Below, piece after piece: positions 1-64,000 of a stretch of DNA of 64,000 nt. Within the stretch, counting starts at the first letter, position 1; the number at the start of each line of letters is the position of its first letter. Origin of the DNA: Limnephilus marmoratus (taxonomy: Eukaryota; Arthropoda; Insecta; Trichoptera; Limnephilidae); NCBI GenBank assembly GCA_917880885.1, contig OU862913.1, positions 44,983,460-45,047,459 on the forward strand, given 5' to 3'. A program made the position numbers and the translations under genes. The notes under the pieces were generated by a model that worked only from the letters and a program-made list of their open reading frames with translations, had not been told where the DNA came from and ran no database searches.

Positions 1-130
1 ACCTTTTCCTTCCCACGACTTCCTTTCCCTAAAAATACCTTTCACACGGCATCCCCAAAGATGACATTGGATTTGAGGGGAACTATTTTACTCAGGGCCT
101 CCTGTGTGGAGCTAATGTAAAAAGAAAAAA
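1..130 (+). mobile_element. REP-H / LINE-J 3' tail fragment
   Basis: This is the 3' end of the hairpin-tailed repeat seen about 17 times in the window. It shows the CACACGGCATCCCCAAAGATG stretch, a weakened GGCC..GGGCC hairpin, CCTGTGTGGAGCTAATGT and then an A-rich tail. It is cut by the window edge, so it could be either REP-H or LINE-J. Confidence 0.75.
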
Positions 131-234
131 AAATAAAGTGCACTTCTCAAATTAAAGAAAAAATATGAGTAACTTGCAGAACAACACACCTACAATACAA
201 GGATGAAATCCTCAAAACTACTGAACATTCATTA

Positions 235-724
235 CTACACTACATCATTCTTGTCCGGACCAGCGTCGGGCTCTCATCATACATTTTACGAAATAACACG
301 CTAAAAATGGTAGCTTGTGCTATACATTATATCCTAAAATATGTCGATCATAACGAATGTGGGCGGTCCTCCAGTGTGCTCGTCGCTGGTTACAGGGGTA
401 AGTAAATTATTAAACATTTGTAAAAGTGTCTTTCCTAAATACGGCAACAAAATATTCGTCTGTGAAAAGTAGCGAATTTTACTTTGCCGTATTTGGACTT
501 CGCAAATGTGTTAAAACGTGGCGAGCAATTCCTGTTCCCATGTAAAAAGGTCTATTCATTCAAAAGCAGTTTTTGCTTTTAAGAACTAAATGGTGATATT
601 ATAATGCGAGATGCCTATATACTGTCAGATTGATTTTTTAACGAATCACAGACATTTTTCCCCTCTTCGCCCTCCATAGTTTGGTTTTACCCCTCACCTG
701 TATTTTCTCGTCTATTAAATTTGG
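235..724. repeat. Unclassified dispersed repeat D1, copy 1
   Basis: This stretch matches 46763-47176 over most of its length (for example GTGCTATACATTATA, CTCGTCGCTGGTTACAGGGG, TTAAATTTGGATGTCTATGT). Copy 1 carries about 80 extra bases near 430-510 with its own short inverted repeat (AAATACGGC / GCCGTATTT). No coding motif was recognised. Confidence 0.7.
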
Positions 725-880
725 ATGTCTATGTATAATGCCCTTCCAATTGATGTTAAAAACACCATGGAGTCCCAAAAGTTTAAAAACGACATCAAAT
801 TATGGCTAAGTAAACACGAAGATGTAGAAATAATTACAATTATGAAGGAACACCAATTGCCCAAGCTGCCCAAGCATATT
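725..880 (+). pseudogene. LINE reverse transcriptase C-terminal scrap
   Basis: The short frame reads YNALPIDVK...FKNDIKLWL. This is the W/YN-x-LP...FK-x-x-L-x-x-WL pattern seen at the extreme C-terminus of Jockey/CR1-type LINE ORF2 proteins. Only about 50 residues survive, directly following repeat D1. Nothing else of the element is visible, so the family is inferred from a short motif. Confidence 0.5.
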
Positions 881-1074
881 TTGATTTTTATATATATCTA
901 TATATAAGATTTGTTTTGAGGAAACCAACAAATTCGAAGATGGGAAAATATCGATCAACACCCAAACATCAACATACAGTCTGCTTCGGTAAAGGAATAC
1001 CTAGTGAGGAGGACTGTGAATAAACAACTTCTTTTTAAAAACTTTTATATTGTCGTTAAATATGTATATAAAAA

Positions 1075-1259
1075 AAGTCTGGATACAGAAAAGTCAGAAA
1101 AAGATATTGTTAGTTCTGGGACTCGAACCCAGGACCTTCGGATTTCCGGGCCACAGCTCTACCAACTGAGCTAAGGTGTCTTTATCCGATTCGGTCATAT
1201 TTAACTGCCAACATTATCTTCACTTTCTTAGCGCATATTTTATTGGCTGATATCTTTAT
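1075..1259 (-). mobile_element. tRNA-derived SINE-A
   Basis: On the minus strand there is an A box (TTAGCTCAGTTGGTAGAGC), a B box (GGGTTCGAGTCCC) and a T-arm CTGGG/CCCAG. A non-tRNA body shared with 53214-53435 follows. The acceptor stem does not pair properly, so this is a SINE head and not a functional tRNA. SINE-B has inserted just beside its 5' part (see 1278). Confidence 0.8.
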
Positions 1260-1277
1260 GTATACGACCTACGACCT

Positions 1278-1697
1278 ACGACCTCCGTAGTCCAGTGGCT
1301 AAGACTCTTGACGCACATTCCAGAGGTCGCGGGTTCGAACCCGGCATGCGCAAATAAATTTTATTTGATTAATTTGTGTTATTTCACAATTAATTCATTT
1401 AAAATAATATATAGTATATTTGCGGCATGTTCCAGAGTGGAAGATACTATTAGTATCGCCCTGGTGTAAGACCACCATTCAGAATTGAAACGTTGCTTGA
1501 AAATGGCTTTAGCCGTGTTTAGTGACCAGATCTGAATAGCCAGGTACTTCCCAACCTTCCTCTTCCCCACCTCCTTCCCCTCCCCGCTACCTTCAGCCTC
1601 ACAACATACCCCAATTGGGGATGCCATAGTCTCACTGGCTCCAGACGGGAGCAGTTGAGATTCTTGTGAGGTATTCACTGTAAAAAAAAATAAAAAT
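1278..1697 (+). mobile_element. tRNA-derived SINE-B, nearly complete
   Basis: The head is tRNA-like: A box around TAGTCCAGTGGCTAAG and B box GGGTTCGAACCC. A body of about 330 bp ends in a short hairpin (GCTCC-AGAC-GGGAGC), then TGAGATTCTTGTGAGGTATTC and an A-rich tail. ATGTAT flanks both sides (near 1257 and 1696) and the flanking SINE-A sequence resumes (TGATTGCAAG), which supports insertion into SINE-A. Related copies are at 3470, 3759, 4471, 27072, 34600 and 60568. Confidence 0.85.
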
Positions 1698-1744
1698 GTA
1701 TGATTGCAAGAAAAGTAGAAGTAGAAAGAAAAGTGGTAAAAGTA

Positions 1745-1845
1745 GTGTTCGAGTCCCAGAGTTGCAAATATTTTTTTCTGATTTTTCTGTTTCCAGATTT
1801 TCGATTGACTTTCGCTAATATTGTCTTCATTTAATTAAATATTAC
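1745..1845 (+). mobile_element. SINE-A 3' portion, inverted relative to the 1075 copy
   Basis: It begins in the B box (GTTCGAGTCCCAGAG) and continues TTTTTCTGATTTTTCTGT...CGATTGACTTTCGCTAATA, the reverse complement of the start of the 53214 copy. It therefore lies in opposite orientation to the 1075-1259 fragment. Confidence 0.7.
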
Positions 1846-2524
1846 AATTGGAGGTAAAATTTAAAAATTAAAAAGTGTTAAAAAAATACTTTCAGGTATG
1901 AATGTAAAGCAAGAAGTACGTGCCAGACAGAGTTGTGTAACAGTCTATCCTCTCTGCCAACTCCTGCAGTAATGGTCTGATGTTTAGTTTAGTCCAGTCA
2001 AGTTAAACATGAAAAAGGGGTTGTGCTTGCAAAATATCAATCTTGTCTTAATTGAAAGCTAATTAAATTTACTACAACTTTATTTCCTATAATATTTGAC
2101 GTGTGATGCGTGTTTTAGAAAATATTTTACAAAATAAGCGACCATTTCGAAAAAATTTAACTTTTTGGAAAAAATGGCCTATTTTCGAAGAACTGTATCT
2201 TGGAAACCAATGGCTTAATATAGCTCGTTTTGGTTTCAAATTGTAGCAAATTTAGTCTACTTTAAAAATATGTAACATGACTATACAGGTCAGACTCTTC
2301 CTTCACTGAGATATTGAGCAAAAACTGAAAAAAATCCGAAAATTTCTTGGTTTTTTGGGTCCACTGCCGCTCGCACAGCACTTTTGAAGTTGCAAATTTT
2401 TTTTTTTAATACTGGTTTAGGTCCTAATAACAGATAAAAAATTCAAAACGACTGGACCTTTTGCAAGCGCGGATGTACATCTTGACTGGAGTATTAGTTT
2501 TACTCTAGTTTCAATCAGGTAATA
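1846..2524. other. No feature recognised
   Basis: AT-rich sequence. I see no coding frame, terminal repeat or tRNA-like box that I can support. Confidence 0.5.
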
Positions 2525-3135
2525 GATACCTCGGCAGTATTCTCACGGAGACTCTTGACCCAGATGTGGAGGTTAGATGCAGAATTGAAGCAGCAAGAAC
2601 TGCGTTCATTAAAATGAAATCCCTCTTCTGCAATGACAATATCAGCTTAATAAAAAACTAAGGCAGAAAATGCTAAAATGTTATGTGTGGTCGGTCTTGC
2701 TCTATGGATGTGAAACATGGACCTTGAAAGTAAATACCATGAACAGGTTAGAGGCTTTTGAAATGTGGCTTCACCGGAGAATGCTCAAGGTCCCATGGAC
2801 CGACATGATCACCAACACAGAAATTCTCAGGCGGGCTAGAGCAGATAGAGAACTGCTTACATTAATAAAAGTCAGGAAAATTTCATATCTGGGTAATGTA
2901 CTTCGAGGGGAGAAGTATCACTTGCTCCATTTGATATTGAAAGGCAAGATAGAGGGTCGCCGAGGGCCTGGTAGGAGACAAATGTCTTGGCTGCGTAATA
3001 TACGAGAGTGGACCGGCATCAGAAGTGTGGAGGAGCTATTCCGGGCAGCGCAAGACAGGGAGACATTCTCAAGAGAGATCGCCAACATCGGGGGGACCTG
3101 ATACGGCACACAAAGAAGAATAGAAAAAGATTAAC
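2525..3135 (+). pseudogene. LINE reverse transcriptase C-terminus (RTE/Daphne-like)
   Basis: This is a 5'-truncated LINE. The frame from about 2525 reads RYLGSILTETLDPDVEVRCR (the YLG..I..DG....E...RI..A thumb-region pattern). A one-base frameshift in the A-run near 2655 leads into the 143-residue frame at 2670-3101, with LLYGCETWTL, RLEAFEMWLHRRMLKVPWTD and a basic C-terminal GRRGPGRRQMSWL..I.EWTG. These motifs belong to the C-terminal part of RTE/Daphne-type endonuclease-reverse transcriptases. The catalytic FADD palm is not present here. The copy is inactive. Confidence 0.8.
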
Positions 3136-3236
3136 TTAAAATGCGCCGGTGGGTAGAAATTTTCATAGCATGATGTTATGAAAATTACTGTCGTTTTTTT
3201 GTAGGCGCTTTGCAAATATCACACGATAGCTTTGAA

Positions 3237-3465
3237 ACATTTGAAGTTTTGAGAAGGAAAACTGTATGTGGGGTGGGTAGGAATCTGGCGGCCAGCGTGT
3301 CCAGGAGTAACGAACGAATGAATCCAACCTTCCCACCGGCGTGCAAGGCGATGTCCCGAGAGAGTCCTGCTGGAGAAGTCAAAGGGACTGCCTAAACCAT
3401 TCTCTTCCGATTCGGCCTGCCATGCAGCTGATAGGCAAGCGCATCCGCTGCCAAGACGAAACACT
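3237..3465 (-). mobile_element. REP-H internal fragment
   Basis: On the minus strand it matches the REP-H body: TGGCAGCGGATGCGCTTGCC, CCAGGACTCTCTCGGGACAT and GAATGAATCCAACCTTCC-like blocks. It is joined at 3466 to a SINE-B copy. The hairpin tail is missing. Confidence 0.75.
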
Positions 3466-3469
3466 TTTT

Positions 3470-3745
3470 TTTAAATGTGAATACCTCACAAGAGTCCCAG
3501 CTGCTCCTGTGTGGAGCCAGTGAGACTATGGCATCCCCAATTAAGGCATGTTGTGAGACTGAAGGTAGCGGGGTGGGGGAGGGAAAGAGGAAGGTGTGGA
3601 AGTACCTGGCTATTCAGATCTGGTCACCAAACACGGCTAAAGCCATTTCAAGCAACGTTTCAATTCTGAATGGTGGTCTTACACCAGGGCGATACTAAGA
3701 GAATCTTCCACTCTGTAAAATGCCGCAAATATCTTGTATATTATT
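3470..3745 (-). mobile_element. SINE-B, 5'-truncated
   Basis: Read on the minus strand, this is the SINE-B body and 3' tail (AAGAGTCCCAGCTGCTCCTG on the plus strand is the tail). It lacks the tRNA head and abuts the next SINE-B copy head to head. Confidence 0.8.
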
Positions 3746-3758
3746 GCGTTAATTAAAG

Positions 3759-4470
3759 ACGGCCGGCGTAGTCCAGCGGTAAGGCTCTTGACTAGCACTC
3801 CGAAGGTCGCGGGATCGAATCCCGGCGTGGCAAATGAATTTTATTTGTTTAATTTGTGTTATTTCACAATTTGTTCATTTAAAATAATATTTAGTATATT
3901 TGCGGCACGTTCCAGAGTGGAAGATTCTATTAGTATCGCCCCGGTGTAAGACCACCATTCAGAATTGAAACGTTGCTTGAAATGGCTTTAGCCGTGTTTG
4001 GTGACCAGATATGAATAGCCAGGTACTATCCCCACCTTCCTCTTCCCTATCTCCTTCTCCTCCCCACTACCTTCAGCCTCACAACATACCCCAATAATTG
4101 GGGATGCTATAGTTCCACTGGCTCCAGTTTTTTTCAGAGCAGTTTTTTTTTATTTTTTATAAGAGCTCCACACAGGAGGCCCTTAGGAAAATAATTTCCC
4201 TCAGGAACCATGTCATCTGTGGGGATGCTGTGTGGAGGGTTTTTTTAAGGAAAGGAAGGAGGAGAGATTTTTGGGAAGGAAAAGGATTTAAGGAGTGGGT
4301 AGGAATCTGGGGTTTAGTATGTCCTGGTCATCTTATTGTCCAAGACTATTGAGACAAACCTCACCTCATGAACCCGGGCACCCCTGTTAAATCACCAAAC
4401 GTAGCGAACCATTTGGGGCGACCTAAGGCAGAGTTGGGACTCTTGTACGGTATTCATTAAAAAAAAAAAT
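3759..4470 (+). mobile_element. SINE-B copy interrupted by REP-H
   Basis: The head reads GGCCGGCGTAGTCCAGCGGT with B box GGGATCGAATCCC. The body runs to about 4135. The missing tail (TTGGGACTCTTGTACGGTAT plus A-run) reappears at 4434-4470 on the other side of a minus-strand REP-H, so REP-H landed in the SINE tail after the SINE inserted. Confidence 0.8.
4141..4433 (-). mobile_element. REP-H copy with internal deletion
   Basis: From the right, the minus strand carries the 5' block (CACTTGG-type, AAACGTAGCGAACCATTTGG on plus). It then skips most of the body and ends with the hairpin tail and an A-run, seen as a T-run at 4141-4160. Confidence 0.8.
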
Positions 4471-4567
4471 TGTGATGTAATACAAATTAATCAATAAAAT
4501 TTATTTGCGCACGCTGGGATTTGAACCCGCGACCTTCGGATTGCTATCCCGTCCGATACGCCGACAT
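4471..4567 (-). mobile_element. SINE-B tRNA-like head fragment
   Basis: The plus strand shows AATAAAATTTATTTGCGCAC followed by GGGATTTGAACCCGCGACC, the reverse complement of the SINE-B head and B box. The body beyond the head is short. Confidence 0.65.
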
Positions 4568-4599
4568 TTTTAATGGGATTTATAATTTTATTATAAATA

Positions 4600-4760
4600 G
4601 ATGAACGTGTGTCTTCCTACAACATTGGTCTTTTTAAGACCTATGTTCACTTCTTCCTCTCCTCCAAAAGGCCCTCCACACAGCATCTTCAAAGATGTCA
4701 TAGGCCCTGAGGGAAATTATTTTATTCAGGACCTCCTGTGTGGATTTAATGTAAAAAAAA
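4600..4760 (+). mobile_element. LINE-J 3' end, strongly 5'-truncated
   Basis: It matches the extreme 3' end of LINE-J (compare 5383-5540 on the minus strand): CTTCCTACAACATTGGTCT, TTTAAGACCTATGTTCACT, the CCACACAGCATC stop region, the GGCCCTGAGG hairpin, CTGTGTGGA and an A-run. The tail hairpin is partly mutated (ATTCAGGACC). Confidence 0.8.
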
Positions 4761-4777
4761 ATCAGGGTGCGCAATTC

Positions 4778-4822
4778 ATACGTGGTAGAAGTGAAACCTT
4801 CAGAAAACTTTAGCAGACAATT
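4778..4822 (+). repeat. Dispersed repeat E1, left part
   Basis: TAGAAGTGAAACCTTCAGAA followed by AACTTTAGCAGACAA matches 16110-16150. The repeat resumes at 5288, on the far side of REP-H. Confidence 0.65.
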
Positions 4823-5287
4823 TAATTTTTTCAATTTGGGAGGCGGGTATGGTTACCGCCGAATTTATTGGATAACCAACACCTCTGCCGTAGGTCACCC
4901 CAAGTGGTTCGTTACGTTTGGTGACTTAGCAGGGGAGCCCGGGTTCATGGGGTGAGGTTTGTCTGGGTCTTGGCGGCGGATGCGCCTGCCTATCAGCTGC
5001 ATAGCAGGGCGGATCGGGAGAGAATGGTTTAGGCAGTCCTTTGAATTCTCCAGCCGAACTCTCTCGAAACATTGCCTTGCACCGCAGCGGGAGGGCTGGA
5101 TTCATACTTCCGTCACTCCTGGACACCCCATTTTCTTACCCATTGCGAATACCATTTTTCTTACCAAAACTTCCTCTCCTTCCTTTCCTAAAAATACCCT
5201 CCACATAGCATTCTCAAAAGATGACATAGGCCCTGAGAAGAATTACTTTCCTCAGGGCCTCCTGTGTGGAGCTAATGTAAAAAAAAC
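4823..5287 (+). mobile_element. REP-H, near full length
   Basis: It runs from CAATTTGGGAGGCGGGTATG through TTATTGGATAACCAACACC to the tail hairpin, CTGTGTGGAGCTAATGT and an A-run. It splits repeat E1. CAGACAA on the left and CAGATAA on the right look like a short target-site duplication. The borders of the unit are therefore best seen here. No protein is encoded; the frames across it are shadows. Confidence 0.85.
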
Positions 5288-5375
5288 AGATAATAGTGGG
5301 GAGGCTACGAAGCACCGCACAAAGAGGAGACCGAATAAACTATATCATTCTCTCGCAGGCTAAATCCTATAGACG
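5288..5375 (+). repeat. Dispersed repeat E1, right part
   Basis: GGCTACGAAGCACCGCACAA and TCTCTCGCAGGCTAAATCC recur at 16155-16195 plus 16530-16555, and at 47560-47650 in reverse. No function was recognised. Confidence 0.65.
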
Positions 5376-5382
5376 TATCTGT

Positions 5383-5870
5383 TTTTTTTTACATTAACTC
5401 CACACAGGAGGCCTTGAGGAAAATAATTTCCCTCAGGGCCTATGTCATCTGGGATGCTGTGTGGAGGGTCTTTTTGAAGAGAGAAAGGAATGAACATTGG
5501 TCTTGAAGAGACCCGTGTTGTAGGAAGGAGGAAATATAGAGGCCGGCAAATCATTCCACAGCCGAGCTGTTGAACACAAGAACGAGTCGAAGAAACGACC
5601 CGTTCTCATGTGACAAATGTCAACCGTGTACAACTGTTGGGCACGCGTTTGGCGTGTTTCCCGACTATGCACCGGTGCCAAAGGGATCAATGATGCTAGT
5701 TTCTCGGAGCATCTTCCATTGTAATACCGGTAGAACAAGGATAGCATTCCCACCCGACGCCTGTGCTCTAAAGATTGCAATCCGTCTGTTAAGATGGGAG
5801 AATCTATTAAACGGACCGCCCGTTTCTGCACAGAGTCTCTTTTTATCGTCACTATTTTTCGTTTAATCAA
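5383..5870 (-). pseudogene. LINE-J: Jockey/CR1-type ORF2 C-terminus with 3' UTR
   Basis: On the minus strand a 141-residue open frame carries the C-terminal thumb and tail of a non-LTR reverse transcriptase: KRAVRLID near residue 17, LEHRRRVGMLSLFYRYY, a CSEKLASLIP block, TRQTRAQQL and, near the end, LWNDLPASIFPPSYNTGLFK. The frame stops in the CCACACAGCATCCCAGATGA region. About 75 bp of 3' UTR follow, with the conserved hairpin and an A-tail (T-run at 5383). Its last ~110 bp are shared with REP-H. The copy is 5'-truncated and lacks the endonuclease and catalytic palm. Confidence 0.85.
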
Positions 5871-6363
5871 ATATCATATCACAAGGGTGCTTAAAAAATT
5901 TTCACCTCAAAATTATGAAGTTGGCTAGTTGAATAATTGAACCCACAACGTCGCGGTTGGAAACCATTACATTTGTTCACTCAGCTAATAAGCGATCATT
6001 ATTAGGTACGTTTGTAAGAGATGTTAGTAAACATATTATTATTGGTTATCCAACAAAAGGAATGGAATTCAGACGAAATCTTATTCGATCAACAGGTTGC
6101 TACTAAACGTTTCCAAGGTCAGTTCCATGGGAATGTTAGCTTTATACAGTTCAGGAGGTCATGACACAACTTTTTTAATAGTGTCGTTCGTTATGTAAAA
6201 TACCTGGCTTGTGAATGAATAGATAAAAAACGATAATAATACTTTATGATATGCATACTATTTTTTCATCCTTGGCCTTTTTTTAAATAATAAAAAAAAA
6301 CATATTTTAAAATAATAAGATTTTTTTTTAATAATATTTGTTTTTTAAATAAAAAGATATATA
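5871..6363. other. Mostly unassigned; weak tRNA-like and MITE scraps
   Basis: 5875-5935 resembles the flank of the SINE-C-like copy at 16600. 5940-6000 is weakly tRNA-like on the minus strand. 6180-6230 (TTCGTTATGTAAAATACCTG) matches the palindromic MITE seen at 21310 and 24350. The remainder is AT-rich. Confidence 0.4.
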
Positions 6364-6754
6364 CAGGGTGTCCGGGGGTAAAGTGCATTAACTTCGGGAG
6401 GTGATTCTACATGATAGTGTAAGTAAAAAAGATAAATAACTTTTTTCGAAATTCCAACTTTTAGGGGTAGTTTTGTGGTAAAAACGTAAAATTTGACCGG
6501 CGTGCGCGGCCAGCTTTATTATTTTCCGCTGTTACGATACGGGCCAATTGCCACCATTTATTGTTGCCACGATCGTGCCGGGTAGGCTCCCGGCAAGTAA
6601 GATCGTACCTCACACTAAGGATTTTTAGTAGGTAGATCTTTTTGTATGGGAAAAAAAATGTCGGAATTTCGAAAAAAGTTATTAATCTTTTTTACTCCTA
6701 CCATCATGTAGAATCACCTCCCGAAGTTAATGCACTTTACCCCCGGATACCCTG
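6364..6754. mobile_element. MITE with ~90-bp terminal inverted repeats
   Basis: The left end CAGGGTGTCCGGGGGTAAAG and the right end (reverse complement CAGGGTATCCGGGGGTAAAG) pair for about 90 bp with few mismatches. Both are flanked by TA, as for Tc1/mariner-type targets. The 391-bp unit has a GC-richer core and no reading frame. It is non-autonomous. Confidence 0.9.
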
Positions 6755-7143
6755 TATATATATATATTTTTTTTTTTAAATAACCAGATTTTATTTGAGT
6801 CCCATTTGTAAAAATCGGAGTGTCACCCTAGTTGTTTTGAACTACCTTTGTTTCTTGGTGGGTATAGTAATTAAGGATTTGTTTTATGGTCTATATTGTT
6901 ACAAATTACCCATCTGGTCACCAATATAATATTGTTATTTCTTACTTTCCGCATATAATATTTTAGTGTTTTGGATGTAGTGTTTTGTATTTTAGTGATT
7001 TGTGTGTAAATGCACCACTCAAATTTATGAATTTAACCTCAATACAGGCTGCTAGCCTAGTGAGGTTAATATTTTTGTAAAAAAAAAAATAAGAACACAT
7101 GTATGGTGAGAAATTATAAATAAATACTACATAGAAGATCCAG
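6755..7143. other. No feature recognised
   Basis: AT-rich sequence with a TA microsatellite at the left. No supportable coding or repeat structure. Confidence 0.5.
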
Positions 7144-7431
7144 ATGCGCATAGTGAACGCAAATAGCTGTTATTTCCGCCTACAAAACCTATTAGAGTCC
7201 AGACTGCTGTCCAGAAACACGAAGATATTAGTGTTCAAAACACTTATCAGACCAGTACTTACGTACGCAGCTGAGACTTGGGTACTAACTAAGAGGAATG
7301 AGCGAGCACTGGACGTTTTTGAAAGAAAATTTTTGAGGTGTATCTTCGGACCGGTTCTAGAAAATGGATTTTGGCGCAGGCGTTATAACAATGAGCTCTA
7401 TACTTTGTTTAAGAGGGCATTACCAGTGAAA
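7144..7431 (+). pseudogene. LINE ORF2 C-terminal part, interrupted (5' half)
   Basis: The frame shows YFRLQNLLESRLLSRNTK, FKTLIRPVLTYAAETWVLTK, FERKFLRCIFGPV and FWRRRYNNELYTLFK, a standard non-LTR C-terminal series. At a TTAAG the family pattern stops. It resumes at 8098 with ELNVAKFIKQGRLRWLGHV, which is how such proteins continue. The two halves are therefore one LINE split by a ~660-bp insertion. Confidence 0.8.
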
Positions 7432-8097
7432 ACCAGAAATATGTCATTTTCAAATCAGTTTTTAGACGTATTGACTCTTCCACAAAAAATTATAAATGGA
7501 TTTTGAAAGATTGTTCTTTTATCTAGCATTCGCATGTAATAAATTTTGAGAATTTTTAAAATTTTTTAGTATAATAAGGTTATTCCATAGGTCGTTGGCA
7601 GATTTGTTAAATTTTCAAAAAAGATTTTGTATTATACCACACCCATTTCAAATAATATAATCATGCAGTAAAATAAAACAATACATTATCAGCAAACGCA
7701 TGTTTTTAGAATTTTAATTTTAGTTTCAATAAAATCATTAAAAAATATGTACGTACATGTGTTTCTTGATGAAAATTGGTCCATTTGTGTATTTATTTGC
7801 GCATTTACAAATTAATATATAAAAATCTGAAATATATTTATAATCTTATAATCCAAAAATAATTACAAAAAGTTCATTATTTTAATAGTTTTATCATCAC
7901 GCCTTTCAGCATTTTTGGATGAAGGTATAAATTAAAGCTAATTTGAATTGAAATAAATTCGATATTGAGTTATAATTTAAAAAAGCTGGTACGGAGAATA
8001 ATTAATCATTCTCATTGTAACCGCCCTGCACGATCGTAAGAACAACTTTCGACGAAATGTGGATTTTCGTCCGCTGGCTGGTTAAACGCTCTTAAGG
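7432..8097. mobile_element. TTAA-flanked insertion (piggyBac-like MITE), copy 1
   Basis: Non-coding sequence lies between TTTAAG and CTTAAG inside the LINE frame. The ends (GAGGGCATTACCAG and, reversed, GAGCGTTTAACCAG) agree at 10 of 14 positions. The same sequence occurs at 56450-57127, where the right end is again CCC|TTAA. A TTAA target is the hallmark of piggyBac-type transposition. No transposase is present. The left border is less certain than the right. Confidence 0.65.
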
Positions 8098-8395
8098 AGC
8101 TAAACGTCGCAAAATTTATAAAACAGGGACGACTTCGGTGGCTGGGTCATGTAGAGAGAGTGACCGAGCATCAAGCACCAAAGTCCCTGCTGAACTCAAG
8201 ACCAATAGGGCGAAGGAGCCTGGGAAGACCAAGACTAAGATGGAGTGACAACGTCCTCAAAGACATATCTATCTTGGAGCTTCAAAACTGGAGAGAGCTG
8301 GCACAAAACTGAGATGAGTGGAGGAAGACTCTTGAGGAGGCCAAGACCCACCAGGGGTTGTAGAGCCAATAGTGATGATGATGATGATGATGAAT
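8098..8395 (+). pseudogene. LINE ORF2 C-terminus (3' half) with GAT-repeat tail
   Basis: It continues the frame of 7144-7431: KFIKQGRLRWLGHVERV, APKSLLN, GRRSLGRPRLRWSDNV and WRELAQN, then a stop. It ends in AGCCAATAGT(GAT)n, the microsatellite-type 3' terminus used by several LINE clades instead of poly(A). Confidence 0.85.
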
Positions 8396-8555
8396 GAATA
8401 GAGGTGAACTGACGAGGTACTTAGAATTGAAAGAAATCATATACGCGATCCACGGAATTAATTAATTAATCTTAGACACGGTAAATTCAATCTGTTCGAT
8501 CTTCGTAAAAGTACTTCGAGTCGTACAAATGTGACTAAAACGTAATTTTATTTTA
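8396..8555. mobile_element. Palindromic MITE fragment
   Basis: TTGAAAGAAATCATATACGC, ATTAATTAATCTTAGACACGG and ACAAATGTGACTAAAACG correspond to the right arm of the MITE at 20235-21487. The left arm is lost. Confidence 0.6.
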
Positions 8556-8564
8556 TTTTTTAAT

Positions 8565-8705
8565 AGCTGACCCGGCCACGCGTTTATGTGGCTAATAAAA
8601 CACAACGTCATCTACTGGATGGTTATACAACCTTTATAACCACCGCCGTCTTTGAGTTTATCGCGAAGAGGCAGACAGATGCCGCGGAGGATCAATTATA
8701 TTTTC
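8565..8705 (-). mobile_element. Helitron-like 3' end
   Basis: AGCTGACCCGGCCACGCGTT reads, on the minus strand, as the ..GTGGCCGGGTCAGCT.. terminus shared with 35921-36441, 44536-45167 and 62335-62974. The final G of CTAG is mutated. The internal ACGACGGCGGTGG-type block is also shared. Confidence 0.75.
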
Positions 8706-9215
8706 TGTTTCCTGTGTTTCGTTAACTCTTTAATTTACAAACAAATTTACCACACAGCATTAAAAAGCACTCTGGGCGTTGAAATACAAAAGATAAATAC
8801 TCTTACATCTTTACATAGTATAAAATGAAGTCGCACACAAAATTGCGGTTGAAAACTTTGGTTTCATAGAGGTGCACATTTAAATTTTTCTGTAATTAAA
8901 TTCATGATTTGAATATAACGTGTGGAGTTTCCTCTTTCTAACACCTTTTAGATCATATTTCTCACTATGATAGTAAGGGAGATACAACGATTTATATGAC
9001 ACCGTTATGAGTTGGCACAAATTTAATATGGTCTACTGTGTTTATACGGTAAGGGGGGTCATTTAAAAAAAAAGATTTTTTTTTTAAGTTCTAAGTGCGA
9101 TAAAAAGATACCAAATGGGTTCAAAACGACGCACGTTTAAAATTTTTCAAATTTCTGATACGAACTTCTTCCTTCGATTCACCTCAAAGTTTTGAAAATT
9201 TATTATATTAAGGAA
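8706..9215. other. No clear feature
   Basis: 8815-8850 (TTTACATAGTATAAAATGAAG) resembles the 5' end of the Helitron at 35921. The remainder is AT-rich and unassigned. Confidence 0.45.
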
Positions 9216-9426
9216 CTAGCTGACCCGACGAACTTCGTACCGCCTTAGAATCAATAACTGTTGAATTAAATTTAGTTTTTTTATTAAGTTAAAAATTACA
9301 CAATGAAGCAATTATCGATGCCCAACTGTCCGTGTTTTGTTTTTGTTCATATCGAAGATGGCGTGTATATGGATTTATATTTTATGTGATTTTCTTACTT
9401 TTCCACTTACTTACGGGAATTTTTGA

Positions 9427-9905
9427 AAGGAAGCGGGTACGGGGGCCGCCGCTCCGGGAACCATTTATTGGATAACCAACAACTCAGCCATAGGTCCAAG
9501 TGGTTTTCTATGTTTGTTGATTTAGCAGGGGTGCCTGGGGTTCGGATTCATGGGGTGACTTTTGTGCGGGTTTTGGCGGTGGATGCGTCTGCCCACCTGC
9601 TGCGTGGCGGGCCAGATCGAGAGAGACTGGGAGCTCCCTTTTACCTTTCCAGCCGGATTCTCTCGACCAATGGGTCGAAAGAGTCCGGCTGGAAAGGTCA
9701 AGGTAAAAGGTCAATTCTGGTCAAGGCAATGGCCTTGCACCGCAGTTGGAGGGATGGATTCACTTCCGGATACACTGACCTCCAGATTCCTACCCACTCC
9801 TTATGCCCTTTTCCTTCCCAGAACAACCTATTCTACCCTTCCTTAAAAAGACCCTCCACACATCATCTCCTAAGATGACATAGGTCCTGAGTGGAGCTTA
9901 CGTAA
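9427..9905 (+). mobile_element. REP-H with an internal inverted duplication
   Basis: The 5' block AAGCGGGTACGGGGGCCGCC through GGATAACCAACA and the body to CACACATCATCTCC are present. The hairpin is truncated to GTCCTGAGTGGAGC. At 9638-9712 two ~33-bp arms (CCTTTTACCTTTCCAGCCGG..) form a hairpin not seen in the other copies. Confidence 0.8.
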
Positions 9906-9939
9906 TAAAATGCGTTTCATTTCAGAAATTTATTATTAT

Positions 9940-10120
9940 TGTATTTTTCCTTTGGAGGGGTGCAGAGACATACGTTCACCGTTTGTCTCATTTTCGACTA
10001 TTGATATTTAGTGTGTAAGAAAGAGGGGCAGTATTATTTGATTAAGAACAAAAGCGAAACAATCAGCGCATTGACATTTGACGTTTTTGAATTTTTGTAA
10101 AATACCTATCACAATATTAC
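9940..10120. mobile_element. Fragment of the CGTGAC-ended MITE
   Basis: TTTTCCTTTGGAGGGG, TTTAGTGTGTAAGAAAGAG and CGCATTGACATTTGACGTTT match the interior of the elements at 32375-33240 and 58263-59563. Neither terminal inverted repeat remains. Confidence 0.65.
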
Positions 10121-10429
10121 TGCAGTTCTTTCAAAATATGAGAATTCGTTCCATATAAAATGTATGAAAAATTTAATTTTCTTCATAACTTTCTTTTTCG
10201 TGAATTTTTGCGATGTTTTAGTAGTTATTATGTTATCCGGAGCGGAGGCAAATCCAACAAATCAAAGATCATCAAAATCGGTCCAGCCGATCTCGAGTTA
10301 TAAATAGTGTAACTAACCCGACTTTGTTTTATATATTAAGATTATTCCTAGCGTACGGGTATATAAAAGTTACAATGAATCCTTTAAACCATATTTTTTG
10401 TTTTCTTTCATGGGAATAGTATTTAATAT

Positions 10430-10655
10430 ATTTAAGGAGAAGAAGTCGGGGACGCCCGAGAAAGACATGGCACGATCAAGTGAATCAGATACTTAAGACG
10501 GGCCATGTCAAAAGTCAGAATAATAGAAGAGTATGTATGAGACGATGTATGAATGTGAGTGAGGCAAAGAGTGTGTGCCAAGACCGAGTTGTTTGGCGGT
10601 CCGTCCTCACTGCCTACCCCTGCGGGGAAACGGCGTGATGGTTAGTTAGTTAGTT
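10430..10655 (+). pseudogene. LINE C-terminus with (TTAG)n tail
   Basis: A short frame reads SRGRPRKTWHDQV then KTGHVKSQNNRRVCMRR and VCQDRVVWRSVLTAYPCG, the extreme C-terminus of an RTE-like insect LINE. It is followed by CGGCGTGATGG(TTAG)n. Minus-strand copies of the same 3' end are at 57410-57510 and 63063-63240. The microsatellite tail marks the 3' terminus. Confidence 0.8.
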
Positions 10656-10895
10656 AGTAAGGAAATATTATATTGTGTCTTTGTCTATATATATTTGGTG
10701 ATACAATTTGTTTTATGATAGAGGTCTGCAAATTTTGTACGTACTTAATATAAGCGATGCTTGTATTTCCCCAGCTTCGAATTCCATATCTGAGAATAGA
10801 TTCCATCAATGAAAAATACACTAGTTTGAGAGTGCTATGAGGCAAGACAAATTTTAATTTATAGAAATTGTACGTTAGAGCTCGCAACTGGTTAC
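10656..10895 (-). pseudogene. LINE reverse transcriptase thumb fragment
   Basis: The 77-residue frame includes LKLVYFSLMESILRYGIRSWG, the (K)xVYxxLxxSxLxYGIxxWG motif that follows the palm in Jockey/CR1-type enzymes. It is truncated on both sides and abuts an opposite-strand LINE of similar type. Confidence 0.7.
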
Positions 10896-10899
10896 ATAT

Positions 10900-12040
10900 T
10901 AAAATAACTGGTTACATAAATCTTCTTACCCTAAACACCTCGAAAACCAAGTTTTTAACATTCAGTAAAACCAATACTGGGCAACCAAAAACCATCCCGC
11001 TTTTACATCTGCATCCATGTAATACATTACATTAAAAAATTGAGCACTCGGATAGTATTAAATATCTTGGTTTAACAGTGGATTGCAAACTAAAATGGGA
11101 ACTTCACATAAATTCACTTGTAATGAGAATCCGGAAACAAATATACATTTTTAAAACGATTAGAAACATTATGTCACCTAAACTATTAAAAGGTGTATAT
11201 TTTTACCTTTGTCAAAGCATTTTAATTTATGGTATATCGGCATGGGGTGGAGCCGCAGACACATACATTAAGCTACTACAGCTCATAAATCACTTATTAG
11301 AACTATGTTCAAAAAACCATATCTTCATCCCACTGAAAATCTTTTAATTAAAAATAAAATATTTGATATCAGGAAGCTATTCATTAAAAAAATTATCCAT
11401 ACAAATTGCATAAAATCGTCACCTTCCCACATTTCTCACTCCCAGAACACTAGAGCTAAATCTAACAATCATTTACAAGTGCCAAAAATTAAATCCACTC
11501 TTGCTAAAAAACATGAATCTTACCTTGCGCCTTCCATATTCAACATTTTCTTAAAAGAAACACAACATATAACTCAAACTAACAGAAAACGTACATATAA
11601 AAACTTTAATACGTGGTTAATGAACAAAAAAAGGAATTGCATTAACAAGTTACTTGCAAACCGACCATGTTAATTTTTTATACGTTGAATATTGTTATTT
11701 AAACATACATATATTAAAATTAAAAAAAAAAAAAAAGTTCACACTAAAAAATGTTCAATTATTTTATACATGTTTGTAATATTTCATATTTAGATTATTT
11801 TATGTAGATAATCATTTGTATTTTTATTTAAGTTTTTCTTTTATATTTTGAATTTTTATTTAAGTTTTTCTTTGGTACTCTGTATTTTTATTTATTATCT
11901 TTTGTATTTTTATTTAATTTAATCTTTATGAATATATGTAATGATATATACAGCTACCCGGTTCAGAACAGACATTGTCTAGTGAGTCGGGTAGCGCACA
12001 TTTCTGTAAATAACTATTGATGTTAAGATGAAGCCATAGT
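10900..12040 (+). pseudogene. 5'-truncated LINE (Jockey/CR1-like) with 3' UTR
   Basis: Frames in succession give NTSKTKFLTFS, IKYLGLTVDCKLKWELHI, VYFYLCQSILIYGISAWGG (to 11347), then after a frameshift KNKIFDIRKLFIKKI, HNTRAKSNNHL-like and SIFNIFLKE, stopping at 11673. This is the order expected downstream of the FADD motif. The AT-rich 3' UTR contains a hairpin at 11953-11995 (GCTACCCG/CGGGTAGC arms). The catalytic palm is absent. Confidence 0.75.
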
Positions 12041-12500
12041 AAATTATGCAAAATCATATGTTTTTGTTTTGAAAATTTGATCGCTTAGAAGTATTGTAGA
12101 TGCTTCAATTAAATACTGCGTGTAGAACATACCTTGGCCCTTAAAAATATCGGTCATTTTTTTATAAGTCTTTTAATAAGCCTATAAAAAAATAAAGTAT
12201 AAGGTCTAAAAAACACACTTTCAAGTCCAAACTCTCCTATTTATAAACCCCTTTTCGGATATGGTTTTATTGTGTAATGTGGCAAATTCAGTTTATTTTA
12301 TAATGATCGCAAAAAAGTTGATATTTACACCCAATCTTCCCAAAATAAAATAAAATATGCATTTTCGCGTTGATATTTTACAATACGGCCGCTAGTCGAC
12401 GATTCAAAGTGAACCCTATGGCGTCCACCGAAGAACTACTGTCCACGGCACAGTAGTGAACTAGTGGATCGCCTTAATAAACGCCCGGGTTACCGGCAAC
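12041..12500. other. No feature recognised
   Basis: AT-rich until a short GC-balanced block at 12390-12490. I could not assign it. Confidence 0.5.
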
Positions 12501-12900
12501 TTTAAAAAAAATATATATATATTCGAGTAACTTGCTTATCCCATTTAAATGTGTTATCTACTTTTAACCCCAGGTAAGTATAAGTATACTCCTTGACAAA
12601 GTCTATTTTTTCACATTGGCAATTTATTGTTATTTTCCTATGAATGCATTCAAGGTTGTGTGCGGTTAAATTCGGAATATTCCATATTTTCAATCTTGGT
12701 GATCTGATATCCATGCATTTTGTTTTTTTTTTTTTTACATTTATAACTAATCCTACATCATGTGCCCATTTTAGCAGTTCATCGAAGTCGGTTTGTAATT
12801 TTTGAATCGCTATTTGTGGATTTTCATTTGATGCTATAAGTGCGGTGTCATCTGCGAAAATGAATCTACGCGCTTTTCGAAATAGTTTCGACATAGCTAT
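12501..12900 (-). pseudogene. LINE reverse transcriptase palm fragment
   Basis: The minus-strand 130-residue frame starts near FRKARRFIFADDTALIAS, where FADD is reverse-transcriptase motif C (two catalytic aspartates). It continues LQTDFDELLKWAHDVGLVIN and YTYLGLKVDNTFKWDKQV. It breaks off before the thumb. It resembles the LINE at 38648-40005 in layout, including the ..CxC.. segment before YTYLGL. Confidence 0.8.
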
Positions 12901-13117
12901 AACATAATTATTTTATGTAAGTATTTAATATATTTTTACAAAGATCATTTACAAAAAGTCCCAAGATTGAATCTCGCAAAAGAATGCCGAAATTTGAGAT
13001 TAAGAAGGATTTTGCTGATATTTGAATACACTGTCTTGAGATAATTTGAATTATAATCATATATATTTTTTAACAAATAAATCAAAATATTCCCTCTATT
13101 TTGTTTTTTATTAAAAA

Positions 13118-13445
13118 CTAGCTTTTGCCCCCGGCTTCGCACGCGCCACTCGCCCCCCCCCCCCCCCCCCCCCTCTCCAGCCCCGCTCCTAACCTGAACA
13201 AATAACAAAATGACAGCGCACGTCAAACAATTACTTAGCGACGCTTTGCTTTTCGTCTGGACAATAAACGTATAATAAATAATTGTATAACGCTAGAGCT
13301 TACCAACATAAGCCTATAGTACTCGCAAATAATGTAGCTTTCTATAAGTGAAAGAATTTTTAATATCCATTCGGTAGTTTTTGTGTGAAAGAGTAACAAA
13401 CATACATACATAAAAAAAACTTTCGCCTTTATAATATTATAATAC
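13118..13445 (-). mobile_element. Non-autonomous Helitron-like element
   Basis: The minus-strand 5' region is TATTATAAAGGCGAAAGTTT followed by TTTGTTACTCTTTCACACAA. The 3' end is GCGAAGCCGGGGGCAAAAG then CTAG (13118-13121). A cytosine homopolymer of about 20 bases sits at 13152-13172. A second, partial copy is at 18836-19085. Confidence 0.75.
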
Positions 13446-14019
13446 GATAGTTCATTTTTAATGATTTATCTAACATTTTTTTAAGGTTTAACAAGGGTGG
13501 ATTTTTCTCTATTATGTGAAATTTCAAAGTCTTAAAAAAATTACGTGATTTTATATCACCATTTAACACCATTTTATCACTATTAGACATATCAAAACAA
13601 GATTTATTTTCCCCATACTGTCGTGACCCACCCTAATATACGGGTTGAACTAGTTTTACAATAGTCCGGTAAGATGACATATTAAAAAATATAAATTATT
13701 CACGCCTTCAAGGCTTTTACGCGTGGGTGAACCATTATTATAAGAAAGTTGTACAAAGGCATATAAAAATACACGAATAGAACATAACGTAAAAAAATGG
13801 TATGAAAGAAATAAGCAGGTTCAATACAAGTGGGTGTTTTGATACATTATAATAAAAAAATTGTACAAAGGTGTTCAATTTTTTCTTCTATTTAAATATA
13901 CAGGGTGTTAACGTGGGTGACCCGACAGTGATCCACAGACAATTGGACCCGCCAAATAATACATACTATCTCTACATCTCTCTCTCTAAATCTCCACATC
14001 TCTACATACATACTTTTTA
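13446..14019. other. Unassigned
   Basis: AT-rich. At 13902 ATATACAGGGTGTTAACG resembles the left end of the CAGGGTGT MITEs, but no matching right end was found. A short ACATCTCTCTC-type simple repeat lies at 13970-14010. Confidence 0.45.
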
Positions 14020-15150
14020 TACGCACCAGATTTAAATGTCCGGGTTAAATTTTCCCCACAGGAAAAACTAAACCCTTTCACACACTTCCCCAAATGATCA
14101 TCTAGTCAACCCACGCTATGCAATTGCACTATATAAGTATTATAAATACAAAACAATACAAGAACATGTCAACCTACTAGAGACCAAATGGGAATATAAT
14201 TCACCGACTCCAGATATTTTCATATCAGAGGGTTCGGCTCTGTGGCATTTCTAATTGAACCTATAAATCCTACTGATCCCTCAATATAAATATTTAAAAA
14301 ATCTTTTGTAATCCTACATGTATTTAAAATTACTGATTTTTGCATTTTTATATACAAATTCTTTGACAAATCTAATATGCCTAAATTTTGAATGAGAGAC
14401 CTAGGTATAATGCCAGTAGCCGAAATAACAAATGGTAATATTTTTATAGTCCGAGAATGCCAAATTCTTTTAATCTCATTTCCTAAATCTGTGTATTTTC
14501 TAATTTTTTCAGAAACGGTTTTTTGAATATTACAGGAATTTGGAATAGCTACATCAATGATATAAGTTATTTTTTTTAATTTTGTCATGTAAAACTATAT
14601 CAGGTCTATTATGACTAATTGTTCTGTCTGTTAGTATAGTTTTATCATAATATATTTTATAAAATTCATTTTATATAAATGAATTTGGTTCATATTTATA
14701 ATATGGTACTACATAACGGCAATCAATCAAGTTATGTTTAATTACCAAACTTTGGTGAATTATTTTTAAAATCTGATTGTGCCTAAATGTATACTCGGAC
14801 GGCGCTATTATAGAACATCCCGATATAATATGTTCTATAGTTTCCGGAAAAGCCAAACATTTTCTACATAAATCATCAATTTGATTTATATCTTTGATTA
14901 TATGCTTCCTATAATTTTTAGTATTAATGACTCTATCTTGAATGGCAAGCATAAATCCTTCTATTTCTGCGCTCAACTCTCCAATACTCAACCATTTGTT
15001 TGACGAAAGTTTGTCAACATACGTTTGGTTGAGATAATTGAAGTGTTTTGCATGAATAATTTTATTTGACCAGGAATCTAATAATTCCTGGTTAGTATTT
15101 ATAAGAATGTTGGCATTCTCGTCATATAAAAAATTTATCTCGTCATACAC
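14020..15150 (-). pseudogene. R2-superclade LINE C-terminus: CCHC knuckle plus PD-(D/E)XK nuclease (copy 1)
   Basis: The minus strand reads first through a 159-residue frame (15150-14671). It contains a zinc knuckle CRKC-(x8)-H-IISG-C (C-x2-C-x8-H-x4-C), then EYTFRHNQILKIIHQSL. A stop near 14678 and a frameshift in an A-run near 14575 follow. Across these, RPDIVLHDK leads into YIIDVAIPN...EKIRKYTDLGNEIKRIW, matching PD-x(n)-D of the restriction-like endonuclease. CCHC followed by such a nuclease is the C-terminal arrangement of R2/R4/NeSL-type LINEs, which are target-specific. The RT domain is missing. This copy contains the empty site of the hAT insertion at 40657. Confidence 0.75.
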
Positions 15151-15171
15151 ATTATTATTATTATTATATTA

Positions 15172-15525
15172 TTATTATATAATTATAAATTAAAGTACTC
15201 CGCGTCGTCTGTCTGTCTGTCTGTTCGCAATAAACTCGAAAACTACTGAACGGATTTTCATGCGATTTTCACCAATAGATAGAGTGTTTTGTGAGGAAGG
15301 TTTAGGTATGTAATTTGTCAAGGATTTGTGTAAATTGGTTGAAACATAACGATAATTGTTGGAAGTGTCGGAAAAAGTCGAACCGCCTGGTAGCTTTCAT
15401 CGAAAACGCTGCCTAATCCTTTACGGATATAACAAAATAATGCATGGTGGAATATTCCTCTTTTATAGATCTACAAAAAAGTTCGCGAAGGCATATATCT
15501 ATTTTTTACGGATAGCTTACTATTC
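15172..15525 (+). mobile_element. Helitron-like 5' end (family of 44536 and 62335)
   Basis: ATTATAAATTAAAGTACTCC, the GTCTGTCTGTCTG block, ACTGAACGGATTTTCATGCG, GGTAGCTTTCATCGAAAACG and the later AAAAAAGTTCGCGAAGGC are shared with the two longer copies. It breaks off at about 15525, fused to a LINE fragment. Confidence 0.8.
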
Positions 15526-15690
15526 TTTATGTATGGCAGTGAGGCATGAAACTAGCAGAGGAAGAATGAAACCGGACTAAATGCTGTAGAAATGAGATCC
15601 CTGAGACGTGTGTGTGGTAGATCCACCTATTAATGTATTAAGAATGGCTTACCTAGTTTTGCCTATTTCAGCGATGTCCGCGATGAGAGC
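15526..15690 (+). pseudogene. LINE C-terminal scrap
   Basis: After TATGGCAGTGAGGC the sequence translates as RLNAVEMRSLRRVCG-like residues. This is the (E)xRLNAVEMRxLRxxCG motif near the C-terminus of several LINE proteins. It has frameshifts and is very short. Confidence 0.5.
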
Positions 15691-15735
15691 TGTGCGGCGG
15701 TGTGCGTGGCGTGTCCGTGTCGGTACGGGACAACG

Positions 15736-15749
15736 GTTGCCATGGCAAC
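15736..15749. promoter_or_regulatory. Perfect X-box (RFX-type) palindrome
   Basis: GTTGCCATGGCAAC, extended to an 18-bp perfect palindrome at 15734-15751, matches the RFX-factor X-box consensus (GTNRCC-N0-3-RGYAAC). It lies in a locally GC- and CpG-rich patch (15660-15830). Whether it is functional or part of a repeat cannot be told from one copy. Confidence 0.45.
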
Positions 15750-15839
15750 CGTGGGAGATCCTACCACCCCTATCCCACCCCATTCACCCTCATATCCTTT
15801 GTGATAGAAAGCTGCGCTAGGGACCAGCCAACGCGGTGT

Positions 15840-16195
15840 TGCCAGGAAGACAAAAATTTAATTTAAATGTTTTACGTGATGAAAATGATTATCAGTAAAA
15901 CAAAAATTAAAAAAAAAAAAACGAAAAGAAATGAGAAGAAAAATAAAAATAGAAATCGTGAATAAAATGAGATGAATGAAATAAAAATCATAAAAAAAAA
16001 CAGATAAATGAAACAAAAGAAAAGATTCAAGAGAAATGAAACAAAATAAATGAAAGAAAGAAATACAAAGAAATGAAAAGAATAAAAAAAATAGTTCCTA
16101 CAGTTCACACGCTGCAGAAGTGAAACCTTCAGAAAACTAAAACAGACAAGAGTGGGAAGGCTACGAAGCAATGCACAAAGAGGAGAGCAATTATT
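15840..16195. other. Purine-rich low-complexity tract, then repeat E1
   Basis: 15890-16095 is nearly pure A/G on the plus strand (AAATGAGAAGAAAAAT-type). The opposite-strand frame rich in F/L is an artefact of this. 16105-16195 is repeat E1 (GAAACCTTCAGAAAACTAAA, GGCTACGAAGCAATGCACAA). Confidence 0.65.
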
Positions 16196-16199
16196 CTAT

Positions 16200-16530
16200 C
16201 TCATTAATGTCATAGACTGCGGCGTGGCGGGCCGGATCGAGACAGACTGGATGAGGGAGGCCTTCTGACTTTTGACCTTTCCAGCCGTACTCTCTCGACC
16301 CATCGCATTACACCGCAGTTGGAGGGATGGATTCATACGCCCGTCACTCCTGGACACAAGTGACCCTCAGATTTTTCATTTCAGAATTTCCTATCCTTTC
16401 CTTCCTTAAAAAGATCCTCCACACAGCATCCTCTAAGATGACATAGGCCCTGGCGGAAAATATTTTCCTCAGGGCCAGGAGATTTTTTTTACATCCTCCA
16501 CACATCCTGTGTGGAGCGAATGTAAAAAAA
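16200..16530 (+). mobile_element. REP-H, 5'-truncated, inside repeat E1
   Basis: It starts within the body (GCGTGGCGGGCCGGATCGAG) and carries a partly duplicated tail hairpin, the CTGTGTGGAGCGAATGT terminus and an A-run. E1 resumes at TCTCTCGCAGACTAAATC. Confidence 0.8.
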
Positions 16531-16559
16531 AATCTCTCGCAGACTAAATCTTTTAGATG

Positions 16560-16830
16560 ATGTTTATATGTTTCTTTTTAGTGTCGCTTTTTCGTTTCAT
16601 CGAGTTTCAAATCACAACCGTGATAAAGACGATTTCACTTCAAAAATAATGGCACAGAGTGTGTTATTATAATATGGTAGAGTTAGTTCTCTGTCGTATG
16701 TTACCGAACAGTTAGTGGCTGAGTTGGCATCGCGTTAGGGTCCCACCCAGGCGTCGTGAGTTCAATTCTTCGATTGGCTAAGTCCTCATTCATGACGCAA
16801 GCAAAATTTTCCACTTACTGTAGACGCAGT
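16560..16830 (+). mobile_element. SINE-C-like tRNA-derived element
   Basis: GTTAGTGGCTGAGTTGGCAT (A-box-like) and GTGAGTTCAATTCTTCG (B-box-like) are spaced as in a tRNA head. A related minus-strand head is at 31740-31850. The box matches are imperfect. Confidence 0.5.
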
Positions 16831-16939
16831 GAGAGATTTTTAATGTGTTTTGATAGTAATACTTATTGCAAATATGTAATTTTTAGCAATACAGAGTTTT
16901 AAAAAAAATATATTAAAAAGTCTATTTTTAATCGGGTCG

Positions 16940-17690
16940 TAAAAATACGCCGTCAAGTTGGCATTTTGTTCAAAGGCGAAACGTTATCACGTGTAAAATC
17001 CGTGAAAGATCTCGGTGTCGTCTTTGATCCCGAACTGACACTCTCTTGCCATATATCGCAGCTCACTCAGTCTTGCTACAAACTTCTTGGGTTCATCATC
17101 AGGACTTGTAAGCAATTTGATAACCAAGAAGCTATGCTAGCGTTATTCGATGGCATACTGAGAAGCAAACTGGAGTACGCGAGCGATGTTTGGACCCCGT
17201 ACCACCAGAAGTACATTGACATGTTAGAGCAAATCCAAAAGAAATTCCTCAGGTATGTTTATATGCGGAAGCATGGAACCTATCCAAGGTTCATGCACCA
17301 TATTGACTTACTTGAGGAAACTGATTCTGTGAGTCTAGAAACTAGATGGAAAGCAAGTCTTGCTATTCTGTCTTTCAAAATTTGGAACAATTTCATCAAT
17401 AGCCCATTTCTCTTGGGATGATATGATTTATATGTACCAGACCACTACAGCCGAAGTCGACATCATGACTTATTTAAAGTACCGAACGGCAGAACAGACG
17501 TCTTGGCAAAGCATAGCATGACGAGGGGAGTGGTGCTGTTAAATGAAATTGCAAACCATTTGGATGTAAGTGACTGTTCTTTATATGCCTTAAAAACATT
17601 ATAGAAGAGTCACTTGCCTAAATGCTGATAGGGTAACTAAATTGTACTGTAATTGGAATTATTCTGTTATACAATAATAATAATAATAAT
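16940..17690 (+). pseudogene. Jockey-clade LINE ORF2 C-terminus with 3' UTR
   Basis: The 151-residue frame (16966-17421) has VKDLGVVFDPELTLSCHI, YKLLGFIIRTCKQF, LFDGILRSKLEYASDVWTP and IDMLEQIQKKFLRYV, an excellent match to the Jockey thumb region. After a one-base shift the frame continues to about 17602 (YVPDHYSRSRHHDLF, LNEIANHLD, ..LYALK). The 3' UTR ends in (AAT)n. The copy is 5'-truncated. Confidence 0.85.
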
Positions 17691-17708
17691 AAAATTATTT
17701 AAATTTTA

Positions 17709-18050
17709 GTGGTGTCGTGACGTCACCGAGAAGTCATTGTATGGGAATGTAGGTATGACACTAGCCATCGTATTAATTTATTCGTTTATTTACATAATGT
17801 TTATAGAGATTTAGTTGTTGTGTTTATTATAACATTATTTAGGCCTAAATAATGTTTCAAAAATAAAGGTATCTCTTATTTGTTTATCTCTATTATTGAA
17901 AATATTCAAAAACTACTACACAAAAAATATTTATGCTACTGCTAGGGAGAATACTTCGAACAACGAAATTCAAAATGGTGGCAGTTGATCAGCTGGTTTC
18001 CCGATCCTATAGCAACTTTTCAGGAGTGATGACGTCACACGATTCACCAC
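17709..18050. mobile_element. Possible MITE with CRE-containing ends
   Basis: GTGGTGTCGTGACGTCACC at the left and, reversed, GTGGTGAATCGTGTGACGTC at the right are similar in inverted orientation. Each contains the CRE palindrome TGACGTCA (17718-17725, 18030-18037). No target duplication could be confirmed. Confidence 0.4.
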
Positions 18051-18655
18051 ACATACGGTGTTTTCGTGGGATCTTAAAAAATTAAAACTTTGACATTTAT
18101 TTTAAATATTAAAACTAACTCTAAAAATAATCTCATTATTCATTAAAAAAATTAAAAAATTGGATTGGAGTTCTCTATTCAAAGGATATGCATTTTTCTT
18201 CTTCCTGACAACACTGGAACATTTCACACTCTCTTTTATTTCCTCGCCAGTCAATTATACCACCTCCTTCCCCTTCCCACTCCACCAGGCCGCTTCAAGG
18301 GGGTGCGCGCGCATCCCTTGTCCCTCCTCTCTCACCACTAGCCACCCTAGCATCTGCTCCGAAGCTAGATACTTCATTGACACCAATACAGACATCGCTG
18401 TGTGCGTTATAACAGGTGGGTGTAATTTGCGTTGCAACCAAAATAATTGCAATTTCACCACGAATTTTCAACTATATTGACTGTCCAGAATCAGTTAGTA
18501 AAAAAAAAGAAAAATAACGGCTATAACTAGTCGAAGAAACCTTCTGAAAATAAAATAAGCATACCCGTTACATTCATTTTTCAAACAGCTCGCGTGCCAC
18601 CTATTAAAACCTAACTATCAAACACGCGCAGTTTCGCATTTATAATATTAATATA
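18051..18655. other. Unassigned
   Basis: 18240-18480 is GC-balanced and open on both strands but has no recognisable motif. 18575-18600 (TTTCAAACAGCTCGCGTGCC) is shared with Helitron interiors at 26870 and 52890. Confidence 0.4.
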
Positions 18656-18659
18656 GGTA

Positions 18660-18760
18660 GCTGTCGGCTTTTTTTTGCATTATCTCCACACAGGAGACCT
18701 TGAGGAAAATAATTTCCCTCAGGGCCTATGTCATCTGGGATGCTGTGTGGAGGGCTAGGA
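18660..18760 (-). mobile_element. LINE-J/REP-H 3' tail
   Basis: This is only the shared ~100-bp 3' end: a T-run, CTCCACACAGGAGACC, hairpin and GGATGCTGTGTGGAGG. It is the shortest copy and shows what the common 3' module looks like. Confidence 0.8.
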
Positions 18761-18835
18761 TCAAAGTGTAGATTAGTACCAATTTTATACTTACATATTT
18801 GAAGTTTTTCATAAAAGGAATCTCCATAGTAATCT

Positions 18836-19085
18836 AAACAAATAACAAAATGACAGCGCACGTCAAACAATTACTTTGCGACGCCTTGCTTTTCGTCCGG
18901 ACAATACACGTATAATAAATAATTTCATAACGCCAGAGCTTACCAATATATACAGCCTATATTACTCGCAAATAATGTAGCTTTCTACTAGAGAAAGAAT
19001 TTTTAAAGTCCATTCAGTAGTTTTTGTGTGAAAGAGTAACAAACATACATCCATACAAACTTTCGCCTTTATAATATTATTAATG
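18836..19085 (-). mobile_element. Helitron-like element, 3'-truncated
   Basis: It is nearly identical to the 13195-13440 part of the copy at 13118 (AATGACAGCGCACGTCAAAC, AATAATGTAGCTTTCTA, TTTCGCCTTTATAATATTAT). The CTAG end is missing. Confidence 0.75.
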
Positions 19086-19625
19086 AATTAATTATTAATA
19101 ATTAATTAATATTAATTAATGTAAGTAATAGGCCACTTGCATCACATTTAAAAAAAATCCGGTGTAGGCAAATATTCTAAGACATTCTGTATTTTTTTTT
19201 AATCGTATTTTTGAAACCCTGGCGATTTTTTCATAATTTCAATCCGAAAAATCAGACCATTTTTTATAAACCGGAAAGACGGGACATAATTTTATAGGTG
19301 CGAAAAAACGATAATTACGTAGTCGAAAATCATTTAAAAAAAGAACGTTTTCCACACGAATGGCACAGGAGAATAACGAGGCATATCAAAAATATTACAT
19401 TTCATAAAGATTTCATAACACATGATTTTTTTTTTTTCAACTTATTTCATGTTTGAAGCTTAAAATACTGCAATTTTTAAATACGAAAGTATATTTCAAA
19501 TACAAAAGCCTAAAAGGTAATTTAATCTACTTTCTAAAATGGTATTTATTTTTCCGATATCATAAAAAATAAGTTAGATAGAGAAAATTTAAAATATCTT
19601 GGAAAAAATCCGAAATTCGTTGAGA
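19086..19625. other. No feature recognised
   Basis: AT-rich sequence with ATTAATTA runs at the left. No supportable element. Confidence 0.5.
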
Positions 19626-19860
19626 CATCTTTACATCTTATAAAACAAAATCCTCCGCCGCGTCTGTCTGTTTAGCTGTTCGTGATAAACTCAAAAACTA
19701 CTGAACGGATTTTCATTCGGTTTTCACCAACATATAGAGTGATTCATAAGGAAGGATTAGGTATATAATTTGTAAAGGTTTTTGTGTAAATTGATTTAAA
19801 TATATAATGTGGGCGGTGTGGATTTTATTTGTCCGCAAATCTACAGTTTTATGCCGAGGT
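19626..19860 (+). mobile_element. Helitron-like 5' fragment
   Basis: CATCTTATAAAACAAAATCC, GTCTGTCTGTTTAGCTG and ACTGAACGGATTTTCATTCG belong to the same 5' module as the copies at 15172 and 62335. The 3' end is absent. Confidence 0.7.
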
Positions 19861-20317
19861 TGATTTAAATTTACAAGAGGAAGGTCGCCATCTACATCAT
19901 TGGGATGCTGTGTGGAGAGTCAGAAGCTCCAGCACTGTCATATGAATAACTTTACAATATCGGCAAGATCGGCGTAACTTCAGATGATTTTATATTGATA
20001 TACAGAGCATAGTTGCTCTGTTGACAGCCGAACCGATAATGACAGGGAATAAATAAAAAATCGATATATGCTGGCAAGACTGAAGATATTTTCCACGAAT
20101 TTACACTCTGAATTGTCAAAAAATTACGTAAAAATATTAATAAATATGCAATGTTGAATTGAAATACCAACCCAAATATGCATTGGCAGTCCGCATTTAA
20201 TTTTTGACATGAAACGGAAATTAATAAGTTAATGAGGTCTTTAGTCAAATTTCAACCACCTTAGTTTCTCAAGGATCGAACGAAATAAATTGGTCGCGTC
20301 TTAGTTGAATTATTTAA

Positions 20318-21300
20318 CCCGGCGGTACTCGCTAGGTATTTACGAACATGAACACTCGCTACCGGGTAATAAATACCACAGAGTTTAATTGCCGTTATTT
20401 TCAAAAAGATGCTAGATATTCAATGTTTGACAATGTATTTGTGTTATTGGTACTATTGTTCATAAATAAAACTAAAAATGCAAGTTTTAATGTTTATTTA
20501 TATATATTAGAGTTTATCCTAAAAAATAATCAAAAAATAATGTTTTTCTTAATACAATGTAATCTTACGAAAATCAACAATAATATTTTTTGTACTTACA
20601 AATTTGGCAAAATTGAGATCGGTATCGAAAATAAACTAGGTACACTCCTAAAATACTAAAAAATAATGATACCTTTATACTGAGTGAACATTGAGATAAT
20701 CAACACTAAACAAACTTTTTCAAATATTTTGCTAAACTTTGCGAAACTACTTCACTCTAACATAGCAATCCTCACATATTGGGGTTGTATGCTCGCGGCA
20801 TATCTTTTTGGAGTACAATTCGCAAACCAACTTCTGAATCTGAAGGTAGACGGTCAAAAACATCTGAATTTGAGGGCGCGCCTGAACTATCAGCTTCCTG
20901 ATCAGTTTCACTTTCGTGTTCACTATTCTCCCCAAAATCTTCTATTTCTGACACATTTTCTTCTCCGCTGTCTTCTTCTTGAAGCAGCTCTTCTATTGTA
21001 CTATCACTTTGAGGAATACTCATTTTATTACAGCTCTAAAACAAAAAACATAGTCATAAACATATCGAAAAATAATGGAACAAGGATCGTCGCTACCGGG
21101 TATTTTATACCCATACTCACTTTACACGTCTGTCATTAACAAACGCCGTGCGCGAACTGACTGCCCCGCGGGGTGAGGGCGTGTGAACTATCGGTTTGAA
21201 GGTACTTAGAATCTTGAGTTGTCAGAACGCGTAGAAATAAAAATACAACCAATTATTTGTACCCTGTGGTATTTTTTACCCGGTAGCGAGTATCTCCGGG
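20318..21300. mobile_element. piggyBac-like deletion derivative
   Basis: The unit is bounded by TTAA (20314-20317 and 21301-21304). Its ends are CCCGGCGGTACTCGCTA and, reversed, CCCGGAGATACTCGCTA, with further subterminal similarity (CTCGCTACCGGGTAA.. AAATACCACAG). At 983 bp it is far shorter than an autonomous piggyBac. It keeps only an N-terminal piece of the transposase. Confidence 0.85.
20772..21023 (-). pseudogene. piggyBac-type transposase N-terminus
   Basis: The 83-residue minus-strand frame has an acidic, serine-rich N-terminus (EELLQEEDSGEENVSEIED, SEHESETDQEADSSG), typical of the region before the DDE core of piggyBac-type transposases. The frame then ends without any catalytic aspartate. 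Position and orientation inside a TTAA/CCCGG-ended unit support the call. It cannot encode an active enzyme. Confidence 0.7.
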
Positions 21301-21616
21301 TTAAGTCTATGGATCGCGTATACTCTTTCTTTCAAAATAACTGGCTTATTAATGAATGGAACTAACGAAGCTCTTGGAAGTGAAAGAAATCGTACATTTA
21401 TGCGATCCGTAGACTTAATTAATTCATCTAAGACGCGATCAATTTAGTCGTTTGATCCTGAAGTGGTTAAAATGTGACTAAAAACCCGTTAAACTATTTT
21501 TTAGTAGCACAAAGTTCATGCGGACTGCCAATGTATATTAAAGTTAGTATTTAAATTCGAAACTGTCAATTTATAGGTATTTTAAATTTTTTTTACTAAA
21601 CTTTTCTTAAAACTTA

Positions 21617-22823
21617 CAGTTTGGCAAGAAAGTGTAGAAAATAAATGATGGTGCTGCGATCGTTTTCTAGTTTTAAATGGCAACACCAAAATGGCTTATA
21701 AGATAAAGAACGTATGTTTTAAAAAAACACTTCTGGCAAAATGCATTTTTCATAGCGTATTTGTATTTTCAAAAAATTTGCACAAAAAACTGTAATTTAA
21801 TAAAAGCAAAATAAAACAAAACAAGTTTTAAGTGGGCGTTTATTTCGATATAAAAACGTAGGTACTTAAAAATTTAAGTCTATTAATTCAACACTCGACA
21901 TGTAATTATGTGTACATGTGATTCTTCTTCTTCCGTATCTTCTTCTTCATCTAAACGCAGTTCATCGATATCATCATATATAGTACTGCCTCGTGCATAA
22001 TATTCTGCCTCAATTTTCATCACGTGTTTGCAACAATTTTTCCAATCATCAGCACTTATGCTATTACATATTATTATTAATATGCCCATTTTCCGTTTTC
22101 CCGGTGTTTCAAATTTTCCATCTGCCTTTTCCCCTTCCTTGACGATTCGTCTTACCGTTGTTTCAGATTTATCTGTGTGTGAAAAACATCATTAAAATTA
22201 TTATTATAGAAGGTAGTTTTAAAAACACACACTAGATAATATTCACTTAGAAAGAAAAAAAGAGAAAACGAGAAAAAAGTAACTTTTCTAAGAGTTTAAA
22301 GAAGTTGTATATTATTATTTTTTTATTGAGTTATTCCCTTTTTCCTGTGGCCGCATATTAACTGTCAAATCGAAATGTCAAATTCGAATTTTTTAACATA
22401 ACCTCAAAGCAGATTGTAATGGTTATTATCGCTCGAAAATTGGCATAAATCTTGTAATACTAATGAAATTTATTAAACAAACTATACTACGTACCAGTCA
22501 TTTCTGCAGTTCGTTTTTAAACATCTTCTAAATCAGGTAGAAGCTTCTTCGCGTGACACTCGGCTAGGCAGCGTTGAAAAACGCAGAATATAACCCCTCT
22601 TGCATCACTATGTAATGGTTTATTCATTTTAATTAAATTCAGGCAAACAATGAATAAAAATATTATCAAATCAGCGATCTTCTACTCAGATTTAAGACAA
22701 TAAATCAACCGTAACACACGATAACATGACAGCCATAGGAAACGTCATATAATTCGGTGTTGCCATAGTAATGAACACGTTTAGTTACGATTGAATTAAT
22801 TTCTACACTTATTTGCCAAACTA
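21617..22823 (-). mobile_element. IS630/Tc1-like element with TA target
   Basis: The terminal inverted repeats CAGTTTGGCAAGAAAGTGTA (left) and TAGTTTGGCAAATAAGTGTA (right, reversed) are flanked by TA at 21615-21616 and 22824-22825. The element carries the split transposase relic described next. At 1207 bp it is an internal deletion product. Confidence 0.8.
21883..22628 (-). pseudogene. HTH/DDE transposase relic, two exons with the catalytic core deleted
   Basis: Exon 1 (22628 to about 22500) begins MNKPLHSDARGVIFCVFQ and has one internal stop before KRTAEMTG, ending at a GTACGT donor. Exon 2 (about 22178) resumes after CACACAG with SETTVRRIVKEGEKADGKFE and TPGKRK, completing a helix-turn-helix motif across the intron. 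It then jumps to DDWKNCCKHVMKIEAEYY and an acidic tail. In the family the DDE core lies between these two parts, so it has been lost. Family assignment (IS630-related, common in insects) is from memory of the motif pattern. Confidence 0.65.
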
Positions 22824-22829
22824 TACATC

Positions 22830-24030
22830 ATAATGAGTATACAAAACTTACTTATATCATCAATTAATACCTAAATAAAACTAACTTACATTATGAAATA
22901 TTTACACAAAGTTTACTTACATCATAAAATGTCTACATGGAACATACTTACATCATCAAATAATACCTACACAAAACTAACTTATATCATCAAATACCTA
23001 AACAAAACTGACTTACATTAGGAAATACCTACACAAATCCAACTAACATCATAAAATACCTACATAAAACTGACTTAGATCAACAAATAATATCTACACA
23101 AAACTTACTTATCTCATCGAATACCTATACAAAACTAACTTACATAAGAAATACCTACACAAAACTAATTTATAACATCAGAATACCTACACAAAACTAT
23201 CTTTCATCACCAATTACCTACACAAAACTAACTTACATTATCAAATACTAACACAAAACTAACTTGCATCATTAAAATACTTACCTACTTACATAAAACT
23301 AACTTACATCATCAGATACCAAACAAAACTAGCTTACATTATGAAATACCTACAAAGCTAACACAACTTTAGAATACCTACATAAAACCAACGTAAATCA
23401 TAAACAACCTACACAAAACTAACTTGCATCATCAAATACTTACTGTCACAAAACTTTCTCAGATTATCAAATACCTACACAAAATCAACTTACATCATCA
23501 AATACTTACATAACACTCATTTAGATAACCAAAATATATTGTTTGCCAACTATTTCTAACTATTTAATAAACTATTGTAAACACCAAATTTAAACACTTT
23601 TATTAATATTATTGTTGAATTGTAGGATATTGGCAGATTTTTACCTAACTTACATTCTATGTTACCTGCTCTTATATTTATGTAAGCAATATTTTGTTTC
23701 TTGTATTTTATATTACCTGCATTTTATCAAGTTGTTATTTTCATTGCACTTAATAAAAAAAACATGTACCTACTTACTGCATTATATGTAAAAGTTAAAT
23801 AAAATAAATAAATAAACACAAAACTCACTTACATATGTGAATATTTATAAGTATCTACACAATACCTCACTTACATAATCAAACATATAAATAAAACTAA
23901 CTAACACCTCTTTAAACATCTCTTTACCAGCGTATATCTTCGAACACCTACACAAAATTCACATACATCAGCAGATATATCCCAATAGCTAGGAGAACTC
24001 TCATACATACAAACTCCTACGCAAAGCTCA
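22830..24030. repeat. Degenerate minisatellite, ~31-37-bp unit
   Basis: At least 20 units resemble ACTTACATCATCAAATACC TACACAAAACTA (written in two parts). They run from 22830 to 23520 and, more diverged, from 23815 to 24030. 23525-23810 is an AT-rich interruption without the motif. There is no coding frame. Confidence 0.85.
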
Positions 24031-24189
24031 CTTATATCGTCAAGAACTCATTCCACGTTAGCATTTCCAAGTTGTTAAAGTGTTGGTAAGTTCTCCAATA
24101 CACCCCGAGTCCTCCAGAAGGTCCCCTCGTGTTCAATACGTAAATATAAGTTCAACAAGTGTTCTAAGGCAAGAATTCTTTTTATTATT

Positions 24190-24840
24190 TCTTATTTCGC
24201 AGCTCAGAAAATCGTTGTTCTAGAATTGAAGGAACAAAGAATTCTATCGCTGTCGGGTCCTCAGAGAAAAGAATTCTTTTTACTATGAAAGCATTACGAT
24301 ATTACGAATATACGACTATATCTTTGGTTAAATGGTGGTTCGTTATGTAAAATAACTAGCTTATTGATGAATGGAAGTGAACTAGCGAAGCTCTTGGAAT
24401 TGAAAGAAATCGTACAGGCGACCAATAGACTTAATTAATTCATCTAAGATGTGATCAATTTATTAGATCAGAAAATCGTTGTTATAGAATTTAATGTTCA
24501 TTTAATGAGAATTTAATTTAATTTAATGTTTTTAATTTAATGTTTAATGCAAACCAATCCCAGGATTGAAACCAGAGAGAGAGAGGGTCTGCAGAGAAAA
24601 TAATTCTTTTTACTATGAAAGCATTACGATATCACGAATACGAATATATATATATATGGTTAAATTAGTTATATTACACATATCTATGCAATTTTTAACC
24701 CCCCCCTCCCCGGTGACTAAAAACCTAAGCACCCCGCCGCTCATTTGTACCAAGCGTGGTATTTTGAAGACCCCCCCCTCTGAACGGGTTGCGTAGTATG
24801 GGTACGTTCCCTTACTATGAAAGCATTACGATATCACACT
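24190..24840. repeat. Local duplication with embedded MITE
   Basis: CTCAGAAAATCGTTGTTCTAG and AAGAATTCTTTTTACTATG at 24203-24330 recur at 24470-24650, and ACTATGAAAGCATTACGATA occurs a third time at 24815. Between the first two, 24345-24460 is the palindromic MITE right arm (GTTCGTTATGTAAAATAAC). Confidence 0.7.
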
Positions 24841-24869
24841 GAATCACAGAATCTTACTCAGCCTCAATA

Positions 24870-24997
24870 CTTTTTACTTCCCAGAACTTCTTCTCCTTCC
24901 TTGCCTAAAAAGACCCCCACACAGCATCTCCAAAGATTGCATAGGCTCTGACGGAAATTGTTTTTATCAGGGTCTCCTGTGTGGAGCTAATGTAAAA
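24870..24997 (+). mobile_element. REP-H 3' part
   Basis: TACTTTTTACTTCCCAGAAC, CACACAGCATCTCCAAAG, a degraded hairpin, CTCCTGTGTGGAGCTAATG and an A-run are present. Confidence 0.8.
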
Positions 24998-25002
24998 AAA
25001 TG

Positions 25003-25085
25003 CCCCGTTGATGAACACTGCAAAGCTGTCCAAAACGTTGGTCAAAGAAGAAAAAGCGCAACACGGCACAAAACCCCGATAATAC
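25003..25085 (+). mobile_element. Decayed half-copy of the palindromic hammerhead-like unit
   Basis: GTTGATGAACACTGCAAAGC, TGTCCAAAACGTTGGTCAAAG and CGCAACACGGCACAAAACCCC align with the loop and right arm of the unit at 53594-53785. The left arm is absent. Two core positions differ (C to T before TGATGA, G to A in GAAAC). Confidence 0.6.
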
Positions 25086-25305
25086 ATCACAATGGAAAAT
25101 ATATTAGAATTTTTATGACATTTAAATAACTGAATAAAGCGGGTAAATAAGTTATGTATGAATAAATGGGTTCATTTGAGGATGTATGTAGGTTGGATGT
25201 CCATACATAATTATCTATAACTATTATAATAGTGAAGGTTCGGGTTGTCACCAATACACTCAGCTAGATAAAGTACTGGAAAATGCATAACCTCGTATGT
25301 AGGTA

Positions 25306-26248
25306 CAAGGTGGCGCAAAATTAATCAATCACCCTATCAGAAGATGTCATAATTTTTGCAAATGGCGTCGTACGTCAATCATATTTGACATTTGTGAACT
25401 AGACAGCTGCAGAATACAAACAGACAAGCAATGGAGCGCTATACTCCGCAAGAGCATGGAATAATTGTGTCGATTTAAGCTTTAACGCTTAGCGATTTTG
25501 TATCGAAAGTAACCATGAGCGAAGAGGCGCATTTCTACTTACACGGTTACGCCAATAAGCATAATATTCGTTTCTGGGGCACTGAAAATCCGCGTGTGAT
25601 ACAAAAAAGCCATTACATCCACTCAAAGCCACTGTGTGGTGTGGCGTTGACGCGGGAGGAGTGATGTTGACGCCGACGCCGTTGACGCCATTGGCATTAC
25701 GGTCACTGTTACAGGCGAACGCTACAGGGCCATGATAAACGTCTTCTTACTTCCGGAATTGGATGAGCGGGCTTGGTGAACATGTGGTTTCAACAAGACG
25801 GTGCAACCGCACACACAGCACGAGCTACAATGGATATTGTGAAGGAAGCGTTTCCTGGTCGCATAATCTCTCATTTTGGTGATTTGGTATGGCCAGCAAG
25901 GTCGCCCGATTTAACCATTCCAGACTTCTTTCTTTGGGGCTATTTGAAGTCGCGGGTATATGCCAACAAGCCTCAGACAATCGCAGCCCTTAAGGAGAAT
26001 ATTTGACAGGATTGCGAACAGTTATCACCGGAAATCTTGCGGAAAGTCATGGAAAATGCGATAAAACGGGCACAAATTGAATGTGTATCAACACTGGCGG
26101 CAACCACTTGACGGATATCATCTTTTCCACTTAACAGAAAAAAATTAAAAGTTCAAATAAAGATTTCTATTACTCAAAATCATTTTTTTTATTTAGTAAA
26201 AAAGTTATTCAAAAACAATATTGGATGATTAATTTTTCCGCCATCCTG
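25306..26248 (+). mobile_element. DD41D (rosa/visitor-like) mariner-type element
   Basis: The unit is flanked by TA. The ends CAAGGTGGCGCAAAATTAAT and, reversed, CAGGATGGCGGAAAAATTAA form the inverted repeats. It is 943 bp with internal deletions. Confidence 0.8.
25432..26115 (+). pseudogene. DD41D transposase relic
   Basis: Fragments in order are MERYTPQEHGIIVSI (N-terminus, 25432), a large deletion, DFVSKVTMSEEAHFYLHGY, then after more damage the frame 25773-26006 with MWFQQDGATAHTARA, WPARSPDLTIPDFFLWGYLKS and ALKEN. The second and third catalytic aspartates (QQD and IPD) are separated by 41 residues, which places it in the DD41D group. The first aspartate, normally in SDEAHF, is glutamate here (SEEAHF). 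With the deletions, the copy is inactive. Confidence 0.8.
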
Positions 26249-26284
26249 TATATTACGTGGTTCCTGGACAGTTGTTGGTCCCCC

Positions 26285-26565
26285 GGCATTTTCAATTTGG
26301 GAGGCGGTATGGGAACCGGGAACCTTTTATTGGATAACCAACACCTCTGTCATAAGTCATCCCAAGTGGTTCGCTAAGTTTGATGACTTAGTCCGGGAGG
26401 TGAGGTTAGTCCGGTTTTGTGCGGCGGATGCGTCTGCCCACCTATTGCATGGCTGGATCGTGACAGGCTGGTTGAAGGAGGCCTTTTGACTTCTCCAGCC
26501 AGACTCTCTCGACCTTCATCGCAGTTGGAAGATTTATACGTCTGTCACTCATGGGGTCGTAGCAT
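26285..26565 (+). mobile_element. REP-H lacking its 3' tail
   Basis: TTCAATTTGGGAGGCGGTAT to GTCTGTCACTCATGGGG covers the 5' two thirds. The hairpin module is missing, which is unusual because most copies keep the 3' end. Confidence 0.8.
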
Positions 26566-26622
26566 GAGCGATTGATTAGGATTGACAGGATAACTTTCGG
26601 TAACTTTTGTTTTTATTTTATA

Positions 26623-27071
26623 CTAGCTGGTTACCGGCTTGCGTTGCTATGCCATTTAATAAATAAATTCTTTCTTGCTGCGTGTCCTTTCCCATTCGTC
26701 CCGTTCCCTTCCGTCTCCCCTTCCTCTCCCGCATCTCCCCTTCCCCCTTCCGGAGTTCCCCTCCCCCCTCCCGGATTCCCCTCCTTACCCTTCTCCCGCG
26801 AACGCCCTACCCGAGTTCTCCTCCCTCCTCCCGCATTTCATACATTCAGTCCCTGTATATTCAGTTTTCAAACAGCTCGCGTGCCACCATTGCAATTTTT
26901 TTAATTCAAATTTCATAAAGCCAGAGCTCACCAGTAGTTTTATACAAACCTTGTCCTGACAATAACGAACACGAAAAAAGAATTATCCAATTTGGTGCAG
27001 CCGTTCGGAAGTTATGCGCGTACATACATTTCGGCGATTCATTTTTATTTATATAATAATAATAATATAGA
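26623..27071 (-). mobile_element. Non-autonomous Helitron
   Basis: The minus strand starts TCTATATTATTATTATTATA, with AAAAATGAATCGCCGAAATG soon after. It ends GCAAGCCGGTAACCAGCTAG followed by T. A pyrimidine-rich core (26690-26840, plus strand) creates long spurious proline-rich frames. The 52715-53159 element is the same family. Confidence 0.85.
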
Positions 27072-27440
27072 CAGATGAATACAGCACAACAGTCCCAACT
27101 GCTCCCGTCTGGAGCCAGTGAGACTATGGCATTCTCAATTGGGATATGTTGTGAGGCTGAAGGTAGTGGGGAGGGGAAGGAGATGGGTAAGAGGAAGTTG
27201 AGAAAATACCTGGATAATCAGTTCTGGTCACCAAACACAGCTAAAGCCATTTAAAGCAACGTTTCAATTCTGAATGGTGGTCTTCATCAGGGCGATACTG
27301 AGAGTATCTTCCACTCTGGAACATGCCGCAAATATAATATATATTATTTTAAATGAATTAATTGAGAAATAACACAAATTAATCAAATAAAATTTATTTA
27401 CAACAAGAGCCTTACCCCTAGACCACGCCGGTCGTCAATT
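27072..27440 (-). mobile_element. SINE-B, nearly complete
   Basis: Tail to head on the plus strand: AATACAGCACAACAGTCCCA, the GCTCCCGTCTGGAGC hairpin, the body, ACAAATTAATCAAATAAAAT, and GAGCCTTACCCCTAGACCAC (A-box region). The B box region is deleted. Confidence 0.8.
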
Positions 27441-28233
27441 GTCAGATTATGAATGTCATTGAAAATGTTAATATTACAAAAACTTATTACAATTTATTTG
27501 CACGAACGAGGTTTTTCAATTTCACCCGGAAAATTCTGAATTATGACATACGCATGCGCCGATCATGGCGTTCATCTTCACAACGCGAAAACTCTGAAAA
27601 ATTTCCTCAAAACTGTTACCACACATAAAAAGAGACGCGCAAAATACGTATCTAAAAACCAATGCAAGATATAACATGCTTCCCTTTTACTTAGGAACCC
27701 TAGGTTGAAAATCAACTGACAATTTCCCTTTAGAATTCACCAGAATCCGTCGAATTCGTAAAACCATCCCCAGTCTTCCGCGGCTCTCCTCCGAGCTCGC
27801 TCGACTTGATCATTCCAGCCAGTTTGTCCCACATCCGGGGACGGGAACCGAACCACTAAACCTTCCAAGGTAATCTCATAATATTTACTTATTTACCGCA
27901 AAATAGACACAAATATCACATAAGAAACACACACACAAATTGATAATCGTAATAATTTCTATGAACACCTCCTTTAACATTTGATTTATACAATGAAAAA
28001 AATGACCAAATTTAGCAGATATTATTATTAAACAATTCAGACAAAGAAATCAGTGGCTATGTTGACAATTGCGTCTGGTTTTGATCTGTTGCACAAGCAA
28101 TATCGTAGAAGAATTAAAAAAAATATTGTCAGGGAAATTGTCTTCCTAAAACAATATAATCTAATGCAATTTTCTGTTGTTGCTCTGTCTGTCAGTAATT
28201 ATTGTAACTCTGGTTCAATGAAGAGGGATTTGT
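27441..28233. other. Unassigned, with a GC-balanced unique-looking block
   Basis: 27530-27890 differs from its surroundings in composition (CAGTCTTCCGCGGCTCTCCT, GGGGACGGGAACCGAACC) and ends AAACCTTCCAAG|GTAATC, a plausible splice donor. It could be a 5'-UTR exon of the downstream plus-strand gene or an unknown repeat. I found no protein motif. 27890-28230 is AT-rich. Confidence 0.35.
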
Positions 28234-28880
28234 TTTGAATCTAAGTGTCATTTTCAAAATTGTAACTGAATGCGTCTTTAATTTGGACAAGCGATAAAGT
28301 GCCTACCTATATATTAATATAAATTTTATTTTGCATGTCATTTTAAAATTGGAAACAAGTGATTAAGTACGTACCTACAATTGGTATAACATTTTTTAAC
28401 TGGAAATTATTTAAATTTATTTAATTATTTGCACTAAGCGATAAAGTACCTGTCTATAAATAATAGGTATAACATTTTTAAACAGAAAATTATTTTATTT
28501 GTCATTTTCATAATTGGAGCCAAATGATAAAAGTATCTATAATAGGTATAAAAATTATTTTAATTGTCATTTTCGAAATTGGAACCAAGCGATAAAGTAC
28601 CTACCTATAATAGGTAGGTATAACATTTTTAAACAGAAAATTATTTTATTTGTCATTTTTAAAATTGGAACCAAGTGATAAAGTATCTATGTATAATAGG
28701 TATAACATTTTTAAACAAAAGATTATTTAAATTGTCATTTTCAAAATTGGAATCAAACGGTAAAGTACCTACTCATAATAGGTATAACTTTTTTAACAGA
28801 AAATAATTTTAATTGTCATTTTCAAAATTATTGGAATCGAAGTGTCAATAATTCAGAGAAGCGACAACTATCTATAGGTA
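28234..28880. repeat. Minisatellite, ~90-bp unit, about 7 copies
   Basis: Each unit holds TTGTCATTTTCAAAATTGGA, CCAAGCGATAAAGTACCTA, TATAATAGGTATAAC and TTTTTAAACAGAAAATTATT with substitutions and small indels. It shows no coding or element motif. Confidence 0.9.
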
Positions 28881-29380
28881 ATATAATATATTTTTACCAG
28901 AAAATTATTATTATGTTTTTTTTTTATTATTATTAATATTTTTTTGGGATTTGCATACGAATGGTAACTAGTTATTTTAATTATATTTTTGGTCTAAGGT
29001 TTTACGCCAACTGGGCTTATAAATACATTTTAAGTATATATTTGAAATGTGTACCTACGTATTTCTTTTGTTTCAAATTCTTAGGGTTAATCTTGATAAG
29101 TAAAGACGAATTTCGTGATTTTTTAACCCCTCTGACCGTAAGCTTGTTTTCACGATAATATTACTTTACCAGAAATGTGTTTGACGTATGAGGCGTACCT
29201 GAATTTTAAGGATCTGCGCTTTTTAGAAAACATGCAATTTTCATAAATCCTAAAATTAATTATAATATTCCAATGTTGGTATGTAGAAAAAACGGTTTTT
29301 AATAATTAATTTATTTAGAATAATAAAAAAATATATTGTCAATTTTGACATCAACACTCATTTCGTGATAATATAAGGGA
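28881..29380. other. No feature recognised
   Basis: AT-rich sequence with ATTATTATT runs. No supportable structure. Confidence 0.5.
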
Positions 29381-29384
29381 TGTA

Positions 29385-29795
29385 ATTTGGGAGGCTGGCG
29401 TGGGTACCACCGTCCCGGAATCCATTTATTGGTTAACAAACACTCACGCCATAGGTCACACATAAGTGGTTCGCTATGTTTGGTCACATGGGGAGAGATT
29501 TTATGGCGGCGGATGCGCTTGCTAGCCTGATGCGTGGCGGGCCGGATCGGGAGAGACTGGTAAGGGAGGCCGTTTTACTTATCCAGACGGACTCTCATAA
29601 CATATCGCTTTGCACCGTAGTTGGAGGGATGGATTCATACATCCGTCAAATCTGGGCACACTGATCACCAGATTCCTACCCACCCCTAATATTTTTTTAT
29701 TATTAGTACTTTCTCTCCTTTATTTCCTTGAAAATACCCTCTACACAGCATCCCCAAAGAAGACCAGCTCCTCTGTGGAGCTAATGTAAATAAAA
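29385..29795 (+). mobile_element. REP-H with shortened hairpin
   Basis: It spans GGGAGGCTGGCGTGGGTACC to CTCTGTGGAGCTAATGT. The GGCC..GGGCC hairpin is deleted (AAAGAAGACCAGCTCCTCTG). Confidence 0.8.
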
Positions 29796-29834
29796 TCGCA
29801 TTTAAATTTACTACCTCATGCCAAATCAAAATTT

Positions 29835-29957
29835 TATATTTACATTTGGCACTTCTCCCGACTGTCCATCTGTGCCGAAGCGATCAATGAAGCTAGTTGC
29901 ACCTTCCATTGAAATACCGGTAGATCTCATCTTACGTCTGTGCTCTGAAGATTTTTG
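29835..29957 (-). mobile_element. LINE-J internal fragment
   Basis: CGATCAATGAAGCTAGTTG, TTCCATTGAAATACCGGTAG and CTGTGCTCTGAAGATT correspond to the minus-strand LINE-J copy at 5640-5790. Confidence 0.7.
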
Positions 29958-30380
29958 TTTTTTTACATTAGCTCCACACATGAGGTACCTATATTTAATC
30001 TTAGGGGATTTGAAGGAAATAGGTACGAGGGGTGGGTTGGAGCCTGGGGGTCAGTGTGTCCAGGAGTGACGGACGTAAGAATCCATCCCTCCAACCGCGG
30101 TGCAAGGCGACGGGTCGAGAGATTCCGGCTGGAGATGATGAAAGACCTCCCTCAACCAGTCTCTCTCGATCCTGCCCACCACACGGTAGATGGGCAGACG
30201 CATCAGCAGCCAAGACCTGGAAAAACCTCACCCTATGAACCCGGGCACCCCTGCTAAGTCACTAAACGTAGCGAACTTGGGTGACCTATGGCAGAGGTGC
30301 TGGTTACCCAATAAATGGAGTTGGTTACCCAATAAACGGCGGTACCCATACCGGCCTCCCAATTTAAAAATTGAATCAGT
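29958..30380 (-). mobile_element. REP-H, near full length but tail reduced
   Basis: On the minus strand, head (GGGAGGCCGGTATGGGTACC) to tail (TAGCTCCACACATGAGG on plus). A duplicated head segment (GGTTACCCAATAAA twice, near 30300 and 30322) is visible. The tail hairpin is mostly gone. Confidence 0.8.
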
Positions 30381-31436
30381 TTGGAAAATTTCAAAGACAC
30401 GTATTCGTATGTAATCGAACGTGAGAAGTTATTATTATTGATTTTAGTTATGGAAAATGTATTTCTTGCGAAGGTACCTACTAATATGATACGTTTTTTA
30501 ATCGAACGGTGTTAAACCTAAATTTCAATTCGTACTTATAATGTATTTTTAATGGTTTTAACCACTCCGCACCGAAGGGGGAGTACAGATACCCCAAACG
30601 AGTGTTTTGTGCGATATTCAAGTGGTTTTTAATGAGGTGTTCTACGAGTTAGTTAATCCTAGAAAAAACTGTTAGGTAATCAATTTACATTTCATATAAA
30701 TATCCCGTTTCAATAAGTTATTAAATAATAATATCTGTCCATTTCCGATGAAATTACCCCTCCCCCCACGAACACCATTCACCATTATTTAAAAAGTGCG
30801 TCATACTTAATGGGCCACCTTAACCCCTCAGGCCTCGGCCATATTTTGTCGTAAGGTCAAAATATTTCCGCTTTGCGGTAAATTTCAAATAAATGGAATA
30901 TTTTTGAACATATCCGACTACTAAAAACTGTTATCGAAAGGTGATTAAATACGCTTTCAAATTTTATAAATCAAAATGAACATTTAGTTTTTTTGAGTAT
31001 AAAATTTTGGATGCAAACTTAAAAACTTTCAAAATTGGCTCACCTTACGTTTTTTCTAACTAGAATTTCTGGAAACGAAAAAAAAAACTCATAAATATTT
31101 TATTAAACAAATGTGTCATAAATGTTATTGTCACCTCACTTTTTTCGTTCCATATAAAAATAATTAGTAAAAATTCTTAAAGTTTCAATTTTGTTTTTAA
31201 ATTCGGATCTAAAACTTCGTTTAAAAAAGATATACATTTTTCTTCTTTTGTTTAACTTTTAGAATCGAATATAAAGCGTGGTTTTTTCCCTTTCTTATGA
31301 TAGGCTAGTTGCTTCGTGAAAACTAAAATAATCACAGATTTTGAATAGAACTTTAAAAAATTAATAATTTGTACAAATTTTTTTAAACAACCCATCCTAA
31401 GCAACCAGCTCAGGCATGGGGGCTTCATCAAAGCCA
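30381..31436. other. About 1 kb with no recognised element
   Basis: AT-rich with A/T homopolymer runs. 30555-30850 is locally GC-balanced (CTCCGCACCGAAGGGGGAG, CCCCTCAGGCCTCGGCC) and could be an unrecognised repeat. Confidence 0.45.
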
Positions 31437-31439
31437 AAG

Positions 31440-31560
31440 TCTAACCTATTAGACGCTGGGCGCACTGTACAGGGCCCGCAGGACTATTTGCAGATACTGC
31501 AGATAGTAAACAACTGCTGACCCTATACAAATCGCAAGTGCACCCCATTGTTGTATTTAA
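31440..31560 (+). pseudogene. Possible LINE thumb-region scrap
   Basis: The short frame DSKQLLTLYKSQVHPIVVF resembles the LL-x-LYKxQVRPxxEY motif of R1/Jockey-type proteins. Too short for firm placement. Confidence 0.35.
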
Positions 31561-31639
31561 AATACATGAAAAAACCTAGATAAATAATAAAAAAAATAAA
31601 TAAATAAATAATACATAAAAAACCTTTTTTTATTATTAT

Positions 31640-31855
31640 TATTATTTTTAAAAGAAAGACAAACATTCTCGGGTTACGAATAACCTAACAATATTTGAAA
31701 ATCTCCTTCTACCACCACAGTACGCGGAAAATGATCCTTGTATTGTGGTGGAGGACTTAGCCTGCCGAGGAATCGAACACCGGACGCCTGGGTAAGACCC
31801 AAACGTGATGCCAATTCATCCACTGACCGTCATTTATTTACGTCGTCTATTTAAT
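31640..31855 (-). mobile_element. SINE-C, tRNA-derived
   Basis: On the minus strand TCAGTGGATGAATTGGCATC (A box region) and CCGGTGTTCGATTCCTCGGC (B box) have tRNA spacing. The body extends toward the T-run near 31625. It is related to 16690-16800. Confidence 0.65.
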
Positions 31856-31929
31856 AATATCTGATTTTGAGGTTGAATATTGTATAAAGTATTTTAATTG
31901 AAGATATTTTAAAGGAAAATATTTAAATA

Positions 31930-32160
31930 GGACGTAAATTTAAGTCGGGAAACACGCGCACCCAACGGTTGACATTTCTTGTCACATGAGAACGAGTCGC
32001 TTCTACAACACGTACTTGAGTTTGTGCAATGATTTGCCAGCTTCTGATAACGTGTTTCCTCCCTCCTACAACATAGGTCCCTTCAAAACCATGTTCACTC
32101 TTTCCTCTCTTCAAAAAGACCCCCAACACAGAATGTATAGAGTTAATCTAAAAAAATATA
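31930..32160 (+). pseudogene. LINE-J 3' end
   Basis: It encodes SRFYNTYLSLCNDLPAS and then PPSYNIGPFKTMF, aligned with the C-terminus of the 5383-5870 copy, with a frameshift. The 3' UTR hairpin is deleted (CAACACAGAATGTATAGAG). Confidence 0.75.
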
Positions 32161-32374
32161 TATGTTGAACGTAAACCAATATTAATGTGCTTAACAGTAT
32201 TTTTCGATAACGAGACGCAGAATGTTAACAATGCGATTCTTTATGTCGTGTTTGAATTTAATTAGGTCGTTTTTTAATAGCCGATAGGATATTGTAAACT
32301 AATTATTTGAGTTACGCTGGAATTTGAACCTCTCCTAAACCGATATTGCAAAACTTAATTAACGCCTTTGTCAT

Positions 32375-33240
32375 TACCGTGATGATTCACGGTGACTGTA
32401 CCATGACGGCAAAAAGCAGTAAACATACGTTCCTTGTCGCTATAATGTTGCAGCTCTTTCAACAGATGAGATACACATTGTCCGTAGTTGTACTGTTTCC
32501 TACAAAGGAAAAAAGTGATAATTTTCTTGCATCTTTCTCACACACCATACCGTGACGTCTCCGTAGACCACTACATATACTAGCCGTGAAGATATTTTTG
32601 AAAGTATGAAATATAGTTACAAGGATAATATTGAAGTGTGAGTGAATTCCAAAAATTCGATAACTTCAAATTGTCAACGCCCTGACGGTTTTGCTTTTGT
32701 TCTTATATAACGTTCTTACACACTAAATAACAATAGTCGAAAATGAGAAAAACCGTCGCCTTAGTTCTTGTATGTTCAATAGACCATTAGAAAATTTTAC
32801 AGGAGGAGAAGGTTTTCTTTCATTATTTCAATGAAACATTATGAAAGGTGTTTAAGATAGAGCTATTTGCGTAAAGGTAAAGGCCTCATTAGTTTAAATA
32901 ATTCTTAGTTAAGTGATTAGCTATCATTTTTTATGCATTATTTTTAATTTTAAAGTGGAGATTGAACAAAAACCAAAATGATCTATTGAAAAAACAAGAA
33001 CTGAGGCGACGAAACGTATTAAGAACATGAAATGCAGTTCTGTCGCCGTGACCGTCACCTGTAATAAGGTATATTTGCTTCCTCCAAAGGAAAAAAAGTA
33101 GCACTTTGGACGTATTTTGTGTGTCTCACCCTGTGTGAAAAAGAGTAAGAAAGAGCTACAGCATTACAGCGATAAGGAACGTATATTTATTGGCTTTTTT
33201 GCCGTCACGGTACCGTAAACGTGGATTGTCACGGTAATAT
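32375..33240. mobile_element. MITE with ~85-bp inverted ends (CGTGAC family)
   Basis: The left arm, ATTACCGTGATGATTCACGG through GACGGCAAAAAGCAGTAAAC and ATACGTTCCTTGTCGC, is matched in reverse at 33150-33240. Internal blocks (CCTTTGGAGG-type, TTCTTACACACTAAATAACA) are shared with 9940-10120 and 59170-59560. There is no coding sequence. Confidence 0.85.
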
Positions 33241-33700
33241 TAAAAGGGCTCATTATTTATTTCGTATTTGAATTTAGTTAAGTATAATAGCGTAGCCGGT
33301 AGTGTATTTGAGTTAAACTTGAATTTGTACCTATCTTTTACCATTTTGCATTACTTAATGGTTGACTGCTTAGTATAAAAATGTGATCAGAATATGATTG
33401 TCTATAGAGAGGAGAAAAATACTATCATGAGACAAGATCGCTCCGTGATATATGGGGGTGCCTGGTGACCCCCCTTCGGGTGACATGTGATTTTTACCTA
33501 AAGGTGTGTAAAGGCGTATTAAGTACATATATTGTTTGCATTCGTGTAAATACTTACGTATCTAGAAATTTTCTCAATGGCGTTGGTACTTTGTGCCTGC
33601 AAACAACCTGTTGATCTTTTTGAACAATTTAAAACGTATTTTGTACTATTTGGAAGAAAAACTTCACGTTTTTTATTTAATTTATTAATTTGAACACGGT
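33241..33700. other. Unassigned
   Basis: AT-rich with a GC block at 33430-33490 (GGGGGTGCCTGGTGACCCCC). No element was recognised. Confidence 0.45.
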
Positions 33701-33930
33701 ACTAGAGTCCCAACTGCAAGGAACCAGTGGGATTACGATATTCGCATTTTTTGTGTGAATACTGCACAATTTTCCCAACTGCTCCCAACCGACGGGAGTC
33801 ATTTAGATTATGGCATCCCCAACTGGGGTGTGTTGTTAGCATAGAGCTGTACAATAATTAGAGGCGCCTTTGCACATTAATATATCTTAGAAACGTGTTC
33901 CACTATTAGAATACTATCGGTGCGCCTAGA
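33701..33930 (-). mobile_element. SINE-B variant (B2), copy 1
   Basis: The tail-type blocks GAGTCCCAACTGC and CTGCTCCCAACCGACGGGAG lead into a body that differs from SINE-B but matches 34353-34530 (ATTAGAGGCGCCTTTGCAC, ACGTGTTCCACTATTAGAA). A short duplicated tail sits at 33701-33735. Confidence 0.6.
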
Positions 33931-33931
33931 C

Positions 33932-34340
33932 CAATTTGGGAGGCGGTATGGGTACCGCCGTCCCGTAAATCATTTATTGGATAACCAACACCTCTGCCAT
34001 AGGTCACATCAAGTGGTTCGCTACGTTTGGTTTGACTTTGCAGGAATGCCCTGGTTAATGGGATGAGGTTTGTCAGGGTCTTGGCGGCCGATGTGTCTAC
34101 CCATCTGCTGCGTGACGGGACGGATCGGGACAGATTGGTTGAGGGGGACCTTTTGACCTCTTCAATCAGATTTTCGCCACCGCAATGGGGTGGATTCCCT
34201 CCCACCCCTCATATCTTGTCCTTTCCAGAACTTGTCCTTCCTTTCCTTAAAAAACTCTCCACACAGCTTTCTCAAAGATGACGCAGGCCCTGAGGGAATT
34301 TCGCTTTCTTGAAGGCCTGCTGTGTGGACCTATGTAAAAA
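33932..34340 (+). mobile_element. REP-H between two B2 copies
   Basis: From CAATTTGGGAGGCGGTATGG to CTGTGTGGACCTATGT plus A-run. The hairpin region reads AGGCCCTGAGGGAATTTCGC then TTGAAGGCC, so one arm is altered. Confidence 0.85.
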
Positions 34341-34352
34341 AATCGCAATTTT

Positions 34353-34530
34353 TTTCGTATGAATGCCGCACAACTGCTCCAAACCGTTGGGGGTGAGACT
34401 ATGGCATTCCCAACAGATTGTTGGTGTGTTGTTAACATGGAGCTATACAATAATAAAAGGCGCTATTACGTATTAATATATTTTAGAAATGTATTCCACT
34501 AATAGAACGCGATCGGTGAGCGTAGACCGT
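34353..34530 (-). mobile_element. SINE-B variant (B2), copy 2
   Basis: Similar to 33750-33930 over its whole length (CCGCACAACTGCTCC, TAAAAGGCGCTATTACGTAT, GTATTCCACTAATAGAACG). Confidence 0.6.
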
Positions 34531-34599
34531 ATTTTGGAGTTTCCGCTCGATCGGCGTTAGAACGTTTCAATCAATTTTTTTCGCTTGATATCTTATCTA

Positions 34600-34905
34600 A
34601 ATAAAATACATCAATGGTTGTGAGGCTTAAAAAGGAAGTGGGTAAAAACAGTACCTGGCTATTAAGATCTTGTCACCAAACAAGGCTAAAAACATTTAAA
34701 GCAATGTTTTAATTCTTAATGGTAGTAATATATAACAGGGCGATACTGAGAGTATCTTCCACTCTGGAACATGCCGCAAATCTACTATATATTTTTTAAA
34801 ATTAATTACTCCCGAAATAACACAAATTAATCAAATATAGTACAGTTCGGCACACTTGGATTTGAATCTGCGACTTGGGGATTACTAGTCGAGAGCTATG
34901 TTGCG
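34600..34905 (-). mobile_element. SINE-B, tail-truncated
   Basis: Body and head are present on the minus strand: CTGAGAGTATCTTCCACTC and GGAACATGCCGCAAAT on plus, then TTTGAATCTGCGACTTGGGG at the B-box position. Confidence 0.75.
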
Positions 34906-35595
34906 AATATTGAATTATTATTTGAGAAATTCAATGGAGGATTACGAATTCCCTAGCGGCTAAAGGTTTGAAACCATTTTTGTACTTTACTTTTGCTTAG
35001 AAGATAAGAGAGGCAGTAATTCCTTAATACCTTCTCCCAAGTGAATATAGTCTTCTATAATGTCATGTATTTACTGACTTTTTAAATTTTTCTCATTTTC
35101 CCACTCGAGAGTTTTGATATATAATGATTTTTTTTATTGAAATAGTGAAATGCTAGCAGTTATATACCAGCTCTGCAGGTTTTTACTGCTAGGCTCTGCG
35201 GGCGGCTTTTTGTTCGGCTTCGCACAGTTAGTGTTGGTGATAATGGTGACCCTTATATGAATCTAATGGTATCTGGTTCCAAAAATAGCCCGTTCCTCGG
35301 ATCCACTGTCATCCAGTCACTAGTCACAGGAGAAAGGGGGAAGGCAATGACAATGGGACAAAGTCACCGAGACAAACAATGACGTTACAACAGTGATGAA
35401 CATTTTATAAACCCAATAGGAACTGGTTCCAAAAACTGGTGACCATTTTATAAATCCAATAGGAACTTACTTCCGAATTTGATGTATTGATGAAAGAAAA
35501 GAAAATGGCACTTTTATGTACGATTGTTACACACAGTTTTAATTTTAATTTAACATCTCATTTAAATAATATAAAAATAAATATTTAATATATAC
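34906..35595. other. Unassigned
   Basis: AT-rich with a GC-balanced block at 35160-35420. AATAGGAACTGGTTCC and AATAGGAACTTACTTCC, 45 bases apart, suggest a small local duplication. No element was recognised. Confidence 0.4.
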
Positions 35596-35898
35596 AGGGT
35601 GTCAAGGGACGTAGGTAGGTACTTGATTTACTTTAACCATTGATTCCTGACATTATTTGGAGTAAAAAATGTGAATGATATTTTAGTCTACGGTGACTTT
35701 ATTTTTTTTTTTTTCATCAAATTCATTCAATTCCACACGTCATCAGTGGTCACTCAGCCGAATAACCGCCCAATACATAACCTCGACCCTACCTGTCCTG
35801 TACCTACAGATTTTGTAAAGTTAAAAAAAGAAAAAAAAAGTGAATAATAATGTCAGAAAACACTCGTTAAAATCAGTCAAGTAGATCCCTTAACATAT
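35596..35898. mobile_element. MITE with CAGGGTGT-type inverted ends
   Basis: The left arm CAGGGTGTCAAGGGACGTAG..TCCTGACATTATT is matched imperfectly in reverse by AATAATGTCAGAAAACACTC..AGATCCCTTAACA, with TA outside. It resembles the 6364 MITE only in its first bases. Confidence 0.7.
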
Positions 35899-35920
35899 AA
35901 TCTCATCATTATCATCATTA

Positions 35921-36441
35921 TCATTACATAGTATAAAATGAAGTCGCTCAAAATGTATGTGCGCGTTAATCTTTAAAACTACCCAACGGATTTTCATACG
36001 GTTTTCGCCAAAAGATAGAGTGATTGAAGAGGAATGTTTATATGTATAATACATGTAAATTGTATTAGAGAAAAGCCGAGAAATTCAAAGAAAACATATT
36101 TTTGTGCGATTTAAAACGGCTGGCGGGCCGTACTATAGTCACTTTTGAAATTCGTTCTACGGAAGAAATTGGAAAATAGATATCCTAGAGAAAGTAGATA
36201 TTTGATTTTCCCTTTTCAAATATCCAGTGTTGCATTGCAAGCATTGTATAATTAGTGGCGAGTTAATTAGTTTATATGTATAATACATGCTTATTATAGT
36301 AGAGAAAAGCCGATAAATTCAAATATTCAATTCAGGCAGCGGGCAGCGGGCAGCTGGCAAGCGGGTGGTGTGGATTTTATAAAGATTGGGTAATGGCGTT
36401 GTGTTTCGTTAGCCACAGCAACGTGTGGCCGGGTCTGCTAG
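35921..36441 (+). mobile_element. Non-autonomous Helitron
   Basis: It starts A|TCATTACATAGTATAAAAT with AAGTCGCTC. It contains CCCAACGGATTTTCATACGG and ends TTAGCCACAGCAACGTGTGG then CCGGGTCTGCTAG|T. 521 bp, no Rep/helicase coding. Confidence 0.85.
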
Positions 36442-36484
36442 TATAATAATATAATGTAAACATATAATATAATTATCAACCTAT

Positions 36485-36725
36485 TGATTAGTCAGAAATC
36501 TCTAAACTATAAAAACTATAATAACCTCCCTTCTGAATTACGCTGTATCATCAACCAATCAGAACAAATAAATAATATCAAATAATTTTTCAAAAAAAAA
36601 CTTACAGTAAAAAGTAAATATTTTATACAAAACAGATTATAATTTACAACTTAAGTAAGAATCGATGCTCTATTATCAGGCACAAGAGCCCCTCTTTTCT
36701 GATAAGGTATACATGACCAAAAACG
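36485..36725 (+). pseudogene. LINE C-terminus and 3' UTR scrap
   Basis: It encodes KNYNNLPSELRCIIN, the YNxLPxEL motif also seen at the end of the LINE at 50465-51480. The 3' UTR has a hairpin (TTATCAG...CTGATAA near 36675-36703). Confidence 0.55.
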
Positions 36726-36884
36726 ACCTTTAATTTAATATTTTTTTAAATATATCCGTATATATATGTAACTCATATTTTTTATATTACAAAAAAATAT
36801 AAAAAAATATCCAAATACAATTTTTTTTAGATAATGAGAAAAGCAATATTCGAATGTTCTTTACACGTATTAGTGTTTTACATA

Positions 36885-38100
36885 TTAGGTCCTTACATAT
36901 GAAATTGGCGTTTTGCCTTACTGGCAACTTTGATCTCAAATATCTTCTCTTTGGTTAGGAATTCCAAATTCAAATTTATACAGCTATTTACTCATCTATT
37001 TGTGTTTCGAAAATTATAATTCATTTGTTTTTTTCCTTAATTGTTTTTTTTCTTTGCGTCCCTTAGTTTACAAAATGGAAAACTTGAAATACCGCGTTAT
37101 TTACGAGTACGAGTTCCACTGTGGCACCAGTGCTGCAGAAACGGCTCGAAGGATCAATGATGTGTATGTCGACGGTGCCGCAAAAGAAAACACAGTGCGT
37201 TTTTGGTTCCAACGTTTTCGTTCTGGAAATTTCGACCTGCAGAACAAGCCCCGTAGACGGCCGGAGACCAAAGTTGATAATGAAGAATTGAAGGCTATTG
37301 AGGAAACGAATCCATCGCAAACCACGTCCGAGTTAGCTGCAGGCTGCGGTGTTAGTGATCAACAGATAAATCAACAAACGCGCGTTGACTGCTGCGTTGC
37401 ATTACTCAACCGGCACAATAATGAAGGGATTTTAAATCGAATCATTACCTGTGATGAAAAGTGGATCCTGTACGATAATCGGAAGTGCTCATCGCAATGA
37501 CTGAACCCTGCCGAACCAGCCAAACCATGCCCCAAGCGAAAATTGACTCCAAAAAAGTTACTCGTGAGCGTTTGGTGGACTAGTGCTGGTGTCGTTCACT
37601 ACAGCTTTCTTAAATCTGGCAAGACGTTTACGGCAGATGTCTATTGTCAGCAACTGCAAATTATGATGGAAAAGCTAGCTGCTAAACAACCAAGGCTGGT
37701 TAATCGCTCTAGGCCACTGCTGCTTCATGACAATGCTAGACCACACACTGCACAACAGACGGCAACTTAAATTAGAGGAGATTCGATTGGAATGTCTAAG
37801 ACATCCACCGTACTCTCTGGACCTTGTCCCAACAGATTACCATTTTTTTCGAAATTTGGATAACTTCCTCAAGGGAAAAAATTCAAATCCGATGGGGCAG
37901 TCCAAACCGCCTTCAAAGATTTTATTGATTCCCGTCCGAATGGTTTTTTTAGTAAAGGGATCGATGAACTACCTATGAGATGGCAAAAGTGCACAGATAG
38001 CAATGGTACATACTTTGATTAAATAAATATATTATATTAAAAAAAAATCGACTTTATGTTCTTCCCATACAAAACGTCAATTTCATATGTAAGGACCTAA
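36885..38100 (+). mobile_element. mariner element, cecropia-like (copy A)
   Basis: TA-flanked; the ends TTAGGTCCTTACATATGAAA (left, plus) and the same sequence reversed at the right are perfect over at least 25 bp. Length 1216 bp. A second copy in opposite orientation is at 55164-56449. Confidence 0.9.
37075..38020 (+). pseudogene. mariner DD34D transposase, inactivated (copy A)
   Basis: MENLKYRVIYEYEFHCGTSA opens the frame. An HTH region with WFQRFRSGNFDLQNK follows, then a ~28-residue deletion between GCGVSD and QQINQQTR (present in copy B). ITCDEKWILYDNR carries the first catalytic aspartate. A stop follows at 37498 (copy B has tryptophan there), then KKLLVSVWWTSAGVVHYSF and LLLHDNARPHTA (second aspartate). 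After a frameshift, SLDLVPTDYHFFRNLDNF carries the third aspartate, 34 residues on. All three catalytic residues survive, but the stop, deletion and shift prevent activity. It resembles the cecropia/SETMAR-type mariners. Confidence 0.9.
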
Positions 38101-38414
38101 TATTATAAATGCTATAAAATAACACTGTGAGGCATAACGGTCCGGTATATTAGCATAACATTTTGAAATATCCCACTAACGATAATGACCAAGACAACAT
38201 GAAAACTTTGTTCGATTCACTACAAGTCTTTGTGGTGAATTGGTGGCGTTTAAGAGTAATCTGAGTATTGTACCAGAAAGAGGGTACACTAACACATATA
38301 ACTGCATACTCAGATGAAATTTTGAGTTAACGGAGATGTCTGACTAGTCAATTCGACGATTGATTATCTCTACATCTCTAACTCTCTACTATATTATTAT
38401 TATAATATCTCACA

Positions 38415-40497
38415 CCTAGATAAAGAATAGCACAACTCGAAATAATCCAAAATCGAGTTATTACCATTTTCGGAATCTGCGTCAAACACTACACAAACCT
38501 CAAAGACACCTGTTTAAAAATCTCCATCAATAAAATTGTAGATGGCACTAGTCAGTCTTTCTGAATTGCTCTACGAAAACCCCCACCAACAATAGTAACG
38601 CATCACCAGTTACGACATACCAGCTGTAGGGGAAGGTGCTGTCACTACGTTTTTTTTTTTTTTTTTTTTTTTAAATATGTTTATTTAGTTATTAATTATA
38701 CAATAATTTCTCTTACTTAAATCTTACAAAACTGATCAATCAGTTTGATTGTAAGAAATCTCTCATTTTTCCTGTTTATTCACTTACAACATATAAAATG
38801 TTTGATATTTTGGTGCTTAATACATATCTAGTAATTATTTAATAATATAATACTTAATATTAAAATACTTAACTAATTATTATAATGCTTATTACCTATA
38901 TATACCTATTCGATCAAAATAATATTTGTTTTTCATAGATTTAGGTATTTTTATACAATATTTTAGTTTTCATATTCTATTGAAGTAGAGAGTAGTACTA
39001 ACTTTAGTTTTGATTTTTGAATATGATGTCTCGTTTTTAATATTTTCATTAAATATTTGCGGAATTTTATGCCTTTTTGTTCTATCACCGTATACATTTT
39101 GAGATTTATTAATAATAAACATTTCTGCTTCTCTATGCCTAGTTAGTTATGGTTAACAGGTTTTTTGAATTCTGTATTCCAGAATTCATCTAGAGTTAAT
39201 TGGTAATCTACCCTACTATGTATAGAGAGCACATTACACAAGGAGAACATTTTTTTATAATCGCCATCACATAATTGAACTTTTTTTTTTTGCCTGATAT
39301 CAATTTTAGGAAACGGATTTGTATTTGTTCTATTTTATTTAAGTATGTTTTGTAGGTTAATCCGTAACTATTTATTCCGTATCCTGTAATTGATTCTGCT
39401 AATGCGTTATATATACAGTATAATATATTTTTATTAACAAAGTTTTTTAGGTGATAAAATTTCCCTAATATGGATCTTAATCTATTACATACATTTTCAA
39501 TATGAATTGACCAGTTAAAATTGACATCTATTGTAAGACCAAGGTATGTATATTGGTACACTTTTTCTATGTTTGGGCAATTACACTGCAGGGATTGGTT
39601 TTTTGTGTGTAAGCAATCATATGAATGACTTTTAATGTGCAATTCCTTATCCTGACAGTTTGCATGTGGTGAATGTATAAGCATGTATATGTTTTTTTTT
39701 GCATTGATAATTATGCCATTGTCGTGGGACCATTTAATTATATTATTTAGGTCTGTTTGTAAAATTTCCTGAATTTTTTGTGGATTTTTGTCAGAACATA
39801 TGATGCAAGTATCGTCTGCAAACATGTAGCATTTACAACGTTTTATTATGTTTGGTAAACTGTTTACTTGCATAATATAACACGTAGGTCCCGATATCGA
39901 TCCCGTAGCTACCCCAGTGTTTGCCAACATTTCATCACTTAAAATTCCGTCAATTTTAACTTTAATTTTTCTATTAAGCAAATAATTTTAAAAAAAATTA
40001 TTTAAAGGACCTCTAATACCACATTCCTCCATTGTACAAAGACTGGATTATTTCAACTTAGTCTTGTATTCGTGATTAACCGCAGTCATAGTGCGTGAAT
40101 ATTTTGAGTTGATTTGGCATTCGTGATTGAACTTGTCTTGTTTCTCGGGCGTTCTACATATCAATTCCACTTACTCAGGTATTTTGAAGATTATAAAACA
40201 AAATATACAGAATAAGAGTGCATTAATTCAAAATTTATCACTAACATGGAATCAATTTGAGTTGATAACATTATTAAACAATGATTTTGCACAAATACTA
40301 AAATAACATGAAATTAATTAATAAACGCATGACGCGTGATTTTGATGGTTAAGTAATTAAACAAATAAATATCCTAGTAAAATAACATACAATATCATAT
40401 AACAATATTTTTAATCGGTCCAATAGAAATCGAGTAAAACGTTTTTCGCTGTTCCTGAAAAAAGAGGTATTTTGAGTTGTGCTCTTCTTTATCTAGG
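38415..40497. mobile_element. TIR element containing a LINE insertion
   Basis: CCTAGATAAAGAATAGCACA at 38415 and, reversed, CCTAGATAAAGAAGAGCACA at 40497 (about 30 bp, 3 mismatches) bracket 2.1 kb. Most of it is the LINE at 38648-40005. Without it the element would be about 0.7 kb. No transposase was seen, and the target duplication is unclear. Confidence 0.6.
38648..40005 (-). pseudogene. 5'-truncated LINE with reverse-transcriptase palm and poly(A)
   Basis: The minus-strand 257-residue frame (39981-39208) contains GVATGSISGP (motif B; the usual form is GVPQGS-x-x-GP), YMFADDTCIIC (motif C with both catalytic aspartates), YTYLGLTIDVNFNWSIHI and YCIYNALAESITGYGINSYG. Further C-terminal residues continue in a shifted frame (MFIINKSQNVYGDRTKRHKI, IPQIFNENIK). 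A run of about 25 T at 38650 is its poly(A) tail. Upstream RT motifs and the endonuclease are absent. It is the best-preserved RT in the window but not functional. Confidence 0.85.
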
Positions 40498-40551
40498 TAT
40501 GCGATATTAAGTTAATAATAATAATATTTACATATTATTAATATGTATTTT

Positions 40552-40656
40552 TTACACACCAGATTTAAATGTCCGGGTTAAATTTTCCCCACAGGAAAAA
40601 CTAAACCCTTTCACACACTTCCCCAAATGATCATCTAGTCAACCCACGCTATGCAA
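40552..40656 (-). mobile_element. R2-superclade LINE copy 2, 3' part before the hAT
   Basis: Nearly identical to 14021-14126 (CCAGATTTAAATGTCCGGGT, CCCCACAGGAAAAACTAAAC, TCATCTAGTCAACCCACGCT). It stops at CTATGCAA where the hAT element begins. Confidence 0.85.
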
Positions 40657-43429
40657 TAGTGTGGGCCGAATTTTTTTTCTTCCGAATTCCTTATGGCGCT
40701 AGTAATAAAAAGTTGTCTAGGTACCTAAAACATAAAAAAAAATTAATTAAAAAAAAACAAAAAATATCCTAAGGCTCCGGGGGTCCTTTGAAGTTTGAGA
40801 AAATATCGAAATATTTCCATTTTTTCAGCCCCTGCACAAAATATTCTGAAATAGTTTAAAGATATTCATTTATGAGATCTTGTTAAATAAAGTCCATAGC
40901 TTTGATGTATATAACTATCATCTATTATTTTTATAGTAATATGGCACTAAAACACCTACGCCCGCAGTCCCAAAACCCGCCCGCGCTTGAGCGGCGCGCC
41001 GTATTGGCCGTTCCTTGGTCGACCAAGGACCCCCCATTTCGTGATATTTTTGTGTAGGTAACTAAAATTATTTTGAAAATAAGGGAAGAAGATTATTTGC
41101 CAACCATTTTGAAAGAAAGAATTACAAACATTATTTAATTTTATAAACATAAGTATATAAACTTGTTGAAGTCATAAAAAATATGGAAGAAATACAGTTT
41201 CCTTCCAAAGAAGAGTCTCTCCATTTAAAACACAAGCTCTCTACTGTTTGATATTAGTTATTGTAAATGTAAAGTCAATAAATGCAATTTATTAATGCAA
41301 ATTATAGACAATAAATTAAAGTTTCCCTTAAAGAAAAAAACCAAAGAGGTGAGAGAAAAATGTTTATCGGCAGTGTTGGTATACCGACTACGAAACAATT
41401 GGAAAAGCCCATGAAAATAAAATGAAAACATCTTACCAAATCAACTGCACAGGTGTGAGAAAAAATTTTTTTAAAATTTGTAGACATTTTGTATCATTGT
41501 CTATCATTGCGTCATTATCTTCCACGTTAACATCAAAAACATCTTCTCATGATGCAAAATCAAGTCGGCTACTTAAGACTAATAACACCGCCTTTCCGAC
41601 AACAAGCGATTCTCCGTCTTTTACAGTTCTCTCCAAGATCTGTGACAGGTTTAGGATATTAAATTGAGCTGGAGCAGCAATCGCTTCTACTATCTTAAAT
41701 GATTTCAACATAATCACGCAGGATAATAATAATAAAGTAATAGACAAAAATAGACAGCGTCGCGGACGTCTGCGTGCCAGATCTGTACTCATCAAAACTA
41801 AGTGCATAAACTAAGTGAATTATTTTTTGATGGTCGAAAGAACAAGACCTTAGCTAACATAAAAAGACACAAATACTATAAAAGCACAGTACTTGAAGAA
41901 CACGTATCGATTATCTTGGAATCAGGATCTCATTTCTTGTAGCATTTTACGCCTAGGCCAGGCACTCCCGTAAACATAGTCAAACCAATAATGGAATATT
42001 TTGCTCATCAAAACATTTCACTCTACCATTTAAAAGCAATTGCGTGTGATGGCACAAATTTTAATACGGTAACAACTGGTGCTGTGATTCGAACGATGAA
42101 GAAACACTTGAATGGACCGGTACAGTTGCTGATCTGATTTTTTCATTGCAACGAGCTGCTTCTACGCCTTTCATTTATGAAGTCGGATGGTACAACCACC
42201 GGACCTCGTGGTTTTTCCGGCTCCGTAGGTTTGACTTTTCATAATTGCCATAATTTACCGGTACAATCTTTTTTCAAATTGATGTTGAGTATTCAACATC
42301 AAAATTTAAGCACCAATCAAAAATACTTGCTTGATATTTTCAAAGCAGTTTTCAGCAGACGGTGTCGTCCTGAAATTGCCAAAAAAACCCAGGAATGATT
42401 ACTACAGTGAGTTGAATCTAACGATTATATATTGGAAGCGCAATGCCATCAGAAAATTTTGTTATGTTAGCCACGTTTTTCATGAGGGCATACTTTCCTA
42501 TGTGGTTTGATATAAAACTGCACTTTGATATAGAACTGCAAAAAGGTGCACGGCGTGTTTTTAGCATGATTAAATATTCGCGCTATCTTTCGGACGAATT
42601 TAAAGCGATAATTAATCCGGCGATGCAGCGAAACACTTACTTCGCTCATCCTGAAAATTTACTCTTGTCAATGATAACCGATGAATCACCTATCATCTAA
42701 GAACATGGAATAAGGCATTTATTGAAAGCCAGAGAGATATCCGGACTGAAAACCGAACATTTAAAGTACCCACATTGAATTTTGATGCACAATCCTACTT
42801 TGATATAATATTTTTGCAAGATACGCCAATCACGTATCCTCCTATTTTGGAAGATGTAACGGAAGAAGAATTAGAAGAACTTAACCTAACTTCAGAAGTC
42901 AGCTCCATTTTCATCAACTTTGACAGGTTCCCCTGTCTTACACAATCTGTAGAATCTATAGAACAATCTGTAGAACGTTGTGTAAAGGTTGTGACTGAAA
43001 TATTTTCGAAAGTGCGTGGCAAGAAGAACAGGGAAGGCTTTATAACTACAACAATAAACTCCAGGAAAAATATGCCAAAAATCGTAAAAAACGTGATTTT
43101 CAACGGGAATAATTGATCACATTTAATTTTTCATGATTAATGTAATAATTATGATTGTAATTTTTAATATGGTGACTGCTTTAATAGTAAATAAATTGAT
43201 ATCGAGAATTTTTTAATTGTAACTCTTTCATTTCCTTACTACTTGGAAATAATTCACAAAAATATATATTTTAATCATTTTTCGAACGCTTCGGGGAACC
43301 TCGAAACGATAATATAATTTTTTTATTTTTATTTTTTATTAACACCAAAGACCTAAGACAACTTTTTATTACTAGCGCTCAAGGAAATAAGACAATTTAT
43401 TTTTCGCCATACAGTTGCGGCCCATACTA
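40657..43429 (+). mobile_element. Complete hAT element with 8-bp target duplication
   Basis: The 2773-bp unit is flanked by CTATGCAA on both sides (40649-40656 and 43430-43437). Its ends are TAGTGTGGGCCG and, reversed, TAGTATGGGCCG. A subterminal inverted block GCGCTAGTAATAAAAAGTTG lies 40-60 bp inside each end. The uninterrupted target is visible at 14115-14135. The 8-bp duplication, short TIRs and internal transposase remains identify hAT. Confidence 0.9.
41180..43116 (+). pseudogene. hAT transposase relic
   Basis: Recognisable order along the element: NDFNIITQDNNNKVIDKNR, then ELFFDGRKNKTL (41815, with the first conserved aspartate), VLEEHVSIILESGSHFL, a TAG stop, then YHLKAIACDGTNFNTV (second aspartate), GAVIRTMKKHLNGPVQLLI, a TGA stop, and FFHCNELLLRLSF..DGTTTGPRGFSG. 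After frameshifts come a 85-residue stretch ending HPENLLLSMITDE and a C-terminal 113-residue frame (42775-43116) with ITYPPILEDVTEEELEEL. This pattern belongs to a hAT-like transposase family widespread in insects and other invertebrates. At least two stops and several shifts make it a pseudogene. Confidence 0.75.
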
Positions 43430-44440
43430 CTATGCAATTTCACCATATAAGTATTATAAATACAAAACAATACAAGAACAACATGTCAACCTACTAGAGA
43501 CCAAATGGGAAAATAATTCACCGACTCCAGATATTTTCATATCAGAGGGTTCGGCTCTGTGGAATTCCTAATTGAACCTATAAATCCTACTGATCCCTCA
43601 ATATAAATATTTAAAAAAAAATTTGTAATAGTACATGTATTTAAAATTACTGATTTTTGCATTGTTATATACAAATTCTTTGACAAATCTAATATGCTTA
43701 AATTTTGAATCAGATTCCTAGGTATTATGCCAGTGGCCGAAATAACAAATGGTAATATTTTTATAGTCCGAGAATGCCAAATTCTTTTAATCTCATTTCC
43801 TAAATCTGTGTATTTTCTTATTTTTTCAGAAACAGTTTTTTGAATATTACAGGAATTTGGAATAGCTACATCAATGATTGAAGTTATTTTTAAAAATTTT
43901 TAAACTATATCAGGTCTATTACGACTAATTGTTCTGTCTATTAGTATAGTTTTATCATAATATATTTTATAAAATTCATTTTCTAAAAATGAATTTGGTT
44001 CATATTCATAATATGGTACTATATTACGGCAGTCAATCAAGTTATGTTTAATTACCAAACTTTGGTTAATTATTTTTAAAACCTGATTGTGCCTAAATGT
44101 ATACTCGGATGGCGCGATTACAGAACATCCCGATATAATATGTTCTATAGTTTCCGGAAAAGCCAAACATTTTGTACATAAATCATCAATTTGATTTATA
44201 TCTTTGATTATATATGCTTCCTATAATTTTTAGTATAAATGACTCTTTCTTGAAAGGCAAGCATAAATCCTTCTATTTCTGCGCTCAACTCTCCAATACT
44301 AAACCATTTGTTTGACGAAAGTTTGTCAACATACGTTTGGTTGAGATAATTGAAGTGTTTTGCATGAATAATTTTATTTGACCAGGAATCTAATAACTCA
44401 TGGTTAGTATTTATAAGAATGTTGGCATTTTCGTCATATA
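43430..44440 (-). pseudogene. R2-superclade LINE C-terminus, copy 2
   Basis: About 95% similar by eye to 14127-15130. The minus-strand frame 44166-43900 gives FPETIEHIISGC, EYTFRHNQVLKIINQSL, NSFLENEFYKIYYDKT and ends NRPDIV, where PD is the first nuclease motif. The YIIDVAIP continuation is damaged by a deletion near 43895. The first two cysteines of the CCHC knuckle lie just upstream (LCTKCLAF). The stop at NSF in copy 1 is absent here, so the two copies have independent lesions. Confidence 0.75.
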
Positions 44441-44535
44441 AATTTAAAGGGGTAATATTTCTATCTGCCTTGCAAATTATTTTGTGGATTTCTGAGCTAT
44501 TAGCTTTCCCATGGAAAAAAAGAAAAAAAAAATAT

Positions 44536-45167
44536 TATAATTATAAATTAAAGTCCCCCGCGCCGTCTGTCTGTCTGTCTGTTCGCGATAAACTCGAAAA
44601 CTACAAAACGGATTTTCATGCGGTTTTCACCAATAGATAGGGTATTTTATGAGGAAGGTTCAGGTATGTAATTTTTGTCAAAAATTTGTGCAAATTGGTT
44701 GAAACATAACGATAATTGTTAGAAGTATCGGAAAAAGTCAAGCCGCCTGGTAGCTTTCATCGAAAACGCTATCTAATCCTTTTGGGATATAAAAAAAACA
44801 ATGCATGGTGGGATATTCCTCTTTTATTGATCTACAAAAAAGTCCGGGAAGGCATATATCTATCTTTTACGGATAGCTTACTACACCCATTCTATCTTCT
44901 AACGAAATGGTCACGTACATTGCGGTAATTGAAAAGTTATTTAGATGGATACAGTAATAATCCTTATTAACTTAAATACGTTAGTTACCCCAATCATTTC
45001 ATGCACATTATTATAATCTTTCACACCATTTTTACGTATTATAAATTAAAGTACTCCACGGCATCTGTCTGTCTCTTCGTTATAAACTCAAAGACGGCGG
45101 TGGTAACAAAGGTTGGATTTTACAAAGTGTTTTATTAGCCACAGCAACGCGTGGCCGAGTCAGTTAG
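44536..45167 (+). mobile_element. Non-autonomous Helitron with internal 5' module
   Basis: It starts TATTATAATTATAAATTAAA and ends ACGCGTGGCCGAGTCAGTTAG (CTAG changed to TTAG). A second, shorter copy of the 5' module begins at 45038 (TATTATAAATTAAAGTACTC). The 62335-62974 element has the same compound layout. Confidence 0.8.
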
Positions 45168-45549
45168 TCATATTATAGTTCGTAAATCTTTGACAAGTTC
45201 CATGCATCCGAAATTAATAAATTCAATTAATTTTAACATTATAAAATTGACCCTGGTAAAGTAGGCCAGTAGCGATGGAATGCCAGCTTTGTGATTAAAA
45301 TCTCTTTGAACCACAAAAGGGTACAACTTCTGCGGGGATACTCCTTCTGGTTCCGGCGCTTTGTGGGTTAACCCTTTGAGAAGTTCTTTGTGCCAGTCAA
45401 GGGGTTAAACAAGAGATTGAAAAGTGTAGTTTAAATCTAGAGTTAAATGGAATTGTGTGCACTCAACTGCAATATATCTCACTTAGCAATATTATAAGAG
45501 AAACGGCTGACTTTCACTTCGTTCCATGTTCATGTGAAAATCTATTTGC
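45168..45549. other. Unassigned
   Basis: 45240-45420 is GC-balanced (TTCTGCGGGGATACTCCTTC) with no recognised motif. The rest is AT-rich. Confidence 0.4.
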
Positions 45550-45553
45550 TTAA

Positions 45554-45979
45554 GGGCACACAACCCGGATTTGTACCGATTTATTACATATTTCCCTTAA
45601 ACACGGTAAGTTTTAAAGCTCTTAAAAAAATATATGTTATTCTTGAAGATAGCATCTAGACTTTGCCCGCGCCGAAACGCAAATTATATAAAATTCCTTC
45701 TATAGAAAAAATCGAAAAGTATGCTCCAAAAATTATTATTAACATGTTTGTTTCAATTATTTTACAAGTTATATGTATGAAAAAATTCACAGTGTTTCTT
45801 TAAATGCTGTTTAAGATAATGCCCGCGAGATTTTTGCTCTATTTTAAACGAGTCATGTTTTATTAAACATTTTCGCAATTTTCGCATCGATTTTGTCGCT
45901 GTAAATGTTAGCGCTCTCCTCTAACATTCGTAATTTCGTATCTCTCCATCTTCTTCTTTTCGGGCCCGGTTGCAGGGCC
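45554..45979 (-). mobile_element. TTAA-flanked MITE T2 (copy 1)
   Basis: The 426-bp unit lies between TTAA at 45550-45553 and 45980-45983. Its ends are GGGCACACAACCCGG and, reversed, GGCCCTGCAACCGGGCC. The same unit, opposite strand, interrupts the mariner at 49665-50086. Confidence 0.85.
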
Positions 45980-45983
45980 TTAA

Positions 45984-46385
45984 AGCACCGTATTCCCGCT
46001 CAAAAAGAAGAAAATGGAGAGATATGTAATTACAAATGTCGGAGAGAACGCCTTAATATTTAAAATGATAAAATTGAAACGAAAATTGTTAAAAAGTTTA
46101 AAAACACGACTCGTTAAAAATAGAGCAAAAATCTCTTGGGGGCTGTCTAAAACAGCATTTAAAGAATCACTGTGAATTTTTCATACATATAACTTGTAAA
46201 ATAACTGAAACAGACTTGAAGATAATAATTTTCGAAGTATATTTTGTGATTTATTTATTTTGAGGGAATTTCATATAATTTGCGTTTCGGCGTGGAACGC
46301 GTCTAGATATTATTTGTTTTTAAGAACCTGAAAAATTTCAAATGTAATATGTAAGAAATCGGTTGAAATTCGGGTAGCAGTGGCG
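45984..46385 (+). mobile_element. TTAA MITE T2, diverged inverted copy
   Basis: It starts with AAAAAGAAGAAAATGGAGAG and runs to GGTTGAAATTCGGGTAGC, the reverse orientation of the adjacent copy with about 85% similarity by eye. Together with 45554-45979 it forms an 830-bp inverted repeat with almost no spacer. Confidence 0.8.
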
Positions 46386-46762
46386 GCTTGAATATCAAAT
46401 ATTCGCTTGCTTATATGAGTTATGCGTTTCATATATTCAGACTCAGAAAATTCAGTTTTCAAACAGCTCGCGCGCCACCTACTACAATAATTTTCCTTTT
46501 TGATATATATTTAAAATATTAATATTACCGCAAACATGGATCGTAACGGTAATAATAAAATATCTCATTGACTGAATTAAAATTTTTTCAGTATTAAACA
46601 ATTTAATAAATATTTATCACGTAGATATATGAAAAACCATAGACATATGAATATATCTGGACTTGCCCTAAGTGATAAAAGCGTATTATGTTCCCCTCCC
46701 CAAACCGGTTCCATGGAGCCGGCTGGGCTTACGAGAGCCTCGCTTGAATCTAAAAAATGTAA
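46386..46762. other. Unassigned, scattered element scraps
   Basis: 46455-46490 (CAGTTTTCAAACAGCTCGCG) is Helitron-internal sequence. 46525-46560 resembles an end of the CGTGAC MITE (GGATCGTAACGGTAATAATA). No gene was recognised. Confidence 0.45.
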
Positions 46763-47176
46763 CGTCATCATTCTTGTCCTGACCAGCGCCGAGCTAACAT
46801 CGTACATTTTACGGACGAAAATGAGAGCTTGTGCTATACATTATACCCTAATATAGTGAACATAGCGAATGTGGTCGTTTCTCCAGTGAGCTCGTCGCTG
46901 GTTACAGGGGTAAATAAATTATGAAAGATTTGTAGAAGTGTCTCAAATATGTTAATAACGTGGCGGGCAATTCACGCTCCCTTGTAAAAAGGTCTATTCA
47001 TTGAAAAGCAGATTTTGCTTTTAAGAACTAAATGGTGATATTATAATGCGAGATGCCTATATACTGTCAGATTGATTTTTTAATGAATCACAGCCATCTT
47101 CCTCCTCTTCGCCCACATAGTTTGGTTTTACCACCTCATCTGTATGTTCTCATCTATTAAATTTGGATGTCTATGT
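46763..47176. repeat. Dispersed repeat D1, copy 2
   Basis: Matches 235-733; it lacks the ~80-bp segment present in copy 1. It is followed by a different flank (GAAAAACCATTATTT), so the repeat ends near GGATGTCTATGT. Confidence 0.7.
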
Positions 47177-48589
47177 GAAAAACCATTATTTTATTTTTAT
47201 TAACCTTCAAATAGGCCATAGGTAGTTGGTAATGTCAATGTCAGGTGACACATATTAAATCTGTGTTGCCATAACCCGTCAGTTCCTAACTTTATGGATA
47301 GCGTAATGTAGGGCTGATATATCGGTAATTTTTAGTAATGGTACCCCTAGGGATATATTGTCAGGGCTCCTACCAGAGAGCAACTTGACGAACGTAAATT
47401 TGTCTCATAGCGACCACTAAAAGCAACTACCATCCCATAGGGTCGTTAAAACGCATTTTCATAAAAAGGCAGGTACCTTTTAGTTACAATCTTATTAATA
47501 AATTTTATAAACAAAAAGAGACAAACACATACATCTACAGGATTCAGCCTGCGAGGGACTGAGGGAGTGAGATGTAATAATCGGTCTCCTCTTTGTGCGG
47601 TGCTTCGAAGCCTTCCCACTTTTTTCTACTTTAGTTTTCTTAAGGATTTACTTCTCGGATTTTTTTAAATTGTAAGAATTTCAATTTAAATTTGTACGGC
47701 CTTTATTCAATGTATAACAAAAACACCGTTGAACGCTTGAGAAGTGTTTTTTTTATTGGTCGGGTGTTTTTAGTATATATCCTTGGTGAAAGGTTTAGGT
47801 ATAATTAGTATAGTGACCATACATCCCATTTTCACTTGGACAGTCTCGTTTTCAGGCAGAGTGAACCGGTGGCCCCGAATACAGCTTCGGGACGCCAAAA
47901 CGTCCCGTTTTCGAAAAGAAAGCGTACTACGCCCAATTATATTTTCGTCTTTCGTTCCTAGAGCCAATACCTTTGGAGGACCCACCACTTACCCGCCCTG
48001 GTATAGGTAACAGATGGTTACCCCTTCAAGGCTCTTGCAAGGACTTTAATTTTTTTGGGTAAAAACGACTCTACATTTGATAACGAAACTAGACCTCCAA
48101 TGTCCCTGCATATGTTGTTAGTAAGCAGTTTGCAAGTGCTTAGCGGGAAATACAGATACAACATGTGTTAGTATGACAAAATAATTAAATTGTTAATAAA
48201 CCTGTAAGTAATGTACCGACATCTTACTTATTTGATTTACCACACCCTTTACACACTTTAAAACACATAACACATCATTAATATTTAACTATTATCATCA
48301 CCCTGTAGCTGGTGACCGTTCCAATAAAATACATACCTCCATAAAACATGACCCTCTATACTCTATACCCTGTTACCTATATTTTTTTGTGATTTAAGAC
48401 ACTTGAAATATATACATATTGGCTTATGTATTGAGTCAAAGCAAAATTCATAACATTATGACGAAATAATAGTTGAAAAAAACTGTTTTCACATTAGATT
48501 TTTTTAAATTACTCTAACACTTTACACACGGCTTTTGAATATCGTAATTTAACAATGAATAAATGTCGTCAAAATTCCACATCACCGAA
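47177..48589. other. Unassigned, with one E1 fragment
   Basis: 47560-47650 is repeat E1 in reverse (CCTCTTTGTGCGGTGCTTCG). 47800-48010 is GC-balanced and open on both strands but without a recognisable product. 48050-48555, just upstream of the Vmat-like exon array, is AT-rich and could be its intron. Confidence 0.45.
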
Positions 48590-49190
48590 GTACTATGTCC
48601 AGGCATGGCGAGAGAGTCTCAAGCTTGTGCTGGCGATTTTGTACATCATCCTGCTGCTGGTCAATATGTTGCTCATTGCTCAATTATGTTGGTGTTTTGT
48701 ATTGCAGGCATGGCAGTTGGAGGGCGGCTGCAGGCATGGCGAGAGAGTCGCAAGCTGTTGCCGGCGATCGTGACCATTATCCAGTTTCTGGTCAATATGT
48801 TGCTCGTTGCTCATGGGTGTTTTGTGTTGCAGGCATGGCAGTTGGAGGGCGGCTGCAGGCATGGCGAGAGAGTCGCAAGCTGGTGCTGGCGATCGTGACC
48901 GTTATCCTGTTTCTGGTCAATATGTTGCTCGTTGCTCATGTGTATTTTGTGTTGCAGGCATGGCAGTTGGAGGGCGGCTGCAGGCATGGCGAGAGAGTCG
49001 CAAGCTGGTGCTGGCGATCGTGACCATTATCCAGTTTCTGGTCAATATGTTGCTCGTTGCTCATGGGTGTTTTGTGTTGCAGGCATGGCAGTTGGAGGGC
49101 GGCTGCAGGCATGGCGAGAGAGTCGCAAGCTGGTGCTGGCGATTGTGGCCATCGCCCTGCTGCTGGACAATATGTTGCTCACCACTGTCG
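48590..49190 (+). repeat. 125-bp tandem array built from a Vmat-like exon
   Basis: Units start after ..TTGTGTTGCAG at 48708, 48833, 48958 and 49083, exactly 125 bp apart, and are preceded by a diverged unit at about 48590. Each encodes AWRESRKLVLAIV.. and an NMLL hydrophobic stretch. Because 125 is not a multiple of 3, the same protein segment appears in successive frames, which produces several long overlapping open frames that are not separate genes. Units 1-3 differ by few bases from each other. Confidence 0.9.
49085..49190 (+). CDS. Vmat: Exon of SLC18-type vesicular amine transporter (Vmat-like), TM1
   Basis: In the last array unit an ATG at 49085 opens MAVGGRLQAWRESRKLVLAI, then VAIALLLDNMLLTTV, ending in G of a phase-1 junction before GTAAGC at 49191. 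A TTTTGTGTTGCAG acceptor-like tract precedes it. The RKL-basic cluster followed by IALLLDNMLLT matches the cytosolic N-terminus and first transmembrane helix of vesicular monoamine transporters. These proton antiporters load dopamine, serotonin, octopamine and similar amines into synaptic vesicles. The aspartate equals the TM1 Asp (Asp33 in mammalian VMAT2) needed for substrate recognition; VAChT has DNMLYM instead. The expected next exon (..VPIIP) is not in the window, because a mariner starts 34 bp downstream and the intron runs off. The start could also be an internal methionine of a longer exon. Confidence 0.6.
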
Positions 49191-49354
49191 GTAAGCCAAG
49201 AACCCCCTCTTCCTATCATTCTACGAGGGTCAGTCAAAAACTAATGCCTCCAATTATTTTCTACTTATATAAAGTTAGTTGAACGAAAAAAAATTATTTT
49301 GTCGCTATTCCACCAACATTCTTCTACAATCTACTGGGGTTAGAGCATTCAACT

Positions 49355-50460
49355 TTAAATGGCCGACATCGATGTTCGTATTATACAACGTTCTGTGATT
49401 GAATTCTTGAATGCAGAAGGTGAAACGCCTATGAACATTCGTGAAAGACTGAAAAATGTTTACGTTGTTACAACTGTACAAAAATTGTGACTGGAGACGA
49501 AACTAGGGTTCATTTTTTTGAACCTGAATCAATGAGGCAGTCAGTGTAATGGCATCACGCAAGCTCACCGAGAACGAAAAAAATCAAAACTGTGCGATCG
49601 ACAGGGAAAGTTATGGCGACAGTGTTCTGGGATGCAAAGCGTTTGATTATGGCTGAGTTTTTAAGGCTCTGCAACCGGGCCCGAAAAGAAGAAGATGGAG
49701 AGATACGAAATTACGAATGTTAGAGGAGAGCGCTAACATTTACAGCGACAAAATGGATGCGAAAATTGCGAAAATGTTTAATAAAACACGACTCGTTTCA
49801 AAGAGAGCAAAAATCTCGCGGGCATTATCTTAAACAGCATTTAAAGAAACACTGTGAATTTTTTCGAACATATAACTTGTAAAATAACTGAAACAAACGT
49901 GTTAATAATAATTTTTGGAGCATACTTTGCGATTTTTTTCTATCGAGTGAATTTTATATAATTTGTGTTTCGGGCAAAGTCTAGATATTATCTTCAAGAA
50001 AAACATATATTTTTTTAAGAGCTTTAAAACTTACCGTGTTTAAAGGAAATATGTAATAAATCGGTACAAATCCGGGTTGCGGGCCCTTAAAGAAGGGATG
50101 TACAAAAAATTCTGTCCAATACGTCACAACCCATAAAAAGCTTAAAGCAAGTCTGTCGCCCAATATGGCGCCCATGGCGGATGTTCTTCTTTTGCATGAC
50201 AATGCAAGACCACACACCAGTGTAACGGTGTAACGGTGTAACGATTGTGAAAATTGGACGGATAGTCTTGCCCCATATAGCCTGATCTGGGGCCATCTGT
50301 TCGGGTTGCTAAAAGAAGCTCATCGTGAGATATGAAGATAGGCCGTGAAAACTTCCAGGCGTCAATGGCTTAGGAAGCAGAACTGTGCTTTTTACCACTC
50401 TGGGATACATGCCCTTGTTAAAAGATGGATAAAAGCTGTGGAAATGGATGTAGATCATAT
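49355..50460 (+). pseudogene. mariner transposase relic, split by a TTAA MITE
   Basis: MADIDVRIIQRSVIEFLNAE starts the frame. After RLKNVYV a large deletion joins to VTGDETRVHFFEPES (first catalytic Asp), KTVRSTGKVMATVFWDAKRL and MAEFL. The MITE sits exactly here (TTAA at 49661 and 50087). The frame resumes KEGCTKNSVQYVTTHKKLKA and ends ADVLLLHDNARPHTSVTV (second Asp), then stops. Downstream PDLGPS followed directly by VR suggests that the DFH part holding the third aspartate is lost. Inactive. Confidence 0.8.
49665..50086 (+). mobile_element. TTAA MITE T2 inside mariner
   Basis: It starts GGCTCTGCAACCGGGCCCGA and ends AATCCGGGTTGCGGGCCC. TTAA on both sides. Removing it restores the mariner frame (..MAEFL/KEGC..). 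It is closely similar to 45554-45979. Confidence 0.9.
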
Positions 50461-50464
50461 ATTT

Positions 50465-51480
50465 TTATTTTTAATTTTTTTTTTATTTAAATAAAACATA
50501 CAACGAAGTTGCATTCCCATGAGTTATCAAAATTCATTAAGGGATCGCCAATTGGTAATTTTGAAAAGTTAAACCCAACCCAACCCAATATGCAGACACA
50601 ATAAATGAAAAAAAAAATTACAAAACATTTCACAGCAGCAATATAGAGAAACAAAATATGAAGAATCACTTTACAAATATTTCACAGAAACATGTCTTAT
50701 AAGATTTTGTGAATAATTATAACCACTCATTTGATTTATGTACTGTTGGCGTCAAAAAGTTCAAATAAAGTATCCTCCATGATGGACTATAGAAATGCAT
50801 AAAAAAATACAAAATTAGGAAAATACAATAAAAGGTACGGGCTCAAAAATATACAGACCTAATACAAGATGTTTACATACAAAATACATGACAAGATTTT
50901 AAAAAGATGTAAACTGCGCCCATCATATCTGGATGTACAAAGTTTGGTACAGGATAGCTATCAGAACAGAGTTTGTACCTACTTATGACTCGTTTTCCAA
51001 ATAACATTTGAAAAAATAGGATTTCAATATATCGTTTCGAGATTTGTTAGAGGCTTAATTCTTCAGGCAATTTGTTATAGTTAGTGTAGGCAATGTATTT
51101 TAATGATTTCAGTCCGAACTTTGTTGAGTGTATTTTTGATATATGTAGTTTGTTGTGTTGTCGTGTATTATATTGGTGAACGTCGTTATTATAGTTCAGT
51201 TTTATATTTGTGTGGGTGTTGCACTGAATAATATTTAAGATGGTGTTTGTTATCTCAAAGCTAGGAACAATCTTAAATGGCAATACAAGTGCGTGACGGT
51301 AAATATCTTTAACATGTGTATCCCAAGGCAAGCCAAAAATGTTACGTAGGGCTCTATTTTGGATTATTTGCGCCTCCGATATCACTTTTTTGGTAGCAAA
51401 ACCCCAGATACTCGAAAGGTATGCCAAGTGGGAGTGAATCAAAGCATAGTACAATGATCGCAGTATGGCTGAAAAAGCGA
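50465..51480 (-). pseudogene. 5'-truncated LINE inside mariner
   Basis: The minus-strand 135-residue frame (51454-51047) shows MYYALIHSHLAYLSSIWG, AQIIQNRALRNIFGLPW, YNTRQHNKLHI and YTNYNKLPEELSL, the Jockey/CR1-type thumb to C-terminus. About 550 bp of AT-rich 3' UTR follow and end in an A-tail (T-run near 50465-50490). It separates the mariner coding remnant from its right terminal repeat. Confidence 0.75.
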
Positions 51481-51589
51481 CAATTTAATCGTCAATAGTG
51501 TGTTTTTCAACATATGTAATTACATTTTTATTTCTGGACAAGGAGAAGGAAAAAGGAAGCATTAGTTTTTGACTGACCCTTGTATTAAT

Positions 51590-52700
51590 TTTGCGTCCTT
51601 TTCAATAACAAAATTTTCGTTTCACTCTTTTTTCTTCACTTACGACTTTCCTTTATTTTCTTCATACATTTTTTCTACTCCTGCTTCAGAAGCTTTCTGG
51701 AGTTCACAAGTGGGTCCAGTTCTTTGACTGGCAGTAATGTTTAGGTCGTTATCCAACCAGCTTTGCTTGTGGTTTGGCTGTATCTATGTATGCCAATGCA
51801 GGAGTGTCAGTTGTAAGTTACTTTAACTTCTGGCTTACTTAGAGTTAAAAACGTAGATCTCATTTGATGATACAAACGATATTATATACCTACATATTTT
51901 TCCGTCACAATTACAATTAAGCACCTAAAACAAAGAGGACCAAATTAAATATAAGTAATTATTTTTATTTTTATAAGCAGTAATTGTTTAATGCCCAATT
52001 TGCTTGTAAAATCTTGAAACATTAAAATCTTTAATAGACTATATCTTATAATTTAAAGTAAAAATGAATAAAGTAGCTCATATCAGTACTAGATATTTGA
52101 TTTACCTTTTGATTACAAAAATAATTTTTCAGTTTGGTTGAGTATTTTGATCTCAAATCCAAAATGGCCGAAACGGGCCGCGCGAACGTCCCACTTAAGA
52201 TTTACTTGAGTAATTAAACCAGAATCATTATATTATTAATTAATAATTACTAATTACTATTAATCTGGTGTTATGTTGGTAGATTGTTAGATGTTGCTTT
52301 ATTTGAGGCATACAATAATAATTAGTAATTTGTGCCAGTTATTTTCCTTCGCATTAATTCGATCTTCCAAAGCTAAACCGCTTGCAAATTAATTTCTCGA
52401 GCCATATTCAATTATAAGTTAGCACGACAAAGTATTCATATTGCCTTCGGAAGAGCGCTTCCAAAACTGTGTGTTCTGTGTAACTCTAGATTGGAGTGTA
52501 TCACGGAAATTGAAATGTAACAATGCGCCGGCTGACACTATTTTCGTAATAACTTTAAAATTATGCAAAACGTTTACCATTATAAGATTCTTCAAAATCA
52601 ACAAATTGTTAATTTGGTGCAATAAAACAGACTTTTCTTAAATATCTCCAAATGCCAAATAGTTAGATTTTCTCGAATAAAAAATCCAGTCACATCAAAT
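51590..52700. other. About 1.1 kb unassigned
   Basis: AT-rich throughout; 51700-51800 and 52380-52620 are less so but show no recognisable element, exon or terminal repeat. It may be intron of the Vmat-like gene. Confidence 0.45.
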
Positions 52701-52714
52701 TATATCTTCTTCTA

Positions 52715-53159
52715 TCTATATAAATAAAAATGAATCGCCGAAATGTATGTACGCGCATAACTTCCGAACGACTGCACCAAATTCGATAATTCTTTTTTTT
52801 GTGTGTTCGTTGTTGCCAGGATAAGGTTTGTATAAAACTACTGGTGAGCTCTGGCATTATGAAATTTGTATAAAAAAATGCAATAGGTGGCACGCGAGCT
52901 GTTTGAAAACTGAATGTACCGGGACTGAATGTATGAAATGCGGGAGGTGGGAGGGGGGTTCGCGGGACGGAGGAAGGGGGAGAGTGGAGTGGGGAGAGGA
53001 AAGGTGGAGGAGACGGAGTGTGAACGCAAAGGGGAAGGGGACGCGGCAGAGGAAGGGGAGGAGGAAGGGGAACGGGAACGGGACGAATAGGAAAGGATAC
53101 GCAGGGAGAAACAATTTATTTATTAAATGGCATAGCAACGCATGCCGGGAACCAGCTAG
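52715..53159 (+). mobile_element. Non-autonomous Helitron, intact ends
   Basis: A|TCTATATAAATAAAAATGAA at 52715, then CGCCGAAATGTATGTACGCG. It ends GCATGCCGGGAACCAGCTAG|T at 53159. A purine-rich core (52930-53100) gives false open frames. Same family as 26623-27071 and sharing its 3' end with 54001-54237. Confidence 0.85.
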
Positions 53160-53213
53160 TTATTGATAATGCTCTCCAGACATAAACAGAAATTAATAAT
53201 ATTTAATTAAATG

Positions 53214-53435
53214 AAGACAATATTAGCGAAACTCAATCGAAAATCTGGAGACAGAAAAATCAGAAAAGACATTGGCTCCACTGGGACTCGAACCCAGGAC
53301 CCTTTGCTTACATGGCAAGAGCTCTACCGATTGAGCTACTGAACCCATATCAATTCGGTCACTTATATTTCGACTAAGAACTACCGTCATTATCTTCATT
53401 TTTGGCATCATTGGCTGCTATCTTTATATATGATT
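53214..53435 (-). mobile_element. SINE-A with well-preserved tRNA head
   Basis: Minus strand: GGGTTCAGTAGCTCAATCGG through GGGTTCGAGTCCCAGTGGAG and CCA. The D stem (GCTC/GAGC) and T stem (CTGGG/CCCAG) pair fully and the acceptor stem at 6 of 7. The anticodon loop CATGTAA lacks the universal T33, so it is a SINE head and not a tRNA gene. About 90 bp of unrelated sequence precede the tRNA part and are shared with the 1075 copy. Confidence 0.8.
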
Positions 53436-53593
53436 GCAAGATTCAACTCGAACTAAATGCAATCTAGATAGTATCTGGATAAAATTTTTATCCATTTTAT
53501 TTTTAATACGCGACATCTATTGACTTTTTTGCAAGTCTAGGATGAATATTAATAATTAATAACTTGTAAATCACTTTTCAATCAAATCTTTCA

Positions 53594-53785
53594 GTTCTGT
53601 TGTTTGTTTTTGGGGTGTTATGCCGTGTTACGCTACCTCCTCCTTTAGGAGAGACACATCTGCCCTGATGATGGACACTGTAACGCTGTCCGAAACGTTG
53701 GCTAAAGGAGGAGGTAGCGTAACACGGCATAACACCCCAAAAACAAACAACAAAAATACTTTTGGCCGTGAAAATCTAAAATCAT
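53594..53785 (+). mobile_element. 192-bp palindromic mobile unit with 13-bp target duplication
   Basis: ATCAAATCTTTCA at 53581-53593 and 53786-53798 flanks the unit. Inside are perfect 51-bp inverted arms (53598-53648 and 53702-53752) around a 53-base loop, then a 33-base 3' tail. There is no protein motif. A decayed half-copy is at 25003-25085, so it is a dispersed element. Confidence 0.75.
53649..53712 (+). ncRNA. Hammerhead-ribozyme-like motif
   Basis: The loop contains CTGATGA (53665-53671), a 5-bp stem II (GGACA/TGTCC, 53673-53677 and 53687-53691) and GAAAC (53692-53696), the hammerhead core in the right order. The outer arms would form stem I: CC before CTGATGA pairs with GG after GAAACGTT, then an internal loop, then the long arms. 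Stem III would be only the self-complementary ACGT, as in dimer-active hammerheads of Penelope-like elements and satellites. One extra T between CTGATGA and stem II departs from the consensus. Activity is unproven. Confidence 0.4.
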
Positions 53786-54000
53786 ATCAAATCTTTCATT
53801 TGTTAACCACATAACGGAAATCTCTAATGAGGATTAACAAATTTTAAGATTTATAACCAGGCTAACTTGAAATTTCGACAAATTAAGTGTACCTATAATA
53901 TTTTATATTTTGCCTACGTTAGAAGTCAACATGAATACAATTCTCCCATCTGGAACCCACATTATAATACTCATGTACAAGTTGTTGAAAGAATCTTACT

Positions 54001-54237
54001 AATATTATAAACGCAAAAGTTTGTATGGATGTATGTGTGTTTGTTACTCTTTCATTTTAATGACACTTTACAATAACGTAGCTCATATATCAGAATAACA
54101 CATGGGCTATAATTTATAAAGCTAGCTAGGAAGGGGGGACGCAGAAGGGGAACGGGGACGCACGGGAAAGAGGATTCAGGGAGAAACACATTATTTCTTT
54201 GAATGTAGCATTGCAACGCATGCCGGGAACCAGCTAT
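54001..54237 (+). mobile_element. Chimeric Helitron-like element
   Basis: The 5' part (AATATTATAAACGCAAAAG, TGTTTGTTACTCTTTCA) belongs to the 13118 family. The 3' part (GCAACGCATGCCGGGAACCA then GCTAT) belongs to the 52715 family. Confidence 0.6.
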
Positions 54238-54365
54238 TACTAAATAAATTCTTACGTTTTCTACATTTTAAAATGGGTATTCCAGCAATTATGTTGACCT
54301 TCAACAATTTAAATGATACGAATTCGCTTAAATTGTCAGACAAAAGGATTTTCATTTACTTGGTA

Positions 54366-54691
54366 TCTTTATTACATAGTATAAAGCAAAGTCGCTCCCG
54401 CTGTCTGTACGCTTAGATCTTTTAAACTATGCACCTGATTTTTATGTGGTTTTCATCAATAGATATAGTGATCCACGAGGAAGGTTAAGGCATATAATTT
54501 GTTAAAGTTACGTGTAAATTGGTTGAAATATAATATATTATAATCTATAAAGCGGGCTGGCAAGCGGGCGGTGTGGATTCGATATGTATGCAAATTAAAA
54601 GATGACGTTGGTTAAAAGGTTGGGTAATGGCGTTGTCAGTAGATGGCGTTGTGTTTCATTAGCCACAGCAACGTGTGTCCGGGTCTGCTGG
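54366..54691 (+). mobile_element. Non-autonomous Helitron (35921 family)
   Basis: TCTTTATTACATAGTATAAA start, TTTTTATGTGGTTTTCATCA, and ACAGCAACGTGTGTCCGGGT then CTGCTGG end (CTAG mutated). 326 bp. Confidence 0.75.
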
Positions 54692-55163
54692 TTTCTATAT
54701 AAAATATTAAACGATGTAGCTGAAAATCCATAATTGCTTGCATTGATAAGCTTTCAGATTCCACTACGTAATACCAAAAATCTGTATTTATTTCAGTGCA
54801 GAAATTCTACTACATGTGTTCCTCTTTGCCCAGAATACTTTTTTTTTTGATTCACTAGATTCTTATGTATCTTGAAGAGATGAATCATTTAAATTTACTG
54901 AATTTAAAGTTAATGTTCCTTATACAAATAGAACGGCGTCATATGCGCCTTGCAATTTTTACCTCATGTGGGATTTCAAAATAGTACCTGGCTATTATAG
55001 ACTTAGAGGTCATGTGTTTTGTCGGTAGGGAAAATCGTTATGTAAAAAACCCTACTAAAAATAGAAGGAAATACTTATATCAATTCAGTAGACATCTTCA
55101 ATTCGTCACTAAAATACAAACGGTTGTTACTGAAGATGGAATAACTAGACACAACCGGAAATA
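54692..55163. other. Unassigned left flank of mariner B
   Basis: AT-rich. The last ~20 bases (AGACACAACCGGAAATA) match the sequence just before ATGTCATTTT in the TTAA element at 7432, showing that mariner B inserted into a copy of that repeat. Confidence 0.5.
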
Positions 55164-56449
55164 TTAGGTCCTTACATATGAAATTGGCGTTTGGTATGGG
55201 AGGAACATAAAGTCGATTTTTTTTTAATATAATATATATATATTTACTCAAAGTATGTACCATTGCTATCTATGCACTTTTGCCGTCTCATAGGTAGTTC
55301 ATCGATCCCTTTACTAAAAAAACGATTCGGACGGGAATCAATAAAATCTTTGAAGGCGGTTTGGACTGCCCCATCGGAGTTGAATTTTTTCCCTTGCAAG
55401 AAGTTATCCGAATTTAGAAAAACATGATAATCTATTGGGGAAAGGTCCGGAGACTACGGTGGATGTCTTAGACATTCCAATTGAAGCTCCTATAATTTGG
55501 TGGCCGTCTGTTGTGCAGTGTGTGGTTTAGCGTTGTCATGAAGCAGCAGTGGCCTAAAGTGATTAACCAGCCTCGGTTGTTTAGCAGCTAGCTTTTCCAT
55601 CATGGTTTGCAGTTGCTGACAATAGACATCTGCCGTAATCGTCTGGCCAGATTTAAGAAAGCTGTATACACGAACGACACCAGCACTACTCCACCAAACG
55701 CTCAAAAGTAACTTTTTTGGAATCAATTTTCGCTTGGGGCATGGTTTGGCTGGTTCGGCAGGGTTCAGCCATTGCGATGAGCCCTTCCGATTATCGTACA
55801 GGATCCACTTTTCATCACAGTTAATGATTCGATTTAAAATCCCTTCATTATTGTGCCGGTTGAGTAATGCAACGCAGCAGTCAACGAGCGTTTGTTGATT
55901 TGCTTCACTCAATTCGTGAGGTACCCACCTTTCAAAAATTTTCACCTTCCCAATTTGCTTCAAGTGTATTAAAACAGTTTTATCACTAACACCGCAGCCC
56001 GCAGCTAACTCGGACGTGGTTTGTGATGGATCCGCTTCCACAATAGCTTTCAATTCTTCATGATCAACTTTGGTCTCCGGCCGTCCACGGAGCTTATTCT
56101 GCGGGTCGAAATTTCCAGAACGAAAACGTTGGAAGCAAAAACGCACTGTGTTTTCTTTTGCGGCACCGTCGCCATACACATCATTAATCCTTCGAGCCGT
56201 TTCTGCAGCACTGGTGCTACGGTGGAACTCGTACTCGTAAATAACGCGATATTTCAAGTTTTCCATTTTGTAAACTAAGTGAGGCAAATAAAAAACCAAT
56301 TAGGGAAAAAACAAACGAATTATAATTTTCGTAACAAAAATACATGAGTAAATAGCTGTATAAATTTGAATTACGAATTCTCAACCAAAGAGAAGATATT
56401 TGAGATCAAAGTTGCACGGCAAAATGCCAATTTCATATGTAAGGACAAA
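55164..56449 (-). mobile_element. mariner element, cecropia-like (copy B)
   Basis: Left end TTAGGTCCTTACATATGAAA after TA. The right end has the reversed repeat with a small deletion (AAGGACAAA). 1286 bp, opposite orientation to copy A. The sequence on both sides joins into one repeat (AACCGGAAATA/TATGTCATTTT), confirming TA-duplicating insertion. Confidence 0.9.
55202..56268 (-). pseudogene. mariner DD34D transposase, near complete with stops (copy B)
   Basis: The main frame runs from MENLKYRVIYEYEFHRSTSA to HTAQQTATKL (stop at 55490). It includes the HTH region that copy A lost (VLIHLKQIGKVK..WVPHELSE), INCDEKWILYDNRKGSSQWL (first Asp) and LLLHDNAKPHTA (second Asp). After the stop, ELQLECLRHPP, another stop, SPDLSPIDYHVF (third Asp, 34 residues from the second) and QTAFKDFIDSRP..GIDELPMRRQKCIDSNGTYFE complete the protein, with no frameshift evident. 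About two stop codons separate it from a full-length frame. It differs from copy A at many sites. Confidence 0.9.
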
Positions 56450-57127
56450 TATGTCATTTTTAAATCAAATTCTAGACGTATTGACTCTTTTCCACAAAAA
56501 AGTATAAATTGATTTCGAAAGATTGTTCTTATATCTAGTGTAGTTATGTTTTAAATAATGAGAAAATATGTTTATTTCTAGTACAATAAGGTTAAACCGT
56601 AGGTCATTGGCAGATTTGTTAAATTTTCAAACAAAATTTTGTATAATACAACACACATTATATTATTACACAATATAATCATGCAGTAAAATAAACCAAT
56701 AAATTATCTGGGTAAGCTACTTTTCACAATTTTAATTTTAGTTTAAATAAAATCATTAAAAAAAAGATCCGCGCACGTGCTTTGTGATGAAAATACTTCA
56801 GTTTGTCTGTTTATTTACGTTCTTACAAACTAATATATTTAAGATTTTTTTACATTCTTATTTTGCTTAAACGTTATTGAAAAATCATGATAATAAATAA
56901 TTACAAAAAGTACGTAATTTTAATAGTTTTATCATCACGCCTTTCAGCATTTTTGAATGTAGGTATAAATTAAAGCAAATCTTGAATGAGATACAATCGA
57001 TATTGAGTTATAATTTTAAAAAGCTGGCAAGGAGAATAAGTAATCTTTCTCACTGGAACCGCCCTGTACGATCGTAAGAACGTCTTTCGACGAAATGTGG
57101 ATTTTCGGCCGCTGGCTGGTTAAAGGC
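56450..57127. mobile_element. TTAA-type insertion element, copy 2
   Basis: Matches 7440-8097 along its length (GACGTATTGACTCTT, GTAGGTCATTGGCAGATTTG, TTTATCATCACGCCTTTCAG, ACGAAATGTGGATTTTCGG). It ends GGCTGGTTAAAGGCCC|TTAA next to a LINE-J fragment. Confidence 0.7.
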
Positions 57128-57215
57128 CCTTAAACAGCCGAGTTGTTGAACACGTGTCGTAAAAGTGACCAGTCCTCATGTGACAAATTTCAACCGTACA
57201 CAAATCTTATAATGA
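57128..57215 (-). mobile_element. LINE-J fragment
   Basis: ACAGCCGAGTTGTTGAACAC and CTCATGTGACAAATTTCAAC align with the minus-strand LINE-J at 5555-5630. Confidence 0.7.
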
Positions 57216-57409
57216 TAGTATCCCGTGATTTTTCACAGATCTGTAAAAATAAATAAATCTTGTCATAATATTTTTCAATGTAACTTCTCGCAGAAAGAGA
57301 TTTTTTTAACTTGGAAAAGGTTTAGAACCATTGGTTTAGAGATCAAATTATAAGTCCTTCGCCACCACTGGAGTCAGTTTGGGAAACTGTCATAGGAGCT
57401 AAAGTTGTG

Positions 57410-57510
57410 AACTAACTAAGAGTCAAGCCAGTTCCCCGCAGGAGTAGGCAGTGAGGACAGACCGCCATACAACTCTGACTAGGAACACACTACTTGCTTC
57501 ATCCACATTC
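57410..57510 (-). mobile_element. LINE 3' end (TTAG-tailed family)
   Basis: Reverse of TGGATGAAGCAAGTAGTGTG, GGCGGTCTGTCCTCACTGCC and CTGCGGGGAAC, matching 10545-10630. The tail repeat is short (TTAGTTAG). Confidence 0.75.
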
Positions 57511-57539
57511 ATACATAATGATATTTACTGTCATATTGA

Positions 57540-58022
57540 CTCCACCAGTATTGAGTCCGATCATGTATTGAGTCCGATCACGTATTGAGTATTGAGTCGG
57601 TTCCTGCATTAAGTATTGGGTCGCGTAATGTTGTTTTAAGTATTGAGTAGGTTCATTTATTATGTATTGAGTCGGTTCGTGTATTGTATTAAGTCGGGTA
57701 ATGTATTAAGTGACTTCATGTATTAAATATTGACTGATCTTGTATTAAGTATTGAGCCAGTTCATGTATTAAGTATTGAGTCGGCCATGTATTAAGTATT
57801 GACTCGGGCCATGTATTAAATATTGAATCTGGTCTTTTAAGTACTGAGTCAGTTCCTGTATTAAGTATTGAGTCGGATCACATATTAAGTAGTATTGAGT
57901 CAGTTCATGTATAAAGTATTGAGTCGGTTCGTATATTAAGTATTGAGTCGGGTCAAAGTATTGATTTGGTTCGTGTATAAGGTATTGTGCCCGTTCATGC
58001 ATTAAGTATCGAGTCGGGTCAT
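57540..58022. repeat. 24-bp minisatellite
   Basis: About 20 units of ATTGAGTCGGTTCATGTATT plus AAGT, with length variants. Because 24 is a multiple of three, the minus strand stays open with an 8-residue repeat (YLIHEPTQ). This is an artefact of the repeat and not a gene. Confidence 0.9.
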
Positions 58023-58027
58023 TTTTG

Positions 58028-58092
58028 GCAGAGGTGTTGGTTAACCAATAAATGGTTCCTCGGGCGGCGGTACCCGTACCCGCCTCACAAAT
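58028..58092 (-). mobile_element. REP-H head only
   Basis: TGGTTAACCAATAAATGGTT and CGGCGGTACCCGTACCCGCC are the reverse of the REP-H 5' end. No body or tail follows. Confidence 0.7.
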
Positions 58093-58439
58093 TATAAAAA
58101 CATCCAACACACTTGCAATACACATTATTGGATAGGTGATTGTATTTCTAAGATTCTTTCAAAGTACATTATATTTGATAACGTAGAACTGTTATTCTCA
58201 GAAAAACTATCAAACTTTTTAAATTTTATTTACCAAAACCATAGATTAAGCGCTTTAAAAATTACCGTGACATTTCACGATTACGGTACCGTGACGGCAA
58301 AAAGGCAATAAACATACGTTCCTTATCGCTATAATACTGCAGCTCTATCTTATACATTAAATAAGGGTGATACACACAACATACGTGTGACTGTTTCCTC
58401 AAAAATACTACTTTTTTGCGACGGGAATTGCGTTTCATT

Positions 58440-58838
58440 TTATTGGATAACCAACACCCCTCTACGCTACATTTGGTGACTTAGCAGAGGTGCCCGGGTT
58501 TGTGGAGTGAGTTTCGCCCGGGTCCTGGCAGCGGATGCGTCTGCCCACCGGCTGCATGGTAGGTGGGAGATAATGGTTGAGGGAGTCCATTTGACTTCTC
58601 CAGCCATACTCTCTCGGAACATCGACTTACACTGCAGTAAAGATGGATTCATATGTCCGTCACTCCTGGACATGCTGTTCTCCAGATTCCTGCCAACCCC
58701 TAATACCCTTTTCCTTCCAAGAACTTCCTCTCCTTCCTTTTCTAAAAAAAAACCCCACAGAGTATTCCCAAAGATGACATAGGCCCTGAGGGGAATTATT
58801 TTCCCCAGGGCCTCCTGTGTGAAACTAATGCAAAAAAA
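58440..58838 (+). mobile_element. REP-H with intact tail hairpin
   Basis: Starts near TATTGGATAACCAACACCCC. The hairpin at 58782-58812 is the best preserved (GGCCCTGAGGGGAA / TTCCCCAGGGCC). CTGTGTGAAACTAATG plus A-run end it. Confidence 0.85.
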
Positions 58839-58911
58839 TATGTGTGAGTGAGATGTTTGATAATGATTGTATGTTACCTTTGGGGCGGTGTAGATATATG
58901 TACTCATTTTT

Positions 58912-59124
58912 AACCCCCGACGCAAGGAGCGGTGTTATAAGTTAGACTTTCTGTGTATCTGTCTGTCTGTCTGCGTGTCTGTGGCATTGTAGCTCCTAAA
59001 CGAATAGACCGATTGTGGTACGTTTTTTTTGTTTGAAAGCTGACGAGATGGTTCTTAGCTACAATTCGTGAAAAACTGTTCAGACGTTTCAAGGTCATCA
59101 GCTCTTTTTTGTGTCGGGGGTTGC
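58912..59124. mobile_element. Small TIR element with GTCTGTCTGTC core
   Basis: TTAACCCCCGACGCAAGGAG at the left and TGTGTCGGGGGTTGC at the right form short inverted ends (ACCCCCGAC/GTCGGGGGT). The interior TAGCTCCTAAACGAATAGAC is of a type common in insect genomes. Confidence 0.7.
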
Positions 59125-59563
59125 TTAGAATTTTGAAAATTTTACTTAAGTATTATTGTTGTTAATTAGTGTTGTTGTTATTTAGTGTGTAAGAAAGAGC
59201 TGCTGCATTATAATATGTTTAAGAGCGAAAGAAAAACCAGCAGCGCATTGAAATTTGACGTTTTTGAATTTTTGGAATTCACTCACACTTCAATAATATC
59301 CTTGTAACTGCATTCCATACTTTCAAAATTATCGCGACGGCTAGTTGTATTGTAGTGGTCTACGGAGACATCACGGTGCAGTGTATGAGAGAGATGCAAG
59401 AAAATAATGACAATTTTTCCTTTGGAGGGAAGAGGGAACAGACCTACGTACATTGTGTATCTCATCTTTTGAAAGAGCTGCAGTATTATTGTAATAAGGA
59501 ACGTATGTTTTTTGCCTTTTTTGCCGTCACGGTACCGTAATCGTGAATCGTCACGGTAATTAT

Positions 59564-59867
59564 AAAGCGCTCATTCACTATTCCTGACATATACCCCTTT
59601 ACCCGAGAGCCATATAATCCATTTGCGAATAGCACATATGCGAAATCTCCACATGTGTGATAGCAGCGCTTCGGTGAGCTATGTGACCCTCTTCAGGAAT
59701 GGAGACTGGAAAGGGGAAGATCTGTCATCGCCAGTACCCTCATAATGCTGGCGGCTAATCCAGGAATGGTCAAAGCCTTCAAATGTAGGGTCGCAATGAG
59801 ATTAATTAATATATGGATAAATAAAATATTCATTTTTGCTTGCAAATTTACAGAATTTTTTTACGGG
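59564..59867. other. Unassigned
   Basis: 59600-59780 is GC-balanced (GCTTCGGTGAGCTATGTGAC) with no recognised product or repeat. Confidence 0.45.
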
Positions 59868-60125
59868 TACTGCCGCCCCAGAAATCATTTATTGGATAAT
59901 CAACACTCATGTCACAGGTCACCCCAAGCAGTTCGCTACGTTTGGTGTCTTAGCAAGGGTGCCTGGGTGAGGTTTGTCTAGGACTTGGCAACGAATGCGT
60001 TTGCCCACCTGCTGCGTGGAGGGCCAGATTGGGATTGACTACTAAGTCATCAAACGTAGCGAACCACTTGGGGTGACCTATGGCAGGAATGTTGGTTATC
60101 CAATAAATGGTTCCCGGGGCGGTGG
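59868..60125. mobile_element. Two REP-H heads in inverted orientation
   Basis: 59868-60040 is plus-strand head and body. 60041-60125 repeats the head on the minus strand (CATCAAACGTAGCGAACCAC, GGTTATCCAATAAATGG). The pair can fold on itself over about 80 bp. Confidence 0.75.
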
Positions 60126-60129
60126 TACC

Positions 60130-60455
60130 CATATACATGGGGGTTCATCCATGCTACCTCGGGGGTTTATGGGGTGAGGTTTGTCTAGATCTTGGTGGCC
60201 AATGCGTTTGCTCACCTATTGCATGGCGGGCCGGATCGAGACGTTGGTTGAGGGAGACCTCTCCAGCCAGACTCTCTCGCCTTGAACCGCATTTGGAAGG
60301 ATGGATTCATACGTCCGTCACTTTTAGACACATTGACCCTCAGATTCCTGACCACCCCTCATACCCTTTTCCTTCCCAGAACTTCCTCTCCTTCCTTTAC
60401 CTAAAAATACCCTCACCACAGCATCCAAAAAGAGGACAATAACTATGGAGCTAAT
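60130..60455 (+). mobile_element. REP-H body and tail
   Basis: TTTATGGGGTGAGGTTTGTC to CACCACAGCATCCAAAAAG. The hairpin is deleted (GAGGACAATAACTATGGAGC) but AGCTAATGT and the A-tail remain. Confidence 0.8.
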
Positions 60456-60567
60456 GTACTTAATTAAAAAAAAAAATAAACAGTTTGAGATCCTACTTTT
60501 GTTAACCTGAAAATAAACAATTTTGAAATTTAAACGCGTATAGAAACAGCCACTTTCATTTATTTTT

Positions 60568-60960
60568 ACATGAATACCGCACAAGAGTCCCAACTGCTCC
60601 CGTCTGGAGCCAGTGAGACTATGACATCCCCAGTGGGGGTATGTTGTGAGGCTGAAGGTAGTGGGGAGGGAAGGAGAAAGGGAAGAGGAAGGCGGGGAAG
60701 TACCTGGCTATTCAGATCTGGTCAACAAACACGGCGAAAGCCACTTCAGGCAACGTTTCAATTCTGAATGGTGGTATTACGCCAGGGCGACACTGAGAGT
60801 ATCTTCCACTCTGGAACGTGCCGCAAATATACTATATATTATTTAAAATGAATAAATTGTGAAATACACCAATTAATCCAAGAAAATTTAATTGCCAATT
60901 GATTCCGCGACCTTCGGAATTCGAGTCAAGCGCCTTACCTCTGCACTACGCCGGCCGTCC
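60568..60960 (-). mobile_element. SINE-B, full length
   Basis: Tail GAATACCGCACAAGAGTCCC, hairpin GCTCCCGTCTGGAGC, body, and a tRNA head with GCGCCTTACCTCTGCACTAC then GCCGGCC (A box side) on the plus strand. The B box (TTCCGCGACC region) is degraded. Confidence 0.8.
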
Positions 60961-61205
60961 CTGGAATTCAATAGGTGTATAAAATAAAATGGGAATAGTA
61001 TTAGGTATATTAATTTTCTTAAACGCAAACTGCAGATCGAGGGATGCTTTGAAAAACTATTTAAAATGTTTTACGAAAGATATACAAATTTACCACTTTT
61101 TGTTTAAGAAGACATACACAGTAGGTTTATTATTTTAGTTAGTATTTTAGTTTAGTTAAGTTGTAATGAATATTTAATAACATTATCACGTGGTAATAGT
61201 ACCTA

Positions 61206-61275
61206 CTAGCAGATCCGGCCACACGTTGATGTGGCTAGCGAAACCTTTATAACCAACGCCATCTGTTAAATTAAA
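61206..61275 (-). mobile_element. Helitron 3' end
   Basis: CTAGCAGATCCGGCCACACG then TTGATGTGGCTAGCGAAAC is the reverse of the common ..GCCACAGCAACGTGTGGCCG..CTAG end. Confidence 0.7.
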
Positions 61276-61299
61276 TCCACAGAAAGTGGCGTCACACCA

Positions 61300-61505
61300 A
61301 TTCCCCCATATGTCAAAAAATTGAAAACCGCAATTTCGTGCAAAAAAAATCATGGCCCCAGTGTTTTGGGACCGAAAAGGCATCATTTTGGTTGAATTTC
61401 GGCCTGGGCCTACATTAAACGCCAGTCGGTGAATACGAAAACACTCGTCACCTACAGAAAGACGTGCGCTTCGCAGTACTATTTATGAACAACTGGCAGG
61501 CGCCG
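61300..61505 (+). pseudogene. mariner transposase fragment
   Basis: The frame KIMAPVFWDRKGIILVEFRP and GPTLNASR matches the K-x-M-x-T-VFWD-x-x-G-I-L-L-x-x-F region between the first and second catalytic residues of mariner transposases. Neither catalytic motif nor a terminal repeat is present. It is unrelated at sequence level to copies A-C. Confidence 0.65.
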
Positions 61506-61714
61506 ACAGGATACAGGATACTAGGATAGCCCTCCACTGTCATGGATTATAACTTCGTTATTATTATGTATATTATAACCATATTATTTGTTGTACCTTC
61601 TTGTTAAGCAAGTTAAAAGGCAATTCTTTTTTATTTTAAGTACCGGTTTGCTACTTCCTTCCTTCGTATATTCATGATAAAGTGTCAATTCTCTCATTTT
61701 TTTATCTGCACACG

Positions 61715-62015
61715 CCCTCACTGAGCTATCTCAACACCCCCAAATTTTCTCTGGGTCTTCTACCGCCCCTCCTGGAAGTCTGAAATACCCCCTTGACCAA
61801 AAGAAAATTAGGGGGCGATTCAGAATTTCAGGGGGGCGGTAGGAGACCCAGAGAAACCCATACCATCTTGCCCCATCCTATCCCATTACTCCGTTGTGGT
61901 TAATATAATCGTGACGACAATTGCTGTTTCAGATTTTCAGATTCACGAGTTAGGGGGCGGTAGAAAAAAAAATCTCAAAGTGGGCGGTGGGCAAAAAAAG
62001 GTTGAGAATCTATGG
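61715..62015. mobile_element. Possible hAT-type MITE
   Basis: GCTATCTCAACACCCCCAAA near the left and, reversed, CCATAGATTCTCAACCTTTT at the right resemble the CAGTGGTTCTCAACC-type hAT end. Between them 61749-61857 forms a ~45-bp-arm imperfect hairpin (TCTCTGGGTCTTCTACCGCC / GGCGGTAGGAGACCCAGAGA). Confidence 0.45.
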
Positions 62016-62334
62016 TTTAAACCAATGACGGATCGCAATTTGGGATTATCTATTTGATTATTAAGCAGGTTATGTAGATAATACTGCGAGAGATTTCTCA
62101 AGTCGTTTTGCAAACTTGCCACAATTTGCTAAAAATCGGTCGAGTGCACCTCTAACAACTCGAGTGGTTAGAAAGAATTAGAGAGACGATCAGAAATTTA
62201 CATTTCCTACGAACACTGTTAGCATTCTTGAAAATTCATGATGTGCGTCAAAATTAAAAAGAGAAGAAATACACATTTCAAATATCTCTACATCTCTTCT
62301 CTACATCTTCGCTTATCTACATCTCTACATAATA
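62016..62334. other. Unassigned
   Basis: No recognised element. The end (62280-62330) is an ACATCTCT-type simple repeat like that at 13970. Confidence 0.5.
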
Positions 62335-62974
62335 ATATTACAAATTAAAGTCCTCCGCGTCGTCTGTCTGTCTGTCTCTTCGCGATAAACTCGAAAACTA
62401 CTGAACGGATTTTCATGCGGTTTTCACCAATAGATAGAGTGTTTTGTGAGGAAGGTTTAGATGTGTAATTTGTCAAGGATTTGTGTAAATTGGTTGAAAC
62501 ATAACGATCATTGTTAGAAGTGTCGGAAAAAATCAAGCCGCCTGGTAGCTTTCATAGAAAACGCTGCCTAATCCTTTTGGGATATAACAAAACAATGCAT
62601 GGTGGGATATTCCTCTTTTATAGATCTACAAAAAAGTCCGCGAAGGCATATATCTATCTTTTACGGATAGCTTACTATACCCATTCTATCTTCTAAAAAA
62701 ATGGTCACGTACATGGCGGTAATTGGAAAGTTATTTAGACGGATACAGTATTAATCCTTGTCAAGTTAAATACGTTAGTTACCTCAAGCATTTCATGCAC
62801 ATTATTATAATCTTTCACACCATCTTTACGTATTATAAATTAAAGTCCTCCGCGGCATCTGTCTGTCTCTTCGTTATAAACTCAAAGACGGCGGTGGTTA
62901 AAAAGGTTGGATAACCATTCAGTAGATGACGTTGTGTTTTATTAGCCACAGCAACTTGTGGCCGGGTCAGCTAG
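62335..62974 (+). mobile_element. Non-autonomous Helitron, best copy of its family
   Basis: ATATTACAAATTAAAGTCCT start, GTCTGTCTGTCTC, ACTGAACGGATTTTCATGCG, GCTTTCATAGAAAACGCTGC, and the end TTGTGGCCGGGTCAGCTAG|T. An internal second 5' module starts at 62832 (TATTATAAATTAAAGTCCTC), as in the 44536 copy. Confidence 0.85.
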
Positions 62975-63062
62975 TAGAATTATAAATTAATCAATTAAAA
63001 GAAAATAATTTTGTGACAATAGGTATATACAAGGTACGCAGTCGGTTTAGTCAAAATACGGT

Positions 63063-63240
63063 ATACCTAACTAACTAACTAACCATCACGCCGTTTCCCG
63101 CAGGGGTAGGCAGAGAGGACGAACCTAACACAAACACCTCGGTCTTGGCACACACTATTTGCCTCATTATATACTCTTTTATTATTCAGACTTTTGTATC
63201 TGATTCACTTGATCCTGTCATGTCTTCCTCGGACGTCCCT
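63063..63240 (-). pseudogene. LINE C-terminus (TTAG-tailed family)
   Basis: Plus strand begins (CTAA)n then CATCACGCCGTTTCCCGCAG, GGGGTAGGCAGAGAGGACG and CCTCGGTCTTGGCACACACT. This is the reverse of the 10430-10655 element. The coding part decays after about 100 bp. Confidence 0.75.
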
Positions 63241-63695
63241 GACTTCTTCTACCATTCACAATTGCGTCATATAGTCTTCTTTCACATCACGCACAACATC
63301 AGACAACCGAAATTACAACAATGTTTGATGATATCATAGTATTTAATGTGATATCGACCATAACGCCATCTATAGTTAGGTCTAGGTAATATCAGTGAGA
63401 TTGGCCGTAAAGCTTCGAGGAAACGATCACAGGTGGCAGCAGGGTAGAGCGGCTAGCATTAATTAATAATTAAATTGTAAGCGCCAAGGTAATGGCTTTT
63501 TGATACCTAACAGGTAATTGCCTCTCAGAGAGCTTCAGAGAATCCATATCTACAGTCTGTCAACAAATTATTCGAGAAATTTTATCGGAACTCAACTTCT
63601 TATAACTAGATATTACGCAACATTTCTATGATTAAACATAACAGTGAAAGTGTAAAAGAAAAGAATAAAAATAAGGTTAAACAACTTTACCAAAA
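63241..63695. other. No feature recognised
   Basis: Moderately AT-rich with no coding or repeat signature that I can support. Confidence 0.5.
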
Positions 63696-63699
63696 AGAA

Positions 63700-63840
63700 A
63701 GGTTACTAACCTAACATTAACCTTACCTTAATTAACTTAACTATAACTAAACTAACCTATCTTAACTAAACCTAACGTAACTTAACCTAACTTCACCCAA
63801 ACTTACCTAATCAAACCAAACTAACTTAGTTTATCACTTA
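63700..63840. repeat. Degenerate AACCTAACTT simple repeat
   Basis: TTAACTTAACTATAACTAAA, CCTAACGTAACTTAACCTAA and related blocks form an imperfect 5/10-bp repeat that includes the CCTAA word of the insect telomere (TTAGG)n but not in uniform tandem. The last 160 bases of the window beyond it are AT-rich. Confidence 0.6.
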
Positions 63841-64000
63841 ATTTTATTTATGTTTTAATTTACATGTATGTTTTAATTTATATCTTTGTATAGAACACAT
63901 GAGTTCTTAAAACTTAGTCTTTATTATTAGTTTATGTATTTCAAAATTTTCATTTTCATTTTTATTTCTAATTTTATTTAAAACATGATTTTTTTTTCTT

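What the first reader, a model, noticed from the sequence alone, without database searches (positions are those of the whole stretch)
53581..53798. A 192-bp palindromic mobile unit with a hammerhead-like ribozyme in its loop
Seen: perfect 13-bp direct repeats flank a unit with perfect 51-bp inverted arms. The loop holds CTGATGA, a 5-bp stem II and GAAAC in hammerhead order, and the arms are placed to serve as stem I. Known: Penelope-like retroelements, retrozymes and some satellites encode hammerheads with a minimal, self-complementary stem III. Inference: this could be a very small non-autonomous retroelement that processes its own RNA. The extra T before stem II is a real departure, and the half-copy at 25003 has lost core bases.
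Basis: partly seen in the sequence, partly recalled or inferred. Interest (0 to 1): 0.8.

Follow-up and report, generated by a model that had tools for sequence, protein, structure and literature searches.

The report
Stub of a Penelope-type retrotransposon
The small hairpin-shaped insert is the copied front end of a common, much larger Penelope-type jumping gene in this genome, with a short back-to-front copy added during insertion; it is not a new ribozyme-powered mini-element, but its many sister inserts record how such elements integrate.

Summary
The anatomy is real: 51-bp perfect inverted arms, 13-bp flanking direct repeats, hammerhead core boxes in order. The reading as a self-contained palindromic mobile unit fails. 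From the ATG inside CTGATGATG the right half encodes residues 1-41 of a Penelope-like element (PLE) protein whose uninterrupted ORF was fetched from the same genome (88% identity; reverse transcriptase, GIY-YIG; closest named relative Anolis carolinensis, 46%). The unit ends where PLE reverse transcription starts (+115 to +118 of the ORF) and carries the 28-31-nt PLE "tail" on one side only. In a 40-copy sample, 27 have an inverted left copy; its outer end lies at the tailless start site (x=99-106) in 21 of 27, and its inner end varies. So arms are made anew at each insertion. Flank repeats of at least 8 bp occur in 20 of 27. The hammerhead resembles the published minimal PLE type, and the extra T is also in the uninterrupted element. 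In three of five units folded, the arms pair over the cut site. Of 28 fetched close copies, 24 are one insertion carried inside another amplified repeat. Verdict: new member of a known kind, useful mainly as a natural record of PLE integration.

The parts
53581..53593 (.). left target-site repeat (10-13 bp after allowing for overlap with the element end)
53595..53648 (-). inverted left copy of the PLE leader: starts at the tailless RT start site (x about 99-102), stops at x=49; 51 of 51 complementary to the right arm from 53598
53649..53653 (.). 5-nt junction filler GAGAG, differing between the five independent units of the first search
53654..53788 (+). direct copy of PLE leader, x=1 (inferred RNA 5' end, ACACATCTG) to x=132-135 (tailed RT start site)
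   Evidence: 100% to L032, a natural copy with longer upstream pLTR
53662..53702 (+). minimal hammerhead motif: GCC/GGC stem I, CTGATGA, extra T, stem II GGACA/TGTCC, GAAAC, GTT; predicted cut between 53699 and 53700
   Evidence: same motif in L105
53668..53787 (+). start of the PLE ORF (ATG 53668 or 53671), matching residues 1-41 of P0001
   Evidence: tblastn 88%, E=2e-15; start aligned with the Anolis protein
53758..53788 (+). PLE tail: segment between the tailless (x=104) and tailed (x=132-135) RT start sites, absent from the inverted arm
   Evidence: tail defined in PMC11167929 and PMC3846280
53786..53798 (.). right target-site repeat; first 3 bases overlap the element end
24990..25099 (+). 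older decayed copy of the same kind of PLE leader, core bases lost
   Evidence: 74% DNA identity to the L105 leader

Best explanation
It is a leader-only (stub) insertion of an autonomous Penelope-like element of the GIY-YIG type that is abundant in this genome. PLE RNA starting at ACACATCTG (x=1) was bound by the PLE protein. The protein cut both strands of the target, and reverse transcription began inside the RNA, about 115-118 nt into the ORF on one side (tailed) and about 30 nt earlier on the other (tailless). On the right side the cDNA ran to the RNA 5' end. On the left side it stopped after about 50 nt. The two cDNAs were joined head-to-head with a few filler bases, giving the hairpin and the target-site repeat. 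The hammerhead is simply part of the PLE leader. Shown by sequence: identity with the PLE leader and ORF, the two end classes, variable arms, target-site repeats. Inferred: RNA 5' end at x=1, two-sided priming, end joining.
For: Source-type element in the same genome (L105): uninterrupted ORF (823 residues translated, P0001) starting at the hammerhead ATG, RVT_1 E=9e-12, GIY-YIG E=0.0019 (18.9 bits, below the gathering score of 22.6), the end of another ORF and a pLTR upstream, and a second pLTR downstream whose hammerhead was seen as far as GAAA, where the fetched stretch ends. Residues 1-41 match window 53668-53787 at 88%. The second-best of 905 proteins (7992 candidates scored, 120 listed), and the best with a name, is an Anolis carolinensis protein, 46% over 99%: the species of the biochemically studied PLE, PAc (PMC11167929, abstract and main text read, methods not: RT starts 111-118 nt into the ORF, both strands cut and extended, tail = sequence between two RT start sites). 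In the 40-copy sample (analysis): inverted left copy in 27 of 40; outer end x=99-106 in 21 of 27, tailed in 0 of 27; inner ends of the 19 adjacent arms range from x=85 to -49, 8 of 19 at x=0-2; direct copies start at x=0-2 in 9 of 40; flank repeats of 8 bp or more in 20 of 27, against 2% of 4000 random pairs. A. vaga PLEs show the same layout: adjacent shorter inverted pLTR, 31-bp tail, 9-bp TSD (PMC3846280, passages).
Against: The sample is the 40 best of 855 first-look candidates for the window's own arm plus tail, so every direct copy has a tail by design and units lacking a tail on both sides are not represented. 13 of 40 have no inverted copy starting within 700 nt (9 of these 13 reach at least 20 nt further upstream, so their left ends were mostly not determined), and 7 of 27 units with one have no flank repeat of 8 bp. 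Six of 27 outer ends lie outside x=99-106. L028, outside that sample, is tailed on both sides. PMC11167929 reports no apparent difference of RT start site between the two DNA strands in vitro, which does not predict the asymmetry seen here. No RNA data support x=1 as the RNA 5' end. Pfam found nothing in the two C-terminal fragments tried first, and only weak RT matches exist among solved structures.
Confidence: 0.93

Rival explanations
1. A distinct, very small non-autonomous palindromic retroelement (retrozyme-like) that uses its hammerhead to process its own RNA and borrows PLE enzymes.
For: Compact unit with hammerhead boxes and target-site repeats; 40 scored copies at 92-100% identity.
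Against: 24 of 28 fetched copies are one insertion inside another repeat. Independent units have different arm lengths and junctions, so the palindrome is not inherited as a unit. No tandem array of the unit was found in the window. Arms that include CCAA pair over the cut site: the hammerhead fold costs 14.6, 19.2 and 16.0 kcal/mol in three units, 3.7 in the window copy, 5.0 in L002.
Confidence: 0.03
2. A DNA-transposon foldback or MITE with long terminal inverted repeats.
For: Long inverted arms and flanking direct repeats; Mos1-type transposase fragments in the window.
Against: The inverted repeats are not at fixed ends: one side carries a 28-31-nt tail, the inner ends vary, flank repeats vary from 8 to 17 bp where found, and the sequence is the start of a PLE ORF.
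Confidence: 0.01
3. PLE-derived, but the arms arise by fold-back self-priming of a single cDNA, or by antisense-template priming, rather than by two-sided priming at the target.
For: PMC3846280 (passages) proposes self-priming on an antisense template because palindromes sit at the inverted junction.
Against: Simple fold-back would not place the left outer end at a fixed internal start site about 30 nt short of the right end; 21 of 27 do. Junctions have filler or overlap of varied length.
Confidence: 0.15

Closest known systems
PAc, Poseidon-clade Penelope-like element of Anolis carolinensis (PMC11167929)
   Same: ORF starts at hammerhead stem II; RT starts 111-118 nt into the ORF (here 115-118 from ATG 53671); tail between two RT start sites; protein 46% identical over 99% to the Anolis protein found here (identity of that protein with PAc itself is inferred, not tested)
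   Different: The window copy is only the leader with an inverted fragment; a consistent tailed/tailless asymmetry of ends is seen in the sample here, while no apparent strand difference in RT start was reported for PAc in vitro
Pen2a_Av and relatives, Adineta vaga Penelope elements (PMC3846280, passages)
   Same: adjacent inverted, shorter pLTR, optional 31-bp tail on one of the inverted pLTRs, short target-site duplication, palindromes at head-to-head junctions
   Different: There the layout frames whole or truncated elements with larger pLTRs, and the solo pLTRs mentioned had no TSD; here the insert is a leader-only stub with an arm and a TSD
Metazoan non-LTR retrozymes (PMC7229834, abstract and passages)
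   Same: small size and a type I-like hammerhead
   Different: Retrozymes occur as tandem repeats with canonical hammerheads and are expressed as circular RNAs; no tandem array or canonical hammerhead is seen here, and RNA could not be tested

Membership tests
Penelope-like elements (GIY-YIG type) | ORF with reverse transcriptase and C-terminal GIY-YIG endonuclease in the source element | tested here: met
   L105, 823 residues translated: RVT_1 above cut-off; GIY-YIG E=0.0019, below gathering score but with GVYKL..VYVGQT motifs. The window stub itself carries only residues 1-41
Penelope-like elements (GIY-YIG type) | pseudo-LTRs / partial tandem arrangement | tested here: met
   L105 holds the end of one ORF, a pLTR, a full ORF and the start of the next pLTR
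Penelope-like elements (GIY-YIG type) | minimal hammerhead at the pLTR/ORF start | tested here: met
   same boxes in the upstream pLTR of L105 and in the window; in the downstream pLTR seen as far as GAAA; activity not tested
Penelope-like elements (GIY-YIG type) | optional 30-40-nt tail and internal RT start site | tested here: met
   direct copies end x=130-135 (tail required by the query), inverted copies x=99-106 in 21 of 27
Penelope-like elements (GIY-YIG type) | inverted pLTR fragment and short variable target-site duplication | tested here: met
   27 of 40 with inverted copy; 20 of these 27 with flank repeat of 8 bp or more
Metazoan retrozymes | tandem units bounded by canonical type I hammerheads | tested here: not met
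   single unit with no tandem array at the locus; motif lacks stem III
Metazoan retrozymes | circular RNA | not testable with these tools
   no RNA data
Hammerhead ribozyme (as RNA family) | significant covariance-model match | tested here: not met
   no Rfam hammerhead hit at the window locus nor in the L105 leader
Hammerhead ribozyme (as RNA family) | core boxes in order | tested here: met
   extra T between CTGATGA and stem II
Hammerhead ribozyme (as RNA family) | self-cleavage | not testable with these tools
   needs in-vitro assay; 2 of 40 copies start within about 1 nt of the predicted cut (L090, L096)

The most novel reading that the evidence does not exclude
PLE integration is intrinsically two-sided and asymmetric: one target end uses the tailed RT start site and the other the tailless one, each copying a leader RNA toward its 5' end. 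Occasionally the template is the hammerhead-cleaved RNA, giving inserts that begin at the cut (L090, possibly L096). The hundreds of leader copies in this genome would then be a readable archive of single PLE integration events and of hammerhead use in vivo.
Probability: 0.3. Interest if true: 0.55.

Novelty: new member of a known kind. Interest (0 to 1): 0.3.

Why it matters
It removes a tempting false positive (a ribozyme mini-element) and shows what such hairpins are. The same family supplies many independent stubs whose two ends can be read base by base, which makes unresolved PLE integration steps (two-sided priming, second-strand synthesis, role of the hammerhead) testable from genome sequence.

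Tried and rejected
Palindromic ribozyme element: rejected for variable arms. MITE/foldback: rejected. Rfam as arbiter: uninformative, since the L105 leader is also missed; the mir-3910, mir-6579 and mir-2068 hits are below their gathering scores and reflect the long hairpin (my reading). Similarity in phage records: none. PLE relatives in viral contigs: 19 pattern hits, none confirmed. Pfam on two C-terminal fragments: nothing. First constrained folds did not apply the constraints and were redone; there L002's stem II, which has one mismatch, was forced. One search counted inverted arms adjacent to the direct copy only (21 of 40); one search counts any starting within 700 nt upstream (27 of 40), of which 19 adjacent by its rule. 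Counting copies that end at the hammerhead cut by nested patterns: one count obtained (339 exact copies of the 34-mer from x=47, reversed control 0); the neighbouring counts did not complete, so enrichment at the cut stays untested genome-wide. Covariation of stem II was not tested: copies are too similar, and DNA of distant PLE leaders was not obtained. L101-L104 were fetched but not examined. Rows dropped: in the pooled count the 24 carried copies are represented by L003 alone, and L031 (the window again) is left out; repeats of one locus were merged.

Full report
Observation. The hairpin is far beyond chance (z -14.2). The hammerhead-like order is unusual (1 hit over 60 shuffled windows by a loose pattern designed after seeing the motif, 2 in the window), but no Rfam hammerhead model supports it.

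Copies. The window lies in a genome of 1.63 Gb, which I take to be a eukaryote. The whole unit had 1595 first-look candidates, of which the 40 best were scored. I fetched 28 of those 40. 24 of the 28 share both flanks: they are one old insertion carried by another amplified repeat. The independent ones are the window copy, L002, L009, L028 and the founder of the carried set. Their five arm/loop junctions all differ.

What the right half is. From ATG 53668 (or 53671) the frame is open through the unit (one search aligns it without a stop to residues 1-41). Searching with the right half alone (847 candidates, 40 scored, 30 fetched) showed copies with a longer upstream sequence not present in the window and, upstream of that in L051, L053 and L055 among the 17 loci looked at, the C-terminus of a GIY-YIG-like protein (recognised by eye, no Pfam match in two such fragments). 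That C-terminus has 6724 first-look candidates (150 scored), with open frames up to 862 aa. One was fetched (L105): an uninterrupted ORF beginning at the hammerhead ATG, with the end of another ORF and a pLTR before it and the start of a second pLTR after it, whose hammerhead is seen as far as GAAA, where the stretch ends. The 823 residues translated hold RVT_1 and GIY-YIG (GIY-YIG below the gathering score). Residues 1-41 match window 53668-53787 at 88%, and the left arm in reverse. 905 relatives passed the cut among 7992 scored, 120 were listed; the best with a name is from Anolis carolinensis at 46% identity, aligned from our second methionine. So the unit is the front end of a Penelope-like element.

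Where it ends. In PAc, the studied PLE of the same lizard, RT starts 111-118 nt into the ORF, a tail lies between two start sites, both DNA strands are cut and extended, and the ORF begins at hammerhead stem II (PMC11167929, abstract and main text read). Here the unit ends at +115 to +118 from ATG 53671. I set x = window position minus 53653. A sample chosen only by arm plus tail (855 candidates, 40 scored; all 40 fetched) was measured. An inverted left copy starting within 700 nt upstream is present in 27 of 40. Its outer end is at x=99-106 in 21 of 27 (mode 104; the other six at 89, 94, 97, 109, 110, 112) and in 0 of 27 tailed. The inner end of the 19 adjacent arms is spread from x=85 to x=-49, with 8 of 19 at x=0-2. 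Direct copies start at x=0-2 in 9 of 40, further upstream in 12 of 40, and between x=3 and 47 in the remaining 19. Flank repeats of at least 8 bp occur in 20 of 27 with an inverted copy, 2 of 13 without, and 2% of 4000 random pairs. Pooling what I fetched, with the carried set counted once, gave 61 distinct insertions, 41 with inverted copies, 31 of 41 with outer ends at 99-106, and 2 tailed (L028; L048, a distant and doubtful match). The query demanded a tail, so units that lack the tail on both sides are not seen.

Mechanism. The fixed outer sites and variable inner ends are what two-sided priming predicts: each cut DNA end starts its own cDNA inside the RNA, one at the tailed and one at the tailless site, and the two cDNAs meet and are joined, often when one has run off the RNA 5' end at x=1. 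The window unit has a complete right cDNA (x=1 to 132-135), a left cDNA of about 50 nt and a 5-nt filler. The RNA 5' end, the two-sided priming and the joining are inferences. Self-priming has been proposed for head-to-head PLE palindromes (PMC3846280, passages) and is kept as a rival.

Hammerhead. PLE hammerheads are described as minimal, lacking helix III, and possibly cleaving as dimers (PMC7761336 and PMC6155905, passages; the primary papers by Cervera 2014 and Lunse 2017 were not held). The extra T occurs in L105 too. Forcing the hammerhead fold costs 3.7 kcal/mol in the window copy, 5.0 in L002 (whose stem II has one mismatch), 2.2 in the right half alone, and 14.6-19.2 in the three units whose arms extend over the cut site (nearest-neighbour energies ignore the catalytic core). 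So the palindrome does not look like a ribozyme design. Two of 40 copies begin about at the predicted cut: L090 at x=47, or 48 if the last base of its 13-bp flank repeat is not counted as element, and L096 at x=46-48, where its arm overlaps by 2 nt. This is a hint of hammerhead-cut templates, no more; PMC11167929 found no RNA reads beginning or ending at the PAc cut. A genome-wide test was not completed (only the x=47 count of 339 was returned).

Known or new. The layout matches published PLE anatomy (inverted shorter pLTR, one-sided tail, short TSD); solo pLTRs without TSD are also mentioned in PMC3846280 (passages). My paper searches listed no paper whose listing or passages, as far as I read them, describes leader-only palindromic stubs, but most subscription papers are not in that library and I read few of those listed. 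I file it as a new member of a known kind.

Noticed in passing
L003 and 23 other loci with shared flanks (L004-L008, L010-L027): One old stub insertion sits inside another repeat that has since been amplified: 24 fetched copies share both flanks. The carrier repeat was not identified.
   Followed up: partly
L090; L096: Two copies start about at the predicted hammerhead cut (x=47-48, and x=46-48); L090 has no inverted arm and a 13-bp flank repeat.
   Followed up: partly
L028: A stub tailed on both sides; its palindrome seems to extend a few bases into the flanks.
   Followed up: no
G000:C25:685799-691676, C16:5719411-5724872 and similar pairs: PLE ORF ends often come in pairs a few kb apart, one on each strand, in line with large inverted PLE copies.
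   Followed up: no
window 55490-56299 (-) and 36934-37500 (+): Mos1/mariner-type transposase fragments (HTH_48 in both, Transposase_1 in the first).
   Followed up: partly
window 39208-39987 (-) and 12502-12912 (-): Reverse transcriptase remnants (RVT_1; the second below cut-off).
   Followed up: no
window 48600-49180: 125-bp tandem repeat, 4.6 copies, with long open frames in more than one frame.
   Followed up: no
window 53273-53345 (-): tRNA gene-like match (50 bits) about 240 bp upstream of the insert.
   Followed up: no
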